A DNA stretch of 64,000 nucleotides from a bacterium (GTDB lineage: Bacteria > Pseudomonadota > Alphaproteobacteria > Caulobacterales > Caulobacteraceae), in contig JAVBXP010000038.1 of NCBI GenBank assembly GCA_030824495.1, positions 23,045 through 87,044 on the forward strand, given 5' to 3'. This document shows positions 1 to 64,000 of this stretch, in pieces. The translations under genes were made by a program, and so were the position numbers. The notes under the pieces are model-generated. The model was not told the origin of the DNA. It worked only from the letters and a program-made list of their open reading frames with translations, and did no database searches. Numbering within the stretch: the first letter of the stretch is position 1; every line of letters begins with the position of its first letter.

Positions 1-101
1 CGTGCGAGGAACTGATCCACCGCATCGTCCGTGAAGCCGAAGAATTGATCCATGGCCGCCTGGCGCGCTTTGCGCCCACCAAGCAAGCTGTCCCGGCCTA
101 G
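1..101 (+). CDS. C-terminal end of a CDS cut by the window edge; possibly nitronate monooxygenase-like
   Basis: Open frame ..CEELIHRIVREAEELIHGRLARFAPTKQAVPA* ending TAG at 99-101; the family guess rests on a short tail only. Confidence 0.35.
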   Translation, partial: CEELIHRIVREAEELIHGRLARFAPTKQAVPA

Positions 102-129
102 GCCTGTCTTCGTCAGCCGCTGGCTTCGG

Positions 130-1140
130 TCAGCGGCTGATCTCGGCCAGGACGCCGCCAAGCTCATCGACCGCCTCCGGCGTCGTGGCCCATGAGCACA
201 TGAAGCGGACCGAGCCGTCCAGGAACCGGTAGACGAACCAGCCGGCCGCATGCAGGCGGCTGAGCGCCTCATCGTCCATCTCCACGAACACCGCATTGGC
301 CTCCACCGGGTGGCGCACGGGGAAGGGCGTCAGCTTCGACAAGCGCTGGGCCATGGCGTTCGCGTGGGCGGCGCGCTCGACAAAGGCGCCGCTCTCCAGC
401 ATCCCGATGAACGGGGCGGCGTAGAAGCGGCCCTTGGAGGGCAACTGACCCGCCTGCTTCAGGCGTGCGTCGAACCGCCGGGCCAGCTTGCGATCAAAGA
501 TCACCACCGCCTCAGTCGGGGTCATGCCGGCCTTGGTGCCGCCGACCACCAGGATGTCGACGCCCAGCGGCTGGATGTCCTTGAGGTCAAAGCCCGCCGC
601 CGCCGCGTTGGCCAGGCGTGCGCCGTCCAGGTGAACGCCCAGCCCCTTGGCCCTGGCGGGCGCGATCAGGGCGGAAAGGGTCTCGCGGGAATAGACCGTG
701 CCGTACTCGGTGGCGTTGGTCAGCGACATCGCCGCCAAGGGTTGGCGGTGGGCGACATCGGGTTCGGCCAGGGGCGCCGTCAGCGCCTTCGGATCGATAC
801 GTCCCGAGGCGCCGGTCAGGCCGATAAGGCCGATCCCTTGACCAAAAAAGCCCGGCGCGCCGGTCTCGTCGGTGCAGACGTGCGCGTGCTCATGGGCCAG
901 CACCGCCTCGAACGGTCGGCACAGGGCCGACAGGGCGATGGCGTTGGCCGCGGTACCGGAGGCGACAAATCGAACCTCGGCGTCGGCGTCCAGCAGGCCG
1001 CGCACTGCATCGGCGGCCCGCGCGCTAATGGCGTCGGAACCATATCCGGGCGTGAAGCCTGTGTTGGCGGCGACCAGGGCCTCGATCGCTTCAGGAGCGG
1101 CCGGGGCGGTGTTGTCGGATGCGAAATCGTAGCGAGCCAT
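130..1140 (-). CDS. Low-specificity L-threonine aldolase / beta-eliminating lyase family (PLP)
   Basis: MARYDFASDNTAPAAPEAIEAL..., HLDGARLANAAAA, VVGGTKAGM (PLP-lysine region). Confidence 0.85.
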   Translation of the reverse strand: MARYDFASDNTAPAAPEAIEALVAANTGFTPGYGSDAISARAADAVRGLLDADAEVRFVASGTAANAIALSALCRPFEAVLAHEHAHVCTDETGAPGFFGQGIGLIGLTGASGRIDPKALTAPLAEPDVAHRQPLAAMSLTNATEYGTVYSRETLSALIAPARAKGLGVHLDGARLANAAAAGFDLKDIQPLGVDILVVGGTKAGMTPTEAVVIFDRKLARRFDARLKQAGQLPSKGRFYAAPFIGMLESGAFVERAAHANAMAQRLSKLTPFPVRHPVEANAVFVEMDDEALSRLHAAGWFVYRFLDGSVRFMCSWATTPEAVDELGGVLAEISR

Positions 1141-1237
1141 GTCTTTTGGATTCTAGAACGCGTCGCCGGGCCGGCGAAGTCCGTAATTTCGTGCTTTCTT
1201 CATCGGGGCGCCTCATCCTTTCCCTAGGGGGAACGTG

Positions 1238-3556
1238 ATGCGAGGCGCCGAGGCTGAGGACCTGACCGCGAGGCTGGCGAACGTGGCGCGCTTGACGCCG
1301 CACGCCATTGTCCTCTGTGACGCGGCGGGACGGATCGACTGGGTCAATGACGGCTTCACCGCCATGACCGGCTTTGATTTGGCCGAGGCCGCTGGCCGCA
1401 CGCCGGGCGCGCTGCTGCAATGCCCCGAAACCGATCCTGCGACCATCGCGATGATGTCGGCCTGCGTTGCAGCCGGCGAGGGCTTTCGGGTGGAAGTTTT
1501 CAACTGCGCCAAGGATGGGCGCCGCTTCTGGCTGGATTTGGATGTCCGCCCGACCTTCTCGGCCCGGGGAGAACTGGACGGCTTCATGGCCATCCAGGCC
1601 GACATCACCGCCGCGCGGAACGACCGCAACCGGCTGAACTCCACTTCCGTGGCGCTGAAGGCGGTTGGAAGGCTCGCCAGATTAGGCGCCTGGGAGGTCG
1701 ACGTCGTTCAGCAGGTCGTCCGGTGGAGCCCTGAGCTCGCCGACTTGCTCGGCCGCCCGTATGTCGTGGAAGGGGCCTTAGACACCCTCAATGTCTACGC
1801 TCCCGAGGTGCAGGAGGCTGTGCAGGCCCACATCGGCCAGGCCATCAAAACGGGCGAGCGCATTGATTTCGAGGCCCCGGCCATCACTGGTTCGGGAGAG
1901 CGGATCTGGCTGCGGGTCATGGGTGAACCGCGCATGGTCGACGGGCGTTGCGTGGCGCTGCACGGCGCCAGCCAGGACGTCACCGCCCAGCGCGAAGCCG
2001 TGGCCGAGCTGCGCGAATCCGAGCGCTTTGGCCGTGGCGTGATCGATGGGCTGGCGGCTCTGCTCACGGTCATCGACGAGACCGGCGCGATCATCGCCGC
2101 CAATTCGGCGTTCAGGAAGCTGGGCGCGGAGGTCGCGCAGGCCGACGTCTATCCGATGGGCCGCAATCTCTTCGAGGTGTTCGACCGTTTGCCGGGCGGA
2201 CGGGGCAAGTCGCTGACCAGAGGTGTGAAGAGGGTGCTGGCCGGCGGCGCGGACACCTTCGCCTACGCCTACCAGTCGCGGAGCGGGGAGTGGTTTCGGC
2301 TGACCGCCGCCCGTTTCCAGGGGGCTGGACCGGTGCGCTGCGTGGTCATCACCCAATCAATCGAAGACCTGAAACGCTCGGAGAAGCGACTGAAGGCTCT
2401 GAATGTCTCGCTGAAGCGCGCCCGCGACGACGCCAATGCCGCCAATGCAGCGAAGTCCGCCTTCCTGGCGACGATGAGCCACGAGATCCGCACCCCCTTG
2501 AACGGGGTGCTGGGCATGGCCCAGGCCATGGCGCGCGACGAGCTGTCCGACCGCCAGCGCGAACGTCTGACGGTCGTGCGCCAAGCCGGCGAGACTCTGC
2601 TGGCGCTATTGAACGACCTGCTGGACCTGTCGCGGATCGAAGCGGGTCGCCTGGAGCTGGAAGACGGGCTGATCGACATCGAGTCGCTGATGACCGGCGT
2701 GCAGGCCACCTTCACGACCCTGGCCAGCGAAAAGGATGTTTCATTCCAATTGGCCGTGTCGCCCAAGGCGCTCGGCCTCTGGCGGGGCGACCCGACCCGC
2801 GTGCGCCAGGTCGTCTACAATCTCGTTTCCAACGCCGTGAAGTTCACCGCTCGCGGGGAGGTTCGGGTGGCTGTGCGCCGCGAGGCCGGAGCCTTGGTGT
2901 TCGAGGTCGCAGACACCGGTCCCGGCATCGCCGAGGACCGCCTGGGATCGCTGTTCCACAAGTTCGTGCAGGAGGATGCGTCCACCACGCGGCGCTACGG
3001 CGGCTCGGGCCTGGGCCTAGCCATCTGCCGCGAGCTGGCGACGTTGATGGGCGGCGAGGTCGGTGTGGTGTCGAGCGTGGGGGAGGGATCGACCTTCACC
3101 GTCCGCCTGCCGCTGTCTCGCGCCGAAGGGGCGCTGCCGGCCAGCGTGTCGATGGAGATCGCAGCCCCGTCCGGCGATCTCCGCATCCTGGCGGCGGAGG
3201 ACAATCCGATGAACCAGCTGGTCCTCAAAACCCTGCTGGCCCAGCTCGGCGTCGAGGTTCGGTGCGTCAATGACGGTCAGGCTGCCTGCGCCGCCGCCGC
3301 CGAGCAGGAGTGGGATGTCATCTTGATGGACGTCCAGATGCCGGTGATGGACGGCCCCACGGCCGCTCGGTGGATCCGGGACCGCGAAGAGGCCGAGGGC
3401 CTGCGGCGGACCCCTATCATCGCCCTGACCGCCAACGCCATGGCACACCATGCGGCGGAGTACACCTCTGCCGGGATGGACGTGCTTGTGCCCAAGCCGT
3501 TGGAACTCGAACGGCTGATCGGCGCGATCCAGTCCGTGATGGAGGAGGCGGCCTAG
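1238..3556 (+). CDS. PAS-containing hybrid sensor histidine kinase with C-terminal receiver domain
   Basis: PAS-like N-terminus (DWVNDGFTAMTGFDLAEAAGRTPGALLQ), H-box SHEIRTPLNGVLGMA, N/G boxes, receiver ILMDVQMPVMDG. Confidence 0.93.
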   Translation: MRGAEAEDLTARLANVARLTPHAIVLCDAAGRIDWVNDGFTAMTGFDLAEAAGRTPGALLQCPETDPATIAMMSACVAAGEGFRVEVFNCAKDGRRFWLDLDVRPTFSARGELDGFMAIQADITAARNDRNRLNSTSVALKAVGRLARLGAWEVDVVQQVVRWSPELADLLGRPYVVEGALDTLNVYAPEVQEAVQAHIGQAIKTGERIDFEAPAITGSGERIWLRVMGEPRMVDGRCVALHGASQDVTAQREAVAELRESERFGRGVIDGLAALLTVIDETGAIIAANSAFRKLGAEVAQADVYPMGRNLFEVFDRLPGGRGKSLTRGVKRVLAGGADTFAYAYQSRSGEWFRLTAARFQGAGPVRCVVITQSIEDLKRSEKRLKALNVSLKRARDDANAANAAKSAFLATMSHEIRTPLNGVLGMAQAMARDELSDRQRERLTVVRQAGETLLALLNDLLDLSRIEAGRLELEDGLIDIESLMTGVQATFTTLASEKDVSFQLAVSPKALGLWRGDPTRVRQVVYNLVSNAVKFTARGEVRVAVRREAGALVFEVADTGPGIAEDRLGSLFHKFVQEDASTTRRYGGSGLGLAICRELATLMGGEVGVVSSVGEGSTFTVRLPLSRAEGALPASVSMEIAAPSGDLRILAAEDNPMNQLVLKTLLAQLGVEVRCVNDGQAACAAAAEQEWDVILMDVQMPVMDGPTAARWIRDREEAEGLRRTPIIALTANAMAHHAAEYTSAGMDVLVPKPLELERLIGAIQSVMEEAA

Positions 3557-4698
3557 CCGACCTCCGCCCCCCAGGCCTGCACGTCGGCGACGAAAAGGTC
3601 CGGTTCCTCCATCGCTGCGAAGTGGCCACCGCGCGCCTGCTCGGTCCAGCGGCTGATATTGTAGGCGCGGTCGGCCCAGGACCGCGGCGGAGCGGTATAG
3701 AGCGGCTCGCCGGGGAAATTGGCGAAGGCGGTCGGCGTCTCGCAGCGCTCGCCCTCCGTGAACGCCACGCCGCCCTCTTCAAGCAGGCCGCGATAGTACC
3801 AGGCCCCTGTCGCGAAGCTGTCGGTCATCACATAGAGCATGATGTTGGTCAGCAGCCGGTCCTTGGGGTGGACCTCGTCGAAGGGCTTCTCGCGCAGGTC
3901 CGACCAGTCGTGGAACCGCTCGGCGATCCAGGCGGCCTGGCCGACCGGATTGCCCGCGCCCATCCACGCCAGCGACTGCGGCTTGGACGCTTGCAGCCGG
4001 AAATAGGCGCCCATGACGTCCATCATGGCGCCCTGGCGGGTCATCCAGGCGATCTCGGCCTCGGTCTTGGGGCCGCCGTGCGGGCGGAAGCCCATCATGT
4101 TCAGGTGGATGGCGCGGACGTGCTGGCCGTGGTCGTGGCCAAGCCAGGAGGTGACCATCGCGCCCCAGTCGCCGCCCTGAGCGAGATAGCGGTCATAGCC
4201 CAGCACCTGTGTCATCAGGGTGTTGAACAGCCGCGCGGTGGTGCGCTGGCCGATCGGGCGCTTCGGCTTGGACGAGAAGCCAAAGCCGGGCAGGGACGGG
4301 ATCACCAGGTCGAAGGCGTCTTCCGCCCGGCCGCCAAATCGCGAGGGGAAGGCCAGCTTCTCGATGCTGTCCCAGAACTCGTAGTGCGAGCCGGGCCACC
4401 CATGCGTCAGGATCAGCGGCCGCTTGCCGCCGGCCTCGCCGACCACGTGCAGGAAGTGGAGGTCGTAGTCCTCGACCCGGGCGGTGAACTGCGGAAAACG
4501 GTTGAGGTCGGCCACCGCCGAGCGCCAGTCATAAGCCTCGGTCCAGTGCGCGCAGAGGTCATTCAGGTAGCCGGCGTCGCAGCCATAGGCCCAGCCGTCC
4601 GGAACCTCCGGGATCGGCGGCCAGGGATAGGCCCTCACTTGATCCAGCACCGCCTGGACAGAGGCTTCGCTCCACTTGACCTCAAACGGTTGGACCAT
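3553..4698 (-). CDS. Epoxide hydrolase (EHN N-terminal domain, alpha/beta hydrolase)
   Basis: MVQPFEVKWSEASVQAVLDQVR..., LILTHGWPGSHYEFWDSIEKL, QGGDWGAMVTSWLG. Confidence 0.9.
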   Translation of the reverse strand: MVQPFEVKWSEASVQAVLDQVRAYPWPPIPEVPDGWAYGCDAGYLNDLCAHWTEAYDWRSAVADLNRFPQFTARVEDYDLHFLHVVGEAGGKRPLILTHGWPGSHYEFWDSIEKLAFPSRFGGRAEDAFDLVIPSLPGFGFSSKPKRPIGQRTTARLFNTLMTQVLGYDRYLAQGGDWGAMVTSWLGHDHGQHVRAIHLNMMGFRPHGGPKTEAEIAWMTRQGAMMDVMGAYFRLQASKPQSLAWMGAGNPVGQAAWIAERFHDWSDLREKPFDEVHPKDRLLTNIMLYVMTDSFATGAWYYRGLLEEGGVAFTEGERCETPTAFANFPGEPLYTAPPRSWADRAYNISRWTEQARGGHFAAMEEPDLFVADVQAWGAEVG

Positions 4699-4761
4699 TG
4701 CGCGCTTCCCCTCTTGTTGCGGGGAAGATGGCGGTCTTGCCGCAAGGGCCGTCAAGTCGCT

Positions 4762-5364
4762 TCAGGCGCCGGGGCGCAGGCCCTTTGCGAGCGTGTGGCC
4801 GAGCTGGCGGTTGATGATCCGGGCCATGCCCTTGGGCAGCTTGCCGGAGAGTTCCAGGCTCACCGCGCCGTGGGTGGCGGCCCAGTACATGCGGCCGATT
4901 TCTTCCGGGTCGCCTTCCATCACGCCGGCCTCGACCAGGCCCTTGATGTAGGCCGACCGCATCGCGTTGGCGCGGGCGGCGGCGGCGACCAGGTCCGGAT
5001 AGTCCTCTTCGTGCGGCTGGTTCAGGTCGAACATCAGCTTGTAGGTCTGCGGGTGTTCGAAGGCGAAGTTCAGATAGGCCTCGCCCACCGCCGAGCTCTT
5101 GGCCTTGGCGCTGCCCTGGGTGTTGGCGAGCGCGCCTTCCAGGGACGCGGCGAAGCGGTTGAAGCCGTTGGTCCGCACGGCGGCCAGGATGTCTTCCTTG
5201 TCGGCGAAATAGCGGTACGGCGTCATGGGGCTGACCCCCAGTTCGGAGGCCAGCTGGCGCATGGTCACCGCGTCCGGCCCCTTCTCGGCGAACAGCTTCT
5301 CGGCGACCTCGCAAAGACGTTCGCGGAAGTCGGCGACATCGGACTCGGACAAGACGCGGGGCAT
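4762..5364 (-). CDS. TetR family transcriptional regulator
   Basis: N-terminal HTH: AEKLFAEKGPDAVTMRQLASELGVSPMTPYRYFADKEDILAAV. Confidence 0.93.
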   Translation of the reverse strand: MPRVLSESDVADFRERLCEVAEKLFAEKGPDAVTMRQLASELGVSPMTPYRYFADKEDILAAVRTNGFNRFAASLEGALANTQGSAKAKSSAVGEAYLNFAFEHPQTYKLMFDLNQPHEEDYPDLVAAAARANAMRSAYIKGLVEAGVMEGDPEEIGRMYWAATHGAVSLELSGKLPKGMARIINRQLGHTLAKGLRPGA

Positions 5365-5406
5365 TGATAAACTCAGAGAAAGAAAAGGCTTGTCCTGAGG
5401 TAGCTC

Positions 5407-5430
5407 TTACGTAATAAATTTACAACGTAA
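5407..5430. promoter_or_regulatory. 24-bp palindrome, probable TetR-family operator
   Basis: TTACGTAATAAATTTACAACGTAA: outer arms TTACGT/ACGTAA and a central TAAATTTA, AT-rich, between divergent tetR and DUF2855 genes. Confidence 0.7.
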
Positions 5431-5445
5431 AAAGGCGAGGAAGCG

Positions 5446-6495
5446 ATGACTGCCTGGGATGTGCTGATCAATCGGGACGATTTGCGCCGTGCGGAGCTGC
5501 GCCATGCGGCCGAAAAGATCGATCTGGCTGAGGGTGAGGTGCTGCTGGAGGTCGAGCGTTTCGCCCTGACCGCCAACAACATCACCTATGGGATAATGGG
5601 CGACAGCTTCGGCTACTGGAAGTTCTTCCCCGCGCCGGACGGTCTGGGCCGCATCCCGGTCTGGGGCTTCGCGAAGGTCATCGAATCCAAGGCGCCGGAC
5701 GCGCCGGTAGGGCTGCGGATCTTCGGCTATCTGCCGATGTCGAGCCACTTCACCGCGCAGCTGTCCGAGGGGCGCAACGCGCTGGTCGACACGGCCGCGC
5801 ACCGGGCTGAACTGCCGCCGACCTACAACGCCTATTCGGAGGCGCCCGAAGACGAGATGGACGATCATCGCGCCCTGCTGCGGCCGTTGTTGATGACGTC
5901 CTGGCTGCTGGACGACTTCCTGGCCGAGGATGAGAGCGTCGGCTCGCTGGTGCTGTCGAGCGCGTCCAGCAAGACCGCCATGGGCTTGGCCTGGTTCGCG
6001 CGCCGCCGCGGTCTGGAAGTGGTCGGCCTGACCTCGCCATCCAACGCCGCCAAGCTGGCCGAGCTTGGCCTCTACGACCGCATCGTCACCTATGACGAAG
6101 CTCGCAGCCTGAGCGCCAAGGCGCCCGCTGTTTTTGTCGATTTCGCGGGCGATCCGCAGGTGACCTCCGCGGTGCACACTGCGCTTGGCGAGGGGTTGTC
6201 GCGCAGCATCATCGTCGGCGCGACCCGCTGGCAGGCCGACCGCACGCCGGTCGATCTCCCTGGCCCGACGCCGGCTTTGTTCTTCGCCCCCGACCAGATC
6301 CGCAAGCGGGCCGCCGAGTGGGGCTATGAGGAACTGGACGTCCGGTTCATGGCCGCGTTGCGCGCCTTCGTCGCCGACGCCGCCTGGCTGAACGTCCGCC
6401 AGCATGTCGGACCAGAGGCTCTATTGGCCGCCTATCACGACGTCCTCGAGGGCCGCGCGCGGCCGGACGAGGGGCACATCATCAGACCGGTCTGA
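5446..6495 (+). CDS. DUF2855 family protein (MDR-like)
   Basis: LINRDDLRRAELRHAAEKIDLAEGEVLLEVERFALTANNITYGIMGD. Confidence 0.85.
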   Translation: MTAWDVLINRDDLRRAELRHAAEKIDLAEGEVLLEVERFALTANNITYGIMGDSFGYWKFFPAPDGLGRIPVWGFAKVIESKAPDAPVGLRIFGYLPMSSHFTAQLSEGRNALVDTAAHRAELPPTYNAYSEAPEDEMDDHRALLRPLLMTSWLLDDFLAEDESVGSLVLSSASSKTAMGLAWFARRRGLEVVGLTSPSNAAKLAELGLYDRIVTYDEARSLSAKAPAVFVDFAGDPQVTSAVHTALGEGLSRSIIVGATRWQADRTPVDLPGPTPALFFAPDQIRKRAAEWGYEELDVRFMAALRAFVADAAWLNVRQHVGPEALLAAYHDVLEGRARPDEGHIIRPV

Positions 6496-6521
6496 AGCCG
6501 GCCTTCAAAGGGAGACGCACC

Positions 6522-7910
6522 ATGGACGGCGACGTTCGCATCAACCCGTACCTGTCCGGCAACTTCGCGCCGATCCGCAGCGAAGACGACTTCGACCTCG
6601 TCGTGAAGGGCGAGATCCCGAAGGAGCTGAAGGGCACGCTCTACCGTACCGGCCCCAATCCGCAGTTCGAGCCGCGCGGCGAGTACCACTGGTTCACCGG
6701 CGACGGCATGATCCACGCCTTCCATGTCGAGGACGGCAAGGTCACCTACCGCAACCGCTACGTCCGCACGCCCAAGTGGGAGTTGGAGAACTCCGAAGGA
6801 CGCGCCCTGTTCGGCGGTTTCGGCAATCCGATGACCACCGACCCGATCGCCCAGGGCAAGGAAAGCGGGGTGGCGAACACCAACATCCTGTTCCACGCCG
6901 GCCGGCTGCTGGCGCTCGAAGAGGCCCACGCGCCGTTCGAGATGGCTGAGCGCACCTTGGAATCCAAGGGCTACGCCACCGAGTACAACGGCAGGGTCAC
7001 CGCTCACCCGAAGATCGACCCGAAGACCGGCGAGATGGTCTGGTTCGGTTATGGCGTCGGCGACATGCCGCTATCGGCGGGCATGAGCTACGGCGTCACA
7101 GATGCCAGCGGCAAGGTGGTCCGCCGTGACGACTTCCAGGCCCCGTTCTCCTCGATGGTCCACGACTTCCTGGTCACCGAGAATTACGCCCTGTTCCCGA
7201 TCCTCCCCCTGACCGGAAGTCTGGACCGGGCGATGAAGGGCCTGCCGGCCTATGCCTGGGAGCCGGACAAGGGCAGCCATGTCGGGGTCATGCGCCGCGA
7301 CGGCGAAGTGTCCTCGATCCGCTGGTTCAACGCCCCGCCGTCTTATGTCTTCCACCCGATGAACGCCTGGGAGGAGGGCGGCAAGATCATCGCCGACGTC
7401 TTCCGCTATGACACCGCGCCGCTGTTCCCCAACGCCGACGGTTCGCCCGGCCTACGCAGCGCCGCGCGCATGGTGCGCTGGACTTTCGACCTCGATGGAA
7501 ACAGCGACGCCATCAAGGAAGAGGCCATCGACGATCTGGACGGCGAGTTCCCGCGCTTCGACGAACGCTATGCCGGCCTCGCCCATCGTCACGGCTGGTA
7601 CGCGGCCGATCCCGGCAACGCCAAGACCATCAAGCAGACCGCCATCGCCCACCTCGACCTGGTGACCGGCAAACGCCAGGTCTACGAACTGACCGGCGGC
7701 GACATGACCTCCGAACCGGTCTTCACCCCGCGCTCGGCCGACGCCGCCGAGGGCGACGGCTGGGTCACCGCGGTGGTCTGGCGGGCGGCCGAAGATCGCA
7801 GCGACATGTTGGTGTTCGAGGCGCTCGACATCGCCAAGGGCCCGATCGCCATCGCCGAACTTCCTCGCCGGGTGCCGTTCGGCTTCCACGGCAACTGGGT
7901 GGCGGGCTAG
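6522..7910 (+). CDS. Carotenoid oxygenase (RPE65 / lignostilbene dioxygenase family)
   Basis: GEIPKELKGTLYRTGPNPQFEPRGEYHWFTGDGMIHAF; conserved His regions; C-terminal VPFGFHGNWV. Confidence 0.92.
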   Translation: MDGDVRINPYLSGNFAPIRSEDDFDLVVKGEIPKELKGTLYRTGPNPQFEPRGEYHWFTGDGMIHAFHVEDGKVTYRNRYVRTPKWELENSEGRALFGGFGNPMTTDPIAQGKESGVANTNILFHAGRLLALEEAHAPFEMAERTLESKGYATEYNGRVTAHPKIDPKTGEMVWFGYGVGDMPLSAGMSYGVTDASGKVVRRDDFQAPFSSMVHDFLVTENYALFPILPLTGSLDRAMKGLPAYAWEPDKGSHVGVMRRDGEVSSIRWFNAPPSYVFHPMNAWEEGGKIIADVFRYDTAPLFPNADGSPGLRSAARMVRWTFDLDGNSDAIKEEAIDDLDGEFPRFDERYAGLAHRHGWYAADPGNAKTIKQTAIAHLDLVTGKRQVYELTGGDMTSEPVFTPRSADAAEGDGWVTAVVWRAAEDRSDMLVFEALDIAKGPIAIAELPRRVPFGFHGNWVAG

Positions 7911-7916
7911 CCCCGT

Positions 7917-8027
7917 CGTCATCCTCCGGTCGTCTGAAAGACGATCCGGGGGACCCAGACGGTCTATCCAGGTCTGCAACTCGGCTTGGGTCCCCCGGAC
8001 CTCGCTTCGCGAGCCCGGAGGATGACG
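7917..8027. repeat. 111-bp nested palindromic element, copy 1
   Basis: 13-bp terminal inverted repeats CGTCATCCTCCGG...CCGGAGGATGACG plus internal TCCGGGGGACCCA/TGGGTCCCCCGGA; second copy at 35629-35740. Confidence 0.9.
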
Positions 8028-8080
8028 AGCGTGGTCCTGCCGCGGTAGAGCTGCGTCAACGCGGCAACCGAGGTCATCGC

Positions 8081-9061
8081 ATGAAAGCCATCTGGTACGA
8101 CCGCACGGGTCCGGCCCGTGAGGTCCTGCAACACGGCGATCTGCCGACACCCACGCCTGGCCAGGGTCAGGCGCTGATCGCCATCAAGGCCTCGGGCGTC
8201 AATCCGTCCGATGTCGGAATGCGGGGCGGCCCGGCGCCGATGGCCTATCCCCGCATCACCCCCAACAGCGACGGGGCAGGGATCGTCGAGGCGGTCGGTC
8301 CTGGCGTCTCGGCCTCATGGGTGGGCAAGCGCGTCTGGTTCTACAACGGCCAGCGCAACGGCCGGGCGTTCGGCTCGGCGGCCGAGTACATCGAACTCGA
8401 CACCGACCTGTTGAGCGTCCTGCCCGACAGCGTCTCGTTTGCGGAGGGCGCGACGCTGGGCATTCCCTGCATGACCGCCCATCGCGCCCTGTTCCTGGCC
8501 GGCCCGGTCCAGGGCCGCACGGTGCTGGTCACCGGCGGGGCCGGAGCGGTCGGCCACTATGCGGTGCAACTCGCCGCCTGGGCCGGCGCCACGGTGATCG
8601 CCACCGTCAGCTCGGAGGACAAGGCCGAGCGCGCTCGCGCCGGCGGCGCCCATCACGTCATCGACTATCGCCGCGAAGACGTCGCCGCCCGGGTGCGCGA
8701 GCTGACGGACGGCCAGGGCGTTCATCACGCGGTCGAGGTCGACTTCGGCGGCAACATCGCCTCGACCCTGGCCAGCATCGCCATGAACGGTTCGCTCGCC
8801 TACTACGCCACCAAGGGCGCACCGACGCCGGTGGTTCCGGCCGGCGCGGCGATGGGGCTGAACCTGATGATCCACGGGGTCTATCTGCCGGTCTCGCCGC
8901 ACGAGGCCCGCAAGCGCGCGCAGCAGGACATCACCGGCTGGATCGGCACGGGCGAGCGCATCCTGTCGGTCGCCGGGCGCTTCCCGCTGGCCGACTGCGC
9001 CGGCGCCCACGAACTGGTCGAAGCCGGCGGCAAGGTGGGGACGGCGGTGGTCGAGCCATGA
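8081..9061 (+). CDS. NADPH:quinone reductase / zinc-type alcohol dehydrogenase-like (MDR)
   Basis: MKAIWYDRTGPAREVLQHGDLPTPTPGQGQALIAIKASGVNPSDVGMR; VLVTGGAGAVGHYAVQLA. Confidence 0.9.
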   Translation: MKAIWYDRTGPAREVLQHGDLPTPTPGQGQALIAIKASGVNPSDVGMRGGPAPMAYPRITPNSDGAGIVEAVGPGVSASWVGKRVWFYNGQRNGRAFGSAAEYIELDTDLLSVLPDSVSFAEGATLGIPCMTAHRALFLAGPVQGRTVLVTGGAGAVGHYAVQLAAWAGATVIATVSSEDKAERARAGGAHHVIDYRREDVAARVRELTDGQGVHHAVEVDFGGNIASTLASIAMNGSLAYYATKGAPTPVVPAGAAMGLNLMIHGVYLPVSPHEARKRAQQDITGWIGTGERILSVAGRFPLADCAGAHELVEAGGKVGTAVVEP

Positions 9062-9432
9062 CCACGCCGCAAGACGCCATACGCGCGCGGCGCAAGCTGA
9101 CCAACAAGATCATCGCGGCCCATGACGCCGGGCGGCTCGCGCCGTTCTTCGACAGTCAAGTGAACCTGATCTCGGGCGAGGGCGGCCTGTTGATGGGCGC
9201 TCAGGCGGTGCTGGCGGCGTTCAAGGCCCAGTTCGCCGATCCCAGTTTCGTCACCTACGTCCGCACGACCGCAAGCGTCACGCTGGACGCAGAGGGCGCC
9301 CGCGCCGCCGAGACGGGAACCTGGGTCGCGACCTGGAAGGACGCCACATCGTCTGGCCCCTATCTGGCGGTCTGGAAGAAGTCGGTCGGCCAGTGGGTGA
9401 TCGAGAGCGAGACGTTCGTGACGCTGGCGTAG
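9058..9432 (+). CDS. SnoaL/NTF2-like (DUF4440-type) protein
   Basis: MTTPQDAIRARRKLTNKIIAAHDAGRLAPFF...YLAVWKKSVGQWVIESETFVTLA; start overlaps upstream stop by 4 nt (ATGA). Confidence 0.75.
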   Translation: MTTPQDAIRARRKLTNKIIAAHDAGRLAPFFDSQVNLISGEGGLLMGAQAVLAAFKAQFADPSFVTYVRTTASVTLDAEGARAAETGTWVATWKDATSSGPYLAVWKKSVGQWVIESETFVTLA

Positions 9433-9438
9433 GTGCGT

Positions 9439-9570
9439 CCTTCTCCTCGCCCCCGCTTGCGGGGGAGAGGTCGGGTGAGGGCGAGCCGCCTTGACGCTTC
9501 GGTCTCGTCGCCAGCCGGAGCGCCGCTTCGCGGCCCCCTCACCTAACCTCTCCCGAGGGAGAGGAAGGGA
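9439..9570. repeat. REP-like intergenic inverted repeat
   Basis: CCTTCTCCTCGCCCCCGCTTGCGGGGGAGAGG...CCCCTCACCTAACCTCTCCCGAGGGAGAGGAAGG between convergent genes. Confidence 0.65.
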
Positions 9571-9575
9571 CCTAC

Positions 9576-10292
9576 CTACCGCGTCAAAAAGAACTCCACA
9601 GGCGTCGAGACCTCGATCCGCTCGCCGCGCACCGAATGCGGCGCGCCGGGGAACGGGTTGGAGCGGTCGAGCATGGCCATCGCCTCGGCGTCCAGGCTGG
9701 CGAAGCCGGAGCTGGAGACCACGTCGCCGCGCAGCAGCCGTCCGTCGCGGTCGACGGCGAAGTGAACATGCACCACGCCCTCCTCGCGCCGCATACGCGC
9801 GCGCTTGGGATAGGTCTTGTGCGCTTCGAGCCAGGCGCGCAGGCGAGAGGCGTAGTCCATGCTGGCGCCGCCCGGCGCGTCGATATTCAGGCCTTCGCGC
9901 GTCCCGGCCCGCTGCGGCGGCGTGCTCGCGCGCTGTGCGGTGGCCGAGGCGGCGGGCGCCGAAGGGGCGGAGGCCGGCGCTGAAGCAGGGGCGCTCGGCG
10001 CTGCAGCTGTCTGCGACGCGGGCCGGGGAGCCTCCGGCGTTATCTGAGGCGGGCTTTGCGTCTGTGCAGTAGGCGCCGGCGCAGGCTCCCGAGGAGGGGA
10101 GGAAGGAGCCTGCGCCGACTGGCTCGGGGCGTGCGTCTCTCCGCCCCGAACTTGAACTAGTTCCGCGATCACCACGGTTTCGTCCCATACAGGCGGAGAC
10201 TCCGCGCCGGTCCGCATGACCAGCGCGATCAGCCCGACATTGAAGACGGTCGAAACCGCCGCCGCCGTCGCGCGTGTACGGGTGAGCTTCAC
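9576..10292 (-). CDS. TonB-like energy transducer
   Basis: Single N-terminal TM, Pro/Ala-rich linker, C-terminal YPKRARMRREEGVVHVHFAVDRDGRLLRGDVVSSSGFASLD. Confidence 0.88.
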   Translation of the reverse strand: MKLTRTRATAAAVSTVFNVGLIALVMRTGAESPPVWDETVVIAELVQVRGGETHAPSQSAQAPSSPPREPAPAPTAQTQSPPQITPEAPRPASQTAAAPSAPASAPASAPSAPAASATAQRASTPPQRAGTREGLNIDAPGGASMDYASRLRAWLEAHKTYPKRARMRREEGVVHVHFAVDRDGRLLRGDVVSSSGFASLDAEAMAMLDRSNPFPGAPHSVRGERIEVSTPVEFFLTR

Positions 10293-10293
10293 C

Positions 10294-12360
10294 CTAGAAG
10301 GTCCGGGCCAGGGTGAGCTTGAACGTCCGGCCCTCGGCGTCGAGCGAGGACAGGTGGCGCCGGAACTGCTTGTCGAACAGGTTGTCGACCGCGGCCCGCA
10401 CCTCGAGCCCCGACAGGGCGCCGTCGTTGGGGGGCCAGGTCAGGAACAGGTTGTGGACCCCATAACCGCCGGTGCGCCGGCCGCCCGGCCCGATGTCTTC
10501 CTGGTCGGCGGCGAATTCACCCCGCCATCCGGCCTGCAGGTTCAGGTCAGTGAAACGGTAGCCGATCGTGACGTCCAGTTCGTCGGCCGGGATGGTGTTC
10601 AGCGGCAGGCCGGTGATGCGGTTCTCGCCATCGATCACCGACAGGCCGGCGCGGGCGAACAGGTTGCGCGCGGCGTATTCGGCCTCGACCTCGACGCCTT
10701 CGAACCGCGACTCGCCGATATTGACGAAGTAAGGCGCGTTGGCCGTGCCGCGCGTGATCAGGTTGGACACGTCATTGCGGAAGGCTGTGACCTTGACCCG
10801 GACAGCGTCGCCCTGGGTGATTAGGTCGTCGAAGGAGAGGGTGATGCCGCCTTCGAAGTTGTCGGACTCCTCTGGCTTCAGGTTCAGGCTGAAGTTCGAA
10901 GTCGTGGCGCTGGTGCGGCTGAAGACTTCGTCCAGCACCGGCATGCGCACGGTGCGGGCGACCGAACCAAACACCGAGAGATTGTCGTTGATCGCGTAGA
11001 GCACGGCGATCTTCGGCGAAGCGGCAGTGTCGTCGACGGCCTGGGTCAGCGGCACGCCGGCCCCGGGCTTCAGCTTGGTCTTGTCGACCCGGACGCCGGG
11101 AATGATGGTCAGCTTGTCCGACCAGATCAGCTCGGCCTGGGCGTAGACCCCGTACTTGTCCATGTCGCCTTCGGGGTGGGTGGCCGCCCCCGGATTGGTC
11201 ACGCCCGCGGCGTTCACGCGCGGGTTGCGACGCTCCTGGGTGTATGCCTGCACGCCGACGAACAGGAAGCCGGCCCACTCGTCACCCCAGTTGAAACGCG
11301 AGGTGTTCTGGATGCGGGCCTGCCAGGTCTCGTAGGAGAACTCCGAATAGGTCAGGCCGGGAAGGAAGGTGGTTTCGCGCTGCTCGACCTTCGAGTTGGC
11401 GTAGGAGCCCTGAGCTTCGAGGTTGAAGATCTTGCTGCCGTTGAAGTCGTTTTCGTAACCGACGACCGCGGTGATGTCGTCGACCTTGCGCCGCACCGGC
11501 GTGGTGCCGAACGCCTCGGCTTGGTCGTACATCTGGGTGCTGTCGGATTGCCAGTTCTGGTACGAGGCCCAGATGCTGTGCTTCTTGTCGCCGCCGACAT
11601 AGTAGCGACCCTTGAGCAGGTAGGACGTGGACTTTACGCCGGACGGATCGACCTCGGTGCCGTCTCCGCTGGTGTAGTTGCCGGCGTCGCGGGCTGTGTA
11701 GACGCCAAGCAGGTCGAGGTTTTCGGCCGGCTTGCCGGCCACGATCACCGAGCCGGCCAGTCCCTCAGAATTGCTTTCATATCCGCCCTTGAGGCGGACG
11801 GCGAAGCGGTCGTCGCCTTTCAGGAAGTCGGAGGCGTCCTTGGTGGTGAAGTTGACCACCCCGGCCAGGGCGCCGGCGCCATAGAGGGTGGAGGAGGCCG
11901 GGCCGCGCAGCACTTCGACGCGCTTGTAGAGCTCAGGCTCGCTGAACAGCGCGCCCATCCGGTACTGTTCGTAGAACTTCGTCACACCGTCGATTTGGGT
12001 GAGGATGCGGCTGTCGGAATCGGCGATGCCGGTTCCCATGCCGCGGATGTTGAAGCCCTGGCCCAACGCCGAAACACCCCCCACCACGCTGACGCCGGGA
12101 ATGGCCTCCAGCAGGTCGCCCATGGTCGTCGCCTGGGTCTGGTCGATGTCTTCCTGATCGAGTGCGGTTACCGCCTGGGGCGTGTCGATGGCGACCTTTT
12201 CGGCGCCGGCCGAGACCACGATCCGGCCCAGCGACAGTTGGGCGGCGGCGCTGTCGGGGCGCTTGGCCGCCGCGTCTTGGGCTTGAGCGGTCCCCGCCGT
12301 CAGTAGGCAGGAAGCCCCCGCCAGAAGCGCGGCCCGGCTCCACCACATCGATCGCCCCAT
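10294..12360 (-). CDS. TonB-dependent outer-membrane receptor (heme/hemoglobin-type or siderophore)
   Basis: Signal peptide, plug TPQAVTALDQEDIDQTQATTMGDLLEAIPGVSVVGGVS, beta-barrel, C-terminal aromatic ARTF. Confidence 0.92.
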   Translation of the reverse strand: MGRSMWWSRAALLAGASCLLTAGTAQAQDAAAKRPDSAAAQLSLGRIVVSAGAEKVAIDTPQAVTALDQEDIDQTQATTMGDLLEAIPGVSVVGGVSALGQGFNIRGMGTGIADSDSRILTQIDGVTKFYEQYRMGALFSEPELYKRVEVLRGPASSTLYGAGALAGVVNFTTKDASDFLKGDDRFAVRLKGGYESNSEGLAGSVIVAGKPAENLDLLGVYTARDAGNYTSGDGTEVDPSGVKSTSYLLKGRYYVGGDKKHSIWASYQNWQSDSTQMYDQAEAFGTTPVRRKVDDITAVVGYENDFNGSKIFNLEAQGSYANSKVEQRETTFLPGLTYSEFSYETWQARIQNTSRFNWGDEWAGFLFVGVQAYTQERRNPRVNAAGVTNPGAATHPEGDMDKYGVYAQAELIWSDKLTIIPGVRVDKTKLKPGAGVPLTQAVDDTAASPKIAVLYAINDNLSVFGSVARTVRMPVLDEVFSRTSATTSNFSLNLKPEESDNFEGGITLSFDDLITQGDAVRVKVTAFRNDVSNLITRGTANAPYFVNIGESRFEGVEVEAEYAARNLFARAGLSVIDGENRITGLPLNTIPADELDVTIGYRFTDLNLQAGWRGEFAADQEDIGPGGRRTGGYGVHNLFLTWPPNDGALSGLEVRAAVDNLFDKQFRRHLSSLDAEGRTFKLTLARTF

Positions 12361-12385
12361 AAAACTCTCCACATATGTATGCAAG

Positions 12386-12400
12386 TGCGAATCATTCGCA
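12386..12400. promoter_or_regulatory. Fur-like palindrome 1
   Basis: TGCGAATCATTCGCA, perfect dyad around a central C, just upstream of the TonB-dependent receptor start. Confidence 0.6.
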
Positions 12401-12463
12401 TAATGATCGCGTAACGCCCCCCGTGGGCGGTCGACGACGCAGTCAATGCGCCATTAGAAACTC

Positions 12464-12484
12464 AATTGCAAGTGACTCGCAATT
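12464..12484. promoter_or_regulatory. Fur-like palindrome 2
   Basis: AATTGCAAGTGACTCGCAATT, 21-bp near-perfect dyad (AATTGC/GCAATT, AGT/ACT) upstream of the DUF4198 gene. Confidence 0.6.
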
Positions 12485-12518
12485 GCACTATCCGAGTTTT
12501 AGTTTCGAGAATGATGGG

Positions 12519-13328
12519 ATGGGGAAATCTATGGGGCGATTGAGCTTCGCGGCGCTTGCGGGCGCTGGACTGTTGGCGGCCGCGCCGAGCGTGGCCTTGG
12601 CGCACATGCCCTTCATGCTGCCCAACATGTTCGACCTGACCGACCGTGACCACGTCACGATCCAGGCCGGTTTCGCGGAGGATGCTTTCATCTCCGAAGT
12701 GGTGATGAAGTCCGACGCCTTCCACACTCAGGGGCCGGGCGGCGCGGTCGCGCCGATCAAGGACGTCACCTACCTGCGCGACCTGGCGGTGTTCGAGGCC
12801 CCGGTTCCCGGCAAGGGCACCTATCGCATCTCCTCTGGCGAGCGCTTCGGCCGCAAGGGCAAGATGTACAAGTCGGCCGCCGGCGAGTGGGTGATTGGCG
12901 AGGGGGCTGAAAAGCCCGCTGGCGCCCAACTGGTCGATGTCCAGAGCATGACCCTTGCCGAGGTTTATGTAACCCGCGGCTCCCCGACCAAAGACGCCCT
13001 GGCGCCGACCGGCAAGAGCCTGGAGCTGCGGCCCATCACCCATCCGAGCGAGATCTTCGCCGCCCAGCCGGCGACCTTCGAGCTGTTGTTCGAGGGCAAG
13101 CCGGTCGCCGGCGCCAATGTCGAGGTCTATCGCAGCGCCGGGAACTACGACGGCAAGAAGAAGGTCGACGGCCAGATCAAGACCGACGCCTCCGGGCGTT
13201 TCTCGATCACGGCGCCAGACGCCGGAACCTATCTGGCGCTGATCCGCCACCGCACGGCCTCGCCGGCCGGCGCCGAGACCCCTTACCGCAGCTACAGCTA
13301 CACCCTCACCTTCGAAGCGACCGAATAG
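12519..13328 (+). CDS. DUF4198 domain-containing periplasmic protein
   Basis: MGKSMGRLSFAALAGAGLLAAAPSVALAHMPFMLPNMFDLTDRDHVTIQAGFAEDAFI...; ends in SYTLTFEATE. Confidence 0.85.
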   Translation: MGKSMGRLSFAALAGAGLLAAAPSVALAHMPFMLPNMFDLTDRDHVTIQAGFAEDAFISEVVMKSDAFHTQGPGGAVAPIKDVTYLRDLAVFEAPVPGKGTYRISSGERFGRKGKMYKSAAGEWVIGEGAEKPAGAQLVDVQSMTLAEVYVTRGSPTKDALAPTGKSLELRPITHPSEIFAAQPATFELLFEGKPVAGANVEVYRSAGNYDGKKKVDGQIKTDASGRFSITAPDAGTYLALIRHRTASPAGAETPYRSYSYTLTFEATE

Positions 13329-13336
13329 GACAGCTC

Positions 13337-13801
13337 ATGACCGCTTTGCGTCTTCCCCTCGCCCTTACCGCGGCCCTGCTGGCGCTCAGTGCAGCCTCCG
13401 CCCAAGCAGCTCCGCACGAGCATTCGGCCTTCATCACAGACTACGACATCGACAAGGACGGCAAGGTCACCGCCGCCGAGTTCAAGACTGTCCGCGACCA
13501 GCGCTTTGCGGCGATGGACGCCAATAAGGACGGCTTCGTCGATGAGGCCGAGTATGTCAGCGAGTACCAGGGCCGCCTGACCACCCAGCTCGCAGCCTCG
13601 ACTGAGCCGGCCGAGCGCAAGGCCGAGCAGGAGGTGCGCCAGATCCGTCAGGCCCACGTCCGCTTCGGCGTTCTCGACACCGACAAGGACAAGAAGATGT
13701 CAGCGGACGAGTTCGCCGCCTCGGGCGTGCGCGCCTTCGCCGAACAGGACGGCGATGGGGACGGCGTGGTCTCGGCTGGCGAGAAGAAAAAAGGCGAGTA
13801 G
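13337..13801 (+). CDS. EF-hand domain protein with signal peptide
   Basis: DYDIDKDGKVTAAEF, DANKDGFVDEAEY, DTDKDKKMSADEF, DGDGDGVVSAGE calcium-binding loops. Confidence 0.92.
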   Translation: MTALRLPLALTAALLALSAASAQAAPHEHSAFITDYDIDKDGKVTAAEFKTVRDQRFAAMDANKDGFVDEAEYVSEYQGRLTTQLAASTEPAERKAEQEVRQIRQAHVRFGVLDTDKDKKMSADEFAASGVRAFAEQDGDGDGVVSAGEKKKGE

Positions 13802-13811
13802 GGACGCCCGC

Positions 13812-13832
13812 AGGCGGCCCGGCGGGCCGCCT
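13812..13832 (+). terminator. Hairpin terminator after the EF-hand gene
   Basis: AGGCGGCCC-ggc-GGGCCGCCT followed by gtttcc. Confidence 0.55.
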
Positions 13833-13837
13833 GTTTC

Positions 13838-14656
13838 CTAGTGCGTCAGCCGGTGCTTGATCCGGCGGGCGAGCTTACGAAGCTCGCTTTCGGGCGCAGG
13901 TCGTACGTCGCCGGTCAGATCCGGCAAACCGCCCTTCCGCGAAACCAAGACCTCGATGTACTCGGCCTGGATGCCGCGACCCGGATCGTCGATCGTGAAA
14001 ATCGTCGTCGAGAGTCCGCTGACCGCGTCCCAATAGGCGGCGATGTCGTAGCCCCAGTCGATCGTGACCAGCGATCCGTTCGGGTCCATCGGATTGCCGT
14101 GGAAAGACGGCTCAAGCAGATGCTCGACAGTCCCGTCGGTCTTGCGACGCGCGCGGCGGACCGAGGGGCCTTCCTTGTTCACGATGGGCACGGTGCAGAT
14201 GTGCAGGCCGCCTGGCTTCAAGGTCCGGCCGATCTCGCTGATCGCCAGATCGGGCGCAAACACGTGCTCCATGACGTCCTGGGTGATCACCAGGTCGAAC
14301 TTGGCGTCGGCGAAGGTCTGCCGCTCAAGGTCTTCCGAACGCCAGCCGCGCGGATGGACCGAGCCCCACGGTATGGACGGATCGTACTGGCTGGCCAGGT
14401 AGCCCGGCGCCTGGTCTTGCAGCCTACGGCTGGCCGCGGTGCCGGGCGAGCTTTCGTGGATCGACAGCTCGCGCCAGTTGGGACGCAGCTGCGTCAGCAC
14501 CGAGAACAGCGCGCGTTCCCGCGGCTGGGAGTTGCAGTTCAGGCACAGATAGTGATCGCGCAGCCAGGGATCCTTGGCCGCGAAGGTGCTGTCCTGTTCA
14601 CAGACCGGGCAGAAGCCGTCGACCTTTAGGACGTATTCGCCCTGGACGGCCGCCAC
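13838..14656 (-). CDS. Class I SAM methyltransferase with N-terminal Cys-rich zinc ribbon
   Basis: CPVCEQDSTF...LCLNCNSQPRERA; FDLVITQDVMEHVFAPDLAISEIGRTLKPGGLHICTVP. Confidence 0.85.
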   Translation of the reverse strand: MAAVQGEYVLKVDGFCPVCEQDSTFAAKDPWLRDHYLCLNCNSQPRERALFSVLTQLRPNWRELSIHESSPGTAASRRLQDQAPGYLASQYDPSIPWGSVHPRGWRSEDLERQTFADAKFDLVITQDVMEHVFAPDLAISEIGRTLKPGGLHICTVPIVNKEGPSVRRARRKTDGTVEHLLEPSFHGNPMDPNGSLVTIDWGYDIAAYWDAVSGLSTTIFTIDDPGRGIQAEYIEVLVSRKGGLPDLTGDVRPAPESELRKLARRIKHRLTH

Positions 14657-17419
<2,763 letters not shown>

Positions 17420-17592
17420 GGAAAACGTTCCGGATCTGCGGGATGGGACCGGCGGCGGCCTTGTCCAGCCCTTCGCCTGCCCGGAAATTCCGCTCTTTTA
17501 GGGGCGCGCGAGACTTAAGCAGCGGCCATGCCAGTGTCAACGCGGCTAGGGTGACGGGTGCGTGAGCCGCAGGCGAATTCCTCAAATGAAAA

Positions 17593-17616
17593 GGCCCTCC
17601 CGGTGAGGGGAGGGCC
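17593..17616 (-). terminator. Rho-independent terminator of the thiolase gene
   Basis: GGCCCTCCC/GGGAGGGCC stem followed by TTTTC on the minus strand. Confidence 0.85.
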
Positions 17617-17639
17617 AAATCGTCTAGTCTCTGATCGTC

Positions 17640-18812
17640 TTAGTAGATTTCGATCAGGCCGGCCGCGCCCATGCCGCCGCCGATGCACATGGTGACGACG
17701 CCCCATTTGGCGCCGCGACGCTTACCTTCTTGCAGGATGTGGCCCGTCAGACGGGCGCCGGTCATGCCGTAGGGGTGGCCAATGGCGATCGAGCCGCCGT
17801 TGACGTTATACTTTTCCGGATCGATGCCGAGTTGGTCACGCGAATAGAGGCACTGCGAAGCGAAGGCTTCGTTCAGTTCCCACAGGTCGATGTCCTGAAC
17901 CTTCAGGCCATGACGTTCCAGCAGGCGCGGCACGGCGAAGACCGGGCCGATGCCCATTTCGTCGGGCGCGCAGCCGGCCACGGCCCAACCGCGGAAGGCG
18001 CCGAGCGGCTCGACGCCGGCCTTGGCGGCGGCCTTGGCTTCCATCAGCATCACGGCGGCGCCGCCATCCGACAGCTGCGAGGCGTTGCCGGCGGTGATGA
18101 ACTTGCCTTCACCGCGAACCGGCTGCAGCTTTTGCAGGCCTTCCAGGGTGGTGTCGGGACGGTTGCACTCATCGCGATCGACCAGGTAGTCGACGATGCT
18201 TTCTTCCTTCGTTTCCTTGTTGACGACCTTCATCTTGGTCGCCAGCGGGACGATCTCGTCCTTGAACTTGCCAGCTTGCTGAGCGGCGGCCATGCGGCGC
18301 TGCGATTCCAGGCTGTATTCGTCCTGGGCTTCACGGCTGACCTTGTAGCGCTCGGCCACGATGTCGGCGGTGTCGATCATCGGCATGAAGATGGCGGGGT
18401 ATTGGGCGTACAGAGCCGGGTCGTTGTTCTCACGCGCGCCGCCGGCGCCCGGGAAGGACAGCGACTCGACGCCCGCGCCGATGGCCACGTCGGCGCCGTC
18501 GTTGCGGATGTAGTTGGCGGCCGTGGCGATGGTTTGCAGGCCCGAGGAGCAGAAGCGGTTGACGGTGACGCCCGAGGTCGTGATCGGCAGGCCGGCCAGC
18601 AGCGCGGCCTGACGGCCCAGGTTGCCGGCGCCGTGCGCCACGTTGCCCAGGATGACGTCTTCGACGGCGGCCTTGTCGACGCCCGAGCGTTCGACGGCGT
18701 GCTTGATCGCGTGAGCGGCCATGGTCACGGTCGGGGTCATGTTGAACCCGCCGCGGCCGGACTTGGCCATGCCCGTCCGGGCGTAGGAAACGATTACGGC
18801 TTCACGCGTCAT
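17640..18812 (-). CDS. Acetyl-CoA acetyltransferase / thiolase
   Basis: [64 protein letters not shown]. Confidence 0.95.
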
Positions 18813-18965
18813 GAATAAGTTCTCCGTCAAAAAATTAGGACCACCACGGTCACTATGAGATCCGTAGGGTTGTTTGATCGGGCGCGACCTTTGCATCCCA
18901 GCGCTTAGTTGGCTAGGGACGGGCGAACGCTCGCGGGCCGTTTTTACATTCGAGGTACGTCCTCC

Positions 18966-19943
18966 ATGACGCACTCAAGCTTCCGTCGCCTCCCGCACGC
19001 CCTGGGCGTCTTCGCCGTCATGCTGAGCGCCAGCCTGATGCTGGTCGCCTGCGGCGATCGGGGCGGGACCGAGGGCGCGCCGCAAGCGGGCGACACCGCT
19101 GTGGCGAAGGTCGATGGCAAGACAGTGTGGGCGTCCGACGTCAAGCGCGAGGCCGTGGCTCAGGGGCTGATAGGCGAGGGTGAACCCCTTGATATATCTT
19201 CGGATTTGTTCCGCCGAGTGCTGGACGAGGTAATCGATCAGAAGCTGCTTGCGGCCGAGGCTGTCGAGCGCAAGCTGGACAAGGATCCTATCGCCCAGAA
19301 GCGGCTGGCCGCCGCGCGCGAACGCATCCTGGGCGACATGTTGGTGGAGAACGTGGTGTCCGGCGCGGTCAACGACAACGCCATTCGTGGGCTCTATCAA
19401 GAGCAGCTCAAGCTCGCCAAGCAGTCCGAAGAGATCAAGGCGCGGCAAATCTTGGTTGCGACCGAGGCCGAGGCTCAGGCCGTCGAGAAGCTGCTCGCCA
19501 CCGGGGCCTCGTTCGAGGCCTTGGCCATGGAACGTTCGATCGACGCGGCGACTCGCTTCAACGGTGGCGATCTTGGACACTTCACCACCGACGTCATGCC
19601 CGAGGCCTACGCCGCCAATCTGAAGACCGCCAAGGTCGGCGATATCGTCGGCCCGTTCCAGACCGAGGGCGGCTGGGCCATCCTGAAGGTGGAGGACCGC
19701 CGGATGGAGCAGCCGATCACCCTGGACGCCGCCCGCCCGCAGATCGTCCGTTTCTTGACCTATGATCAGGTCCGCGACCTGCTCGAGAAATTGCGAAGCA
19801 GGGCCAAGGTCCAGACGCTGATCGGCGCGCCGCAAGACGTGCCGGGCCAGCCGAAGGAACCGGCCGATGCTCCGCCCGCCGCCACGCCAGCCGCGCCCGC
19901 CCAGGCCGCGCCCTCCGCTCCAGCCAAGGCCGCCAAGCCATGA
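18966..19943 (+). CDS. Peptidyl-prolyl cis-trans isomerase (PpiC/SurA-like, lipoprotein signal)
   Basis: Lipobox region LMLVACGD; parvulin domain [52 protein letters not shown]. Confidence 0.9.
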
Positions 19944-21364
19944 CCCGCACGCCAGCTCCGAAGAAGACTGCGCCGCCCAAGAAATCCACGGCGGGCAAGG
20001 CCCTTGAGGTCGCCGCCAAGCCCGTGGAGGCGTTGGAACGCGCCCTGGACCCGCTGACGACCGCCATCAAGCGCGCCACCACCAAGCAAAAGGTGGAGCC
20101 TGCGCCTGCGGCCACTCCGGCCAAGGCGGCGTTGCCGGTCTCGCCGCTGGCCGTGCCGTTCCCTGAGTTGCCGCCGATCGCCGGCGTCCAGCTCGCGACC
20201 GGCCGGGCGGGGTTCTACAAGACCGAGCGTGACGACCTGCTAGTCATGCGGTTCGCGCGCGGGACCTCGGCGGCCGGCGTCTTCACGCGGCACGGCATCG
20301 GCTCTGCGCCGGTCGACTGGTGCCGCAAGCATCTGGAAATGACCAAGGGCGCCGATGTGCGCGCCCTGGTGGTCAACGCCGGCTGCGCCAATTCCTTCAC
20401 CGGCAAGCCGGGCGGCGACGCCGTGCGGCGGGTGGCCTCGGCGGTCGCCAAGCGCTTCGATTGTCGCCAGCGCGACGTGATGGTGGCCTCGACCGGGGTC
20501 ATCGGCGTGTTGCTGGACGACGCCAAGATCACCCACCGCCTGCCGGACGTGGAAGCCAAGCTGACCGACGACGGCTGGGCCGGCGCGGCGCGGGCGATCA
20601 TGACCACCGACACCTTCCCAAAGGGCGCCTACGCCGAGGCGATGATCGACGGCGAGAAGGTGCGCATCGCCGGGATCTGCAAGGGTTCGGGGATGATCGC
20701 GCCGGACATGGCGACCATGCTGGCCTTTGTCGCGACCGATGCGGCGATCTCGCCGACGGCGCTGCAGACGCTGGCCAGCCTCTATACGCGCACGACGTTC
20801 AACTGCGTGACCGTGGACGGCGACCGCTCGACGAACGACACCCTGTTGCTGTTCGCCACCGGCCAGTCGGGCGCGCCGAACATCAGCCGCGCCGGCGATA
20901 AGCGCCTGGCCGATTTCCGCGAGAAGTTGGAGGCGGTGCTGCTGGACCTGGCCTTGCAACTCGTCCGGGACGGCGAGGGCGCCAGCAAGTTCGTGAAGAT
21001 CAACGTGACCGGCGCCGAAACCCCCGCCTCAGCGCGCAAGATCGCGCGCACTATCGCCGAGAGCCCGTTGGTCAAGACCGCCTTCGCCGGCGAAGACGCC
21101 AACTGGGGCCGAATCGTCATGGCGGTCGGCCGCGCCGATGAGCCGATCGACCGCGATCGCGTGAAGGTTCAGTTCGGTCCGCTGATCGCCGCCCAGGACG
21201 GGCTGATCTCGCCCACCTACGACGAGGCCAAGATGAGCGCTTACATGAAGAACCAGGAGCTTGAGGTCTCGGTGGACGTCGGCGTCGGACGCGGAACGGC
21301 CAGTGTCTGGACCTGCGATCTGACCAAGCAATATGTCGCCATCAACGGCGACTACCGCTCCTAA
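19940..21364 (+). CDS. argJ: Bifunctional glutamate N-acetyltransferase / amino-acid acetyltransferase ArgJ
   Basis: ALVVNAGCANSFTGKPG, MATMLAFVATDAAIS, VTVDGDRSTNDT, EDANWGRIVMAVGRA. Confidence 0.97.
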   Translation: MTRTPAPKKTAPPKKSTAGKALEVAAKPVEALERALDPLTTAIKRATTKQKVEPAPAATPAKAALPVSPLAVPFPELPPIAGVQLATGRAGFYKTERDDLLVMRFARGTSAAGVFTRHGIGSAPVDWCRKHLEMTKGADVRALVVNAGCANSFTGKPGGDAVRRVASAVAKRFDCRQRDVMVASTGVIGVLLDDAKITHRLPDVEAKLTDDGWAGAARAIMTTDTFPKGAYAEAMIDGEKVRIAGICKGSGMIAPDMATMLAFVATDAAISPTALQTLASLYTRTTFNCVTVDGDRSTNDTLLLFATGQSGAPNISRAGDKRLADFREKLEAVLLDLALQLVRDGEGASKFVKINVTGAETPASARKIARTIAESPLVKTAFAGEDANWGRIVMAVGRADEPIDRDRVKVQFGPLIAAQDGLISPTYDEAKMSAYMKNQELEVSVDVGVGRGTASVWTCDLTKQYVAINGDYRS

Positions 21365-21375
21365 GGCGGAATCAA

Positions 21376-21405
21376 AATCCCCGGCCGCGTGGGCGACCGG
21401 GGATT
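21376..21405. terminator. Hairpin terminator between argJ and the helicase gene
   Basis: AATCCCCGG/CCGGGGATT stem followed by ATTTTG on the minus strand. Confidence 0.6.
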
Positions 21406-21456
21406 GATAGATGCAAGGCGGGCGGCGGTTCTACGCCGCCGCCAGGATGCGGGATA

Positions 21457-22950
21457 TTAGTCCAGCGGGGTCCAACGCTTGGCGGGAGCCGCCTGGCCGC
21501 CGCCGCCTTGGGCCTTCTCGCGCTTCGGACCCTTGAACTGAGTTTGGCTGATCGGCGTGGTCGAGGCCCGTTCGCCGCCCGTGCGGGCGCCGTGCGGATG
21601 GCGATCGCCGCCGCCCTGTCCTTGACGTTGTCCGCCGCCGGCGCTCGGACGGTTGCGCTGCTGGCGCAGGCCGCCGGGCAGGTCGCTGCGGCCTTGCGGC
21701 TTGCGCTGGCCACGATCACCGCGGTCGCCTTCGCGACGTCCGGCTTCGGCGCGTTCAGCGGCGATTTCCGGCATGGCCTGGGTCATGACGTGCAGACCCT
21801 TGTCGTTGCGGCGGTCGAAGGACGGAATGGTCTGGCGCGTCACCTTCTGGATGTCGCGGAGCAGGTTGCGTTCGTCGTCGGCGCAGAAGGCCACGGCCGA
21901 ACCGTTGGCGCCGGCGCGGGCCGTCCGGCCAATGCGGTGCACGTAGGATTCCGGCACGTTCGGCAGTTCGTACTGAACCACGTGGGTCACGGCGTCGACG
22001 TCGATGCCGCGGGCGGCGATGTCGGTGGCGACAAGGGCGCGGACTTCACCGGCCTTGAAGGACGCCAGCGAGCGTTCGCGTTGGCCTTGGCTCTTGTCGC
22101 CGTGGATGGCCGCAGCTTCCACGCCGGCCGCTTCGAGCGACTTGGCCACCCGGTCGGCGCCGCGCTTGGTGCGGGTGAAGACGATCACGCGCTTGAAGTT
22201 CTTCTCGGCGAACAGTTCGCAGAGCAGGGCGCGCTTGCGGGCGGTCTCGACGAAGATGACCTTCTGGGTCACGCGTTCGACCGTGGTCGATTCCGGAGCG
22301 ACGGCGACCTTGTGGGGGTTGGGGTTCAGCAGTTCGCTGGCCAACTTGCCGATCTCGGTCGGCATGGTCGCCGAGAAGAACAGGTTTTGGCGATCCTTGG
22401 GCAGGTGCTTCACGATCCGGCGGATCGGCAGGATGAAGCCCATGTCCAGCATCTGGTCGGCTTCATCGAGAACGAACATCTCGACGCCTTGCAGGGTGAT
22501 GGACTTCTCGCCCAGGTGGTCGATCAAACGGCCCGGGGTGGCGACGAGCACGTCGACGCCAGGCGCCATGGCGCGCATCTGGCCGCCATACTTCACGCCG
22601 CCGAACACCACGGCGACGGAGACGCCCATGTGCTTGCCGTAGGTCTTGAAGCTCTCGGCGATCTGGGTGGCCAGTTCGCGGGTCGGGGACAGAACCAACA
22701 CGCGGCAGCCGCGACGGGGCGCAGGCTTACGGTCGGCGGCGAGGCGATGCAGGATCGGCAAGGCGAAGGCGGCGGTCTTGCCGGTGCCGGTCTGGGCGAT
22801 GCCCAGCAGGTCGCGGCCGCTCATCACGCCCGGAATGGCCTGAGCCTGGATCGGGGTGGGCGTGTCGTAGCCCTCGTCGGCCAGGGCCTTGAGCAAGGAT
22901 TTGTCGAGGCCGAGGTCAGTAAACTTGGTCAAAACGTATGTGTCTTTCAC
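21457..22950 (-). CDS. DEAD/DEAH-box RNA helicase (RhlE-like)
   Basis: AQTGTGKTAAF, VLDEADQMLDMG, SATMP, HRIGRTARAG, basic C-terminal tail. Confidence 0.95.
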   Translation of the reverse strand: MKDTYVLTKFTDLGLDKSLLKALADEGYDTPTPIQAQAIPGVMSGRDLLGIAQTGTGKTAAFALPILHRLAADRKPAPRRGCRVLVLSPTRELATQIAESFKTYGKHMGVSVAVVFGGVKYGGQMRAMAPGVDVLVATPGRLIDHLGEKSITLQGVEMFVLDEADQMLDMGFILPIRRIVKHLPKDRQNLFFSATMPTEIGKLASELLNPNPHKVAVAPESTTVERVTQKVIFVETARKRALLCELFAEKNFKRVIVFTRTKRGADRVAKSLEAAGVEAAAIHGDKSQGQRERSLASFKAGEVRALVATDIAARGIDVDAVTHVVQYELPNVPESYVHRIGRTARAGANGSAVAFCADDERNLLRDIQKVTRQTIPSFDRRNDKGLHVMTQAMPEIAAERAEAGRREGDRGDRGQRKPQGRSDLPGGLRQQRNRPSAGGGQRQGQGGGDRHPHGARTGGERASTTPISQTQFKGPKREKAQGGGGQAAPAKRWTPLD

Positions 22951-23228
22951 ATATGCGCCGTGCCCGGCCGCTTGGCTGTGCCAAGGGTCGCGGGGGCGCG
23001 GGTCAGTTGTGGAAAGCCCCCGCGTGGCGGGGCGATCTATGCGATCTCTTCAAGCGCTCGACAGGCTGGGTTCGTCTTGGAACCCATCACGCGACTGGAG
23101 CGCCGATATCGCCGCATTTGCTGCAGCGCAGCGTGGAAATGAAGGTTTGCGGGCCAAAAGTCAAGGAGAACTAGGATTGGCGCTACACCGCCTGTTGCAT
23201 TTTCGCCGTCGGCAGCCAAGGAAACCCC

Positions 23229-23639
23229 ATGGCTGAAACCAAACCCATGCTGTTCGTCGCCGCCGCGGCCTTGATCGACACCGATGGTCGCGTGCTGATC
23301 TGCAAGCGGCCGCAAGGCAAACAACTCGCCGGTCTTTGGGAGTTTCCGGGTGGCAAGGTTGAGCCGGGCGAATCGCCCGAGCAGTGCCTCATCCGTGAAC
23401 TGGACGAGGAACTGGGGATCCAGGTGTCGCACGCCTGCCTCGCTCCCTTTGTCTTCGCCAGCCACGCCTACGAGACCTTCCATCTGATGATGCCGCTCTA
23501 TCTGTGCCGGCGGTGGGAGGGCTTCGTGACGGCCAAGGAACATGACGCCATCGCCTGGGTGAAGCCCTCACAGCTTACCGACTACCCGATGCCGCCCGCG
23601 GACGAGCCGCTGGTCGCCTGGCTGCGCGACCTGATCTGA
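23229..23639 (+). CDS. mutT: (Deoxy)nucleoside triphosphate pyrophosphohydrolase, MutT/Nudix
   Basis: Nudix box GGKVEPGESPEQCLIRELDEELGI. Confidence 0.93.
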   Translation: MAETKPMLFVAAAALIDTDGRVLICKRPQGKQLAGLWEFPGGKVEPGESPEQCLIRELDEELGIQVSHACLAPFVFASHAYETFHLMMPLYLCRRWEGFVTAKEHDAIAWVKPSQLTDYPMPPADEPLVAWLRDLI

Positions 23640-23732
23640 GCCAGCCCGTCGAGAGTTATGCGTGGGACGGCACGGTCGTCTGCGGCTAGCCTTTCTTCAG
23701 GCGGCGATGAGTCCGCCGCGAGGAAACTGGCC

Positions 23733-24263
23733 ATGCCCCCGTCGAGACCCCGGCCCAAGGCGGCCGCAAAGTTCTTCGGCCTCTATCGCGGCGTCGTCGT
23801 CGCGAACCTCGATCCCGAGGGGACGGGCCGCCTTTCCGTCGTGTGTCCCGACGTTTTCGAAGTCGCCGGCTGGGCGATGCCTTGCATGCCGTTGGCTGGT
23901 CCCGGCATGGGCGCGGTGTTCGTGCCGCCGGTCGGGGCGGGGGTCTGGCTGCAGTTTGAGGCCGGCGATCCGGACCGGCCTGTCTGGGTCGGCGGCTATT
24001 GGTCCAGCGCCGCCGAGACGCCCGCAGCGTCCCAGGCTGCAGCTCCGTCTGGGCCGCCGATCGTGTTGCAAAGCGCCCTCCAGAACCGGCTGGTGATCAG
24101 CGACCTGCCCGGACTGGCCGGCGGGGTGATGCTGCAGAGCGCCTCGGGCGCCACCATCCGGGTGACCGACGCCGGCATCACCATCGACAACGGGCAGGGC
24201 GCGCGCATCGTGCTGCACGGTCCGTCCGTCACTATCAACGGCGGCGCGTTGGAGATCACCTGA
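23733..24263 (+). CDS. Phage baseplate assembly protein V / VgrG-like spike (OB fold plus beta-helix)
   Basis: FFGLYRGVVVANLDPEGTGRLSVVCPDVF..PVGAGVWLQFEAGDPDRPVWVGGYW (gp5/gpV OB-fold pattern), then hydrophobic-alternating repeats GATIRVTDAGITIDNGQGARIVLHGPSVTINGGALEIT. Confidence 0.82.
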   Translation: MPPSRPRPKAAAKFFGLYRGVVVANLDPEGTGRLSVVCPDVFEVAGWAMPCMPLAGPGMGAVFVPPVGAGVWLQFEAGDPDRPVWVGGYWSSAAETPAASQAAAPSGPPIVLQSALQNRLVISDLPGLAGGVMLQSASGATIRVTDAGITIDNGQGARIVLHGPSVTINGGALEIT

Positions 24264-24580
24264 TGGCCGGCCTGCTCCTCGACACCGCCGCAGCGGTGAT
24301 GTGCGCGCACGGCGGCAGCGCCCATCCGGTTACACCAAACGCCCGGGTGCGCGTGAACGGCGCGCCGATCGCCACTTCATCCGGGACATGGGTGGTGGCC
24401 GGCTGCGCCTTGCCGCCGCAACAAGGCGGTCCCTGCCTTATCGCCCAGTTCACCACGGCTGCGACCCGCATCACCGCCAGCGGCCAGCCTGTATTGCTCG
24501 CCGACAGCCTCGCCGTGGCCACGCCCACCGGCGCGCCGTTGATCGTCGCATCGGCGCAGAACCGGGTGCGCGGGGTCTGA
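24263..24580 (+). CDS. PAAR-like spike-tip protein
   Basis: MCAHGGSAHPVTPNARVRVNGAPIATSSGTWVVAGCALPPQQGGPCLIAQFTTAATRITASGQPVLLADS; Cys/His pattern of PAAR-like tips; start overlaps upstream stop (TGATG). Confidence 0.72.
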   Translation: MAGLLLDTAAAVMCAHGGSAHPVTPNARVRVNGAPIATSSGTWVVAGCALPPQQGGPCLIAQFTTAATRITASGQPVLLADSLAVATPTGAPLIVASAQNRVRGV

Positions 24581-24659
24581 GGCGACGCCGTCTTGACCGA
24601 CAAAGCGCCCGCGCCTAGCCTTCATAGGTCCCCAGCGCGACGCGAAAAGGAGGGTAGCC

Positions 24660-24713
24660 ATGATTGTTCTCAGCCGCACCACCCTTCGCTGCGTCGCCGA
24701 TATGGTATCCTGA
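24660..24713 (+). CDS. Possible 17-aa small ORF
   Basis: AAAAGGAGGGTAGCC-ATG: strong Shine-Dalgarno; MIVLSRTTLRCVADMVS*. Confidence 0.3.
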   Translation: MIVLSRTTLRCVADMVS

Positions 24714-24777
24714 TACCTTAGGGTCTTTCCCTTCGGCGAACGCCTGACCAGGCCTTCGAACCGAAGGATGTCCAGCC

Positions 24778-25851
24778 TTGCTAGACACATACGGTTGGAG
24801 CCAGACGCTCCAACACCAATTCACCGACCACGCGGCGCGCGGCTTGCTGCCCGCTCGCGTCATCGTTCAACAACGCGGGCTCTACCGGCTCGCCACTCAG
24901 GAGGGCGAGGTCTCGGCCGAGCTCTCAGGCAAGTTCCTCCACGAGGCCCTGACCGGCGACCACCCCGTCGCCGGGGACTGGGTCGCCTGCATGGTGCGTG
25001 CGCAGGAAGCGGCGGCGACCATCCATCACCTGCTGCCACGCTCCAGCGTGTTCATCCGTCGGGCCTCCGGGCCAGGCGGCGGCTCCCAGGTGGTGGCGGC
25101 CAATGTCGACCTTGTGCTGCTGGTCGCCTCGCTCAACGCCGACCTCAGCCTGCGCCGGCTGGAGCGCTATCTCGCGACCGCCTGGGAGAGCGGCGCCCAG
25201 CCGGTCATCGTGCTGACCAAGGCCGATGCTTGCGCGGAGGCGTCGGCTCTGGTCGCGGCGGTGCAGAACATCGCCTTCGGCGTCCCGGTCCATGCCGTCT
25301 CGGCGGTTACGGGGCAGGGGGTGGCCGAAGTCTCGGCCCTGCTGGCTCCGGGCAAGACGGCGGTGCTGCTCGGCTCGTCCGGCGTGGGCAAGTCCACCCT
25401 GGTCAACGCCCTCGCCGGGGCTGAGCTGATGGCCACGGGCGGCATCCGCGAGGACGACGCGCGCGGCCGCCACACCACCACCCATCGCGAACTGGTGGTG
25501 CTGCCCACCGGGGCGCTGATCCTGGACACGCCCGGCATGCGCGAGCTGGGGCTGTGGGACGCCGACGAGGGCATGGCCGCCGCCTTCGCCGATATCAAGG
25601 CTCTGGGCGCGGCCTGCCGGTTTCGCGATTGCAGCCATCAGGCTGAGCCCGGCTGCGCCGTCCGCCTGGCTCTGGAGCGTGGCGACCTCGATGGGGGGCG
25701 CTGGAAGAGCTACGGCAAGCTCCAGCGCGAACTGGCGCACCTGGATCGTCGCGACGATCCCCAGGCTCAGATCGAGAACCGCAAGCTATGGGCCCAGCGC
25801 CACAAGGCCTCTCGCCAGCGGCTCAAACACCGCGACAGCGAAGCGTACTAG
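24778..25851 (+). CDS. rsgA: Ribosome small subunit-dependent GTPase A (TTG start)
   Basis: Circularly permuted GTPase: VLTKADA, LLGSSGVGKSTLVNALAG, LDTPGMRELGLWD, CRFRDCSHQAEPGCAV zinc region. Confidence 0.95.
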   Translation: MLDTYGWSQTLQHQFTDHAARGLLPARVIVQQRGLYRLATQEGEVSAELSGKFLHEALTGDHPVAGDWVACMVRAQEAAATIHHLLPRSSVFIRRASGPGGGSQVVAANVDLVLLVASLNADLSLRRLERYLATAWESGAQPVIVLTKADACAEASALVAAVQNIAFGVPVHAVSAVTGQGVAEVSALLAPGKTAVLLGSSGVGKSTLVNALAGAELMATGGIREDDARGRHTTTHRELVVLPTGALILDTPGMRELGLWDADEGMAAAFADIKALGAACRFRDCSHQAEPGCAVRLALERGDLDGGRWKSYGKLQRELAHLDRRDDPQAQIENRKLWAQRHKASRQRLKHRDSEAY

Positions 25852-25882
25852 GCTTCTTCGGCCTCTGTGGGGGAAATGAAAA

Positions 25883-25913
25883 GGCCCGCGGTGAGCTCGG
25901 ATCACCGCGGGCC
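25883..25913. terminator. Bidirectional Rho-independent terminator
   Basis: GGCCCGCGGTGA-gctcgga-TCACCGCGGGCC; U-rich flank on both strands (gtcttt / TTTTC). Confidence 0.85.
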
Positions 25914-25931
25914 GTCTTTCAGGGGTCGAAG

Positions 25932-26078
25932 CTAAACCTCGACCGGTTCGCCTGCGACGTGCGCATCGAACGCCTCTGAGTTGAGCCCGAGTCTGCGCGC
26001 GACGCCAGTCCCATATTCGCGTTCTGCGAGGACGAAGTGACGCACCCGCCGGATCGGGATGGCCTTCGGCGCGTCAGT
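25932..26078 (-). pseudogene. C-terminal remnant of a monofunctional heme catalase
   Basis: Minus-strand frame TDAPKAIPIRRVRHFVLAEREYGTGVARRLGLNSEAFDAHVAGEPVEV*, resembling catalase C-termini (..HF..A...YG..VA..LGL); no ATG in the frame and an in-frame stop at 26079-26081. Confidence 0.6.
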
Positions 26079-26092
26079 TCACAGGCGTGCGC

Positions 26093-26104
26093 GATAAGGT
26101 TATC
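26093..26104. promoter_or_regulatory. Small dyad immediately upstream of oxyR
   Basis: GATAA-GG-TTATC directly before the oxyR ATG. Confidence 0.3.
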
Positions 26105-26106
26105 TG

Positions 26107-26973
26107 ATGGGCATGCCCACATTTCGACAGCTTCGTTATCTGACCGCCCTGGCCGAGGCGCGCCATTTCGGCCGCGCGGCGGCGGCCTGCCACGTCACCC
26201 AACCGGCGCTGTCGATGCAGATCCGCGAACTGGAGGCCGAACTCGACCTGACCCTCGTCGAGCGCGGAAAGGGCGGGGTGACCCTGACGCCAGACGGCGA
26301 AGCCCTGGCCGAGCGCGCGCGGAGCCTCACCGCCGGGGTCAAGGATCTGGAGGACTTCGCCCGCGAACGGCGCGGCGTTCGCGCCAAGCGGCTGGTCCTG
26401 GGTGTGATCCCGACGGTCGCGCCCTATCTGCTGCCAAATCTCCTGCCGGTGCTGCAGGCAGTGATCCCCGACCTGGACCTGAAGATCCGCGAGACCCGGA
26501 CCACCGCCCTGATGGCCGAGCTCGCCGCCGGTGATCTGGACGCGGTGATCGCCGCCCTGCCGCTGAAGGGCGATGACGTGGACGCGGTAAGCCTGTTCGA
26601 AGATCCCTTCCTGCTCGCCAGCCCCGCCGCCGCGCCCCTGGCCGCGACTGACCCGCGCGCCCTACCTGCGGACCGCCTGCTGCTGCTCGAGGAGGGGCAC
26701 TGCCTGCGTGAACAGGCTCTAGGTGCTTGCGCGATCACTGACCTCTCCACCTTCGGCGCGACCAGCCTCACCACATTGCTCCACCTGGTCGCCCACGGGC
26801 AGGGCGTGACCCTGTTGCCGCGCATGGCGGCGGCCGAGATCGCCGATCCCCGGATCGCCTTGGCGCGGTTCCCGGCCCCGCAGCCCAGCCGCACGATCGC
26901 CATGGCCTGGCGGACCGGCTCGCCCCGCAAGAAGCAACTCAAGGAGATCGCCGCGCGATTAGTGCGGGGGTAA
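26107..26973 (+). CDS. oxyR: LysR-family hydrogen-peroxide regulator OxyR-like
   Basis: PTFRQLRYLTALAEARHFGRAAAACHVTQPALSMQIRELE; LLLLEEGHCLREQALGAC with OxyR-type cysteines. Confidence 0.87.
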   Translation: MGMPTFRQLRYLTALAEARHFGRAAAACHVTQPALSMQIRELEAELDLTLVERGKGGVTLTPDGEALAERARSLTAGVKDLEDFARERRGVRAKRLVLGVIPTVAPYLLPNLLPVLQAVIPDLDLKIRETRTTALMAELAAGDLDAVIAALPLKGDDVDAVSLFEDPFLLASPAAAPLAATDPRALPADRLLLLEEGHCLREQALGACAITDLSTFGATSLTTLLHLVAHGQGVTLLPRMAAAEIADPRIALARFPAPQPSRTIAMAWRTGSPRKKQLKEIAARLVRG

Positions 26974-27079
26974 AGGCGCGGCGGGAGCGCCTTGCCGCTC
27001 GAGCTTTCCGACAGCGGCGAAGTGGCGGTAGGAAACACCTACACCCATGCGGTCCGCCGCGAACTCGACCTGAAGGTCC

Positions 27080-27949
27080 ATGATGACGCCGACTGACGAT
27101 TGGCTGACCGGCTTCCTGGAGGCCGAACGGCTCCCGGCCTCCTATGCGCAGACCGTCGAAGCCGTGGCCTTGCCGTTGGCTCAGCAGATCGCGACGAGGG
27201 CGGAGCAGGCAGGCGGCCTGGTGGTCGGCCTGTGCGGCGCCCAGGCCAGCGGCAAATCGACCCTGACGGCGGTGGTGAAACGATTGCTGGAGATGCGCGG
27301 CTTGAAGGTGGCGCTGTTTTCGCTCGACGACATCTACCTGACCCGCGCCGAGCGTCGGGCTTTGGCTGCGAAGGTGCATCCGCTGCTGGCCACGCGAGGC
27401 GTTCCGGGAACCCATGATGTCGCCTGGGGTGAAGCCTTGCTTGAGGATTTGCGCAAGCCGGGGCCGACCCTGCTGCCGGCCTTCGACAAGGCCAGCGACG
27501 ACCGCAAGCCGGGAGCGGTGTTTGAGGGGCCGGCCGATGTGGTGCTGTTCGAAGGCTGGTGCGTCGGGGCCGCGCCACAGGATCCGGAAGCCCTGGCCCA
27601 GCCGATCAACGATCTGGAGCGGGACCTTGACCCGGGCGGGGTCTGGCGGACCTACGCCAATGCAGCCTTGGCGGGTCCTTACCGGGACCTGTTCTCAAGG
27701 CTCGATATGCTGGTGCTGTTGCGGTCGCCGGGCTTCGAGGTCGTGCTGGAGTGGCGGGCCGAGCAGGAGCACAAGCTGCGCGAACGCCTGGCCCGCGAGG
27801 GGGGCGATGCGTCCCGCGTGATGAGCGATGCTCAGGTCGAGGCCTTCATTCGCCACTATGAGCGCCTGACGCGCTGGATCTTGGAAGAAATGCCGAGGCG
27901 GGCCGACATCGTGGTCCGCCTCGACAAACAACGACGAGCGTCGCTTTAG
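27080..27949 (+). CDS. D-glycerate 3-kinase-like P-loop kinase
   Basis: GLCGAQASGKSTLTAVVKRLL; LFSLDDIYLTRAERRALAAKVHPLLATRGVPGTHD; VLFEGWCVGA. Confidence 0.85.
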   Translation: MMTPTDDWLTGFLEAERLPASYAQTVEAVALPLAQQIATRAEQAGGLVVGLCGAQASGKSTLTAVVKRLLEMRGLKVALFSLDDIYLTRAERRALAAKVHPLLATRGVPGTHDVAWGEALLEDLRKPGPTLLPAFDKASDDRKPGAVFEGPADVVLFEGWCVGAAPQDPEALAQPINDLERDLDPGGVWRTYANAALAGPYRDLFSRLDMLVLLRSPGFEVVLEWRAEQEHKLRERLAREGGDASRVMSDAQVEAFIRHYERLTRWILEEMPRRADIVVRLDKQRRASL

Positions 27950-28329
27950 GCGGCCGGTTCGGCGTTCAGAACCTGGGTCAGACGTTGGCGCAGGGCGTTG
28001 TCCTTTTGCACCGCGGCCGACATCTCATTGTACTTGTCCGGCGACAGGCCGCTGGCCTGGACGGCGGCGCCCATCTTGCCGATCATTTCCTTCTGCACGG
28101 TGGCCTTCGTCGGGCCATCAGCACCGGCGAGCTTGGGGCTGTACTCACTGTTGATCTTCTGGATTTCGGTCATCGCGGCGCCAAACGACTTCAGCTCGGC
28201 GTCGGTGAAACCGCCAGCGGCGGGAGCGGCGGCGGCCGGAGCTTCAGCAGCCGGAGCAGTCTGGGCTTGAGCCGAGGCGCCAAAAGTCACGGCGCCGAGC
28301 AGGCCAGCGGCCAGAATAGCAATACGCAT
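27946..28329 (-). CDS. DUF4168 family secreted protein
   Basis: Signal peptide MRIAILAAGLLGAVTFGASAQA; FTDAELKSFGAAMTEIQKINSEY. Confidence 0.8.
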   Translation of the reverse strand: MRIAILAAGLLGAVTFGASAQAQTAPAAEAPAAAAPAAGGFTDAELKSFGAAMTEIQKINSEYSPKLAGADGPTKATVQKEMIGKMGAAVQASGLSPDKYNEMSAAVQKDNALRQRLTQVLNAEPAA

Positions 28330-28497
28330 ACGGAGGGTTTCCTAACCTATTTGGGATCGAGCCCAGCGAGCCTAACGCGAGCGTCGGGACGAAAATACGA
28401 CCGCAATGCGCCGAACGCGGGTCTGCGACGATTGTGCGCAGCGGGCAGGCAGATCGGCGCGAGGCGCCTCGCACGCCGGCCCAATTCCCGTCTACGA

Positions 28498-29502
28498 CTA
28501 GCCGACGTATCCGGCAGGCTGCGCCACGCAGTCCTCAGGCCTCTGCACCCGCTCATGTCCGAGCCCAACGTCGAGACTCTGCAATTGGGCGAACAAAACC
28601 TGCAGGCGCTTGAGATTTGCGACCGCAAGACGGCTCACCACCGCCTCGGCTTGCGGCGCGGGCCGCGCATCGAAGCTGGCGCCCTGTGCGGTGATCAGTC
28701 CGCGGGTCCTCAGGGTATGAAGCCGCCGACGCACGCTCGGGATCGGCTGGCTCAGAGAGCGCGCCAGGGACGACGTCCGCAGGGTAGGCCAAGCGTCACC
28801 AGCCGCGCCACGACCAGTCGCCTCGACCATGCCCATATAGACCAAGGCCTCGTCATAGCCGCCCGCCATGTCGGCGATCCTGGCCAGGGTGTCCACGGCG
28901 AAGGCCGCGCAGCGGCGATTGACCAACCTAAGCGGCGGCTCGCCGGCCCCTAGGTCGCTCGCGTCGGCCTTTGGCCAATAGACTTCAGGGACCCTGGAGG
29001 AGAGGTCACGTAGCAAAGTCCGAACCGCGGCATAGTTGACCTGCGAGCCAGCGTGATGGTGCGGCTCGTCGATCAGGCGCGCATGAACCCCGTGCTCGGT
29101 GCGGACGCATCGGCCCATGGCGATCAGGCCATCCACCCGCCGCCGGGTCGTTTCGTACGGCAGGCCTAGCCGATCGGACAGCAACCGAACGGAGATTGGA
29201 CGTCGAAAGCCATCCGGCGGTCCGTCTGCATATGTGGCGTACCGCCAACCAAGGGTCGCGATCTCGTCGAGGTGGCCGATGTCAGCGTCCATGATCGCAG
29301 TCAGGAGTACGGCGTCGATGATGTCGCCCTTCGAGCCGTCGACGCCGGCGAGGATGGCGCGCAATAGATAGCGACACGTCGCGTAGAGGACCGCGGCGAG
29401 CACTTCGGGACTGACTCGCGCGCCGTGAGAGGCGCGCGTGGGCAGGGTCACCGTCGTCGACAGGCCAAGCCAGGGCTCCACGCTTTGTCGGGATAGGGGC
29501 AT
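28498..29502 (-). CDS. Protein with two winged-helix-like modules, unknown function
   Basis: Module 1 ..LLTAIMDADIGHLDEIATLGWRYA..PPDGFRRPISVRLLSDRLGLPYETTRRRVDGLIAMGRCVRTEHGVHA; module 2 ..TLRTSSLARSLSQPIPSVRRRLHTLRTRGLITAQGASFDA; start preceded by AAGGAG. Confidence 0.7.
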   Translation of the reverse strand: MPLSRQSVEPWLGLSTTVTLPTRASHGARVSPEVLAAVLYATCRYLLRAILAGVDGSKGDIIDAVLLTAIMDADIGHLDEIATLGWRYATYADGPPDGFRRPISVRLLSDRLGLPYETTRRRVDGLIAMGRCVRTEHGVHARLIDEPHHHAGSQVNYAAVRTLLRDLSSRVPEVYWPKADASDLGAGEPPLRLVNRRCAAFAVDTLARIADMAGGYDEALVYMGMVEATGRGAAGDAWPTLRTSSLARSLSQPIPSVRRRLHTLRTRGLITAQGASFDARPAPQAEAVVSRLAVANLKRLQVLFAQLQSLDVGLGHERVQRPEDCVAQPAGYVG

Positions 29503-29671
29503 GGGGCTCCTTAAGAAAAGCCGGACTATCGGCTCGTGATTCCTACATGCTGACGCTGTTCCCAACACCTGCGCGCTGGTCGATTTGTTCATTTTGGGTA
29601 CGAGGCCCGTCCCTGGCCGCACCCTGGTAACCCTAGCTGCCTACCTCTCGCGCCAGATATGGGGGACAGAG

Positions 29672-30181
29672 ATGGCCAGCGGACTTGCGGCGCTTCGAAT
29701 ACTGGTCATCGACGATAACCCCCAGATGCGCACCATCGTCGGCACCGTCCTCTCCGCCGCCGGTGTCGGCCAGGTCTTCTACGCACAAAATGGACGCGAG
29801 GGTCTGTCGGCTCTGTTGGCGTGCCAGCCTGACGTCACCTTCGTCGATTATGAGATGCCGCAGATGAACGGCCTGGATTTCATCTCGGGGGTGCGCGCCC
29901 TGGATGGCGATCAGCGGATGACTGCACTGATCATGCTGACCGGCCACTCAGATCGCCGGCGCCTAAGCGCCGCACGTGATCGAGGCGTGAATGAGTTCCT
30001 CGCCAAACCGGTCGCGGCGCGAACCATACTGGGGCGCCTGCAGTCGGTGATCCTACACGCACGACCATTCATTCTGACCGGAAGCTACTTTGGGCCCGAC
30101 CGCCGTCGCCGAAGCACCGCAGACTACGCCGGTCCGCGCAGACGGGCGAGCGACAGGCTGGGTGAGACGCTCGAGATTTGA
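29672..30181 (+). CDS. Single-domain response regulator (CheY-like receiver) with GPDRRRR tail
   Basis: RILVIDDNPQMRTIVGTVL, VTFVDYEMPQMNGLDFI, FLAKPV; C-terminal FGPDRRRRSTADYAGPRRRASD. Confidence 0.92.
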   Translation: MASGLAALRILVIDDNPQMRTIVGTVLSAAGVGQVFYAQNGREGLSALLACQPDVTFVDYEMPQMNGLDFISGVRALDGDQRMTALIMLTGHSDRRRLSAARDRGVNEFLAKPVAARTILGRLQSVILHARPFILTGSYFGPDRRRRSTADYAGPRRRASDRLGETLEI

Positions 30182-30339
30182 CAACGCCCCTCGGCCTTCG
30201 AGCACCGAGGGCGCGCGCCGAAAAGCGGACCTGGCCATGTTCTCAGAAGTGGTGGGTAGCGGACGCAGGATGACGCTACGATCAGGCTTCCGTTGCCGCC
30301 TTCGTGATGTTGGCGGCCTCCAGAATCAGGGGGAACGCC

Positions 30340-30759
30340 ATGACGGTTCGAACAGCGCGATGTGCGTGTCAGGCGTGCGAAGTCGAGGTTGAGGGCGAGC
30401 CGGTCAGTAGCGGGCTCTGTAGCTGCGACAATTGCAAACGGCGTACGGGCGCGCCGTTCGGATGGTCGGTCTACTTCCACGATGAACAGGTCAGTCGGGT
30501 GGAAGGTCCGCTCACGGTCCTCGACGGCTTCGGCAAACGCTGGTTTTGCGCAAGGTGCGGTTCGACCATCTATTGGCGGTCCTTCGGAGCCTGGAGGCCC
30601 GGCCAGACAGGATTTGCTGGAGGCTGCTTCGCCGATCCGACGCTGCCGGTCCCCACCATTGCAGTACGCTGCGCGCAAGGCATGCCGTGGATTGCGTACC
30701 CCGACGGCTGCGCAGTGTTTGATGACATGCCGCCGGTCCCTCCCTCTTCGGCTCCGTGA
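30340..30759 (+). CDS. GFA/CENP-V family zinc protein
   Basis: CACQACEVEVEGEPVSSGLCSCDNCKRRTGAPFGWSVYF.., FCARCGSTIYW. Confidence 0.88.
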   Translation: MTVRTARCACQACEVEVEGEPVSSGLCSCDNCKRRTGAPFGWSVYFHDEQVSRVEGPLTVLDGFGKRWFCARCGSTIYWRSFGAWRPGQTGFAGGCFADPTLPVPTIAVRCAQGMPWIAYPDGCAVFDDMPPVPPSSAP

Positions 30760-30793
30760 GTGTCCGTAACGGGTCGGTAGACACCGCCCGCAG

Positions 30794-31705
30794 CTAGTCC
30801 TCGTCGCGCGGCAGCGGGTTCTCGACCACGCCCAGAGCGTCGGCGAGGCGCATCTTGGCCGAGCCGGGTTTCAGCGGCTTTTGCTGGCTGGGATCAGGCG
30901 CCCAGCCGGTGAGGGTCAGGATCTCGAAGGTGGCGGGCACGCGGCCGTCGGGTTCGGCGAACTTCTCGACGTAGAGCTCGAAGGCGCGGGCCAGGACTTG
31001 CCGGGTGAGCAGGCGCGGGTGGCGTTCAGCCAGCACGCTGGTCTCGCCCATGGCCCGAAGGTCGGCCAGCAGCTTCAAGGGGTGGGCGTAGCGCACCGTC
31101 ACCCGATCGACGTCGGCGACGGGGAGGGCGAAGCCGGAGCGTTGCAGCAGGCCAGCCGCGTCATAGGCGTCGGCGAAGGGCGAGACCCGCGGGCCCGCGC
31201 CGCCGGTCAGCTCCGCCTCGGCCGCCAGCATCGACTGGCGCAGCTCGGTCAGGGTCGCCCCGCCCAGCATCGAGCCGATAAACAGGCCGTCCGGCTTGAG
31301 CGCCCGGCGGATCTGGATCAGCGCCCCGACCACGTCGTTGGTCCAGTGCAGCGAGAGCGTCGAGATCACCAGGTCCAGGCTGCCGAACGCGAAGGGCAGG
31401 CGCTCTTCGTCGGCCACTAGGCGCGGTCCGGCGCGGCCCGACAGCATGGCGCTCGAAAGATCGGCCTCGATCAGGTGGCCGACGCGCGGCTTGGCGTCGC
31501 TGAGCGCCAGGGCGTCGGCGAACGCCCCGTTGCGTGCGCCGAGATCGACGGCGAGCGGGAAGTCGCGCATGATCGCTTCCAGGCGCACGACGGCGTCCTC
31601 GGCGGCGCGCCGCTTGAGGAAGTCGGCGTTGGCGTAGACGGCCGCGGCCCTGTTCAGGCGGGTGCGAAGCAGGTCGCGGTTGAATAGGCGGGGCGGGGCG
31701 GACAT
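30794..31705 (-). CDS. SAM-dependent methyltransferase (BioC/NDUFAF5-like)
   Basis: LFNRDLLRTRLNRAAAVYANADFLKRRAAEDAVVRLEAI..VDLGARNG..LDLVISTLSLHWTNDVVGALIQIRRALKPDGLFIGSMLGG. Confidence 0.88.
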   Translation of the reverse strand: MSAPPRLFNRDLLRTRLNRAAAVYANADFLKRRAAEDAVVRLEAIMRDFPLAVDLGARNGAFADALALSDAKPRVGHLIEADLSSAMLSGRAGPRLVADEERLPFAFGSLDLVISTLSLHWTNDVVGALIQIRRALKPDGLFIGSMLGGATLTELRQSMLAAEAELTGGAGPRVSPFADAYDAAGLLQRSGFALPVADVDRVTVRYAHPLKLLADLRAMGETSVLAERHPRLLTRQVLARAFELYVEKFAEPDGRVPATFEILTLTGWAPDPSQQKPLKPGSAKMRLADALGVVENPLPRDED

Positions 31706-32514
31706 TGGCGGCGAGACGCTTTTCGACTGGAAGCCTGTCAGATGGCGATGCGAGTCCTTGGTGGAAACCTGGGCCGCGCGCCAACGCCGCGGTTCGTACC
31801 GCGCTCGACCTGCTTTTCCCACCCCAATCGCTGGACGACGGGCCAGCGCCGATGTCGAGCGGGTTCAGCGCCCAGGGCTGGAGCCGCATTCCCTTCATCG
31901 ACGGCCCGCTGTGCGATGGATGCGGAACACCCTTCGAATACGACCTTGGCGAGGGCGTGCGTTGCGCCGACTGCATGGCCAAGCCGCGCGCCTTTTCCCG
32001 TGGCCGGGCCGCCTGCCTCTATGACGACGCCTCGCGTGGCGTGATCCTGCAATTGAAGCACGCCGACCGCACCGATCTGGCGCCGATGCTGGCGCGTTGG
32101 ATCAGCCGTTCGGCCCGCGACCTGCTGGAGGACGCCGACGCCATCGCGCCGGTCCCCTTGCATCGCGGACGTCTGCTGGGCCGGCGTTACAATCAGGCCG
32201 CCGAGATCGCCCGGCCGCTCAGCCGCCTGACTGGCGTCCCCTATCTGGCCGACGCCCTGGTTCGGGTGCGGGCGATTGAGACGCAGGGCGGCAAGTCGGG
32301 TTCGGGCCGGCGGCGAAACGTCGCCGCCGCCTTCGCTGTGCCGGCCGGCCGCACCGGTCAGGTGGCGGGCAAGCGCATCCTCTTGATCGATGACGTCATG
32401 ACCACCGGCGCCACTTTGGAAGGCTGCGCCAGGGCCTTGCTGGCCGCCGGTGCGACGTGCGTCGATGTCGCAGTGGTTGCGAGGGTGAAAGAAGCCGCAA
32501 ACCGCTCCATATAG
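31705..32514 (+). CDS. ComF family phosphoribosyltransferase-like protein (start uncertain; TTG at 31705)
   Basis: LLFPPQ.., CDGCGTPFEYDLGEGVRCADC, ILLIDDVMTTGATLEGCARAL (PRPP motif). Confidence 0.88.
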   Translation: MAARRFSTGSLSDGDASPWWKPGPRANAAVRTALDLLFPPQSLDDGPAPMSSGFSAQGWSRIPFIDGPLCDGCGTPFEYDLGEGVRCADCMAKPRAFSRGRAACLYDDASRGVILQLKHADRTDLAPMLARWISRSARDLLEDADAIAPVPLHRGRLLGRRYNQAAEIARPLSRLTGVPYLADALVRVRAIETQGGKSGSGRRRNVAAAFAVPAGRTGQVAGKRILLIDDVMTTGATLEGCARALLAAGATCVDVAVVARVKEAANRSI

Positions 32515-32546
32515 ATCCGAACCCTGTTTCCCGCGTTAGACGAGCC

Positions 32547-32804
32547 ATGGCCCAAGTCACAATCTACACGAAGCCCTACTGCCCCTACTGCATCCGAGCG
32601 GTTTCGCTGCTCGAGAAGAAGGGCGTGGAGTTCACCGAGATCGAAGCCGCCTTCGAACCCGAGAAGCGCCAGGAGATGATCCAGCGTTCCAACGGCCGGG
32701 CGACCTTCCCGCAGATCTTCATCGGCGATCAGCATGTCGGCGGTTGCGATGACATGATGGCGCTGGAGTACGACGGCAAGCTGGACGCCCTGCTCGCGGC
32801 CTAG
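32547..32804 (+). CDS. grxC: Glutaredoxin 3
   Basis: MAQVTIYTKPYCPYCIRAVSLLEKKGVEF; FPQIFIGDQHVGGCDDM. Confidence 0.95.
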   Translation: MAQVTIYTKPYCPYCIRAVSLLEKKGVEFTEIEAAFEPEKRQEMIQRSNGRATFPQIFIGDQHVGGCDDMMALEYDGKLDALLAA

Positions 32805-32842
32805 CCTTGAGCTTACGCGCGGGGTGACCTACGGGTGAGCTC

Positions 32843-33676
32843 ATGACCCTGCGCGTTGGATTGATCCAGACACGGACGCCGGCCACCCATGCCGCGGCGC
32901 TCGCCCATGTGGCGCCGCTGGTGCGGCAGGCCGCCGCCCAGGGCGCGACTTTCATCGCCACGCCCGAGGGGACTAACATCCTCCAGCGGGACAAGCAGTC
33001 GCTGCTGCCGCAATTGACGCTGCTGGAGGACGACCCGGTTGTCCAAGGCCTGCAAGCCCTGGCCGCCGAGCTGTCCGTGACGATCCTCGTCGGCTCGGCC
33101 CTGGTGAAACGCGAGGACGGCAAGGCCGCCAACCGCGCCGCCCTGATCTCGCCGCTCGGCGACATCGTCGCGACCTACGACAAACTCCATATGTTCGATG
33201 TCGATCTGCCCACCGGCGAGAGCGCCCGTGAGAGCGCGACCTACGAAGCGGGCGACCGGGCCGTCGCCGTGCAGGCCGGCCAGATGCGGCTGGGCCTGAC
33301 CATCTGCTACGACGTTCGCTTCCCGGCCCTTTATCGCGCCTTGGCGCTTGCCGGCGCCCAGGTGATCGTCACGCCCGCCGCCTTCACCCGGCCGACCGGC
33401 GAGGCGCACTGGGAGATCCTGCTCCGCGCCCGCGCCATCGAGACCGGCAGCTTCGTGCTCGCGCCCGCACAAGGCGGTTTCCATGAGGACGGTCGCGGCA
33501 CCTACGGCCGGACCCTGGCCATCGGGCCTTGGGGCGAGGTGCTTGGCAAGCTCGATCACGACGAGCCGGGCGTGCTGGTCGTCGATCTGGATATCGAGGC
33601 GGTGGACAAGGCGCGGACCGCAATTCCGGCCCTGGCCAATGCGCGGGCCTTCGAGGCGCCTATATCTATCCTATGA
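32843..33676 (+). CDS. Carbon-nitrogen hydrolase (nitrilase superfamily)
   Basis: MTLRVGLIQTRTPATHAA.., TPEGTN, YDKLHMFDVD, LTICYDVRFPALYRAL, EKC-type catalytic residues. Confidence 0.92.
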   Translation: MTLRVGLIQTRTPATHAAALAHVAPLVRQAAAQGATFIATPEGTNILQRDKQSLLPQLTLLEDDPVVQGLQALAAELSVTILVGSALVKREDGKAANRAALISPLGDIVATYDKLHMFDVDLPTGESARESATYEAGDRAVAVQAGQMRLGLTICYDVRFPALYRALALAGAQVIVTPAAFTRPTGEAHWEILLRARAIETGSFVLAPAQGGFHEDGRGTYGRTLAIGPWGEVLGKLDHDEPGVLVVDLDIEAVDKARTAIPALANARAFEAPISIL

Positions 33677-34098
33677 TCCGCTACGCGCTTGTTTGTGATG
33701 AGGCCCATGAGTTCGAGGGCTGGTTCGGTTCGTCGGGTGACTTCGACGATCAGTCGGAGCGCGGCCTTGTCGGCTGCCCGATCTGCGACTCCAAGGCCGT
33801 GACCAAACAGATCATGGCGCCCTCCATCGCCGGCACGAAGAAGACCACCGACCTGCCCCCTCAGATGCGCTCCATGGTGATGGAAGCCATGGGCCGGGTG
33901 CGCAAACACGTCGAGGACAACTTCGACTATGTGGGCGACACCTTCGCCGACGAAGCGCGTGCGATCCACGAGGGTCGCTCGGAGGATCGCGGCATCTATG
34001 GCGAGGCGACGCCCGCTGAGATCAAATCGCTGACCGAGGATGGCGTGCCGATCGCCGCCATGCCGCCCGCGCCGCCGAAGAAGTCGGAAGTGAACTAA
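33673..34098 (+). CDS. DUF1178 family protein
   Basis: MIRYALVCDEAHEFEGWFGSSGDFDDQSERGLVGCPICDSKAVTKQIMAPSI. Confidence 0.92.
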   Translation: MIRYALVCDEAHEFEGWFGSSGDFDDQSERGLVGCPICDSKAVTKQIMAPSIAGTKKTTDLPPQMRSMVMEAMGRVRKHVEDNFDYVGDTFADEARAIHEGRSEDRGIYGEATPAEIKSLTEDGVPIAAMPPAPPKKSEVN

Positions 34099-34204
34099 CG
34101 CCGCTCATCCTTGATGAATGGGTGACGGCGCGCAAGCCTCACCATTCCCGTTGCCGGTCATCCGTACGCCCCATAGGGTCGCTCCCATTGTTGTGGAGCT
34201 GATA

Positions 34205-35614
34205 ATGATCCGTTCGATTTCCGCCGCCGCCCTGGCGTTCGCCGCCCTGGCCTCGCCGGCCGCCGCCCAGTCCCCGCGCCCCGACCAGCTAGCCTTTCGC
34301 GACCTGTACAAGGAGCTGATCGAGATCAATACGACCCTATCGGTGGGAAGCTGCACCGCGGCGTCGGAGGCCATGGCTTCGCGCCTGAAAGCCGCGGGGT
34401 TCGCCGACGCGGACCTGAAGATCATCGTCGCTCCCGACCGTCCCAAGGACGGCAATCTGGTCGCCACCCTCAAGGGCTCCGATCCCAAGGCCAAGCCGAT
34501 CCTGTTGCTGGCCCACATCGACGTGGTCGAGGCCAATCGCGCCGACTGGGAACGCGATCCCTTCAAGCTGATCGAGGAAGACGGCTATTTCTACGCCCGC
34601 GGCTCTAGCGACGACAAAGCCCAGGCGGCGGTCTGGACCGACAGCCTCATCCGCATGAAGCAGGAGGGCTTCAAGCCCCGCCGCACCATCAAGATGGCGC
34701 TGACCTGCGGCGAGGAAACGCCCGACACCTTCAATGGCGTGCAGTATCTGATCCAGAACCATCGCGACCTGATGGACGCCGCCTTCGTGCTGAACGAAGG
34801 CTCGGGCGGGCGGCTCGACGCCAACGGAAACCGTGTCTCCCTAGGCATCCAAGCGGGTGAAAAGGTCTACCAGGACTATACCCTCGAAGTGACCAACAAG
34901 GGCGGGCACTCCTCGGCCCCGGTGCGTGACAACGCCGTCTATCACCTATCGGCCGGCCTCTCGCGCCTCGGCGACTACGACTTCCCGGTGAAGCTGAACG
35001 ACGCCGTCCGCGCCAACTTCGAGCGCATGGCGGTGATCGACGGCGGCGAGACCGGCAAGGCCTTGGCCGCCGTCGCCAAGAACCCCGCCGACGCCGCGGC
35101 CGTAGCCGTCGTCGCCAAGGAGCCGGGCCGCAACTCGATGATGCGGACCACCTGCGTGGCCACCATGGTCAATGCCGGCCATGCGCCCAACGCCCTGCCG
35201 CAGCGGGCGCGGGCCAATGTGAACTGCCGCATCCTGCCGGGCGAAGGCGTCGAGGAAACCCGCCTGGCCCTGGTGAAGGTCCTGGCTGACGACGCCATCA
35301 AGGTGACGACGGTTGGTGAGCCGAGCCCGGTGTCGCCGCCGCCGACGCTTGGCAAGTCGATCACCGATCCGGTCGAGAAGGTCGCCGCCAAGCTGTGGCC
35401 GGGCGTGCCGCTGGTGCCGGTGATGGCGACCGGCGCCACCGACGGCCGCTTCCTAAACGCGGTCGGCATTCCGACCTACGGCCTGACCGGTTTCTTCAGC
35501 GAGGCGACCGGCAATGGCGCGCACGGCCTGAACGAAAAAATGCGGGTCCGCTCGCTCTATGAAGGCCGTGATTTCCTCTACGAGGTGGTCAAGATCTACG
35601 CGAACCAGAAGTAG
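34205..35614 (+). CDS. M20 family metallopeptidase, secreted
   Basis: Signal peptide; LLLAHIDVVEANRADWERDPF, YARGSSDDKAQAA, TCGEETPD, ATGATDGRFL. Confidence 0.93.
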   Translation: MIRSISAAALAFAALASPAAAQSPRPDQLAFRDLYKELIEINTTLSVGSCTAASEAMASRLKAAGFADADLKIIVAPDRPKDGNLVATLKGSDPKAKPILLLAHIDVVEANRADWERDPFKLIEEDGYFYARGSSDDKAQAAVWTDSLIRMKQEGFKPRRTIKMALTCGEETPDTFNGVQYLIQNHRDLMDAAFVLNEGSGGRLDANGNRVSLGIQAGEKVYQDYTLEVTNKGGHSSAPVRDNAVYHLSAGLSRLGDYDFPVKLNDAVRANFERMAVIDGGETGKALAAVAKNPADAAAVAVVAKEPGRNSMMRTTCVATMVNAGHAPNALPQRARANVNCRILPGEGVEETRLALVKVLADDAIKVTTVGEPSPVSPPPTLGKSITDPVEKVAAKLWPGVPLVPVMATGATDGRFLNAVGIPTYGLTGFFSEATGNGAHGLNEKMRVRSLYEGRDFLYEVVKIYANQK

Positions 35615-35628
35615 GGACTCCCCACGCT

Positions 35629-35740
35629 CGTCATCCTCCGGTCGTCTGCAAGACGATCCGGGGGACCCAAGCGGGCTCACCACGTTATGGAAATCAGCTT
35701 GGGTCCCCCGGATCGGCCTACGGCTGACCGGAGGATGACG
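35629..35740. repeat. 112-bp nested palindromic element, copy 2
   Basis: CGTCATCCTCCGGTCGTCTGCAAGACGATCCGGGGGACCCA...TGGGTCCCCCGGAT...CCGGAGGATGACG; homologous to 7917-8027. Confidence 0.9.
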
Positions 35741-35755
35741 ATTGGTGGTGTGGCG

Positions 35756-37045
35756 CTAGAACGTCTTCCGCAGGCCTAGCGACATCACATAGCCCTGGCC
35801 CTGCACCTCGCCGCGCAGGCGGGTCGTGGTGGCGGCCGGGGTGCCTTCGTAAAAGGTCGTGTCGTGCAGGACGTCGCTGTCGGCGAAGCTGATGTAGGTC
35901 AGGGCTGCATCCAGTTTCAGGCTGTCCGTCAGCTGCGCCGTGGCGCCGGCGCTGTAGAGCCAGCGGTCGCCGTCCGGAACCCGCGCCGTGCGCGCCTCGT
36001 CCGGCGTCGGGGTCGGATCGTACTGGACGCCGGTCCGCAGCGTGAGGCGGTCGTTGACCGCATAGTCGAGGCCGACGCCGCCCGACGTGGTGTCTTCGTA
36101 GCCCTGGAACAGCGTTTCGCCGCCGCCGTTCTCGAACGTCACATCGATGGACTTGAACTCGCCCCACCCGATCCGTTGGACCTGGGCGTTGAGGGCCAGC
36201 TTGTCGGTCGCCTGCCAGCGCGCGCCCAAGGTGGCGATCCAGGGGGTGATGAAGGCGGCCGAGCCCTTCAGGTCGCGATTGGCAGGGGCCAGCGGCCCGA
36301 GCAGACCGCCGACGAACACGCGCCCGTCGAGGTCGTGCTCCATCTTTGAGCGATAGCTGGCGCCCAGCGTCACCGCGCCCAGATGGGCCTGGGCGCCCGC
36401 CGACCAGCCGAAGTCCCAGCCGTCGCCGCTCAGTTGCGAGATCCCATCGGGCAGCAGCGGCGACAGGTTCGGATAGGCGGTCTGGAGCTTGGCCTCTGTG
36501 TACTGGGAGCTGACGCCGACCCCGACGTCCAGCCAGTCGGTGACCTGCATAGCCCCGGTCACCTGGATGTCGGCGGTAGTCAGGCGCGAGGTCAGGGCGT
36601 CGTACCGCGCCCAGGCGTTGCGGCGATATTCGGTGGTGAAGTTGAATGGCGCGGCCACCGACAGGCCCAGGGCGAAGCGCTCTCCGATCGGCGTGGCGAT
36701 GGCGAAGTTCGGGGCCACCCCGTCCTGGATCGGGTTGAAGGCGCGCGGCTCGCCCTGCACCGGTATGGTCAAGCCGCCGGGATAGGTGATGGTCGAGCCT
36801 TGGTTCTCGACCGTGGCGTCAACGAACACGGCGTGGGCGCCGGCATAGACTTCTCTCGGCGACCGGGCGATGGCCGCAGGGTTCCACCACAGCGACGCCG
36901 CACCCTGATCGGCGACCTCGCCGGAATAGGCGCGGCCCGCGCCGCGTACCGATTGTTCCTGAAGATAGTAGCCGGCCGCCTGGGCCTGGGAGGCCATGAG
37001 GCCGGCGAGCGCGGTGGTCGCCGCGAGAATCTTCAATCGGGTCAT
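35756..37045 (-). CDS. OmpP1/FadL family outer-membrane transporter
   Basis: AAGYYLQEQSVRGAGRAYSGEVADQGAASLWWNPAAIA; C-terminal MSLGLRKTF. Confidence 0.92.
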   Translation of the reverse strand: MTRLKILAATTALAGLMASQAQAAGYYLQEQSVRGAGRAYSGEVADQGAASLWWNPAAIARSPREVYAGAHAVFVDATVENQGSTITYPGGLTIPVQGEPRAFNPIQDGVAPNFAIATPIGERFALGLSVAAPFNFTTEYRRNAWARYDALTSRLTTADIQVTGAMQVTDWLDVGVGVSSQYTEAKLQTAYPNLSPLLPDGISQLSGDGWDFGWSAGAQAHLGAVTLGASYRSKMEHDLDGRVFVGGLLGPLAPANRDLKGSAAFITPWIATLGARWQATDKLALNAQVQRIGWGEFKSIDVTFENGGGETLFQGYEDTTSGGVGLDYAVNDRLTLRTGVQYDPTPTPDEARTARVPDGDRWLYSAGATAQLTDSLKLDAALTYISFADSDVLHDTTFYEGTPAATTTRLRGEVQGQGYVMSLGLRKTF

Positions 37046-37199
37046 GACGCTGGTCTTTCCGGGAAGGTGAGCTGCTTCGGCCACCGGATGGCTAGGCGCA
37101 GAACAACGAGCGCGTCGATTTCGTTGCAGAACCCTGGTCTGAACCTTGCCAACCCGTTGCCGCTGGGCCACAAGGAAATAAATTGGCAGGGAGCATGCC

Positions 37200-39440
37200 A
37201 TGACTATCTCGAGCCCCACCGCGAAGATCGGCCGGACCCTTGCGGATTCCGTTCCGTACTGGCCTGAGCGGGTGAAGGCGCCCAAGGGTTCGCCGAATGT
37301 GCTGGTCGTGTTGTTCGACGATGTCGGCTTCTCGGACTTCGGCTGCTACGGCTCGCCGATCAAGACGCCGACCATCGACGCCTTGGCGGGCGAGGGGCTG
37401 CGCTACACCGGCTTTCACACCACCGCGATGTGCTCGACCACCCGCGCGGCGCTGCTGACCGGCCGCAACCACCACTCGGTCGGCATGGGCTGCCTGGCCA
37501 ACTTCGACTCCGGCTTCCCTGGCTACCGCGGCAAGATCGCTCATGAGGCGGGTACCCTGCCTGAGATGCTGCGCGCCCAGGGCTATGGGACCTACATGGT
37601 GGGCAAGTGGCACGCGACGCCGCTCAGCCAGGTCGGCGCCAGGGGGCCGTTCGACGGCTGGCCGCTGGGGCGCGGCTTCAATCGCTATTACGGCTTCATG
37701 GACGCCGAGACCGACCACTATTCGCCCGAGCTGGTTCGCGACAACACGCCCATCGATGCACCTGGTCATTTCCCGGACGGCTATCACCTGACCGCCGACC
37801 TGGTGGACGAGAGCATCCGTTTCGTCGCCGACCACATCGCCGATGCGCCGGATCAACCCTGGCTCCTTTGGCTGGCGCTGGGCGCCTGCCACGCGCCGCA
37901 TCAGGCGCCGAAGGAGATCATCGAGAGCTATGACCCCGTCTTCGCCGAGGGCTGGGATGTCGAGCGCGAGCGCCGGCTGGAGCGCCAGAAGGCGCTGGGG
38001 ATCGTGCCGCCGGAAACCCAGATGCCGCCCCGTAACGACGGGGTGAAGCCATGGGCCGATCACAGCCCTGACGAACAGAAGGTCTTCACCCGGCTGCAAA
38101 GCGCCTTCGCCGGCATGCTCGACCACGCCGACCGCCAACTGGCGCGACTGGTGAGCTTCCTCGAAGACGCGGGCGTCAAGGACGACACCCTGATCCTGGT
38201 GCTGTCGGACAATGGCGCCAGCCAGGAGGGCGGCCCCCTCGGCTTCGTCAACGCCATGGGCCCCTACAATATGAAGTTCGAGCCGATGCCGGAGAAGCTC
38301 GCCAATATCGAGAACATCGGCGGGCCTGACAGCCACTCGAACTTCCCGCATGGCTGGGCCATGGCGTCGAACACGCCGCTGCGCCGCTACAAGCAGAACA
38401 CCCACGGCGGCGGGATCCGCGACCCGCTGGTGATCTCCTGGAAGAACGGCATCGCCGCGCGGGGCGAGACACGGGACCAGTTCGCCCACGCCAGCGACTT
38501 CACCCCGACCTTGCTCGACATGCTGGGCCTGACCTCGCCGCAGGTGATAGCCGGCGTGCCGCAGATGCCGATCGAGGGCGTCAGCTTCGCCGCCTCCATC
38601 ACCGACCCTGCCGCGCCGTCGAAGGCAAGTCCGCAGTACTTCGAGATGTTTGGCCACCGCGGCCTCTGGAAGGATGGCTGGAAGGCCGTCGCCTTCCACC
38701 CGCCCGGCGCGCCGTTCGACGCAGACCGCTGGGAGCTCTACCACCTCGACGCCGACTTCTCGGAAACGCAGGACCTGGCCGAGCAGGAGCCAGAGCGCCT
38801 GAAAGCCCTGGTCGATGAGTGGTGGACCCAGGCCGAGCGCTGCAACGTTCTGCCGCTGGACGATCGCTTCGGCCCGCGCTTCGCTGAAAACGCCCAGCGT
38901 CATCAGGGCCATCGCAAGACCTTCGTCTTCCATAAGGGCATGGGCCACCTGCCGGGCGACTGCGCGCCCGATGTGCGCTCGCGCTCCTACTTCATAGAGG
39001 CCGACGTCAATCTGGGCGCCGGCGACGAGGGGGTGCTGATCGCCCATGGCGACGCCACCAGCGGCTATAGCCTGTTCGTCCGCGACGGCGGGTTGCACCA
39101 CACCCTCAATGTCGGCGGCTTGCGCACGACGGTCAGCTCTGAGCAGCAGATCGCTCCGGGGCGCCGCAAGCTCGGCGTGCGCGTGATCCAGGACGATGGT
39201 CGCCACTTCACCCTGACCATCGACGGCGAGCCGGCCGGCCAGCTTTCAACCCACCTGGGTTTCATGACCCTGATTTCCTGGTCCGGGCTCGATATCGGCC
39301 GCGACCGGGGCAGCGCAGTCGGCGATTACGCCCACCCGTTCACCTTCACAGGCGCGCTACGAACCGTGACGGTGAAGATGGACGCCGACCAGGACCTTGA
39401 CGGCGACGCCGTGGGCGAAGCCGAGATGGCGCGACAGTAG
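37200..39440 (+). CDS. Arylsulfatase (type I sulfatase family)
   Basis: NVLVVLFDDVGFSDFGCYGSPIKTPTID; active-site region MCSTTRAALLTGRNHHSVGMG; MVGKWH. Confidence 0.92.
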   Translation: MTISSPTAKIGRTLADSVPYWPERVKAPKGSPNVLVVLFDDVGFSDFGCYGSPIKTPTIDALAGEGLRYTGFHTTAMCSTTRAALLTGRNHHSVGMGCLANFDSGFPGYRGKIAHEAGTLPEMLRAQGYGTYMVGKWHATPLSQVGARGPFDGWPLGRGFNRYYGFMDAETDHYSPELVRDNTPIDAPGHFPDGYHLTADLVDESIRFVADHIADAPDQPWLLWLALGACHAPHQAPKEIIESYDPVFAEGWDVERERRLERQKALGIVPPETQMPPRNDGVKPWADHSPDEQKVFTRLQSAFAGMLDHADRQLARLVSFLEDAGVKDDTLILVLSDNGASQEGGPLGFVNAMGPYNMKFEPMPEKLANIENIGGPDSHSNFPHGWAMASNTPLRRYKQNTHGGGIRDPLVISWKNGIAARGETRDQFAHASDFTPTLLDMLGLTSPQVIAGVPQMPIEGVSFAASITDPAAPSKASPQYFEMFGHRGLWKDGWKAVAFHPPGAPFDADRWELYHLDADFSETQDLAEQEPERLKALVDEWWTQAERCNVLPLDDRFGPRFAENAQRHQGHRKTFVFHKGMGHLPGDCAPDVRSRSYFIEADVNLGAGDEGVLIAHGDATSGYSLFVRDGGLHHTLNVGGLRTTVSSEQQIAPGRRKLGVRVIQDDGRHFTLTIDGEPAGQLSTHLGFMTLISWSGLDIGRDRGSAVGDYAHPFTFTGALRTVTVKMDADQDLDGDAVGEAEMARQ

Positions 39441-39525
39441 ACGCCGTTCGCCTCCAAGCTCTCCGGCGACATTAGTCCCGACCGAGGGTTTTCGCGGGGA
39501 ACTCTCGGGGTCCTGGACGGATTGT

Positions 39526-39553
39526 CTTGTGTGGCGACAAAGCAACACTACAT
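39526..39553 (+). promoter_or_regulatory. Candidate sigma-32 (RpoH) promoter upstream of clpB
   Basis: CTTG-N18-CTACAT, about 65 nt upstream of the clpB start; resembles the alphaproteobacterial CTTG...CYATNT pattern. Confidence 0.4.
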
Positions 39554-39616
39554 CCCTGGATGAGGGTGTCGTGCTTGCATGAGGCGACGCCCCAATCCGC
39601 CTATCCAGGGGAAGCC

Positions 39617-42199
39617 ATGAACATTGATCTCTACTCCGACCGCGCCAAGCAGGCGATCCAGTCGGCCCAGAGCCTCGCGCTCGCCCGCAGTCACCAGCAG
39701 CTCGGTCCCGACCATCTGCTGAAGGTGCTGCTTGAAGAAAAGGACGGCCTGTCCCGCGCCCTGATCCAGAGCGCCGGTGGACGGCCAGATGACGCCGACA
39801 AGGCCGCTGACACCTTGCTGGGCAAACGGCCCAAGGTCGAAGGCGGCTCCGGCCAGCTCTATATGGCGCCCGAAACCGCGCGCATCTTCGCCGAGGCTGA
39901 GGCCGGCGCGAAGGCCGCGGGCGACGCGTTCGTCACCACCGAGCGCCTGCTGATCGCCATCGCCAAGGAAGGCGGCGAGGCCGGCAAGGCGCTTAAGGAC
40001 GCCGGCGCCAACGCCGCGGCCTTGGAAGAGGCCGCCAAGGCGATGCGCAAGGGCAAGACCGCCGACAGCGCCTCGGCCGAGGAAGGTTATGACGCGCTGA
40101 AGCGCTACGCCCGCGACCTGACCCAGGCCGCCCGCGACGGCAAGCTCGACCCGGTGATCGGCCGCGATGAGGAAATCCGCCGAACCATCCAGGTCCTGTC
40201 GCGCCGCACCAAGAACAACCCGGTGCTGATCGGCGAGCCCGGCGTCGGCAAGACCGCCATCGTCGAGGGCCTGGCCCTGCGCATCGTCAACGGCGATGTG
40301 CCCGAAAGCCTGAAGGACAAGCAACTCCAAGCCCTCGACATGGGCGCGTTGATCGCCGGCGCAAAGTATCGCGGCGAGTTCGAGGAACGCCTGAAGGCGG
40401 TCCTGAACGAGGTCACCCAGGCCGAAGGGTCGATCATCCTGTTCATCGACGAGATGCACACCCTGGTCGGCGCCGGCAAAACCGAGGGCGCGATGGACGC
40501 CTCCAACCTGCTGAAGCCCGCCCTGGCGCGCGGCGAACTGCACTGCGTCGGCGCCACCACGTTGGAAGAGTACCGCAAGCACGTCGAGAAGGACGCGGCG
40601 CTTGCCCGTCGCTTCCAGCCGGTGTTCGTCTCCGAGCCTACGGTCGAGGACACGATCTCGATCCTGCGCGGGCTGAAGGAGAAGTACGAGGTCCACCACG
40701 GGGTCCGCATCTCCGACAGCGCCATCGTGGCCGCGGCCACCCTGTCGAACCGCTACATCGCCGACCGTTTCCTGCCCGACAAGGCCATCGACCTCATCGA
40801 CGAGGCGGGCAGCCGCGTGCGGATGGCCGTCGATTCCAAGCCCGAAGAGCTGGATGAGATCGACCGTCGCATCGTGCAGCTGAAGATCGAGCGCGAGGCC
40901 CTGGCCAAGGAAACCGACGCGGCCTCCCGGGCCCGGCTGGAAAAGCTGGAGGAGGAACTCGACGATCTCGAGGGGCAGTCCACCGAGATGACCGCCCGCT
41001 GGCGTGCGGAAAAGGAAAAGGTCGGACAGGCCGCCCAGGCCCGCGAGGCCCTGGACCGGCTGCGCGCCGAACTGGTCACGGCTCAACGTCGCGGCGACCT
41101 GCAGCGTGCGTCAGAGATCGCCTATGGCGAGATCCCGCAGCTGGAGCGACGCCTGGCCGAGGAAGAAGCCGCAGCGGCCGAGAACCCGGTCAGTCCCGAG
41201 GTCGTCGACGCCGAGCAGATCGCCGGCGTGGTCAGCCGCTGGACCGGCATCCCGGTCGACAAGATGTTGGAAGGCGAGCGCGAAAAGCTGCTGGCCATGG
41301 AAGACGCCCTGCGCAAGCGGGTGGTCGGCCAGGAAGAGGCGTTGGTTGCGGTGTCCGACGCCGTGCGCCGCGCGCGTGCGGGCCTGCAGGATCCCAACCG
41401 TCCGATCGGCTCGTTCTTGTTCCTGGGCCCCACCGGCGTCGGCAAGACCGAACTGACCAAGGCCCTGGCAGGCTTCATGTTCGACGACGAGAGCGCCATC
41501 ACGCGCATGGACATGAGCGAGTACATGGAAAAGCACTCGGTCAGCCGCATGATCGGCGCGCCTCCCGGCTATGTGGGATACGACGAGGGCGGAGCGTTGA
41601 CCGAGGCCGTTCGGCGCCGGCCATATCAGGTCGTGCTGTTCGACGAGGTCGAGAAGGCTCACCCCGATGTCTTCAACGTGCTGCTGCAGGTGCTGGACGA
41701 TGGCCGCCTGACCGATGGTCAGGGCCGTACGGTCGACTTCCGCAACACCATCCTGATCATGACCTCGAACCTCGGTTCGGAGTTCCTCGCCAGCCAGGGC
41801 GAGGGGGATGATGTCGAGGACGCGCGGCCGATGGTGATGGACGTCGTCCGTCGCCACTTCCGGCCCGAGTTCCTGAACCGGATCGACGAGATCATCCTCT
41901 TCAAGCGGCTCGGCCGCGCGGAGATGGACAACATCGTCGATATCCAACTGCAGCGCGTCGAGAAGCTGCTGTCTGACCGGCGCATGTCGATCGTGCTGGA
42001 CTCGGCCGCCCGGCATTGGATGGCCGACAAGGGCTACGATCCGGTCTATGGCGCGCGACCTCTGAAGCGCGTCATCCAGAAGGAGCTGGTCGACCCCATC
42101 GCCCGCAAGCTGCTCGCGGGCGACCTGGAGGACGGTTCGGTCATCCAGGTCGGCGCCTCGGCCGACGGCCTGGAGATCGGCCGAGCCAAGGTCCACTAA
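39617..42199 (+). CDS. clpB: ATP-dependent chaperone ClpB
   Basis: [35 protein letters not shown]; two AAA+ modules [15 protein letters not shown] and [15 protein letters not shown]; middle coiled-coil. Confidence 0.98.
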
Positions 42200-42205
42200 A
42201 CGACA

Positions 42206-42234
42206 AACGCCCCGGGGGTGACCCCCGGGGCGTT
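42206..42234 (+). terminator. Rho-independent terminator of clpB
   Basis: AACGCCCCGGGGGT/ACCCCCGGGGCGTT. Confidence 0.8.
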
Positions 42235-42258
42235 TCAATTCTCGATGAGCAGGCGGTC

Positions 42259-42801
42259 CTACAGATCCACGCTCACGGCGCGGCCGTTGCGGATTTCCAC
42301 CCGGCGCATGACGGCGATGTCTGGACCCGTGCCAGGTGCAATCGGCTTGGCGACGGTGATCACGTACCAAGCGCCGTTGGCCAGGCCCGAGAAGCTGAAG
42401 CGGCTATTCGCGTCGCAGACCGTGCGCTTGACGAAGGCCGAGTAGTCGCCGCTGGGCGCGTTCGGCGTGCGGGCGCGGACCTCATCGGCCGGCAGGGCGG
42501 AGCGATCGGGCGACTTGTAGAGGATGGTCATCCGCCGACGCGTCCACGGCGTCTCGGGCGTCAGGACGACGCCGGCGCCTTCGCAGCTATAGCGGGTCTG
42601 GCCTGACTTGAAGACCAACCGGCCATCCACGCGACCCTGGCCCGGAACGGCCGACCAGGAGAAATCACCGGCGCGGAACGTATTGGCCGAGGGCGGCCCA
42701 TCGGCGCCGGGCGGCGGCGGAGGCGGGGGACCCAGGGTCGGCGCGCAGGCGGCGACCAGAAGCAGGGCGGCGGAGGCGGAGATAAGGCGGATGCGTGACA
42801 T
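42259..42801 (-). CDS. Hypothetical lipoprotein
   Basis: Lipobox LLLVAACAPTLGPPPPPPP. Confidence 0.75.
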   Translation of the reverse strand: MSRIRLISASAALLLVAACAPTLGPPPPPPPGADGPPSANTFRAGDFSWSAVPGQGRVDGRLVFKSGQTRYSCEGAGVVLTPETPWTRRRMTILYKSPDRSALPADEVRARTPNAPSGDYSAFVKRTVCDANSRFSFSGLANGAWYVITVAKPIAPGTGPDIAVMRRVEIRNGRAVSVDL

Positions 42802-42875
42802 GTCGCGCGCACCTTATGCGTCTGATTGCACCGACGCCAAGAGGTTGGTTGAGCGTGTTCGATCACGCCTGGGCC

Positions 42876-43301
42876 TCAGTCGTCCCCGCGAACCTTGCCA
42901 CGCATGGATTTTACCCCGCCTCGATGCACCTTGGCCTCGACCCGCCGCTTCTTCGCGGCCAGGGTCGGCCGGGTCTTTTTTCGGGGGGGAGGCGGCGGTT
43001 CGGCGGCCTGGCGAATCAGCCCCAGCAGGCGTTCCAGCGCCTCGGCCCGGTTGCGTTCCTGGGTCCGATGGGTCATCGCCACCAGCACCAGAACGCCGTC
43101 CTGGGTCACCTTGCGCCCCGCGAGTTTCATCAGGCGGATCGCCACGTCGTTCGGCAATGAGGGCGATCGACGCACGTCGAACCGCAGCTCCACGGCGGTG
43201 GAGACCTTATTGACGTTCTGACCGCCCGGACCGGCCGAGCGGATAAATCGCTCGGTCAGTTCGTCCTCGGAGAGGCTGATGGTGGGGGTGACTTCGATCA
43301 C
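42876..43301 (-). CDS. arfB: Alternative ribosome-rescue peptidyl-tRNA hydrolase ArfB (GTG start)
   Basis: RFIRSAGPGGQNVNKVSTAVELRFDV (GGQ motif) and basic C-terminal tail KKTRPTLAAKKRRVEAKVHRG. Confidence 0.93.
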   Translation of the reverse strand: MIEVTPTISLSEDELTERFIRSAGPGGQNVNKVSTAVELRFDVRRSPSLPNDVAIRLMKLAGRKVTQDGVLVLVAMTHRTQERNRAEALERLLGLIRQAAEPPPPPRKKTRPTLAAKKRRVEAKVHRGGVKSMRGKVRGDD

Positions 43302-43340
43302 CGGCTTTTCCGATTTCCTCTTTTGATCTAGCTTCAGCGC

Positions 43341-43418
43341 ATGCGCGCCGCGACCGCCCTTATGCACGTGACCATTCAAACCGCCCAGGCCGGGTTGGTG
43401 GAAGAGGTCGCGCGCTAG
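43341..43418 (+). CDS. Possible 25-aa small ORF upstream of an orphan terminator
   Basis: MRAATALMHVTIQTAQAGLVEEVAR*; followed by a + strand terminator. Confidence 0.25.
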   Translation: MRAATALMHVTIQTAQAGLVEEVAR

Positions 43419-43444
43419 GAACAGCCGGCGTTCGCATCGACACC

Positions 43445-43474
43445 AGCCCCGCCGCCGACGGACGGGGCTTTTTC
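43445..43474 (+). terminator. Rho-independent terminator on + strand with no annotated upstream + gene
   Basis: AGCCCCG-N11-CGGGGCT followed by TTTTTC. Confidence 0.75.
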
Positions 43475-43506
43475 TTTGGCTCCGTTCTCCGGCCCACCGA
43501 GAGACC

Positions 43507-44007
43507 ATGATGAGCCAAGATGAAATCCTGATCCGTGCGTCTGAACCTGAGGACGTGCCCGACCTGACCGAGGCGCTGAACCAGCCGCGCGCCGTCTGGG
43601 GGACGATGCAATTGCCGTTCACCAGCATCGCCGCTCGGCGCGAGCGCTTCAAGGTGACCTCAGCAAGCCAAACGATGCTCGTCGCCGTGATCGATGGAAA
43701 GGTCATCGGCAGTCTCGGCCTTAGTCGATTGGAGGGGCGTCGAGGCCATGTCGGCACGTTCGGCATGGCGGTCCACGACGCCTATGCCGGCCGGGGCGCG
43801 GGCGCGGCGCTGATCGCCGCGGCGGTGGAGCAGGCCGACCGATGGCTCAACCTGCGCCGGCTCGAACTCACGGTGTGGACCGACAACACCCGTGCGATCG
43901 CGCTCTACGAACGCTTCGGCTTCGCGCGGGAGGGTTTGATGCGCGACTATGCCTGGCGAGACGGCGCGTATGCCGACGCCATTTCGATGGCTCGGTTGCG
44001 TCCGTAG
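43507..44007 (+). CDS. GNAT family N-acetyltransferase
   Basis: HVGTFGMAVHDAYAGRGAGAALIAAAVEQA..LELTVWTDNTRAIALYERFGFAREG. Confidence 0.93.
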   Translation: MMSQDEILIRASEPEDVPDLTEALNQPRAVWGTMQLPFTSIAARRERFKVTSASQTMLVAVIDGKVIGSLGLSRLEGRRGHVGTFGMAVHDAYAGRGAGAALIAAAVEQADRWLNLRRLELTVWTDNTRAIALYERFGFAREGLMRDYAWRDGAYADAISMARLRP

Positions 44008-44031
44008 GCCGCTTTGCGGCCCACTCCTTAG

Positions 44032-44083
44032 ATCGTCATCATCGACCGGAGCGAAGCGGAGTGTCGGGGATAACGAGCTTAGA
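44032..44083. repeat. Short REP-like palindromic element
   Basis: CGTCATCATCGACCGGAGCGAAGCGGAGTGTCGGGGATAACGAG between convergent genes. Confidence 0.4.
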
Positions 44084-44113
44084 TGGAAAAAGTCGCTTGG
44101 CCGGGTGGCGTTC

Positions 44114-44596
44114 TTATCCCGCCGAGCAGGCCGCGCAACGACCGCGGGCTTCCAGGGTGATGGTCGAAACCTGGTAGCCCGCCTTGGCGGCGGCGGAGAG
44201 CTGGGCCGTGAAGTCCGGTTCGAACTCCTCGGCCGCTCCGCAGCAGTCGCAGATCAGGAACGCGGCCCGGTGGCTCTGGCCGTCGATGCGGCAGGGCACA
44301 TATGCGTTGAGGCTTTCGATCCGATGCGCAAAACCCAGGCGTTCCAGGAATTCGAGCGCCCGATAGACGGTCGGAGGCTTGGCTGGCTCGCCGTGTGCGC
44401 CGAAGGCTGCAATCAGGTCGTAGGCCTTCTGGGGGGAATTGGATTCGAGCAGCAGCTCAAGGACGCGGCGGCGGGGAGCGGTCAGCCGCTCCTGTGTTGC
44501 GGCGCAGCGCTGTTCGGCCGCGCCAAGCGCATGGTTTAGCGCCGAGCCCTTGAGGCCCGGATGCACGCCGTCCGGATGATGGCACTCGGCTCCCAT
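44114..44596 (-). CDS. zur: Fur-family regulator, Zur-type
   Basis: RLTAPRRRVLELLLESNSPQKAYDLIAAFGAHGEPAKPPTVYRALEFLERLGFAHRIESLNAYV..; CDCCGA and CAAC motifs; adjacent to a His-rich TonB receptor. Confidence 0.83.
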   Translation of the reverse strand: MGAECHHPDGVHPGLKGSALNHALGAAEQRCAATQERLTAPRRRVLELLLESNSPQKAYDLIAAFGAHGEPAKPPTVYRALEFLERLGFAHRIESLNAYVPCRIDGQSHRAAFLICDCCGAAEEFEPDFTAQLSAAAKAGYQVSTITLEARGRCAACSAG

Positions 44597-44655
44597 GTCC
44601 CTTGGCTACCCGCCTCTTGACCTCTCGGCAAGCAAAGGCGCTTGACGGCCGGTTA

Positions 44656-44690
44656 TGTTATCTCATAACAGAAGGTGTTATTTCGTAACA
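44656..44690. promoter_or_regulatory. Two tandem Zur-like operators
   Basis: TGTTATCTCATAACA (44656-44670) and TGTTATTTCGTAACA (44676-44690), 20 bp centre to centre, between zur and the TonB receptor. Confidence 0.75.
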
Positions 44691-44743
44691 GCGAGGGTCG
44701 ATTTCAAGTCCCTCGCCTGTATTCTGTTCGAGGCGTCCTCCGA

Positions 44744-46780
<2,037 letters not shown>

Positions 46781-46883
46781 CGTGGGGCGAGGGCGGCTGC
46801 TCGCCGCCCTCAACCGGACCCCTAAGCATCGGGCCATAGGCCGTATATGCTAAAGGTGCTCGTCGGGTTGGGGAGTAGCGTCT

Positions 46884-47639
46884 TTGAGCGAAGTGCAGGC
46901 CGCGACACGATCGGCGACGGGCGTCCGCGATTTCCCGTTCTATGACGGTGAGCCGCGCCGAATTTCCCTGCCGGGTTGGCTGATCGTTCTTGCGACGGCC
47001 GCCGCCGGCTTTGCCGGGCTCACGCTCGTGCCGACGCTCGCACCTGGGCGGGTTGGCGGGTGGATCGGGATTGCTCTCTTCGTGGCGCTGCCGCTGCTCG
47101 GCCTGCGCGTCGCGGCGGGCAGGCATTGGACAGCCTTGTTCCACCGCCCCACCGCCAGAGACATCTGGATCGGTCTGGCCTTTGCGCCTTGCACTCTGCT
47201 GGTGTCAGGAATCGTCGCGCTTGGTGTGATGCGCCTGGAGCTCACCGCCGCCAATCCCGTCGTTGCGTTGATGCATCAGCTTCGCGGAGCTGACCTCGCC
47301 CTATTCATCGCGGCGACGGCGCCGCAGCTTCTCGGCGAGGAACTGATCACGATCATTCCTTTCCTCGCCTTGCTGACCTTTCTCACCGCGCGGTGCGGAC
47401 TTTCGCGCAGGGTCGCCATCATCGGCGCGTGGATCGGGTCGGCCATGTTGTTCGGCGCCCTGCACCTGTCGACCTATCAGTGGCATCTGGGCCAAGTGCT
47501 GCTGAACATCGGCACGGCTCGGCTGGTCCTGACCGTCCCTTACCTGATCACCAAGAACATCTGGTCCTCGACCATCGCCCACATCACCAACGACTGGCTC
47601 ATCTTCGCCGTGGTCCTGATCGCGCCGAAGCTTGGTTGA
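46884..47639 (+). CDS. CPBP family intramembrane protease-like protein
   Basis: Multiple TM segments; GEELIT, FGALH, HITND motifs. Confidence 0.75.
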   Translation: MSEVQAATRSATGVRDFPFYDGEPRRISLPGWLIVLATAAAGFAGLTLVPTLAPGRVGGWIGIALFVALPLLGLRVAAGRHWTALFHRPTARDIWIGLAFAPCTLLVSGIVALGVMRLELTAANPVVALMHQLRGADLALFIAATAPQLLGEELITIIPFLALLTFLTARCGLSRRVAIIGAWIGSAMLFGALHLSTYQWHLGQVLLNIGTARLVLTVPYLITKNIWSSTIAHITNDWLIFAVVLIAPKLG

Positions 47640-47646
47640 AGCGGAA

Positions 47647-48600
47647 CTAGCCCGCGACGGGTTCAGCCGTCGGGAAGCTCCACTTGTGCTCGCGCACTTC
47701 GGTCCGGGGACGATAGAGCCGGACGAGGTAATTCCAGCCGGGTGGGGCCGGTATGCAGTTCGGCGTTTGATCGTCGCATCCACCGAACTGGATGGTGATC
47801 GAGCCATCGGCGCTCTTCTTGGCCGTGATGCTGTTGATCGTATAGGCGTTGCGGCTGTTCGGCTCGAAGTAGCCGGCGGCGTTGTAGACGCTGATCGACC
47901 AGAAGCCGTCGACCGGCACATCCTTGACCGTGAGCTGATAGACCGTCTTGCCGTCGTTCTTCTCCGGCGTATCGCCAATGTACATCGCCTCGGAGTCGGG
48001 ATTGCCGCCCCAGCCCGCCGCCGCGCCGATCAGCCGGCGAAGCGGATCAACCTCCTCGCGCGACCCGAACGCATGCTCAAAGCTCGACAGGCCCGAGGCG
48101 AGCACTTTTAGCGCGTCCCGGGTTCGGGCTAGGCTCGCCTGATCCCAGGCGGGCAGTTCAACGGTCCCGACACCTGCCTGGCTGACCGTCACGGCGTCCT
48201 GCAGCCGGCGAACTTCATCAAGGTCGGCTGCGTCGGCGGGGTCCGCCAGCGTGCGAATGAGCGCCGCGACATAACGTGTGCCGATGCTGGCCTTGGTCAG
48301 CACGTGCTTGGCCGGAGCGTGCTCTACGCCATGGGTGTAGTGATCTTGGTCGATGATCTGCAGGGCCATGTAGCGCTCGCCGGCGTCAGGCAAAGTGATT
48401 GTCACATCGCCCGCATCGAGGTCGAAGATCGCCTGACTGTAGAGAGTGTCGCGATTGAGCCGGACGATGTCCTGCTTATCAATCGAAGCCGGCTCCCTGA
48501 CATGGACGAACTTGCCGAGCGCGCCGTTCTTGGCGAAGCCCGCAAGGTAGTTGTCGGTTTCGGCGCGAACGAAGTTGTCGGCATTTACGATCAGGGACAT
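47647..48600 (-). CDS. DUF1254/DUF1214 domain-containing protein
   Basis: NADNFVRAETDNYLAGFAKN..IVRLNRDTLYSQAIFDLDAG; VDGFWSISVYNAAGYFEPNSRNAYTINS. Confidence 0.88.
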   Translation of the reverse strand: MSLIVNADNFVRAETDNYLAGFAKNGALGKFVHVREPASIDKQDIVRLNRDTLYSQAIFDLDAGDVTITLPDAGERYMALQIIDQDHYTHGVEHAPAKHVLTKASIGTRYVAALIRTLADPADAADLDEVRRLQDAVTVSQAGVGTVELPAWDQASLARTRDALKVLASGLSSFEHAFGSREEVDPLRRLIGAAAGWGGNPDSEAMYIGDTPEKNDGKTVYQLTVKDVPVDGFWSISVYNAAGYFEPNSRNAYTINSITAKKSADGSITIQFGGCDDQTPNCIPAPPGWNYLVRLYRPRTEVREHKWSFPTAEPVAG

Positions 48601-48722
48601 CTGGGGCTCCTTGCTGACGCCTGGCCCGCCTATCAGGCGGGTGATGGCTCGGCGCATCAATCGGCAATAACCCTGAGTCTCAACCTGTGATTGCTCTGCA
48701 CGCGCGAGCTCCAGGCACAAAA

Positions 48723-48748
48723 AATCCCTCCCCGAGTGGGGAGGGATT
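48723..48748 (-). terminator. Rho-independent terminator of the DUF4167 gene
   Basis: AATCCCTCCCC/GGGGAGGGATT followed by TTTTTT on the minus strand. Confidence 0.88.
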
Positions 48749-48776
48749 GAATGTCGTCCAGCCTTGGATCTGAAGC

Positions 48777-49898
48777 CTAGGCTTCCTCGGTCTCGTTCGG
48801 CGGGCTGCCTTCGCCGCCTTCGAAGCTGCGCGGGGCGCGGCGACGACGGGCCTTGGGCTTCTCTTCACCCTCGGCGGCGGGAGCGACCTCGGCCTTGGGG
48901 GCGCGGGGCGCACGCGGCGCTTTCAGGAAGGCGGGGGCATGGCTCTCGCCGCCATCTTCGTCACGTAGAACCGGAGAGGCGCGCTCCTCGCTGGGGACCA
49001 GCGGCGAGGCCTTCGGTTCGACCACGGCCAGCGGGTCGCGCTCGGGGCGGTCCTCGCGGTCGCGGCGGCTTTCGTAACGTTCGCCACGGGGGCGATCTTC
49101 ACGCTCGGTCCGCGGACGGTCGTCGCGTTGGCGATCTTCGCGTGGGCGGTCCTCGCGCGGACGTTCGTCACGCGGCCGATCATCCCTGGGACGATCATCC
49201 CTGGGACGCTCATCGCGCGGACGGTCGTCGCGTTGACGATCTTCGCGGGGACGGTCGTCACGGGCGTCGCGCTGGCCTTGTTGGCCTTGCTGGTTTTGTT
49301 GACCCTCGCGCGGCCGCTCGTCGCGGTCGCGCCAACGGTCGCGGCTGCGGCCTTCGAAGCGATCGTTGCGGTCGTTGCGATCATTGCGGGGGCGGTCGTC
49401 GCGTTGGCCGCCTTGACGGTCTTCGCGCGGGCGTTCGTCACGGGGACGATCGTCCCGCCAACGCTCGGCGCGCGGCTGTTGGCCTTCGCCCTCGTTGTTG
49501 CTGTCGGAGTTGTAGGCCTCGCCCGACGCTTCGGCCTCGGCGACGGCGGCCGCCTGGGCGCCGCTCTCGTCCTCGAAGTCGATCTCGAACCCGCTGAGGT
49601 TCTCGCGGCCAATGATCTCGGCGGCGGGTTTGGTCGGCTGCATGGCGCGCACGACGCGGAAATAGTGCTCGGCGTGCTGCAGGTAACCCTCGGCGAGCAC
49701 CCGGTCGCCGGCCGACGACGCGTCGCGGGCGAGCTGCTGATACTTTTCGAAAACGTGCTGGGCGTTGCCGCGCACCTTAACGCCGTCGGGACCGTTCGAA
49801 TCGAACGACCGGTTCGCGTTTTGCTGCTGCGGCTTGCCGCCACCGCCGCCGCCACGATTGCGGCCGCGCTGGCGCTTCATACCCTTGAAATCTCTCAT
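48777..49898 (-). CDS. DUF4167 domain-containing protein with long Arg/Asp-rich repeat region
   Basis: NGPDGVKVRGNAQHVFEKYQQLARDASSAGDRVLAEGYLQHAEHYFRVV; DDRPRDERPRED repeats. Confidence 0.92.
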   Translation of the reverse strand: MRDFKGMKRQRGRNRGGGGGGKPQQQNANRSFDSNGPDGVKVRGNAQHVFEKYQQLARDASSAGDRVLAEGYLQHAEHYFRVVRAMQPTKPAAEIIGRENLSGFEIDFEDESGAQAAAVAEAEASGEAYNSDSNNEGEGQQPRAERWRDDRPRDERPREDRQGGQRDDRPRNDRNDRNDRFEGRSRDRWRDRDERPREGQQNQQGQQGQRDARDDRPREDRQRDDRPRDERPRDDRPRDDRPRDERPREDRPREDRQRDDRPRTEREDRPRGERYESRRDREDRPERDPLAVVEPKASPLVPSEERASPVLRDEDGGESHAPAFLKAPRAPRAPKAEVAPAAEGEEKPKARRRRAPRSFEGGEGSPPNETEEA

Positions 49899-50144
49899 TC
49901 TTTGTGTCCGCCGCCGCTTCGGTCTCGCCGGTAAGCGCGCGGTCTATCCTCTCGCCTTGGTCGGGCAAATCGCCCGTCAGTCCATGTTGAAGACGTAAGT
50001 GTTCCCCGTCGTCCGCCCGGACCTTGAGGCACGAGACACGCTAGGCCTGCGCGCCTGCCGGGCCGGCTGGCCATCCTGTTTACAGGGCGGCCTCAACCTC
50101 TAGCACCGGCGAATTGGGTGGAGACAGGATGAAGACTTAGCGAT

Positions 50145-51017
50145 TCAGGCGACGGTTTCCAAGGGGTTTTTCACGCCGACCACAACGCGGTCGTTGGTCG
50201 ACAAATCCTTGATGGTCCAGACGTCGCCGGCGCCGACCTCGTTGAACAGGGCTTCGACCGCATCCTTCTGGTCGTAGCCGATCTCTACGGCGAAGAGCCC
50301 GCCCGGCTTCAAAACGCGCAGGATCTCCGGAGCCAGGCGCCGATAGGCGTCCAGGCCGTCCGTTCCGCCGTCCAGCGCCACGCGCGGTTCATGGTCCTTC
50401 ACCTCGGGCTCCAGGGTCTCGATGACTTCGCTGGCGATGTAGGGCGGGTTGGAGACCACGACGTCGAAGCTGGCGTCGGCCAGGCCCTCGGTCCAATTGC
50501 CGCGGGCGAAGGCGATCTGATTGGCCAGCCCCAGATTGGCGGCGTTCTCGCGCGCGACAGCCAGGGCCTCGTGGGAGATGTCGGTCGCCAGGCCCTTGGC
50601 CCTGGGCCGCTCAGCCAGGATCGACAGCACGATGGCGCCGGAGCCGACGCCCAGGTCCAGGATGTGGAAGGGGGCCGTTTCGTCGGGGAATTTCTTCAGA
50701 ACGTAATCGACGATCACCTCAGTATCGGGGCGCGGCGTCAGCACATCGGGCGTGACCGACAGCATGATCTTCCAGAACCCCTTGCGACCGAGGATGTGGC
50801 TGACCGGCTGGCGGCGCTCGCGGCGGGCCAGATAGTCGGCCAGGCGCTCTTCCTGCTCAGGTGTCAGGGCGCGGTAGGGATCGGTGACGATGTCGGCTCG
50901 CGTCGCCTCGGCGGCGGCCTCGACCAACAGGCGGGCGTCGATGACCGGCCCGGCGAGGCCGGCGGTCTCCAGGCGCGCCTTAGCCGATTGCCATGCTTGC
51001 AACAGGGTCAGGCTCAT
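50145..51017 (-). CDS. prmC: Release factor glutamine methyltransferase PrmC
   Basis: ILDLGVGSGAIVLSILAERP; VVSNPPYIASEVIETLEPEVKDHEPRVALDGG. Confidence 0.96.
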   Translation of the reverse strand: MSLTLLQAWQSAKARLETAGLAGPVIDARLLVEAAAEATRADIVTDPYRALTPEQEERLADYLARRERRQPVSHILGRKGFWKIMLSVTPDVLTPRPDTEVIVDYVLKKFPDETAPFHILDLGVGSGAIVLSILAERPRAKGLATDISHEALAVARENAANLGLANQIAFARGNWTEGLADASFDVVVSNPPYIASEVIETLEPEVKDHEPRVALDGGTDGLDAYRRLAPEILRVLKPGGLFAVEIGYDQKDAVEALFNEVGAGDVWTIKDLSTNDRVVVGVKNPLETVA

Positions 51018-51790
51018 TGAGCGGTCTCCATCGTCGGCTGGGTGCAGGCGTCGCCAACGGCGATCTGCCCCCCGTCGGTGACGTGGACATAGATGCCCAG
51101 GTTCATGTGGCCGTAGTTGTCGAACAGCGCCTTGACGACATCCATGTCGCGCTCAGCGGTGACCGGATCGACGTGGGTGGCCGCGCAACGGACGATCGGT
51201 TTGTACACCTTGGCGCGGGCGAAGCCGACCATCAGCTCGCGTCCGGCCCATTCGTTCTCGACCCAGGCGGGCCAGCCCTCGACCAGCACATTGCCGCGGA
51301 AACGCAGCGGATCGATCGGCCGGCCCATCTTGGCCTCCAGGTCGCGAATACTGGCGAGGTTGAGGATCGAGACGTGACCGAGCGGGTGGTCCATGAAGCG
51401 GTGACCCTTGGCGGAAATCACCTGCAGCGGCCCGGTCGCCTCCTCGCCCAGCAGCTTGGCCAGCCAGTTCGCGAAGGCCGCGCGGCCGCGATCTTGAGAC
51501 AGCGATCCGGAAAAGTCGGGCTGGCCCGGGGCGGTCGCGGTCAGCGTCGCGCTGGCCTCGTCATAGGTCGTCCGCGCCTTGGCGACTTCGGGGATGGCGG
51601 CCAGGACCGTGAATTTCTGCTTGGGAATAAAGCCCGGCGCGTCGGGATCAAAACCGGAAGGGCCGTTCTCCACGGCGTACAATCGGTCGCACGGGAAGGG
51701 GCCCCCGGCCGTCAACTCGGCATGGCTCAGCCGTTCGGGGGTGAAGCCCTTCACGGGATGGCGATAGAGCGCTGCGATGTGACCGGTCAT
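51014..51790 (-). CDS. MOSC domain-containing protein
   Basis: IAALYRHPVKGFTPERLSHAELTAGGPFPCDRLYAV..; FRGNVLVEG; VRCAATHVDPVT. Confidence 0.9.
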   Translation of the reverse strand: MTGHIAALYRHPVKGFTPERLSHAELTAGGPFPCDRLYAVENGPSGFDPDAPGFIPKQKFTVLAAIPEVAKARTTYDEASATLTATAPGQPDFSGSLSQDRGRAAFANWLAKLLGEEATGPLQVISAKGHRFMDHPLGHVSILNLASIRDLEAKMGRPIDPLRFRGNVLVEGWPAWVENEWAGRELMVGFARAKVYKPIVRCAATHVDPVTAERDMDVVKALFDNYGHMNLGIYVHVTDGGQIAVGDACTQPTMETAQ

Positions 51791-51915
51791 GGGTCCTGGT
51801 ACCTGCAAGTCTGGCGGCGGGACAAGCAGCATATGATTTGACCACCCGTGCGGCGAGCCCTTGCGTCTTGGCGACCGCCGCGATTGGATCGGGTCGGAAC
51901 GCGCGCCTGTCCTGA

Positions 51916-53139
51916 GTGTTCTTGCAGCTCTGGCGTGGGGTCCGAAGCGTGAAGCGGCCAACAGTTTCAGTAAAATCGGTCACATCGCTGCTCGGACGCG
52001 CCGCGCCATGGGTTGGGCTTGCCGTGGTCACCGCCCTTTGGCGGCGCAGTCTGCGCACCGCGCCGCGGTCCGATCTGGATCTTGAGCCTCAGGCCACGCC
52101 GGAGGTCTTCGAAGCCGCTGAGCCGGGACGGGGCCGGCTGGCCGGGTCGCCGTACCACATACCCCTGCGCGGCTGGCGAGACATCCTGTGGCGCACGTTC
52201 AAGGAGATCGAACGTGATCGCCTGCCAGCCGTGGCGGGCGGCGTCACCTTTTATAGTCTTCTAGCCTTGTTCCCGGCCATCGGGGTGTTCGTCTCGCTCT
52301 ACGGCATCTTCGCCGATTTCGAAGCCATGCACGCCCAACTTTACGAGATGTCGAAGGTCATCCCGAGCGAAGTCGTGAACATCATCGGCGACCAGATGCT
52401 GTTGCTGGCCAGCCGCCCGCACGCCTCGTTGTCGGTCGCCTTTCTCGTCAGCCTGTTGTTGTCGCTATGGACAGCCAACGCCGGCATGAAGGCGCTCTTC
52501 GACGGCCTCAACATCGCCTATGGCGAGCGTGAGAAGCGTACCTTCATCAAGCGCACAGCCCTGAGTTACGGCTTCACTTTCGCGGCCTTGGTTTTCCTGG
52601 TGGTGATGACTGCGATTCTGGTTGCCGCGCCGGTGGCGCTCGCGCGTGTCGGGCTTTACGAACTCGCGCTCATTTGGGTCCCGCTTCGGTGGATGATCCT
52701 GGTGGCCATGGCGGCGGCCGCCTTCTCGTTCATCTACCGGTTCGCGCCCTGCCGGGCCTCGCCCCGCTGGCGATGGGTCACCATTGGCGGAGCTTTCGCC
52801 GCGTGCCTTTGGCTAGGCGGGTCGATGGTCTTTTCCTGGTACATCAACAATATCGCACACTTCGACGTCACCTATGGCGCGCTGGGGGCGGTGATCGGCT
52901 TCATGATGTGGATCTGGTTCTCGATCATGGTCGTGCTGCTGGGCGCGGAGCTGAACGCCGAGATCGAACATCAGACCGCGCGCGATTCGACGACGGGTCC
53001 CGAATTGCCGCTGGGCGCGCGCGGCGCGGTGATGGCCGACAATGTCGGCCGCGCTTTCCACATCGGCAAGTTCAGGGATCAGGCCATCAACGACGGCCGC
53101 CGCCAGGTCCAGCGGGTCCGCGGGATCCTGCGCCGCTAG
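51916..53139 (+). CDS. YihY/BrkB family inner-membrane protein
   Basis: [31 protein letters not shown]; multiple [31 protein letters not shown]. Confidence 0.92.
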
Positions 53140-54212
53140 TTGAACTCGTCTTCCAGCGCGGCCAGACGCGCGGCCTGATCCTCAGCAATCAGCGGATTGA
53201 TCACGTCGTCCAGCGCCTCGCCCTCGATAACCTTGGTCAGGTTGTAGAGGGTCAGGTTGATGCGGTGATCAGTGACCCGGCCTTGCGGGAAATTATAGGT
53301 GCGGATGCGCTCGGAGCGGTCGCCCGACCCAACCTGGCTCTTGCGGGCGTCGGCGCGGGCGGTGTCGAGGGCCTCGCGCTGTTGGTCATAGAGCCGGGCC
53401 TGCAGGACCTTCAGGGCGCGAGCGCGGTTCTGGTGCTGCGACTTTTCCGATGAAGTCACCACGATCCCGGTCGGAAGGTGGGTGATGCGGACGGCCGAGT
53501 CGGTCTTGTTGACGTGCTGGCCGCCGGCGCCCGACGAGCGGTAGGTGTCGATACGCAGGTCCGCGTCGCGGATCTCGATCTCGACGTTCTCGACCTCGGG
53601 CAGCACAGCCACCGTGGCGGCTGAGGTGTGGATGCGGCCGCCGGCCTCGGTCTCGGGCACGCGCTGGACGCGGTGGACGCCGCTCTCGAACTTCAGCCGG
53701 CCAAACACGCCGTCGCCGGTGATCGAGGCGATGATTTCCTTGTAGCCGCCGACCTCGCCCTCGGAGATCGAGTCGATCTCCACGCGCCAGCCGTGGTTTT
53801 GGGCGTAGCGTTGGTACATGCGGAACAGGTCGCCGGCGAACAGGGCGGCCTCGTCACCGCCGGTGCCGGCGCGGACTTCCAGGATCGCCGAGGCGTTCTC
53901 GTCGCGGTCCTTCGGGGCCAGCAGCAGGGCGACCTCGTGCTCCAGCCCCGGCAGCCGGTCGTTCAGCGCCTGGAGTTCGTCCTGCGCCAGCGACGCCATC
54001 TCTGGATCGCCGGCCTTGGCCATCTCTTCAAGCTCGGGCAGTTCTTCACGCGCGCGCGCGACAGCCATGACGGCGTCCGCCACCGGCTTCAGCTCGGCGT
54101 GCTCCTTGGACAACCTCACGATCTCGGCGCCCTCGGTGGCCGCGCCCATGCGCGCCTCGATCTCGCGGAAGCGGTCGAGGACCTGATCCAATCTGGCCTG
54201 GGGAAGACGCAA
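53136..54212 (-). CDS. prfA: Peptide chain release factor 1
   Basis: [51 protein letters not shown]. Confidence 0.98.
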
Positions 54213-54290
54213 GCGGGTATCCAGTCACGGGTGAATGTGGGGACGCTTCTCTAGCGGTCTGGAGCGCCAATGCCAAACGCCCAACGAAAA

Positions 54291-54317
54291 GGGCCCCCTC
54301 CACGCGGGAGGGGGCCC
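54291..54317 (-). terminator. Rho-independent terminator
   Basis: GGGCCCCCTC/GAGGGGGCCC followed by TTTTCG on the minus strand. Confidence 0.8.
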
Positions 54318-54344
54318 TTCCTGCACCGCTTGCGCGGAAACGTC

Positions 54345-54638
54345 TTAGACGCGCACGCCCGAAAGCGGGGCGTTCCCGAAGGCGCCCAGCTTGACGTTGC
54401 CGGTCAGGGCGTCGCCGGCCACGGTGGCCGTGAATTCCAAGGTCATCGGCATCGGCTGGCTGATCGAGCTCGACCAGGTCAGGGTGTCGCCATCGACCTT
54501 GCCCTCGATGGTCTGCTCGCCCATCCGGCCGCTCGTCGTGCCGGTGAAGGTGTCGCCGCTCGTCTTGATCGAGGCCTCGACCTCTTGAGCGCCCATCGGC
54601 GATTGAATCGTGATCTTCCAGTTGCCGTCAGCGGACAT
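54345..54638 (-). CDS. Small hypothetical beta-rich protein
   Basis: MSADGNWKITIQSPMGAQEVEASIKTSGDTFTGTTSGRMGEQTIEGKVDGDTLTWSSSI...; good terminator downstream. Confidence 0.7.
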   Translation of the reverse strand: MSADGNWKITIQSPMGAQEVEASIKTSGDTFTGTTSGRMGEQTIEGKVDGDTLTWSSSISQPMPMTLEFTATVAGDALTGNVKLGAFGNAPLSGVRV

Positions 54639-54755
54639 GGTGTTTCTCCCTGGTTTTGGATCAGCACCTAACCAAGGCTGCGAACGCGACGCAAGAGGTG
54701 ACGGGGTAGTCATCTTTGACAAAGTGCGAATTCGAAATCGCGCACAGCTGCGGGC

Positions 54756-55220
54756 CTAGGAGATGTTCTCTCCCAGAGAGAAACCGACCCCTCGTAGAGC
54801 GCTGATCAAGCCGACGATCCGATCATAGGCCTCGTTGGCGCCGTTCATCATCTCGGCCGAGGTAAAGACCGCGCCCGGCACGACGAGGCCTCCCGAAACG
54901 CGTTCGACCAGGCCCATATGAATGAACATCTCCACATACCGATCCAGCATGTCGCGCGGTACGCCCAGCGACCGCTGCAACTGATCGTCGGTCACGGGCT
55001 TGCTTGTGCTGTCGGGGCCGATGTCGCGCAGCCCGGAGTAGCGTTCGTCGCCGATCAGGTGCTCGCCGTTCGCGCTCCAGATGCTGGTGAAGACCAGCAG
55101 GGCGAACAGGTCGCCGTCGTGCAACTGGGCCAGAGACCGCAACGCCTTCAAGATCTCCAGGGTGGTGACGCGTACCACCGCGCGGCGATTGTCCACGGCC
55201 TGGCTGGATAGAAGACTCAC
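54756..55220 (-). CDS. Winged-helix-like protein, tandem paralogue B (GTG start)
   Basis: DNRRAVVRV..LLVFTSIWSANGEHLIGDERYSGLRDIGPDSTSKPVTDDQLQRSLGVPRDMLDRYVEMFIHMGLVERVSGGLVVPGAVFTSAEMMNGANEAYDRIVGLISALRGVGFSLG. Confidence 0.7.
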   Translation of the reverse strand: MSLLSSQAVDNRRAVVRVTTLEILKALRSLAQLHDGDLFALLVFTSIWSANGEHLIGDERYSGLRDIGPDSTSKPVTDDQLQRSLGVPRDMLDRYVEMFIHMGLVERVSGGLVVPGAVFTSAEMMNGANEAYDRIVGLISALRGVGFSLGENIS

Positions 55221-55245
55221 GACGGCTCCTGAGTGGGGGGACGAT

Positions 55246-55704
55246 TCAGGCGTCGCCGAAGCTGAAGCCAGCGTTCCGCATCGCGGCCACCATGCCCACC
55301 ATCCGGCCGTAGAGGTCATTGGCGCCGTTCACCATCCAGGGTTGGGTGAACACCGCCGAGGGGACGACCAGGCCGCCGGGCTTACGCTCGACGATGCCTT
55401 TGGCAACCATGTGCTCGACATAGGAGGTCAGGATGTGGTCCGGCATCGGCGCCACGCGGCGCAACTCGTCCATGGAGATCGGTCGGCGTTGAGCGTCAGG
55501 CGGAATGCTCTTCAGTGGGGCGTAGCGTTCATCACCGATCAGATGCTGGCTGTTCAGCACCCAGATCGCCGTGAAGACGAAATACTCGATGACGTCATCG
55601 CCATGGGCTGGCGCCATCTCGGCGGCGATACGCACCATTTCATGGGCGACAATACGTACGATAGCCCGGCGATTGTCGGCCGAAGCAGGGGTTACGGTGG
55701 TCAC
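55246..55704 (-). CDS. Winged-helix-like protein, tandem paralogue A (GTG start)
   Basis: DNRRAIVRI..YFVFTAIWVLNSQHLIGDERYAPLKSIPPDAQRRPISMDELRRVAPMPDHILTSYVEHMVAKGIVERKPGGLVVPSAVFTQPWMVNGANDLYGRMVGMVAAMRNAGFSFG. Confidence 0.7.
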   Translation of the reverse strand: MTTVTPASADNRRAIVRIVAHEMVRIAAEMAPAHGDDVIEYFVFTAIWVLNSQHLIGDERYAPLKSIPPDAQRRPISMDELRRVAPMPDHILTSYVEHMVAKGIVERKPGGLVVPSAVFTQPWMVNGANDLYGRMVGMVAAMRNAGFSFGDA

Positions 55705-55791
55705 GACAAACACCTCGGAAATACGACCGAGACCGAGCTTAGCGCCCTTAACCGTAACAGTTCATGAAACTGAATTCGTGCGACGCGGGAA

Positions 55792-56934
55792 TTATTCCGC
55801 CGCTTGAAGGGTGTCGTCCTGGGCTTTGGCAAGCTCGGCGGCTTTGGCCTCCACCAACTCGACGATGTGATCGACCATCTGGCCGTTGTCCATCTTGTGG
55901 TCGGGCTTGCCGGCCAGGTAGATCATGCCCGCGCCCTTGCCGCCGCCGGTGAAGCCGATGTCCGTCATCAGCGCCTCGCCCGGACCGTTCACCACGCAGC
56001 CGATGATCGACAGGCTCATCGGCTGGGAAATGTGCGCCAGCCGCTGTTCCAGGAGTTCCACCGTCTGGATGACGTTGAAGCCCTGCCGCGCGCAGGAGGG
56101 GCAGGCGATGATGTTCACGCCGCGGTGGCGCAGGCCCAGCGACTTGAGGATGTCGAAGCCGACCTTGATCTCCTCGACCGGATCGGCGGCCAGGCTCACC
56201 CGGATGGTGTCGCCGATCCCGGCCCACAGCAGCGAACCCATGCCGATGGCGGACTTCACCGTGCCATTGCGCAGGGCGCCGGCTTCGGTGACGCCGACGT
56301 GCAGCGGGCAATCGATCGCCTCGGCCAGTTGCTGATAGGCCGCGACGGTCATGAAGACGTCGGAGGCCTTCACGCTGATCTTGAATTCGTGGAAGTCGTT
56401 GTCCTGCAGGATACGGGCGTGATCGAGCGCGCTCTCGACCATGGCGGCGGGGCAGGGCTCGCCGTATTTCTCCAGCAGGTGCGGCTCCAGGCTGCCGGCG
56501 TTGACGCCGATGCGCATCGAGCAACCATGATCACGAGCCGCCTGGATCACTTCGCGCACGCGGTCGGGCCGGCCGATATTGCCCGGATTGATCCGCAGGC
56601 ACGCTGCGCCAGCCTTGGCCGCCTCGATGCCGCGCTTGTAGTGGAAGTGGATGTCCGCAACGAGCGGCACCTTGGACTCACGGGCGATGGTCTTGAACGC
56701 CACCGTCGAGTCCTCGTCGGGGCAGGACACCCGCACGATGTCGGCGCCCGCCTCTTCGAGTTGGCGGATTTGGTCGATGGTCGCCGCGGCGTCCGCCGTC
56801 AGCGTATTGGTCATCGACTGCACCGTGATCGGCGCGTCGCCGCCGACCTCCACATTGCCGACGCGGATCTTACGCGAGACGCGCCGGTCGATAGCGCGCC
56901 AGGGACGGACGTGGGTGTGGTCTTGCACGGTCAT
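55792..56934 (-). CDS. ispG: 4-hydroxy-3-methylbut-2-enyl diphosphate synthase
   Basis: [57 protein letters not shown]. Confidence 0.98.
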
Positions 56935-56985
56935 GGCCTGGGAAAATAGGGCCTCGCGCGGCAAAACGCGAGGCCGGCGTTTGGA

Positions 56986-57774
56986 TCAGCTGATGTCCTT
57001 GCCCGGTTCCAGCCCGCAATCGAGCAGGGACTGCCAGACCGCCTCGGCGTTCTCGGCGAACTTGAAGAGCTTGAGGTCCTCGGCCGCGACCATGCCCTCG
57101 GCGACCATGGCGTCGAAATTGATCACCGAGCGCCAGTAGGTCTCATCGAACAGGACCACGGGGATCGGCGGCGACTTGCCCGTCTGGCGCAGGGTGAGGA
57201 TCTCGAACAGTTCGTCCAGCGTGCCGAACCCGCCCGGGAATACGACCAGGGCGTTGGCGCGCATGGCCAGGTGCATCTTCCGCATCCCGAAATAGTGGAA
57301 ACGGAAGGTCAGCTCCGGCGTCGAGTACGGGTTGGGAAACTGCTCGTGCGGCAGGGTGATGTTGAAGCCGATGGATGGGGCGCCGGCGTCTGACGCACCC
57401 CGGTTGGCCGCCTCCATGATGCCAGGGCCGCCGCCCGTGGCGATCACATTGTCCCGCGGTTTGCCGCTCGACAGGATCGCCCCGCCGCGTTCAGAGGCGA
57501 TACGTCCAAATTCGCGGGCGGCGGCGTACCAGCCGGGGTGATTGCCCTCGCCGTTTTCGCCGACCCGGGCGCTGCCGAACACCACGATGGTCGAGCGCAC
57601 GCCCCAGGTCCGCAGCGCCTCGTCCGCCTTGGCGAACTCCAGCAGGAAGCGCACGCCGCGCATCGAGTCGCCGAGCAGGAAGTCCTCGTCCAGCGACGCC
57701 AGGCGGTAGGAGGGGGAAGCCACCTGGGCTGCGTTGGCCAGCTCCCGATCGATTCCGTCTTCGCCTGCGCTCAT
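56986..57774 (-). CDS. LOG family protein (TIGR00730 Rossmann fold)
   Basis: VVFGSARVGE; VIATGGGPGIMEAANRGA; ALVVFPGGFGTLDELFEILTLRQTGK. Confidence 0.93.
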   Translation of the reverse strand: MSAGEDGIDRELANAAQVASPSYRLASLDEDFLLGDSMRGVRFLLEFAKADEALRTWGVRSTIVVFGSARVGENGEGNHPGWYAAAREFGRIASERGGAILSSGKPRDNVIATGGGPGIMEAANRGASDAGAPSIGFNITLPHEQFPNPYSTPELTFRFHYFGMRKMHLAMRANALVVFPGGFGTLDELFEILTLRQTGKSPPIPVVLFDETYWRSVINFDAMVAEGMVAAEDLKLFKFAENAEAVWQSLLDCGLEPGKDIS

Positions 57775-57878
57775 GATTCTACTCTCTCAACTGACTTGGC
57801 CCCCAGCTTCGCCGCCCGACCGGGGCAATACAACCGCGCCCCCGGCCCCCTGTTGGCGGCGGCGCGGCGAGATGTTCC

Positions 57879-58778
57879 TCAAAGCTTGCTCTTGAAGAAA
57901 CGCACGACCTCCCGGTTGAAGGTCTCGTGGAAAGCGGCGCGGTCGAAGCCAGGCGTGGGCGCGCAGATTTCCGGAGCCGCCGCAGCCAGCCGCTCGCCGC
58001 AGGGGGCCAGGAAGTCGAAGTGCCGGGCTCCCTCGACGACGTGATACTCCGGCGGCCGCGGAAGAGCCCCGCGGACGGCCTCGGCATAGAAGGGGCTGGG
58101 CAGGATCTGGTCCTGGCCGGCGCGCCATAGCTGGACGGGTTGGCGCACGCTGGCCAATCCTTCGCGGTCAAAAGTGAAACCCAGGGCCGGCGCCGCGGCG
58201 ACCACCGCCTTGATGCGGGGGTCATGAACCCAGCGGGACGGCAGGCTGGGCGGTTGGGAACCGGCGGAGACCAGGCGGCAGTCATAGAAGCCTGGATGAT
58301 CGCGGCAGTGCTCGGTCATCCGCGACAGGTCCGGCTCGCCGCCCGCCGCCGCTAGCACCGTGAACCCGCCCGACGAGAAGCCGAAGGCTCCGACCCGGTC
58401 AGGGTCAAGGGCGGCGTGGCCGTCCCAGTCCTTCAGCATATAGTCGACCAGGACATGCAGCTGGCGCGGGCGCTCTGCGACGTCGGCGGCGCGGCTGTGA
58501 TCGCGCCAGTTGTCGCCGGTGTGGGTCAGGCTGGCGACGACGAACCCGGCCTCGGCCAAGGCCCGCGCGGTGTCCTCATGCCCGCGAAAGTCGCCGCCCG
58601 TGCCATGGGACATAACGATCAGGCGGCGGGTCTGACCTGGGGCGTTCTCGGCGGGCCGCCAGACGCCGACCTCAATGGGTGACTGCGCGCCGTCAGGCGC
58701 GGCGAGCTTTTGGAAAACCACGTCCGGGGCGGTCGGCGCAGCGGCGAGGGCGATAGCAAAGGCGAGGGCGGCGATCAT
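57879..58778 (-). CDS. Secreted alpha/beta hydrolase (dienelactone hydrolase-like)
   Basis: Signal peptide; LIVMSHGTGGDFRGHEDTARALAEAGFVVASLTHTGDN; VGAFGFSSGGFTVLAAAGG. Confidence 0.88.
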   Translation of the reverse strand: MIAALAFAIALAAAPTAPDVVFQKLAAPDGAQSPIEVGVWRPAENAPGQTRRLIVMSHGTGGDFRGHEDTARALAEAGFVVASLTHTGDNWRDHSRAADVAERPRQLHVLVDYMLKDWDGHAALDPDRVGAFGFSSGGFTVLAAAGGEPDLSRMTEHCRDHPGFYDCRLVSAGSQPPSLPSRWVHDPRIKAVVAAAPALGFTFDREGLASVRQPVQLWRAGQDQILPSPFYAEAVRGALPRPPEYHVVEGARHFDFLAPCGERLAAAAPEICAPTPGFDRAAFHETFNREVVRFFKSKL

Positions 58779-58923
58779 GAGCGGGCTCCGAAAAGGGGAA
58801 GGTGTGAGAGCCTCGTGCCCCGGCCGTTGCAGGCTTCGCCAGCGGTGTTTCGCCAATGGGCGAACGGGCGCGCGGCGCGGCGAACGGAGGTGCGACGCAC
58901 GCGCCTGACCGCTATGGTGGCGC

Positions 58924-59688
58924 ATGGCTTCTGACGCATGGCTAGGAAAGTGGCGGACCTCGCTGGCGACCGGATTTGTCCTGTCGACCGCGCTGGGCGT
59001 CGTCCTGGGCGTGATCGGGCCGTTCGGCAGCTATCAGGGCGGCGGCCTCGGGGTGCGGGTGCTCTATTGGACGGCCAGCCTTTGGTCCGGCTGGCTGCTG
59101 TTTGGGGTGGTGCTTCCTGTCGTGGCGCGATCAGCGATGCGGCGGGGGTGGCCATGGTGGGCCTGGCTGCCGGCGACTGTGGTGGTCTTGGCGATCCCCG
59201 CCGCGCTTGTCGGCCGCCTGCTGGCCCTGGCGGTCTGGCCCAGCGCCGGACGTATCGGCGCGCTGGAATGGTATGGTCAGTTTCTGGCGATCAGCGCCCT
59301 GGCCAATGGGCTGATCTTCTGGCGAGTGTCGGCCAGCGGGCCTGAAGCGCCAGCGCCTGACTCCGCCGATCCACGCGACCGGCTGCCGCCTAGCCTTGGG
59401 CGCGAAGTGCTGTGCCTGCGGATGGAGGACCATTATGTGCGGGTCCACACGCCGCGCGGCTCGGCCTTGGTGCTTATGTCCCTGGGCCAGGCGATCGCGG
59501 GCATGGCCGAAGTCGAGGGTCTGCAGACGCACCGGTCATGGTGGGTCGCCCGGCGCGCGGTTGAGGGCCTGGTCGAGGATGGCCGCAATCTTCGCCTGCG
59601 ACTGTCAGGCGGTCTGGAGGCGCCGATCTCGCGTGCCCGGATCGGCGAACTGCGCGCCCAGGGCTGGCTGCCGGATAGCCGGCCCTAG
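58924..59688 (+). CDS. Membrane-anchored LytTR-type DNA-binding protein
   Basis: N-terminal TM helices; LCLRMEDHYVRVHTPRGSALVLMSLGQAIAGM..GLQTHRSWWVARRAVEGLVEDGRNLRLRLSGGLEAPISRAR. Confidence 0.9.
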   Translation: MASDAWLGKWRTSLATGFVLSTALGVVLGVIGPFGSYQGGGLGVRVLYWTASLWSGWLLFGVVLPVVARSAMRRGWPWWAWLPATVVVLAIPAALVGRLLALAVWPSAGRIGALEWYGQFLAISALANGLIFWRVSASGPEAPAPDSADPRDRLPPSLGREVLCLRMEDHYVRVHTPRGSALVLMSLGQAIAGMAEVEGLQTHRSWWVARRAVEGLVEDGRNLRLRLSGGLEAPISRARIGELRAQGWLPDSRP

Positions 59689-61025
59689 CCGGCGACAGTC
59701 AGTTGGGCCCTGGCCGTCTCACGCTTCGCGTCGCTGGCCAGATAGGCGACGAGGGCGGTGCGCAGGTCCTGCAGAATGGCCTCGAACTTGGCGTCGTCAG
59801 GCTCCAGCAGGGTGAAGCGGAAGCCTTCAAGGTCGGAGTTGAAGCCGGTCGAAAGCGGCACCACGCAGATCCCGGTATTGCCGAGCAGATGATAGACGAA
59901 CCGCGCGTCGAGCGCCTCGCCCAGGTGCGGGGCGATGATGGCCTCGACCTGCGGCGCCATGGGCAAGCTTTGGCCTGGCGTCAGCGCACCGTTTCGGAAC
60001 ACCGCGGTCATGTAGAAGGCGCCGCGGGCCGGATGAATGATCAGGTCCGGCAGGCTTCCCAGCACCTCGACCGAGCGCCGCGCGCGTTGGTCGTAGGCTG
60101 AGACCCGGGTCTCAAGATAGGGATAGTAGCGCGGATCGCCCATGACCCGCGGCAGCACCTTCTGCGGCAGGGTGGTGGCGCATACCTCCAGCATCTTGGC
60201 TTCCAGCAGCGACCTGGCGAAGCGGTCGAAGCTTGCGTCCTGGTCGCGGTTGTAGATCTCGATCCAGCCGCAGCGGGCGCCGGGCCAAGGGAACTCCTTG
60301 GAGATGCCGCGCATGGCGATGGCCGGCACCTTGCCGATAACCGAAGCTAGCTTGCGCATGCCGCTGTCGGCATAGGCGAGGTTCGAATAGATCTCGTCGG
60401 AGATCACGAACAGGCCGTGGCGCGCGGCGATATCGACGATCGCCGCGAGGGTTTCCTCCGGGTAGACGAAGCCCGTCGGATTGTCCGGATTGATGATGAT
60501 GATCGCGGCGATGTCGGGGTTGTCGATCACCTTGGCCTCAAGATCGGCCAGGTCGGGCTTCCAGCCGTTCTGCGGATCCAGGCGATAGGTGATGTGCGGC
60601 GCGCCGGCGTGCGCGGCTTCGGCCGACGAGTGGGTCGGATAGGCCGGATTGGGGCCGATGACCCGCGCCTTGGGGTGCAGGGCGCCATAGATGGTCGAGA
60701 TCGCGTCGCCCAGCCCGTTGAAGAACAGAATGTCGTCGGCCGTGATCTGGATGCCGCCCTCGAGATTGCGCTCGTTGGCGATGTAGTTCCGCGCCTCTTC
60801 CAGGCCCTTGGTCGGCGAATAGGCGAAGCTCAGGTCCTCGCCCGCCGCCTGGATCACCATCTGCTTGATCCAGTCGGGCACGCGCTCGCCCTTGGCGACC
60901 GGGTCGCCGATGTTCTCCCAGCGGATCGCTGCGCCAGTCGCCTCGGTGGCGCGAGCCACTTCTACGATCTGGCGAATTTCGTAGCGTAGGTTGTCCGCGC
61001 CGGGATGGACGATTTGCGTGCGCAA
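59685..61025 (-). CDS. PLP-dependent aminotransferase class I/II
   Basis: IIIINPDNPTGFVYPEETLAAIVDIA; VISDEIYSNLAYAD; AMRGISKEFPWPGARCGW. Confidence 0.92.
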   Translation of the reverse strand: MRTQIVHPGADNLRYEIRQIVEVARATEATGAAIRWENIGDPVAKGERVPDWIKQMVIQAAGEDLSFAYSPTKGLEEARNYIANERNLEGGIQITADDILFFNGLGDAISTIYGALHPKARVIGPNPAYPTHSSAEAAHAGAPHITYRLDPQNGWKPDLADLEAKVIDNPDIAAIIIINPDNPTGFVYPEETLAAIVDIAARHGLFVISDEIYSNLAYADSGMRKLASVIGKVPAIAMRGISKEFPWPGARCGWIEIYNRDQDASFDRFARSLLEAKMLEVCATTLPQKVLPRVMGDPRYYPYLETRVSAYDQRARRSVEVLGSLPDLIIHPARGAFYMTAVFRNGALTPGQSLPMAPQVEAIIAPHLGEALDARFVYHLLGNTGICVVPLSTGFNSDLEGFRFTLLEPDDAKFEAILQDLRTALVAYLASDAKRETARAQLTVAG

Positions 61026-61141
61026 GAACTGGGTACCTTTATTCTGCGGGGCGCGCCTGCGCCGCCGCGGCTTTCGCTGATCAGTCGCCAGCGGTTCCTA
61101 GTCAATGGCGCGCGGCGTGTAGAGGGGTAAAAAGATCCTGT

Positions 61142-62314
61142 TCAGGACAGTCTGTCGCGAAAGTCGCGATAGTCGAACTCCCGGATCAGCTTCAGGGAGT
61201 CTGTGTCGCTGTTCCACAGAGCGATCGCCGGCAGCGGCACGCCGTTGAAGGTGTTGGTCTTGACCATCGAGTAGTGCGCCTGGTCCAGGAACGCGATCCG
61301 GGTTCCGGGCGCGGGCCGCTCGGCGAAGACGTAGTCGCCGATGATGTCGCCGGCCAGGCAGGAGGGCCCGCCAAGCCGGATCGTCACGCCCGCCTCGCGC
61401 TCGTCCAGCATCGCGGGTCGATAGGGCGCCTCGATGACGTCGGGCATGTGGCAGGTGGCCGAGATGTCGGTGACCGCGACGGGTACAGAATTGTCGAAGG
61501 TGTCGAGGATTTCGCCGACCAGTATGCCGGCGTCGAGCGCGATGGCCTCGCCGGGCTCCAGATAGACCTCGACCCCGTGGCGCTCGCCGATCTGGCGTAC
61601 GAAGGCGATCAGATCCTCACGCTGGTAGTCAGCGCGGGTGACATGGTGCCCGCCGCCGAGGTTCAGCCACTTCAGTTGGGTCAGCGCGCCCTCCAGCTTG
61701 GACTCCACCGCCTCCCAGACGCGGCGCAGCGGCTCGAAGTCCTGCTCGCACAGGGCGTGGATGTGCAGGCCGTCCACCCCTTCGAGATGTTCGGGACGAA
61801 GCTGCGAGACCGGGAAGCCGAGCCGTGAGCCACGCTGGCAGGGATCGTATTTCTCGACCTCGGACTCGCTGTGCTCCGGGTTCAAGCGCAGGCCGACCTC
61901 GAACACTTGGCCCTGCTGGCGAGCGGCGGCGATCTCGTCCTTGAACCGCGCCAACTGGTCCGGCGAGTTGAAGATCACCGTGTCGGACAGGGCCAGGATC
62001 TCGGGCAGGTCTTCGTGCTTGTAGGCGGGGGAGTAGGTGGTCAGCTCGCCGGAATAGTGCTCGCGCGCCAGCCGCGCTTCCCACAGACCCGACGCGCAGA
62101 CCCCGTCCAGATACTCGCCCACGACATCGGCCATCGACCACATGGAGAACGCCTTCAGCGCCAGCAGCACCTTGGCGCCGCCCCGGTCGCCTACATCCTT
62201 CAGGACGGCCAGATTGCGCCGAACCGCCGCCTCGTCGACGACGAAACAGGGGGAGGGCACGCGGCTCAGGTCGAAACGTGCAAATGCGCCGGGCCCGGCC
62301 GCCTTTGTTTCCAT
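61142..62314 (-). CDS. nspC: Carboxynorspermidine / carboxyspermidine decarboxylase
   Basis: VPSPCFVVDEAAVRRNLAVLKDV..VLLALKAFSMWSMADVV; LNLGGGHHVTRADYQREDLI; YLEPGEAI. Confidence 0.9.
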   Translation of the reverse strand: METKAAGPGAFARFDLSRVPSPCFVVDEAAVRRNLAVLKDVGDRGGAKVLLALKAFSMWSMADVVGEYLDGVCASGLWEARLAREHYSGELTTYSPAYKHEDLPEILALSDTVIFNSPDQLARFKDEIAAARQQGQVFEVGLRLNPEHSESEVEKYDPCQRGSRLGFPVSQLRPEHLEGVDGLHIHALCEQDFEPLRRVWEAVESKLEGALTQLKWLNLGGGHHVTRADYQREDLIAFVRQIGERHGVEVYLEPGEAIALDAGILVGEILDTFDNSVPVAVTDISATCHMPDVIEAPYRPAMLDEREAGVTIRLGGPSCLAGDIIGDYVFAERPAPGTRIAFLDQAHYSMVKTNTFNGVPLPAIALWNSDTDSLKLIREFDYRDFRDRLS

Positions 62315-62328
62315 GTGTCTCAGATCAA

Positions 62329-63534
<1,206 letters not shown>

Positions 63535-63738
63535 CTGTGACATTCCTAACGCTGAACAAGCTTTCGCATGACCGCCGAGACGCGGCGACCGTGCGAATAT
63601 CACGATGACGGCCGCTTCGCGAACCACCCTTGTTACCTATAGGGAATGTCCGTTGCGCGACGAACTGATGCATATCGCGCGCGGGGACGCCCGATCAGGC
63701 GCTGAATTGGGTCTGCGGAGGGGCGCCCGATACGGCTG

Positions 63739-64000
63739 TTAGCCGCCCGTCAGCTTGGAGGGCGAGATGGTGGGCGAGGGCAGCAGGCCCTGGGATTGGC
63801 CGTCGACAAACACCTGGAATGCGGTCGCATCGGTGGTGTCGATGGTCAGGCCGGCCAGGTTCGGCACCCGGTAGGCTTCGCCCGCCGCAAGCTGCCGGGC
63901 GAAATAGACCACGCCGCCGCCGCCGCGCACGATCAGCGAAGCCCCCTTCAGGGCCTGAATCGTCACGGTGGAGGTTCCCGGCTGAGCGCCATAGACCGCG
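63739..64000 (-). CDS. C-terminus of RodZ-like helix-turn-helix protein (DUF4115 domain), cut by window edge
   Basis: ..VYGAQPGTSTVTIQALKGASLIVRGGGGVVYFARQLAAGEAYRVPNLAGLTIDTTDATAFQVFVDGQSQG; frame open to the window end. Confidence 0.8.
   Translation of the reverse strand, partial: AVYGAQPGTSTVTIQALKGASLIVRGGGGVVYFARQLAAGEAYRVPNLAGLTIDTTDATAFQVFVDGQSQGLLPSPTISPSKLTGG

What the first reader, a model, noticed from the sequence alone, without database searches (positions are those of the whole stretch)
23733..24580. Isolated two-gene contractile-injection spike module (gpV/VgrG-like spike plus PAAR-like tip) outside any prophage
Seen: a gp5/gpV-type OB-fold protein with a short beta-helix tail, translationally coupled (TGATG) to a 105-aa PAAR-like tip with Cys/His-rich motifs (MCAHGG...AGC...GGPC). 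No sheath, tube, tape-measure, AAA+ ATPase, integrase, lysis or effector gene lies within the window; neighbours are mutT and rsgA. Established: such spike/tip pairs normally sit inside phage tail, T6SS or eCIS loci. Inference: this is either a relic or a domesticated, separately encoded spike loaded onto a tail encoded elsewhere, or a spike with a new role. This is the best candidate here for an undescribed system.
Basis: partly seen in the sequence, partly recalled or inferred. Interest (0 to 1): 0.7.

Follow-up and report, generated by a model that had tools for sequence, protein, structure and literature searches.

The report
Orphan injection-needle tip gene pair
A few related soil bacteria keep, between two housekeeping genes, just the spike and tip genes of a syringe-like protein weapon although no other part of the weapon was found in their genomes, and natural selection still preserves both genes, so they probably do something on their own.

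Summary
In a Phenylobacterium genome, 23733-24263 encodes a 176-aa gpV-type spike (Phage_base_V, E 1e-19) and 24263-24580 a 105-aa PAAR/DUF4280-like tip, overlapping as TGATG between mutT and rsgA. The same two genes, in the same order, lie inside extracellular contractile injection system (eCIS) loci of Caulobacter, Mycobacterium, Streptomyces, Novosphingobium and Rhizobium, flanked by a hub gene and gp25. In rhizobial T6SS the tip follows vgrG.

The novelty is the orphan state. The pair sits at this site in 4 of 101 Phenylobacterium species, including isolate Root700. The nearest sisters have mutT-rsgA without it. No sheath, gp25, T4_gp19 tube or Baseplate_J gene was found in the four genomes; all four families were found in a Caulobacter control. 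Both genes are under purifying selection (omega 0.09-0.19 and 0.19-0.39; none of 500 shuffles as low), so a decaying relic is unlikely.

Most likely it is a transplanted eCIS spike-tip module, kept as a 3:1 complex for a role not needing a machine encoded in the same genome. That role is unknown; loading onto an externally supplied machine is not excluded. New variant of a known kind: orphan VgrG-PAAR islands exist for T6SS, including T6SS-null genomes.

The parts
23733..24263 (+). gpV/VgrG-OB-type central spike protein, 176 aa: N-terminal Pro/Lys-rich extension, OB fold (about 18-90), short C-terminal beta-helix (about 109-176)
   Evidence: PF04717 E 1.1e-19; structure model and Foldseek hits to eCIS/T6SS/pyocin/P2 spikes; orthologues in four species; omega 0.09-0.19
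24263..24580 (+). PAAR/DUF4280-like spike tip, 105 aa, translationally overlapped with the spike gene (TGATG); candidate metal quartet C14, H16, C48, C58
   Evidence: Family members match DUF4280/PAAR_motif; same gene after gpV in eCIS loci and after tssI/vgrG in rhizobial T6SS; omega 0.19-0.39
23664..23692 (+). promoter-like element of the pair: GGGACG (23664-23669), 17-bp spacer, TAGCCT (23687-23692); same spacing in all four species
   Evidence: comparison of upstream regions of window, L021, L022, L023; inference from consensus and conservation, not tested
23720..23725 (+). Shine-Dalgarno-like GAGGAA, 7 nt before the spike ATG; preceded by a GGCGG...CCGCC inverted repeat (23700-23717) that is nearly conserved in the four species
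   Evidence: sequence
23229..23639 (+). mutT (Nudix hydrolase), left boundary of the insertion
24778..25851 (+). rsgA (ribosome small-subunit GTPase), right boundary; has its own promoter-like TTGACC-N17-TAGCCT at 24593-24621, also present upstream of rsgA in species without the pair

Best explanation
The two genes are the spike and spike-tip genes of an eCIS type whose hub is split into separate GPD-like and gpV-like proteins. They came to lie between mutT and rsgA in the ancestor of one Phenylobacterium clade and have been kept there as a two-gene unit without the rest of the machine. Shown: family membership, gene order and overlap as in eCIS loci, one monophyletic orphan clade, sister species without the pair, purifying selection, and no detectable sheath, gp25, T4_gp19 tube or Baseplate_J gene in the four genomes. 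Inferred: gpV trimerises through its OB and beta-helix domains, the C-terminal beta-helix end (NGGALEI) receives one metal-bound PAAR-like tip, and translational coupling sets co-production. The resulting 3:1 needle then serves a task that needs no contractile machine encoded in the same genome. The task itself is not known. I judge a machine-independent role (about 0.45; the decoy reading is listed separately as a rival) more likely than loading onto an externally supplied machine.
For: Spike and tip family assignment. The same pair lies between the GPD-like hub gene and gp25 in eCIS loci of Caulobacter, Novosphingobium, Rhizobium, an order relative (G352) and a class relative (G559), and in annotated Mycobacterium and Streptomyces plasmids. 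Rhizobial T6SS has the tip directly after tssI with the same overlap. Four Phenylobacterium species carry the pair at the same site; orphans are monophyletic, 100/100. Three nearest sisters have mutT-rsgA without it. Omega spike 0.09-0.19, tip 0.19-0.39, rsgA 0.07-0.13; 0 of 500 shuffles as low. No sheath, gp25, a family that also covers T6SS TssE, T4_gp19 tube or Baseplate_J over cut-off in the four genomes; all four families were found in control G091. GC3 of the pair (0.85-0.86) equals that of the host (0.858), so nothing suggests a recent arrival.
Against: No positive evidence for any particular machine-independent activity. All four genomes are drafts and at least two are MAGs. The hub (GPD) searches were uninformative: PF05954 missed the known control and the home-made hub profile was run without a known positive. 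The tip evolves faster than the spike, so part of it may be under weaker constraint. The tip structure model is poor (pLDDT 49).
Confidence: 0.45

Rival explanations
1. Auxiliary spike: the pair is an orphan island, like VgrG-PAAR islands of T6SS, whose products are loaded onto a contractile tail (eCIS, phage or tailocin) that comes and goes on plasmids or prophages or infects the cell.
For: Orphan hcp/vgrG/PAAR islands without a full T6SS are common on plasmids (272 plasmids, PMC13098142), and intact aux clusters occur in T6SS-null Ralstonia (PMC11481896). PAAR subtypes are shared between eCIS and T6SS (PMC8651086). The spike keeps nearly all family-level conserved residues, or their covarying replacements.
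Against: No CIS marker found in any of the four genomes, there is no effector or immunity gene beside the pair, and selection has been continuous over a synonymous divergence of about 0.2-0.6.
Confidence: 0.25
2. Interference decoy: the free spike-tip complex occupies the hub of an invading contractile phage or tailocin and blocks its assembly or firing.
For: Only the spike and tip are kept, in a short unit with its own promoter-like element at a chromosomal site; the pair is present in some species only.
Against: No direct evidence. The OB domain is at most about 50% identical to phage-contig spikes in hand, and no phage record carries the tip.
Confidence: 0.12
3. A diverged CIS is present in the genome but was missed by the family searches or lies in an assembly gap.
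For: Draft genomes; some families detect even the control only weakly (Baseplate_J 3.6e-8; PF05954 missed it).
Against: Four separate markers negative in four genomes rated 94-100% complete, one of them an isolate (G270/Root700); the own genome has only one Phage_base_V match over cut-off.
Confidence: 0.11
4. Decaying relic of an eCIS that was deleted.
For: No other CIS gene found; the tip evolves faster than the spike.
Against: Intact ORFs, overlap, ribosome site and promoter-like element in four species; omega well below 1 within the clade; no sign of other eCIS genes in the 93-bp and 197-bp flanks; sister species have the locus without the pair or detectable remnants.
Confidence: 0.07

Closest known systems
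eCIS with split hub and spike (GPD-like, gpV, PAAR-like tip, gp25, Baseplate_J), e.g. Mycobacterium sp. JS623 pMYCSM01 and Caulobacter eCIS loci
   Same: Same two protein families, adjacent in the same order; 43-51% identity for the spike and 39-46% for the tip in Caulobacter and Mycobacterium; stop and start overlap also in Caulobacter
   Different: Here no hub, gp25, baseplate, tube, sheath, tape measure or ATPase gene accompanies the pair, and the CIS markers tested are not detected in the genome
Orphan VgrG-PAAR (auxiliary) islands of T6SS
   Same: Spike and tip genes encoded away from any secretion cluster; also known in T6SS-null genomes (PMC11481896) and plasmids (PMC13098142)
   Different: Those are full-length VgrG, usually with effector/immunity genes and a resident T6SS; here a gpV-only spike, no effector, no T6SS marker, and a fixed chromosomal place in four species
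P2 gpV / R2-pyocin spike / T4 gp5-gp5.4
   Same: OB fold plus short triple beta-helix carrying a tip
   Different: In those cases the gene is part of a tail gene cluster (own knowledge); only sequence and fold level similarity here

Membership tests
Phage_base_V / gpV-type CIS spike | OB-fold domain over the curated Pfam cut-off | tested here: met
   71 bits against cut-off 23.8
Phage_base_V / gpV-type CIS spike | C-terminal beta-helix and overall fold of a CIS spike | tested here: met
   all-beta C-terminal half; Foldseek E 1.7e-8 to AlgoCIS spike, 1e-4 to R2-pyocin spike; monomer model only, TM about 0.4
PAAR/DUF4280-like tip | sequence match to PAAR or DUF4280 models | tested here: inconclusive
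   the window protein itself does not match; 6 of 11 (DUF4280) and 4 of 11 (PAAR_motif) family members do
PAAR/DUF4280-like tip | gene directly downstream of gpV or vgrG | tested here: met
   window; eCIS loci; T6SS tssI
PAAR/DUF4280-like tip | conserved Cys/His metal-site candidates | tested here: met
   C14, H16, C48, C58 invariant in 11 sequences; metal binding itself not testable
eCIS locus | sheath, tube, Baseplate_J, gp25 near the spike | tested here: not met
   not in the window nor found in the genome
T6SS orphan VgrG-PAAR island | VgrG with gp27-like hub domain plus PAAR, effector or immunity genes, T6SS elsewhere | tested here: not met
   spike is gpV-only, no effector gene adjacent, no TssE/gp25-family gene found
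Prophage tail module | neighbouring integrase, tail, lysis genes | tested here: not met
   housekeeping neighbours on both sides

The most novel reading that the evidence does not exclude
A contractile-injection spike and tip have been domesticated as a free-standing protein needle with a physiological or defensive role in a bacterium that has no contractile machine at all.
Probability: 0.35. Interest if true: 0.7.

Novelty: new variant of a known kind. Interest (0 to 1): 0.45.

Why it matters
CIS spikes are thought to matter only at the end of a contractile tube. A spike-tip pair conserved by selection in genomes without detectable sheath, tube or baseplate genes gives a small, testable case for a second use of these proteins (interference with phages or tailocins, or a machine-independent activity), or for selection by machines supplied from outside.

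Tried and rejected
Idea that the orphan spike had lost a hub-binding charge pair: K17 and E74 are invariant in 11 of 11 eCIS- or contig-linked relatives but L17/Q74 in all orphans. In 101 distinct aligned sequences the two positions covary (K with E in 41; L, I, V, T or Q at 17 with Q at 74 in 28; K with Q never), and many spikes on viral contigs use the L/Q form, so this is a coordinated swap, not decay.

Phage origin: the tip has no hit in phages, the spike one weak hit. The OB-domain tree does not resolve the donor.

Searches for the hub: PF05954 missed the control and profile A5 had no known positive in the set searched, so both are uninformative.

Class-wide search for further tips found only one full eCIS-linked hit and one fragment beside gp25; no second orphan lineage was seen, but that search scored only the best 12 candidates per genome.

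hhalign of the tip profile against a single classical PAAR was not significant; the tip model is too poor for fold search.

Full report
What is there. The window lies in a 4.15-Mb, 85-contig genome whose nearest named relatives are Phenylobacterium. ORF 23733-24263 gives a 176-aa protein with a Phage_base_V OB domain (E 1.1e-19). Its model, made from the window protein and 15 relatives, has mean pLDDT 76.5 and best matches the spikes of AlgoCIS, the Anabaena CIS, T6SS VgrG, Streptomyces CIS, PVC and the R2 pyocin. ORF 24263-24580 begins inside the stop codon of the first (TGATG) and gives 105 aa. Alone it matches no spike or PAAR family, but relatives match DUF4280 and PAAR_motif, and all share C14, H16, C48 and C58. 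Neighbours are mutT and rsgA, and the called ORFs of the window look like chromosomal housekeeping and metabolic genes, with no evident CIS or prophage gene (read from the translations, not each scanned against Pfam).

Where the pair normally lives. The closest non-Phenylobacterium relatives sit in eCIS loci. In Caulobacter the order is sheath, tube..., ATPase, a long 1724-aa gene, Afp7-like, LysM, GPD-like hub, gpV, tip, gp25, Baseplate_J, further baseplate genes (the sheath and tube were seen in G091). Annotated plasmids of Mycobacterium sp. JS623 and a Streptomyces show the same gpV-tip-gp25-Baseplate_J order, and so do loci from Novosphingobium, Rhizobium and a class relative. An Acetobacteraceae eCIS has the gpV but no tip at that place. 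In Sinorhizobium T6SS the tip directly follows tssI/vgrG, which independently supports its role as a tip. The genes themselves are therefore known parts.

The orphan state. The pair occurs in 4 of 101 Phenylobacterium species searched; three others carry only distant spikes (29-38% identity). In all four, the order is mutT-spike-tip-rsgA. One is an isolate, Root700 (L023/G270). In the three species whose mutT is most similar, mutT is followed by a short ORF that looks like a Flp-type pilin and then rsgA, with no trace of the pair. The four orphan spikes are monophyletic (100/100). The pair is as GC3-rich as the host genes. I infer one insertion (or one retained relocation) before these species split.

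No machine found. In the four genomes, searches for sheath PF04984, GPW_gp25 PF04965, which includes T6SS TssE, T4_gp19 tube PF06841 and Baseplate_J PF04865 gave nothing over cut-off, while the Caulobacter control G091 was found with each family. Hub searches are uninformative because the control was missed or no known positive was included.

Selection. Pairwise Nei-Gojobori values among the four species: spike dN/dS 0.09-0.19, tip 0.19-0.39, compared with mutT 0.03-0.08 and rsgA 0.07-0.13, at dS about 0.2-0.6. In 500 random placements of the same substitutions none gave a ratio as low in any pair. The spike beta-helix is at least as constrained as its OB domain. Two charged positions invariant in eCIS- or contig-linked relatives (K17, E74) are L and Q in the orphans, but these positions covary throughout the family, so the change is compatible with an intact fold. 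Upstream, GGGACG-N17-TAGCCT (GCGACG in L021, TAGCTT in L022) and a GAGGA ribosome site are kept in the four species although the sequence between the two hexamers has drifted. This is against a decaying relic.

What it most likely does. By homology the spike forms a trimeric needle and the tip caps it; this is inference. Because selection has acted without a detectable machine, I favour a role that does not need a contractile apparatus encoded in the same genome. Interference with incoming contractile phages or tailocins is one specific form of that, listed as a rival. The main rival is an auxiliary spike for machines that arrive on mobile elements, for which T6SS offers precedents (PMC13098142; PMC11481896). 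Neither activity has been shown here.

Literature. No held paper mentions both contractile injection systems and Phenylobacterium. A survey found eCIS in 1.9% of sequenced bacteria and used Afp8 and Afp11 as core genes (PMC8213781). A PAAR survey assigned at least 16.3% of PAAR genes to eCIS and 20.7% to T6SS by neighbourhood (PMC8651086), so PAAR genes away from recognised clusters are not rare in general. A conserved spike-tip pair in genomes without detected CIS markers is the unusual part.

Verdict. Observation confirmed; interpretation partly supported; a new variant of a known kind (orphan CIS spike island), interest 0.45.

Noticed in passing
L050-L052, about 1899-2066 (species without the pair): In the sister species the mutT-rsgA gap carries a short ORF (MKFLIADTRG...VIYAVVAGLV...) that looks like a Flp-type pilin and overlaps the mutT stop; it is absent where the spike-tip pair sits.
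   Followed up: partly
window 24662-24712 and upstream of rsgA in L021-L023, L050-L052: A short conserved leader ORF or RNA segment (ATGAYTGTTCTC..., about 17 codons) lies between the rsgA promoter-like element and rsgA in species with and without the pair.
   Followed up: no
window 22277-22372: ARAGORN reports a 96-nt tRNA-His inside the DEAD-box helicase gene on the opposite strand; probably a false positive.
   Followed up: no
L039:1746-3176: In Root700 a gene for a 476-aa protein resembling a serralysin-type metallopeptidase (by eye) lies between the DEAD-box gene and mutT, next to the spike-tip pair; it is absent in the window.
   Followed up: no
spike positions 17 and 74 across 101 aligned homologous sequences: Covariation of K17-E74 with hydrophobic or T/Q at 17 and Q at 74 in Phage_base_V OB domains (K with Q never seen) suggests a direct contact pair.
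   Followed up: partly
L024:10486-10591: An Acetobacteraceae eCIS has the gpV gene followed by gp25 with only about 100 bp between and no tip gene there.
   Followed up: partly
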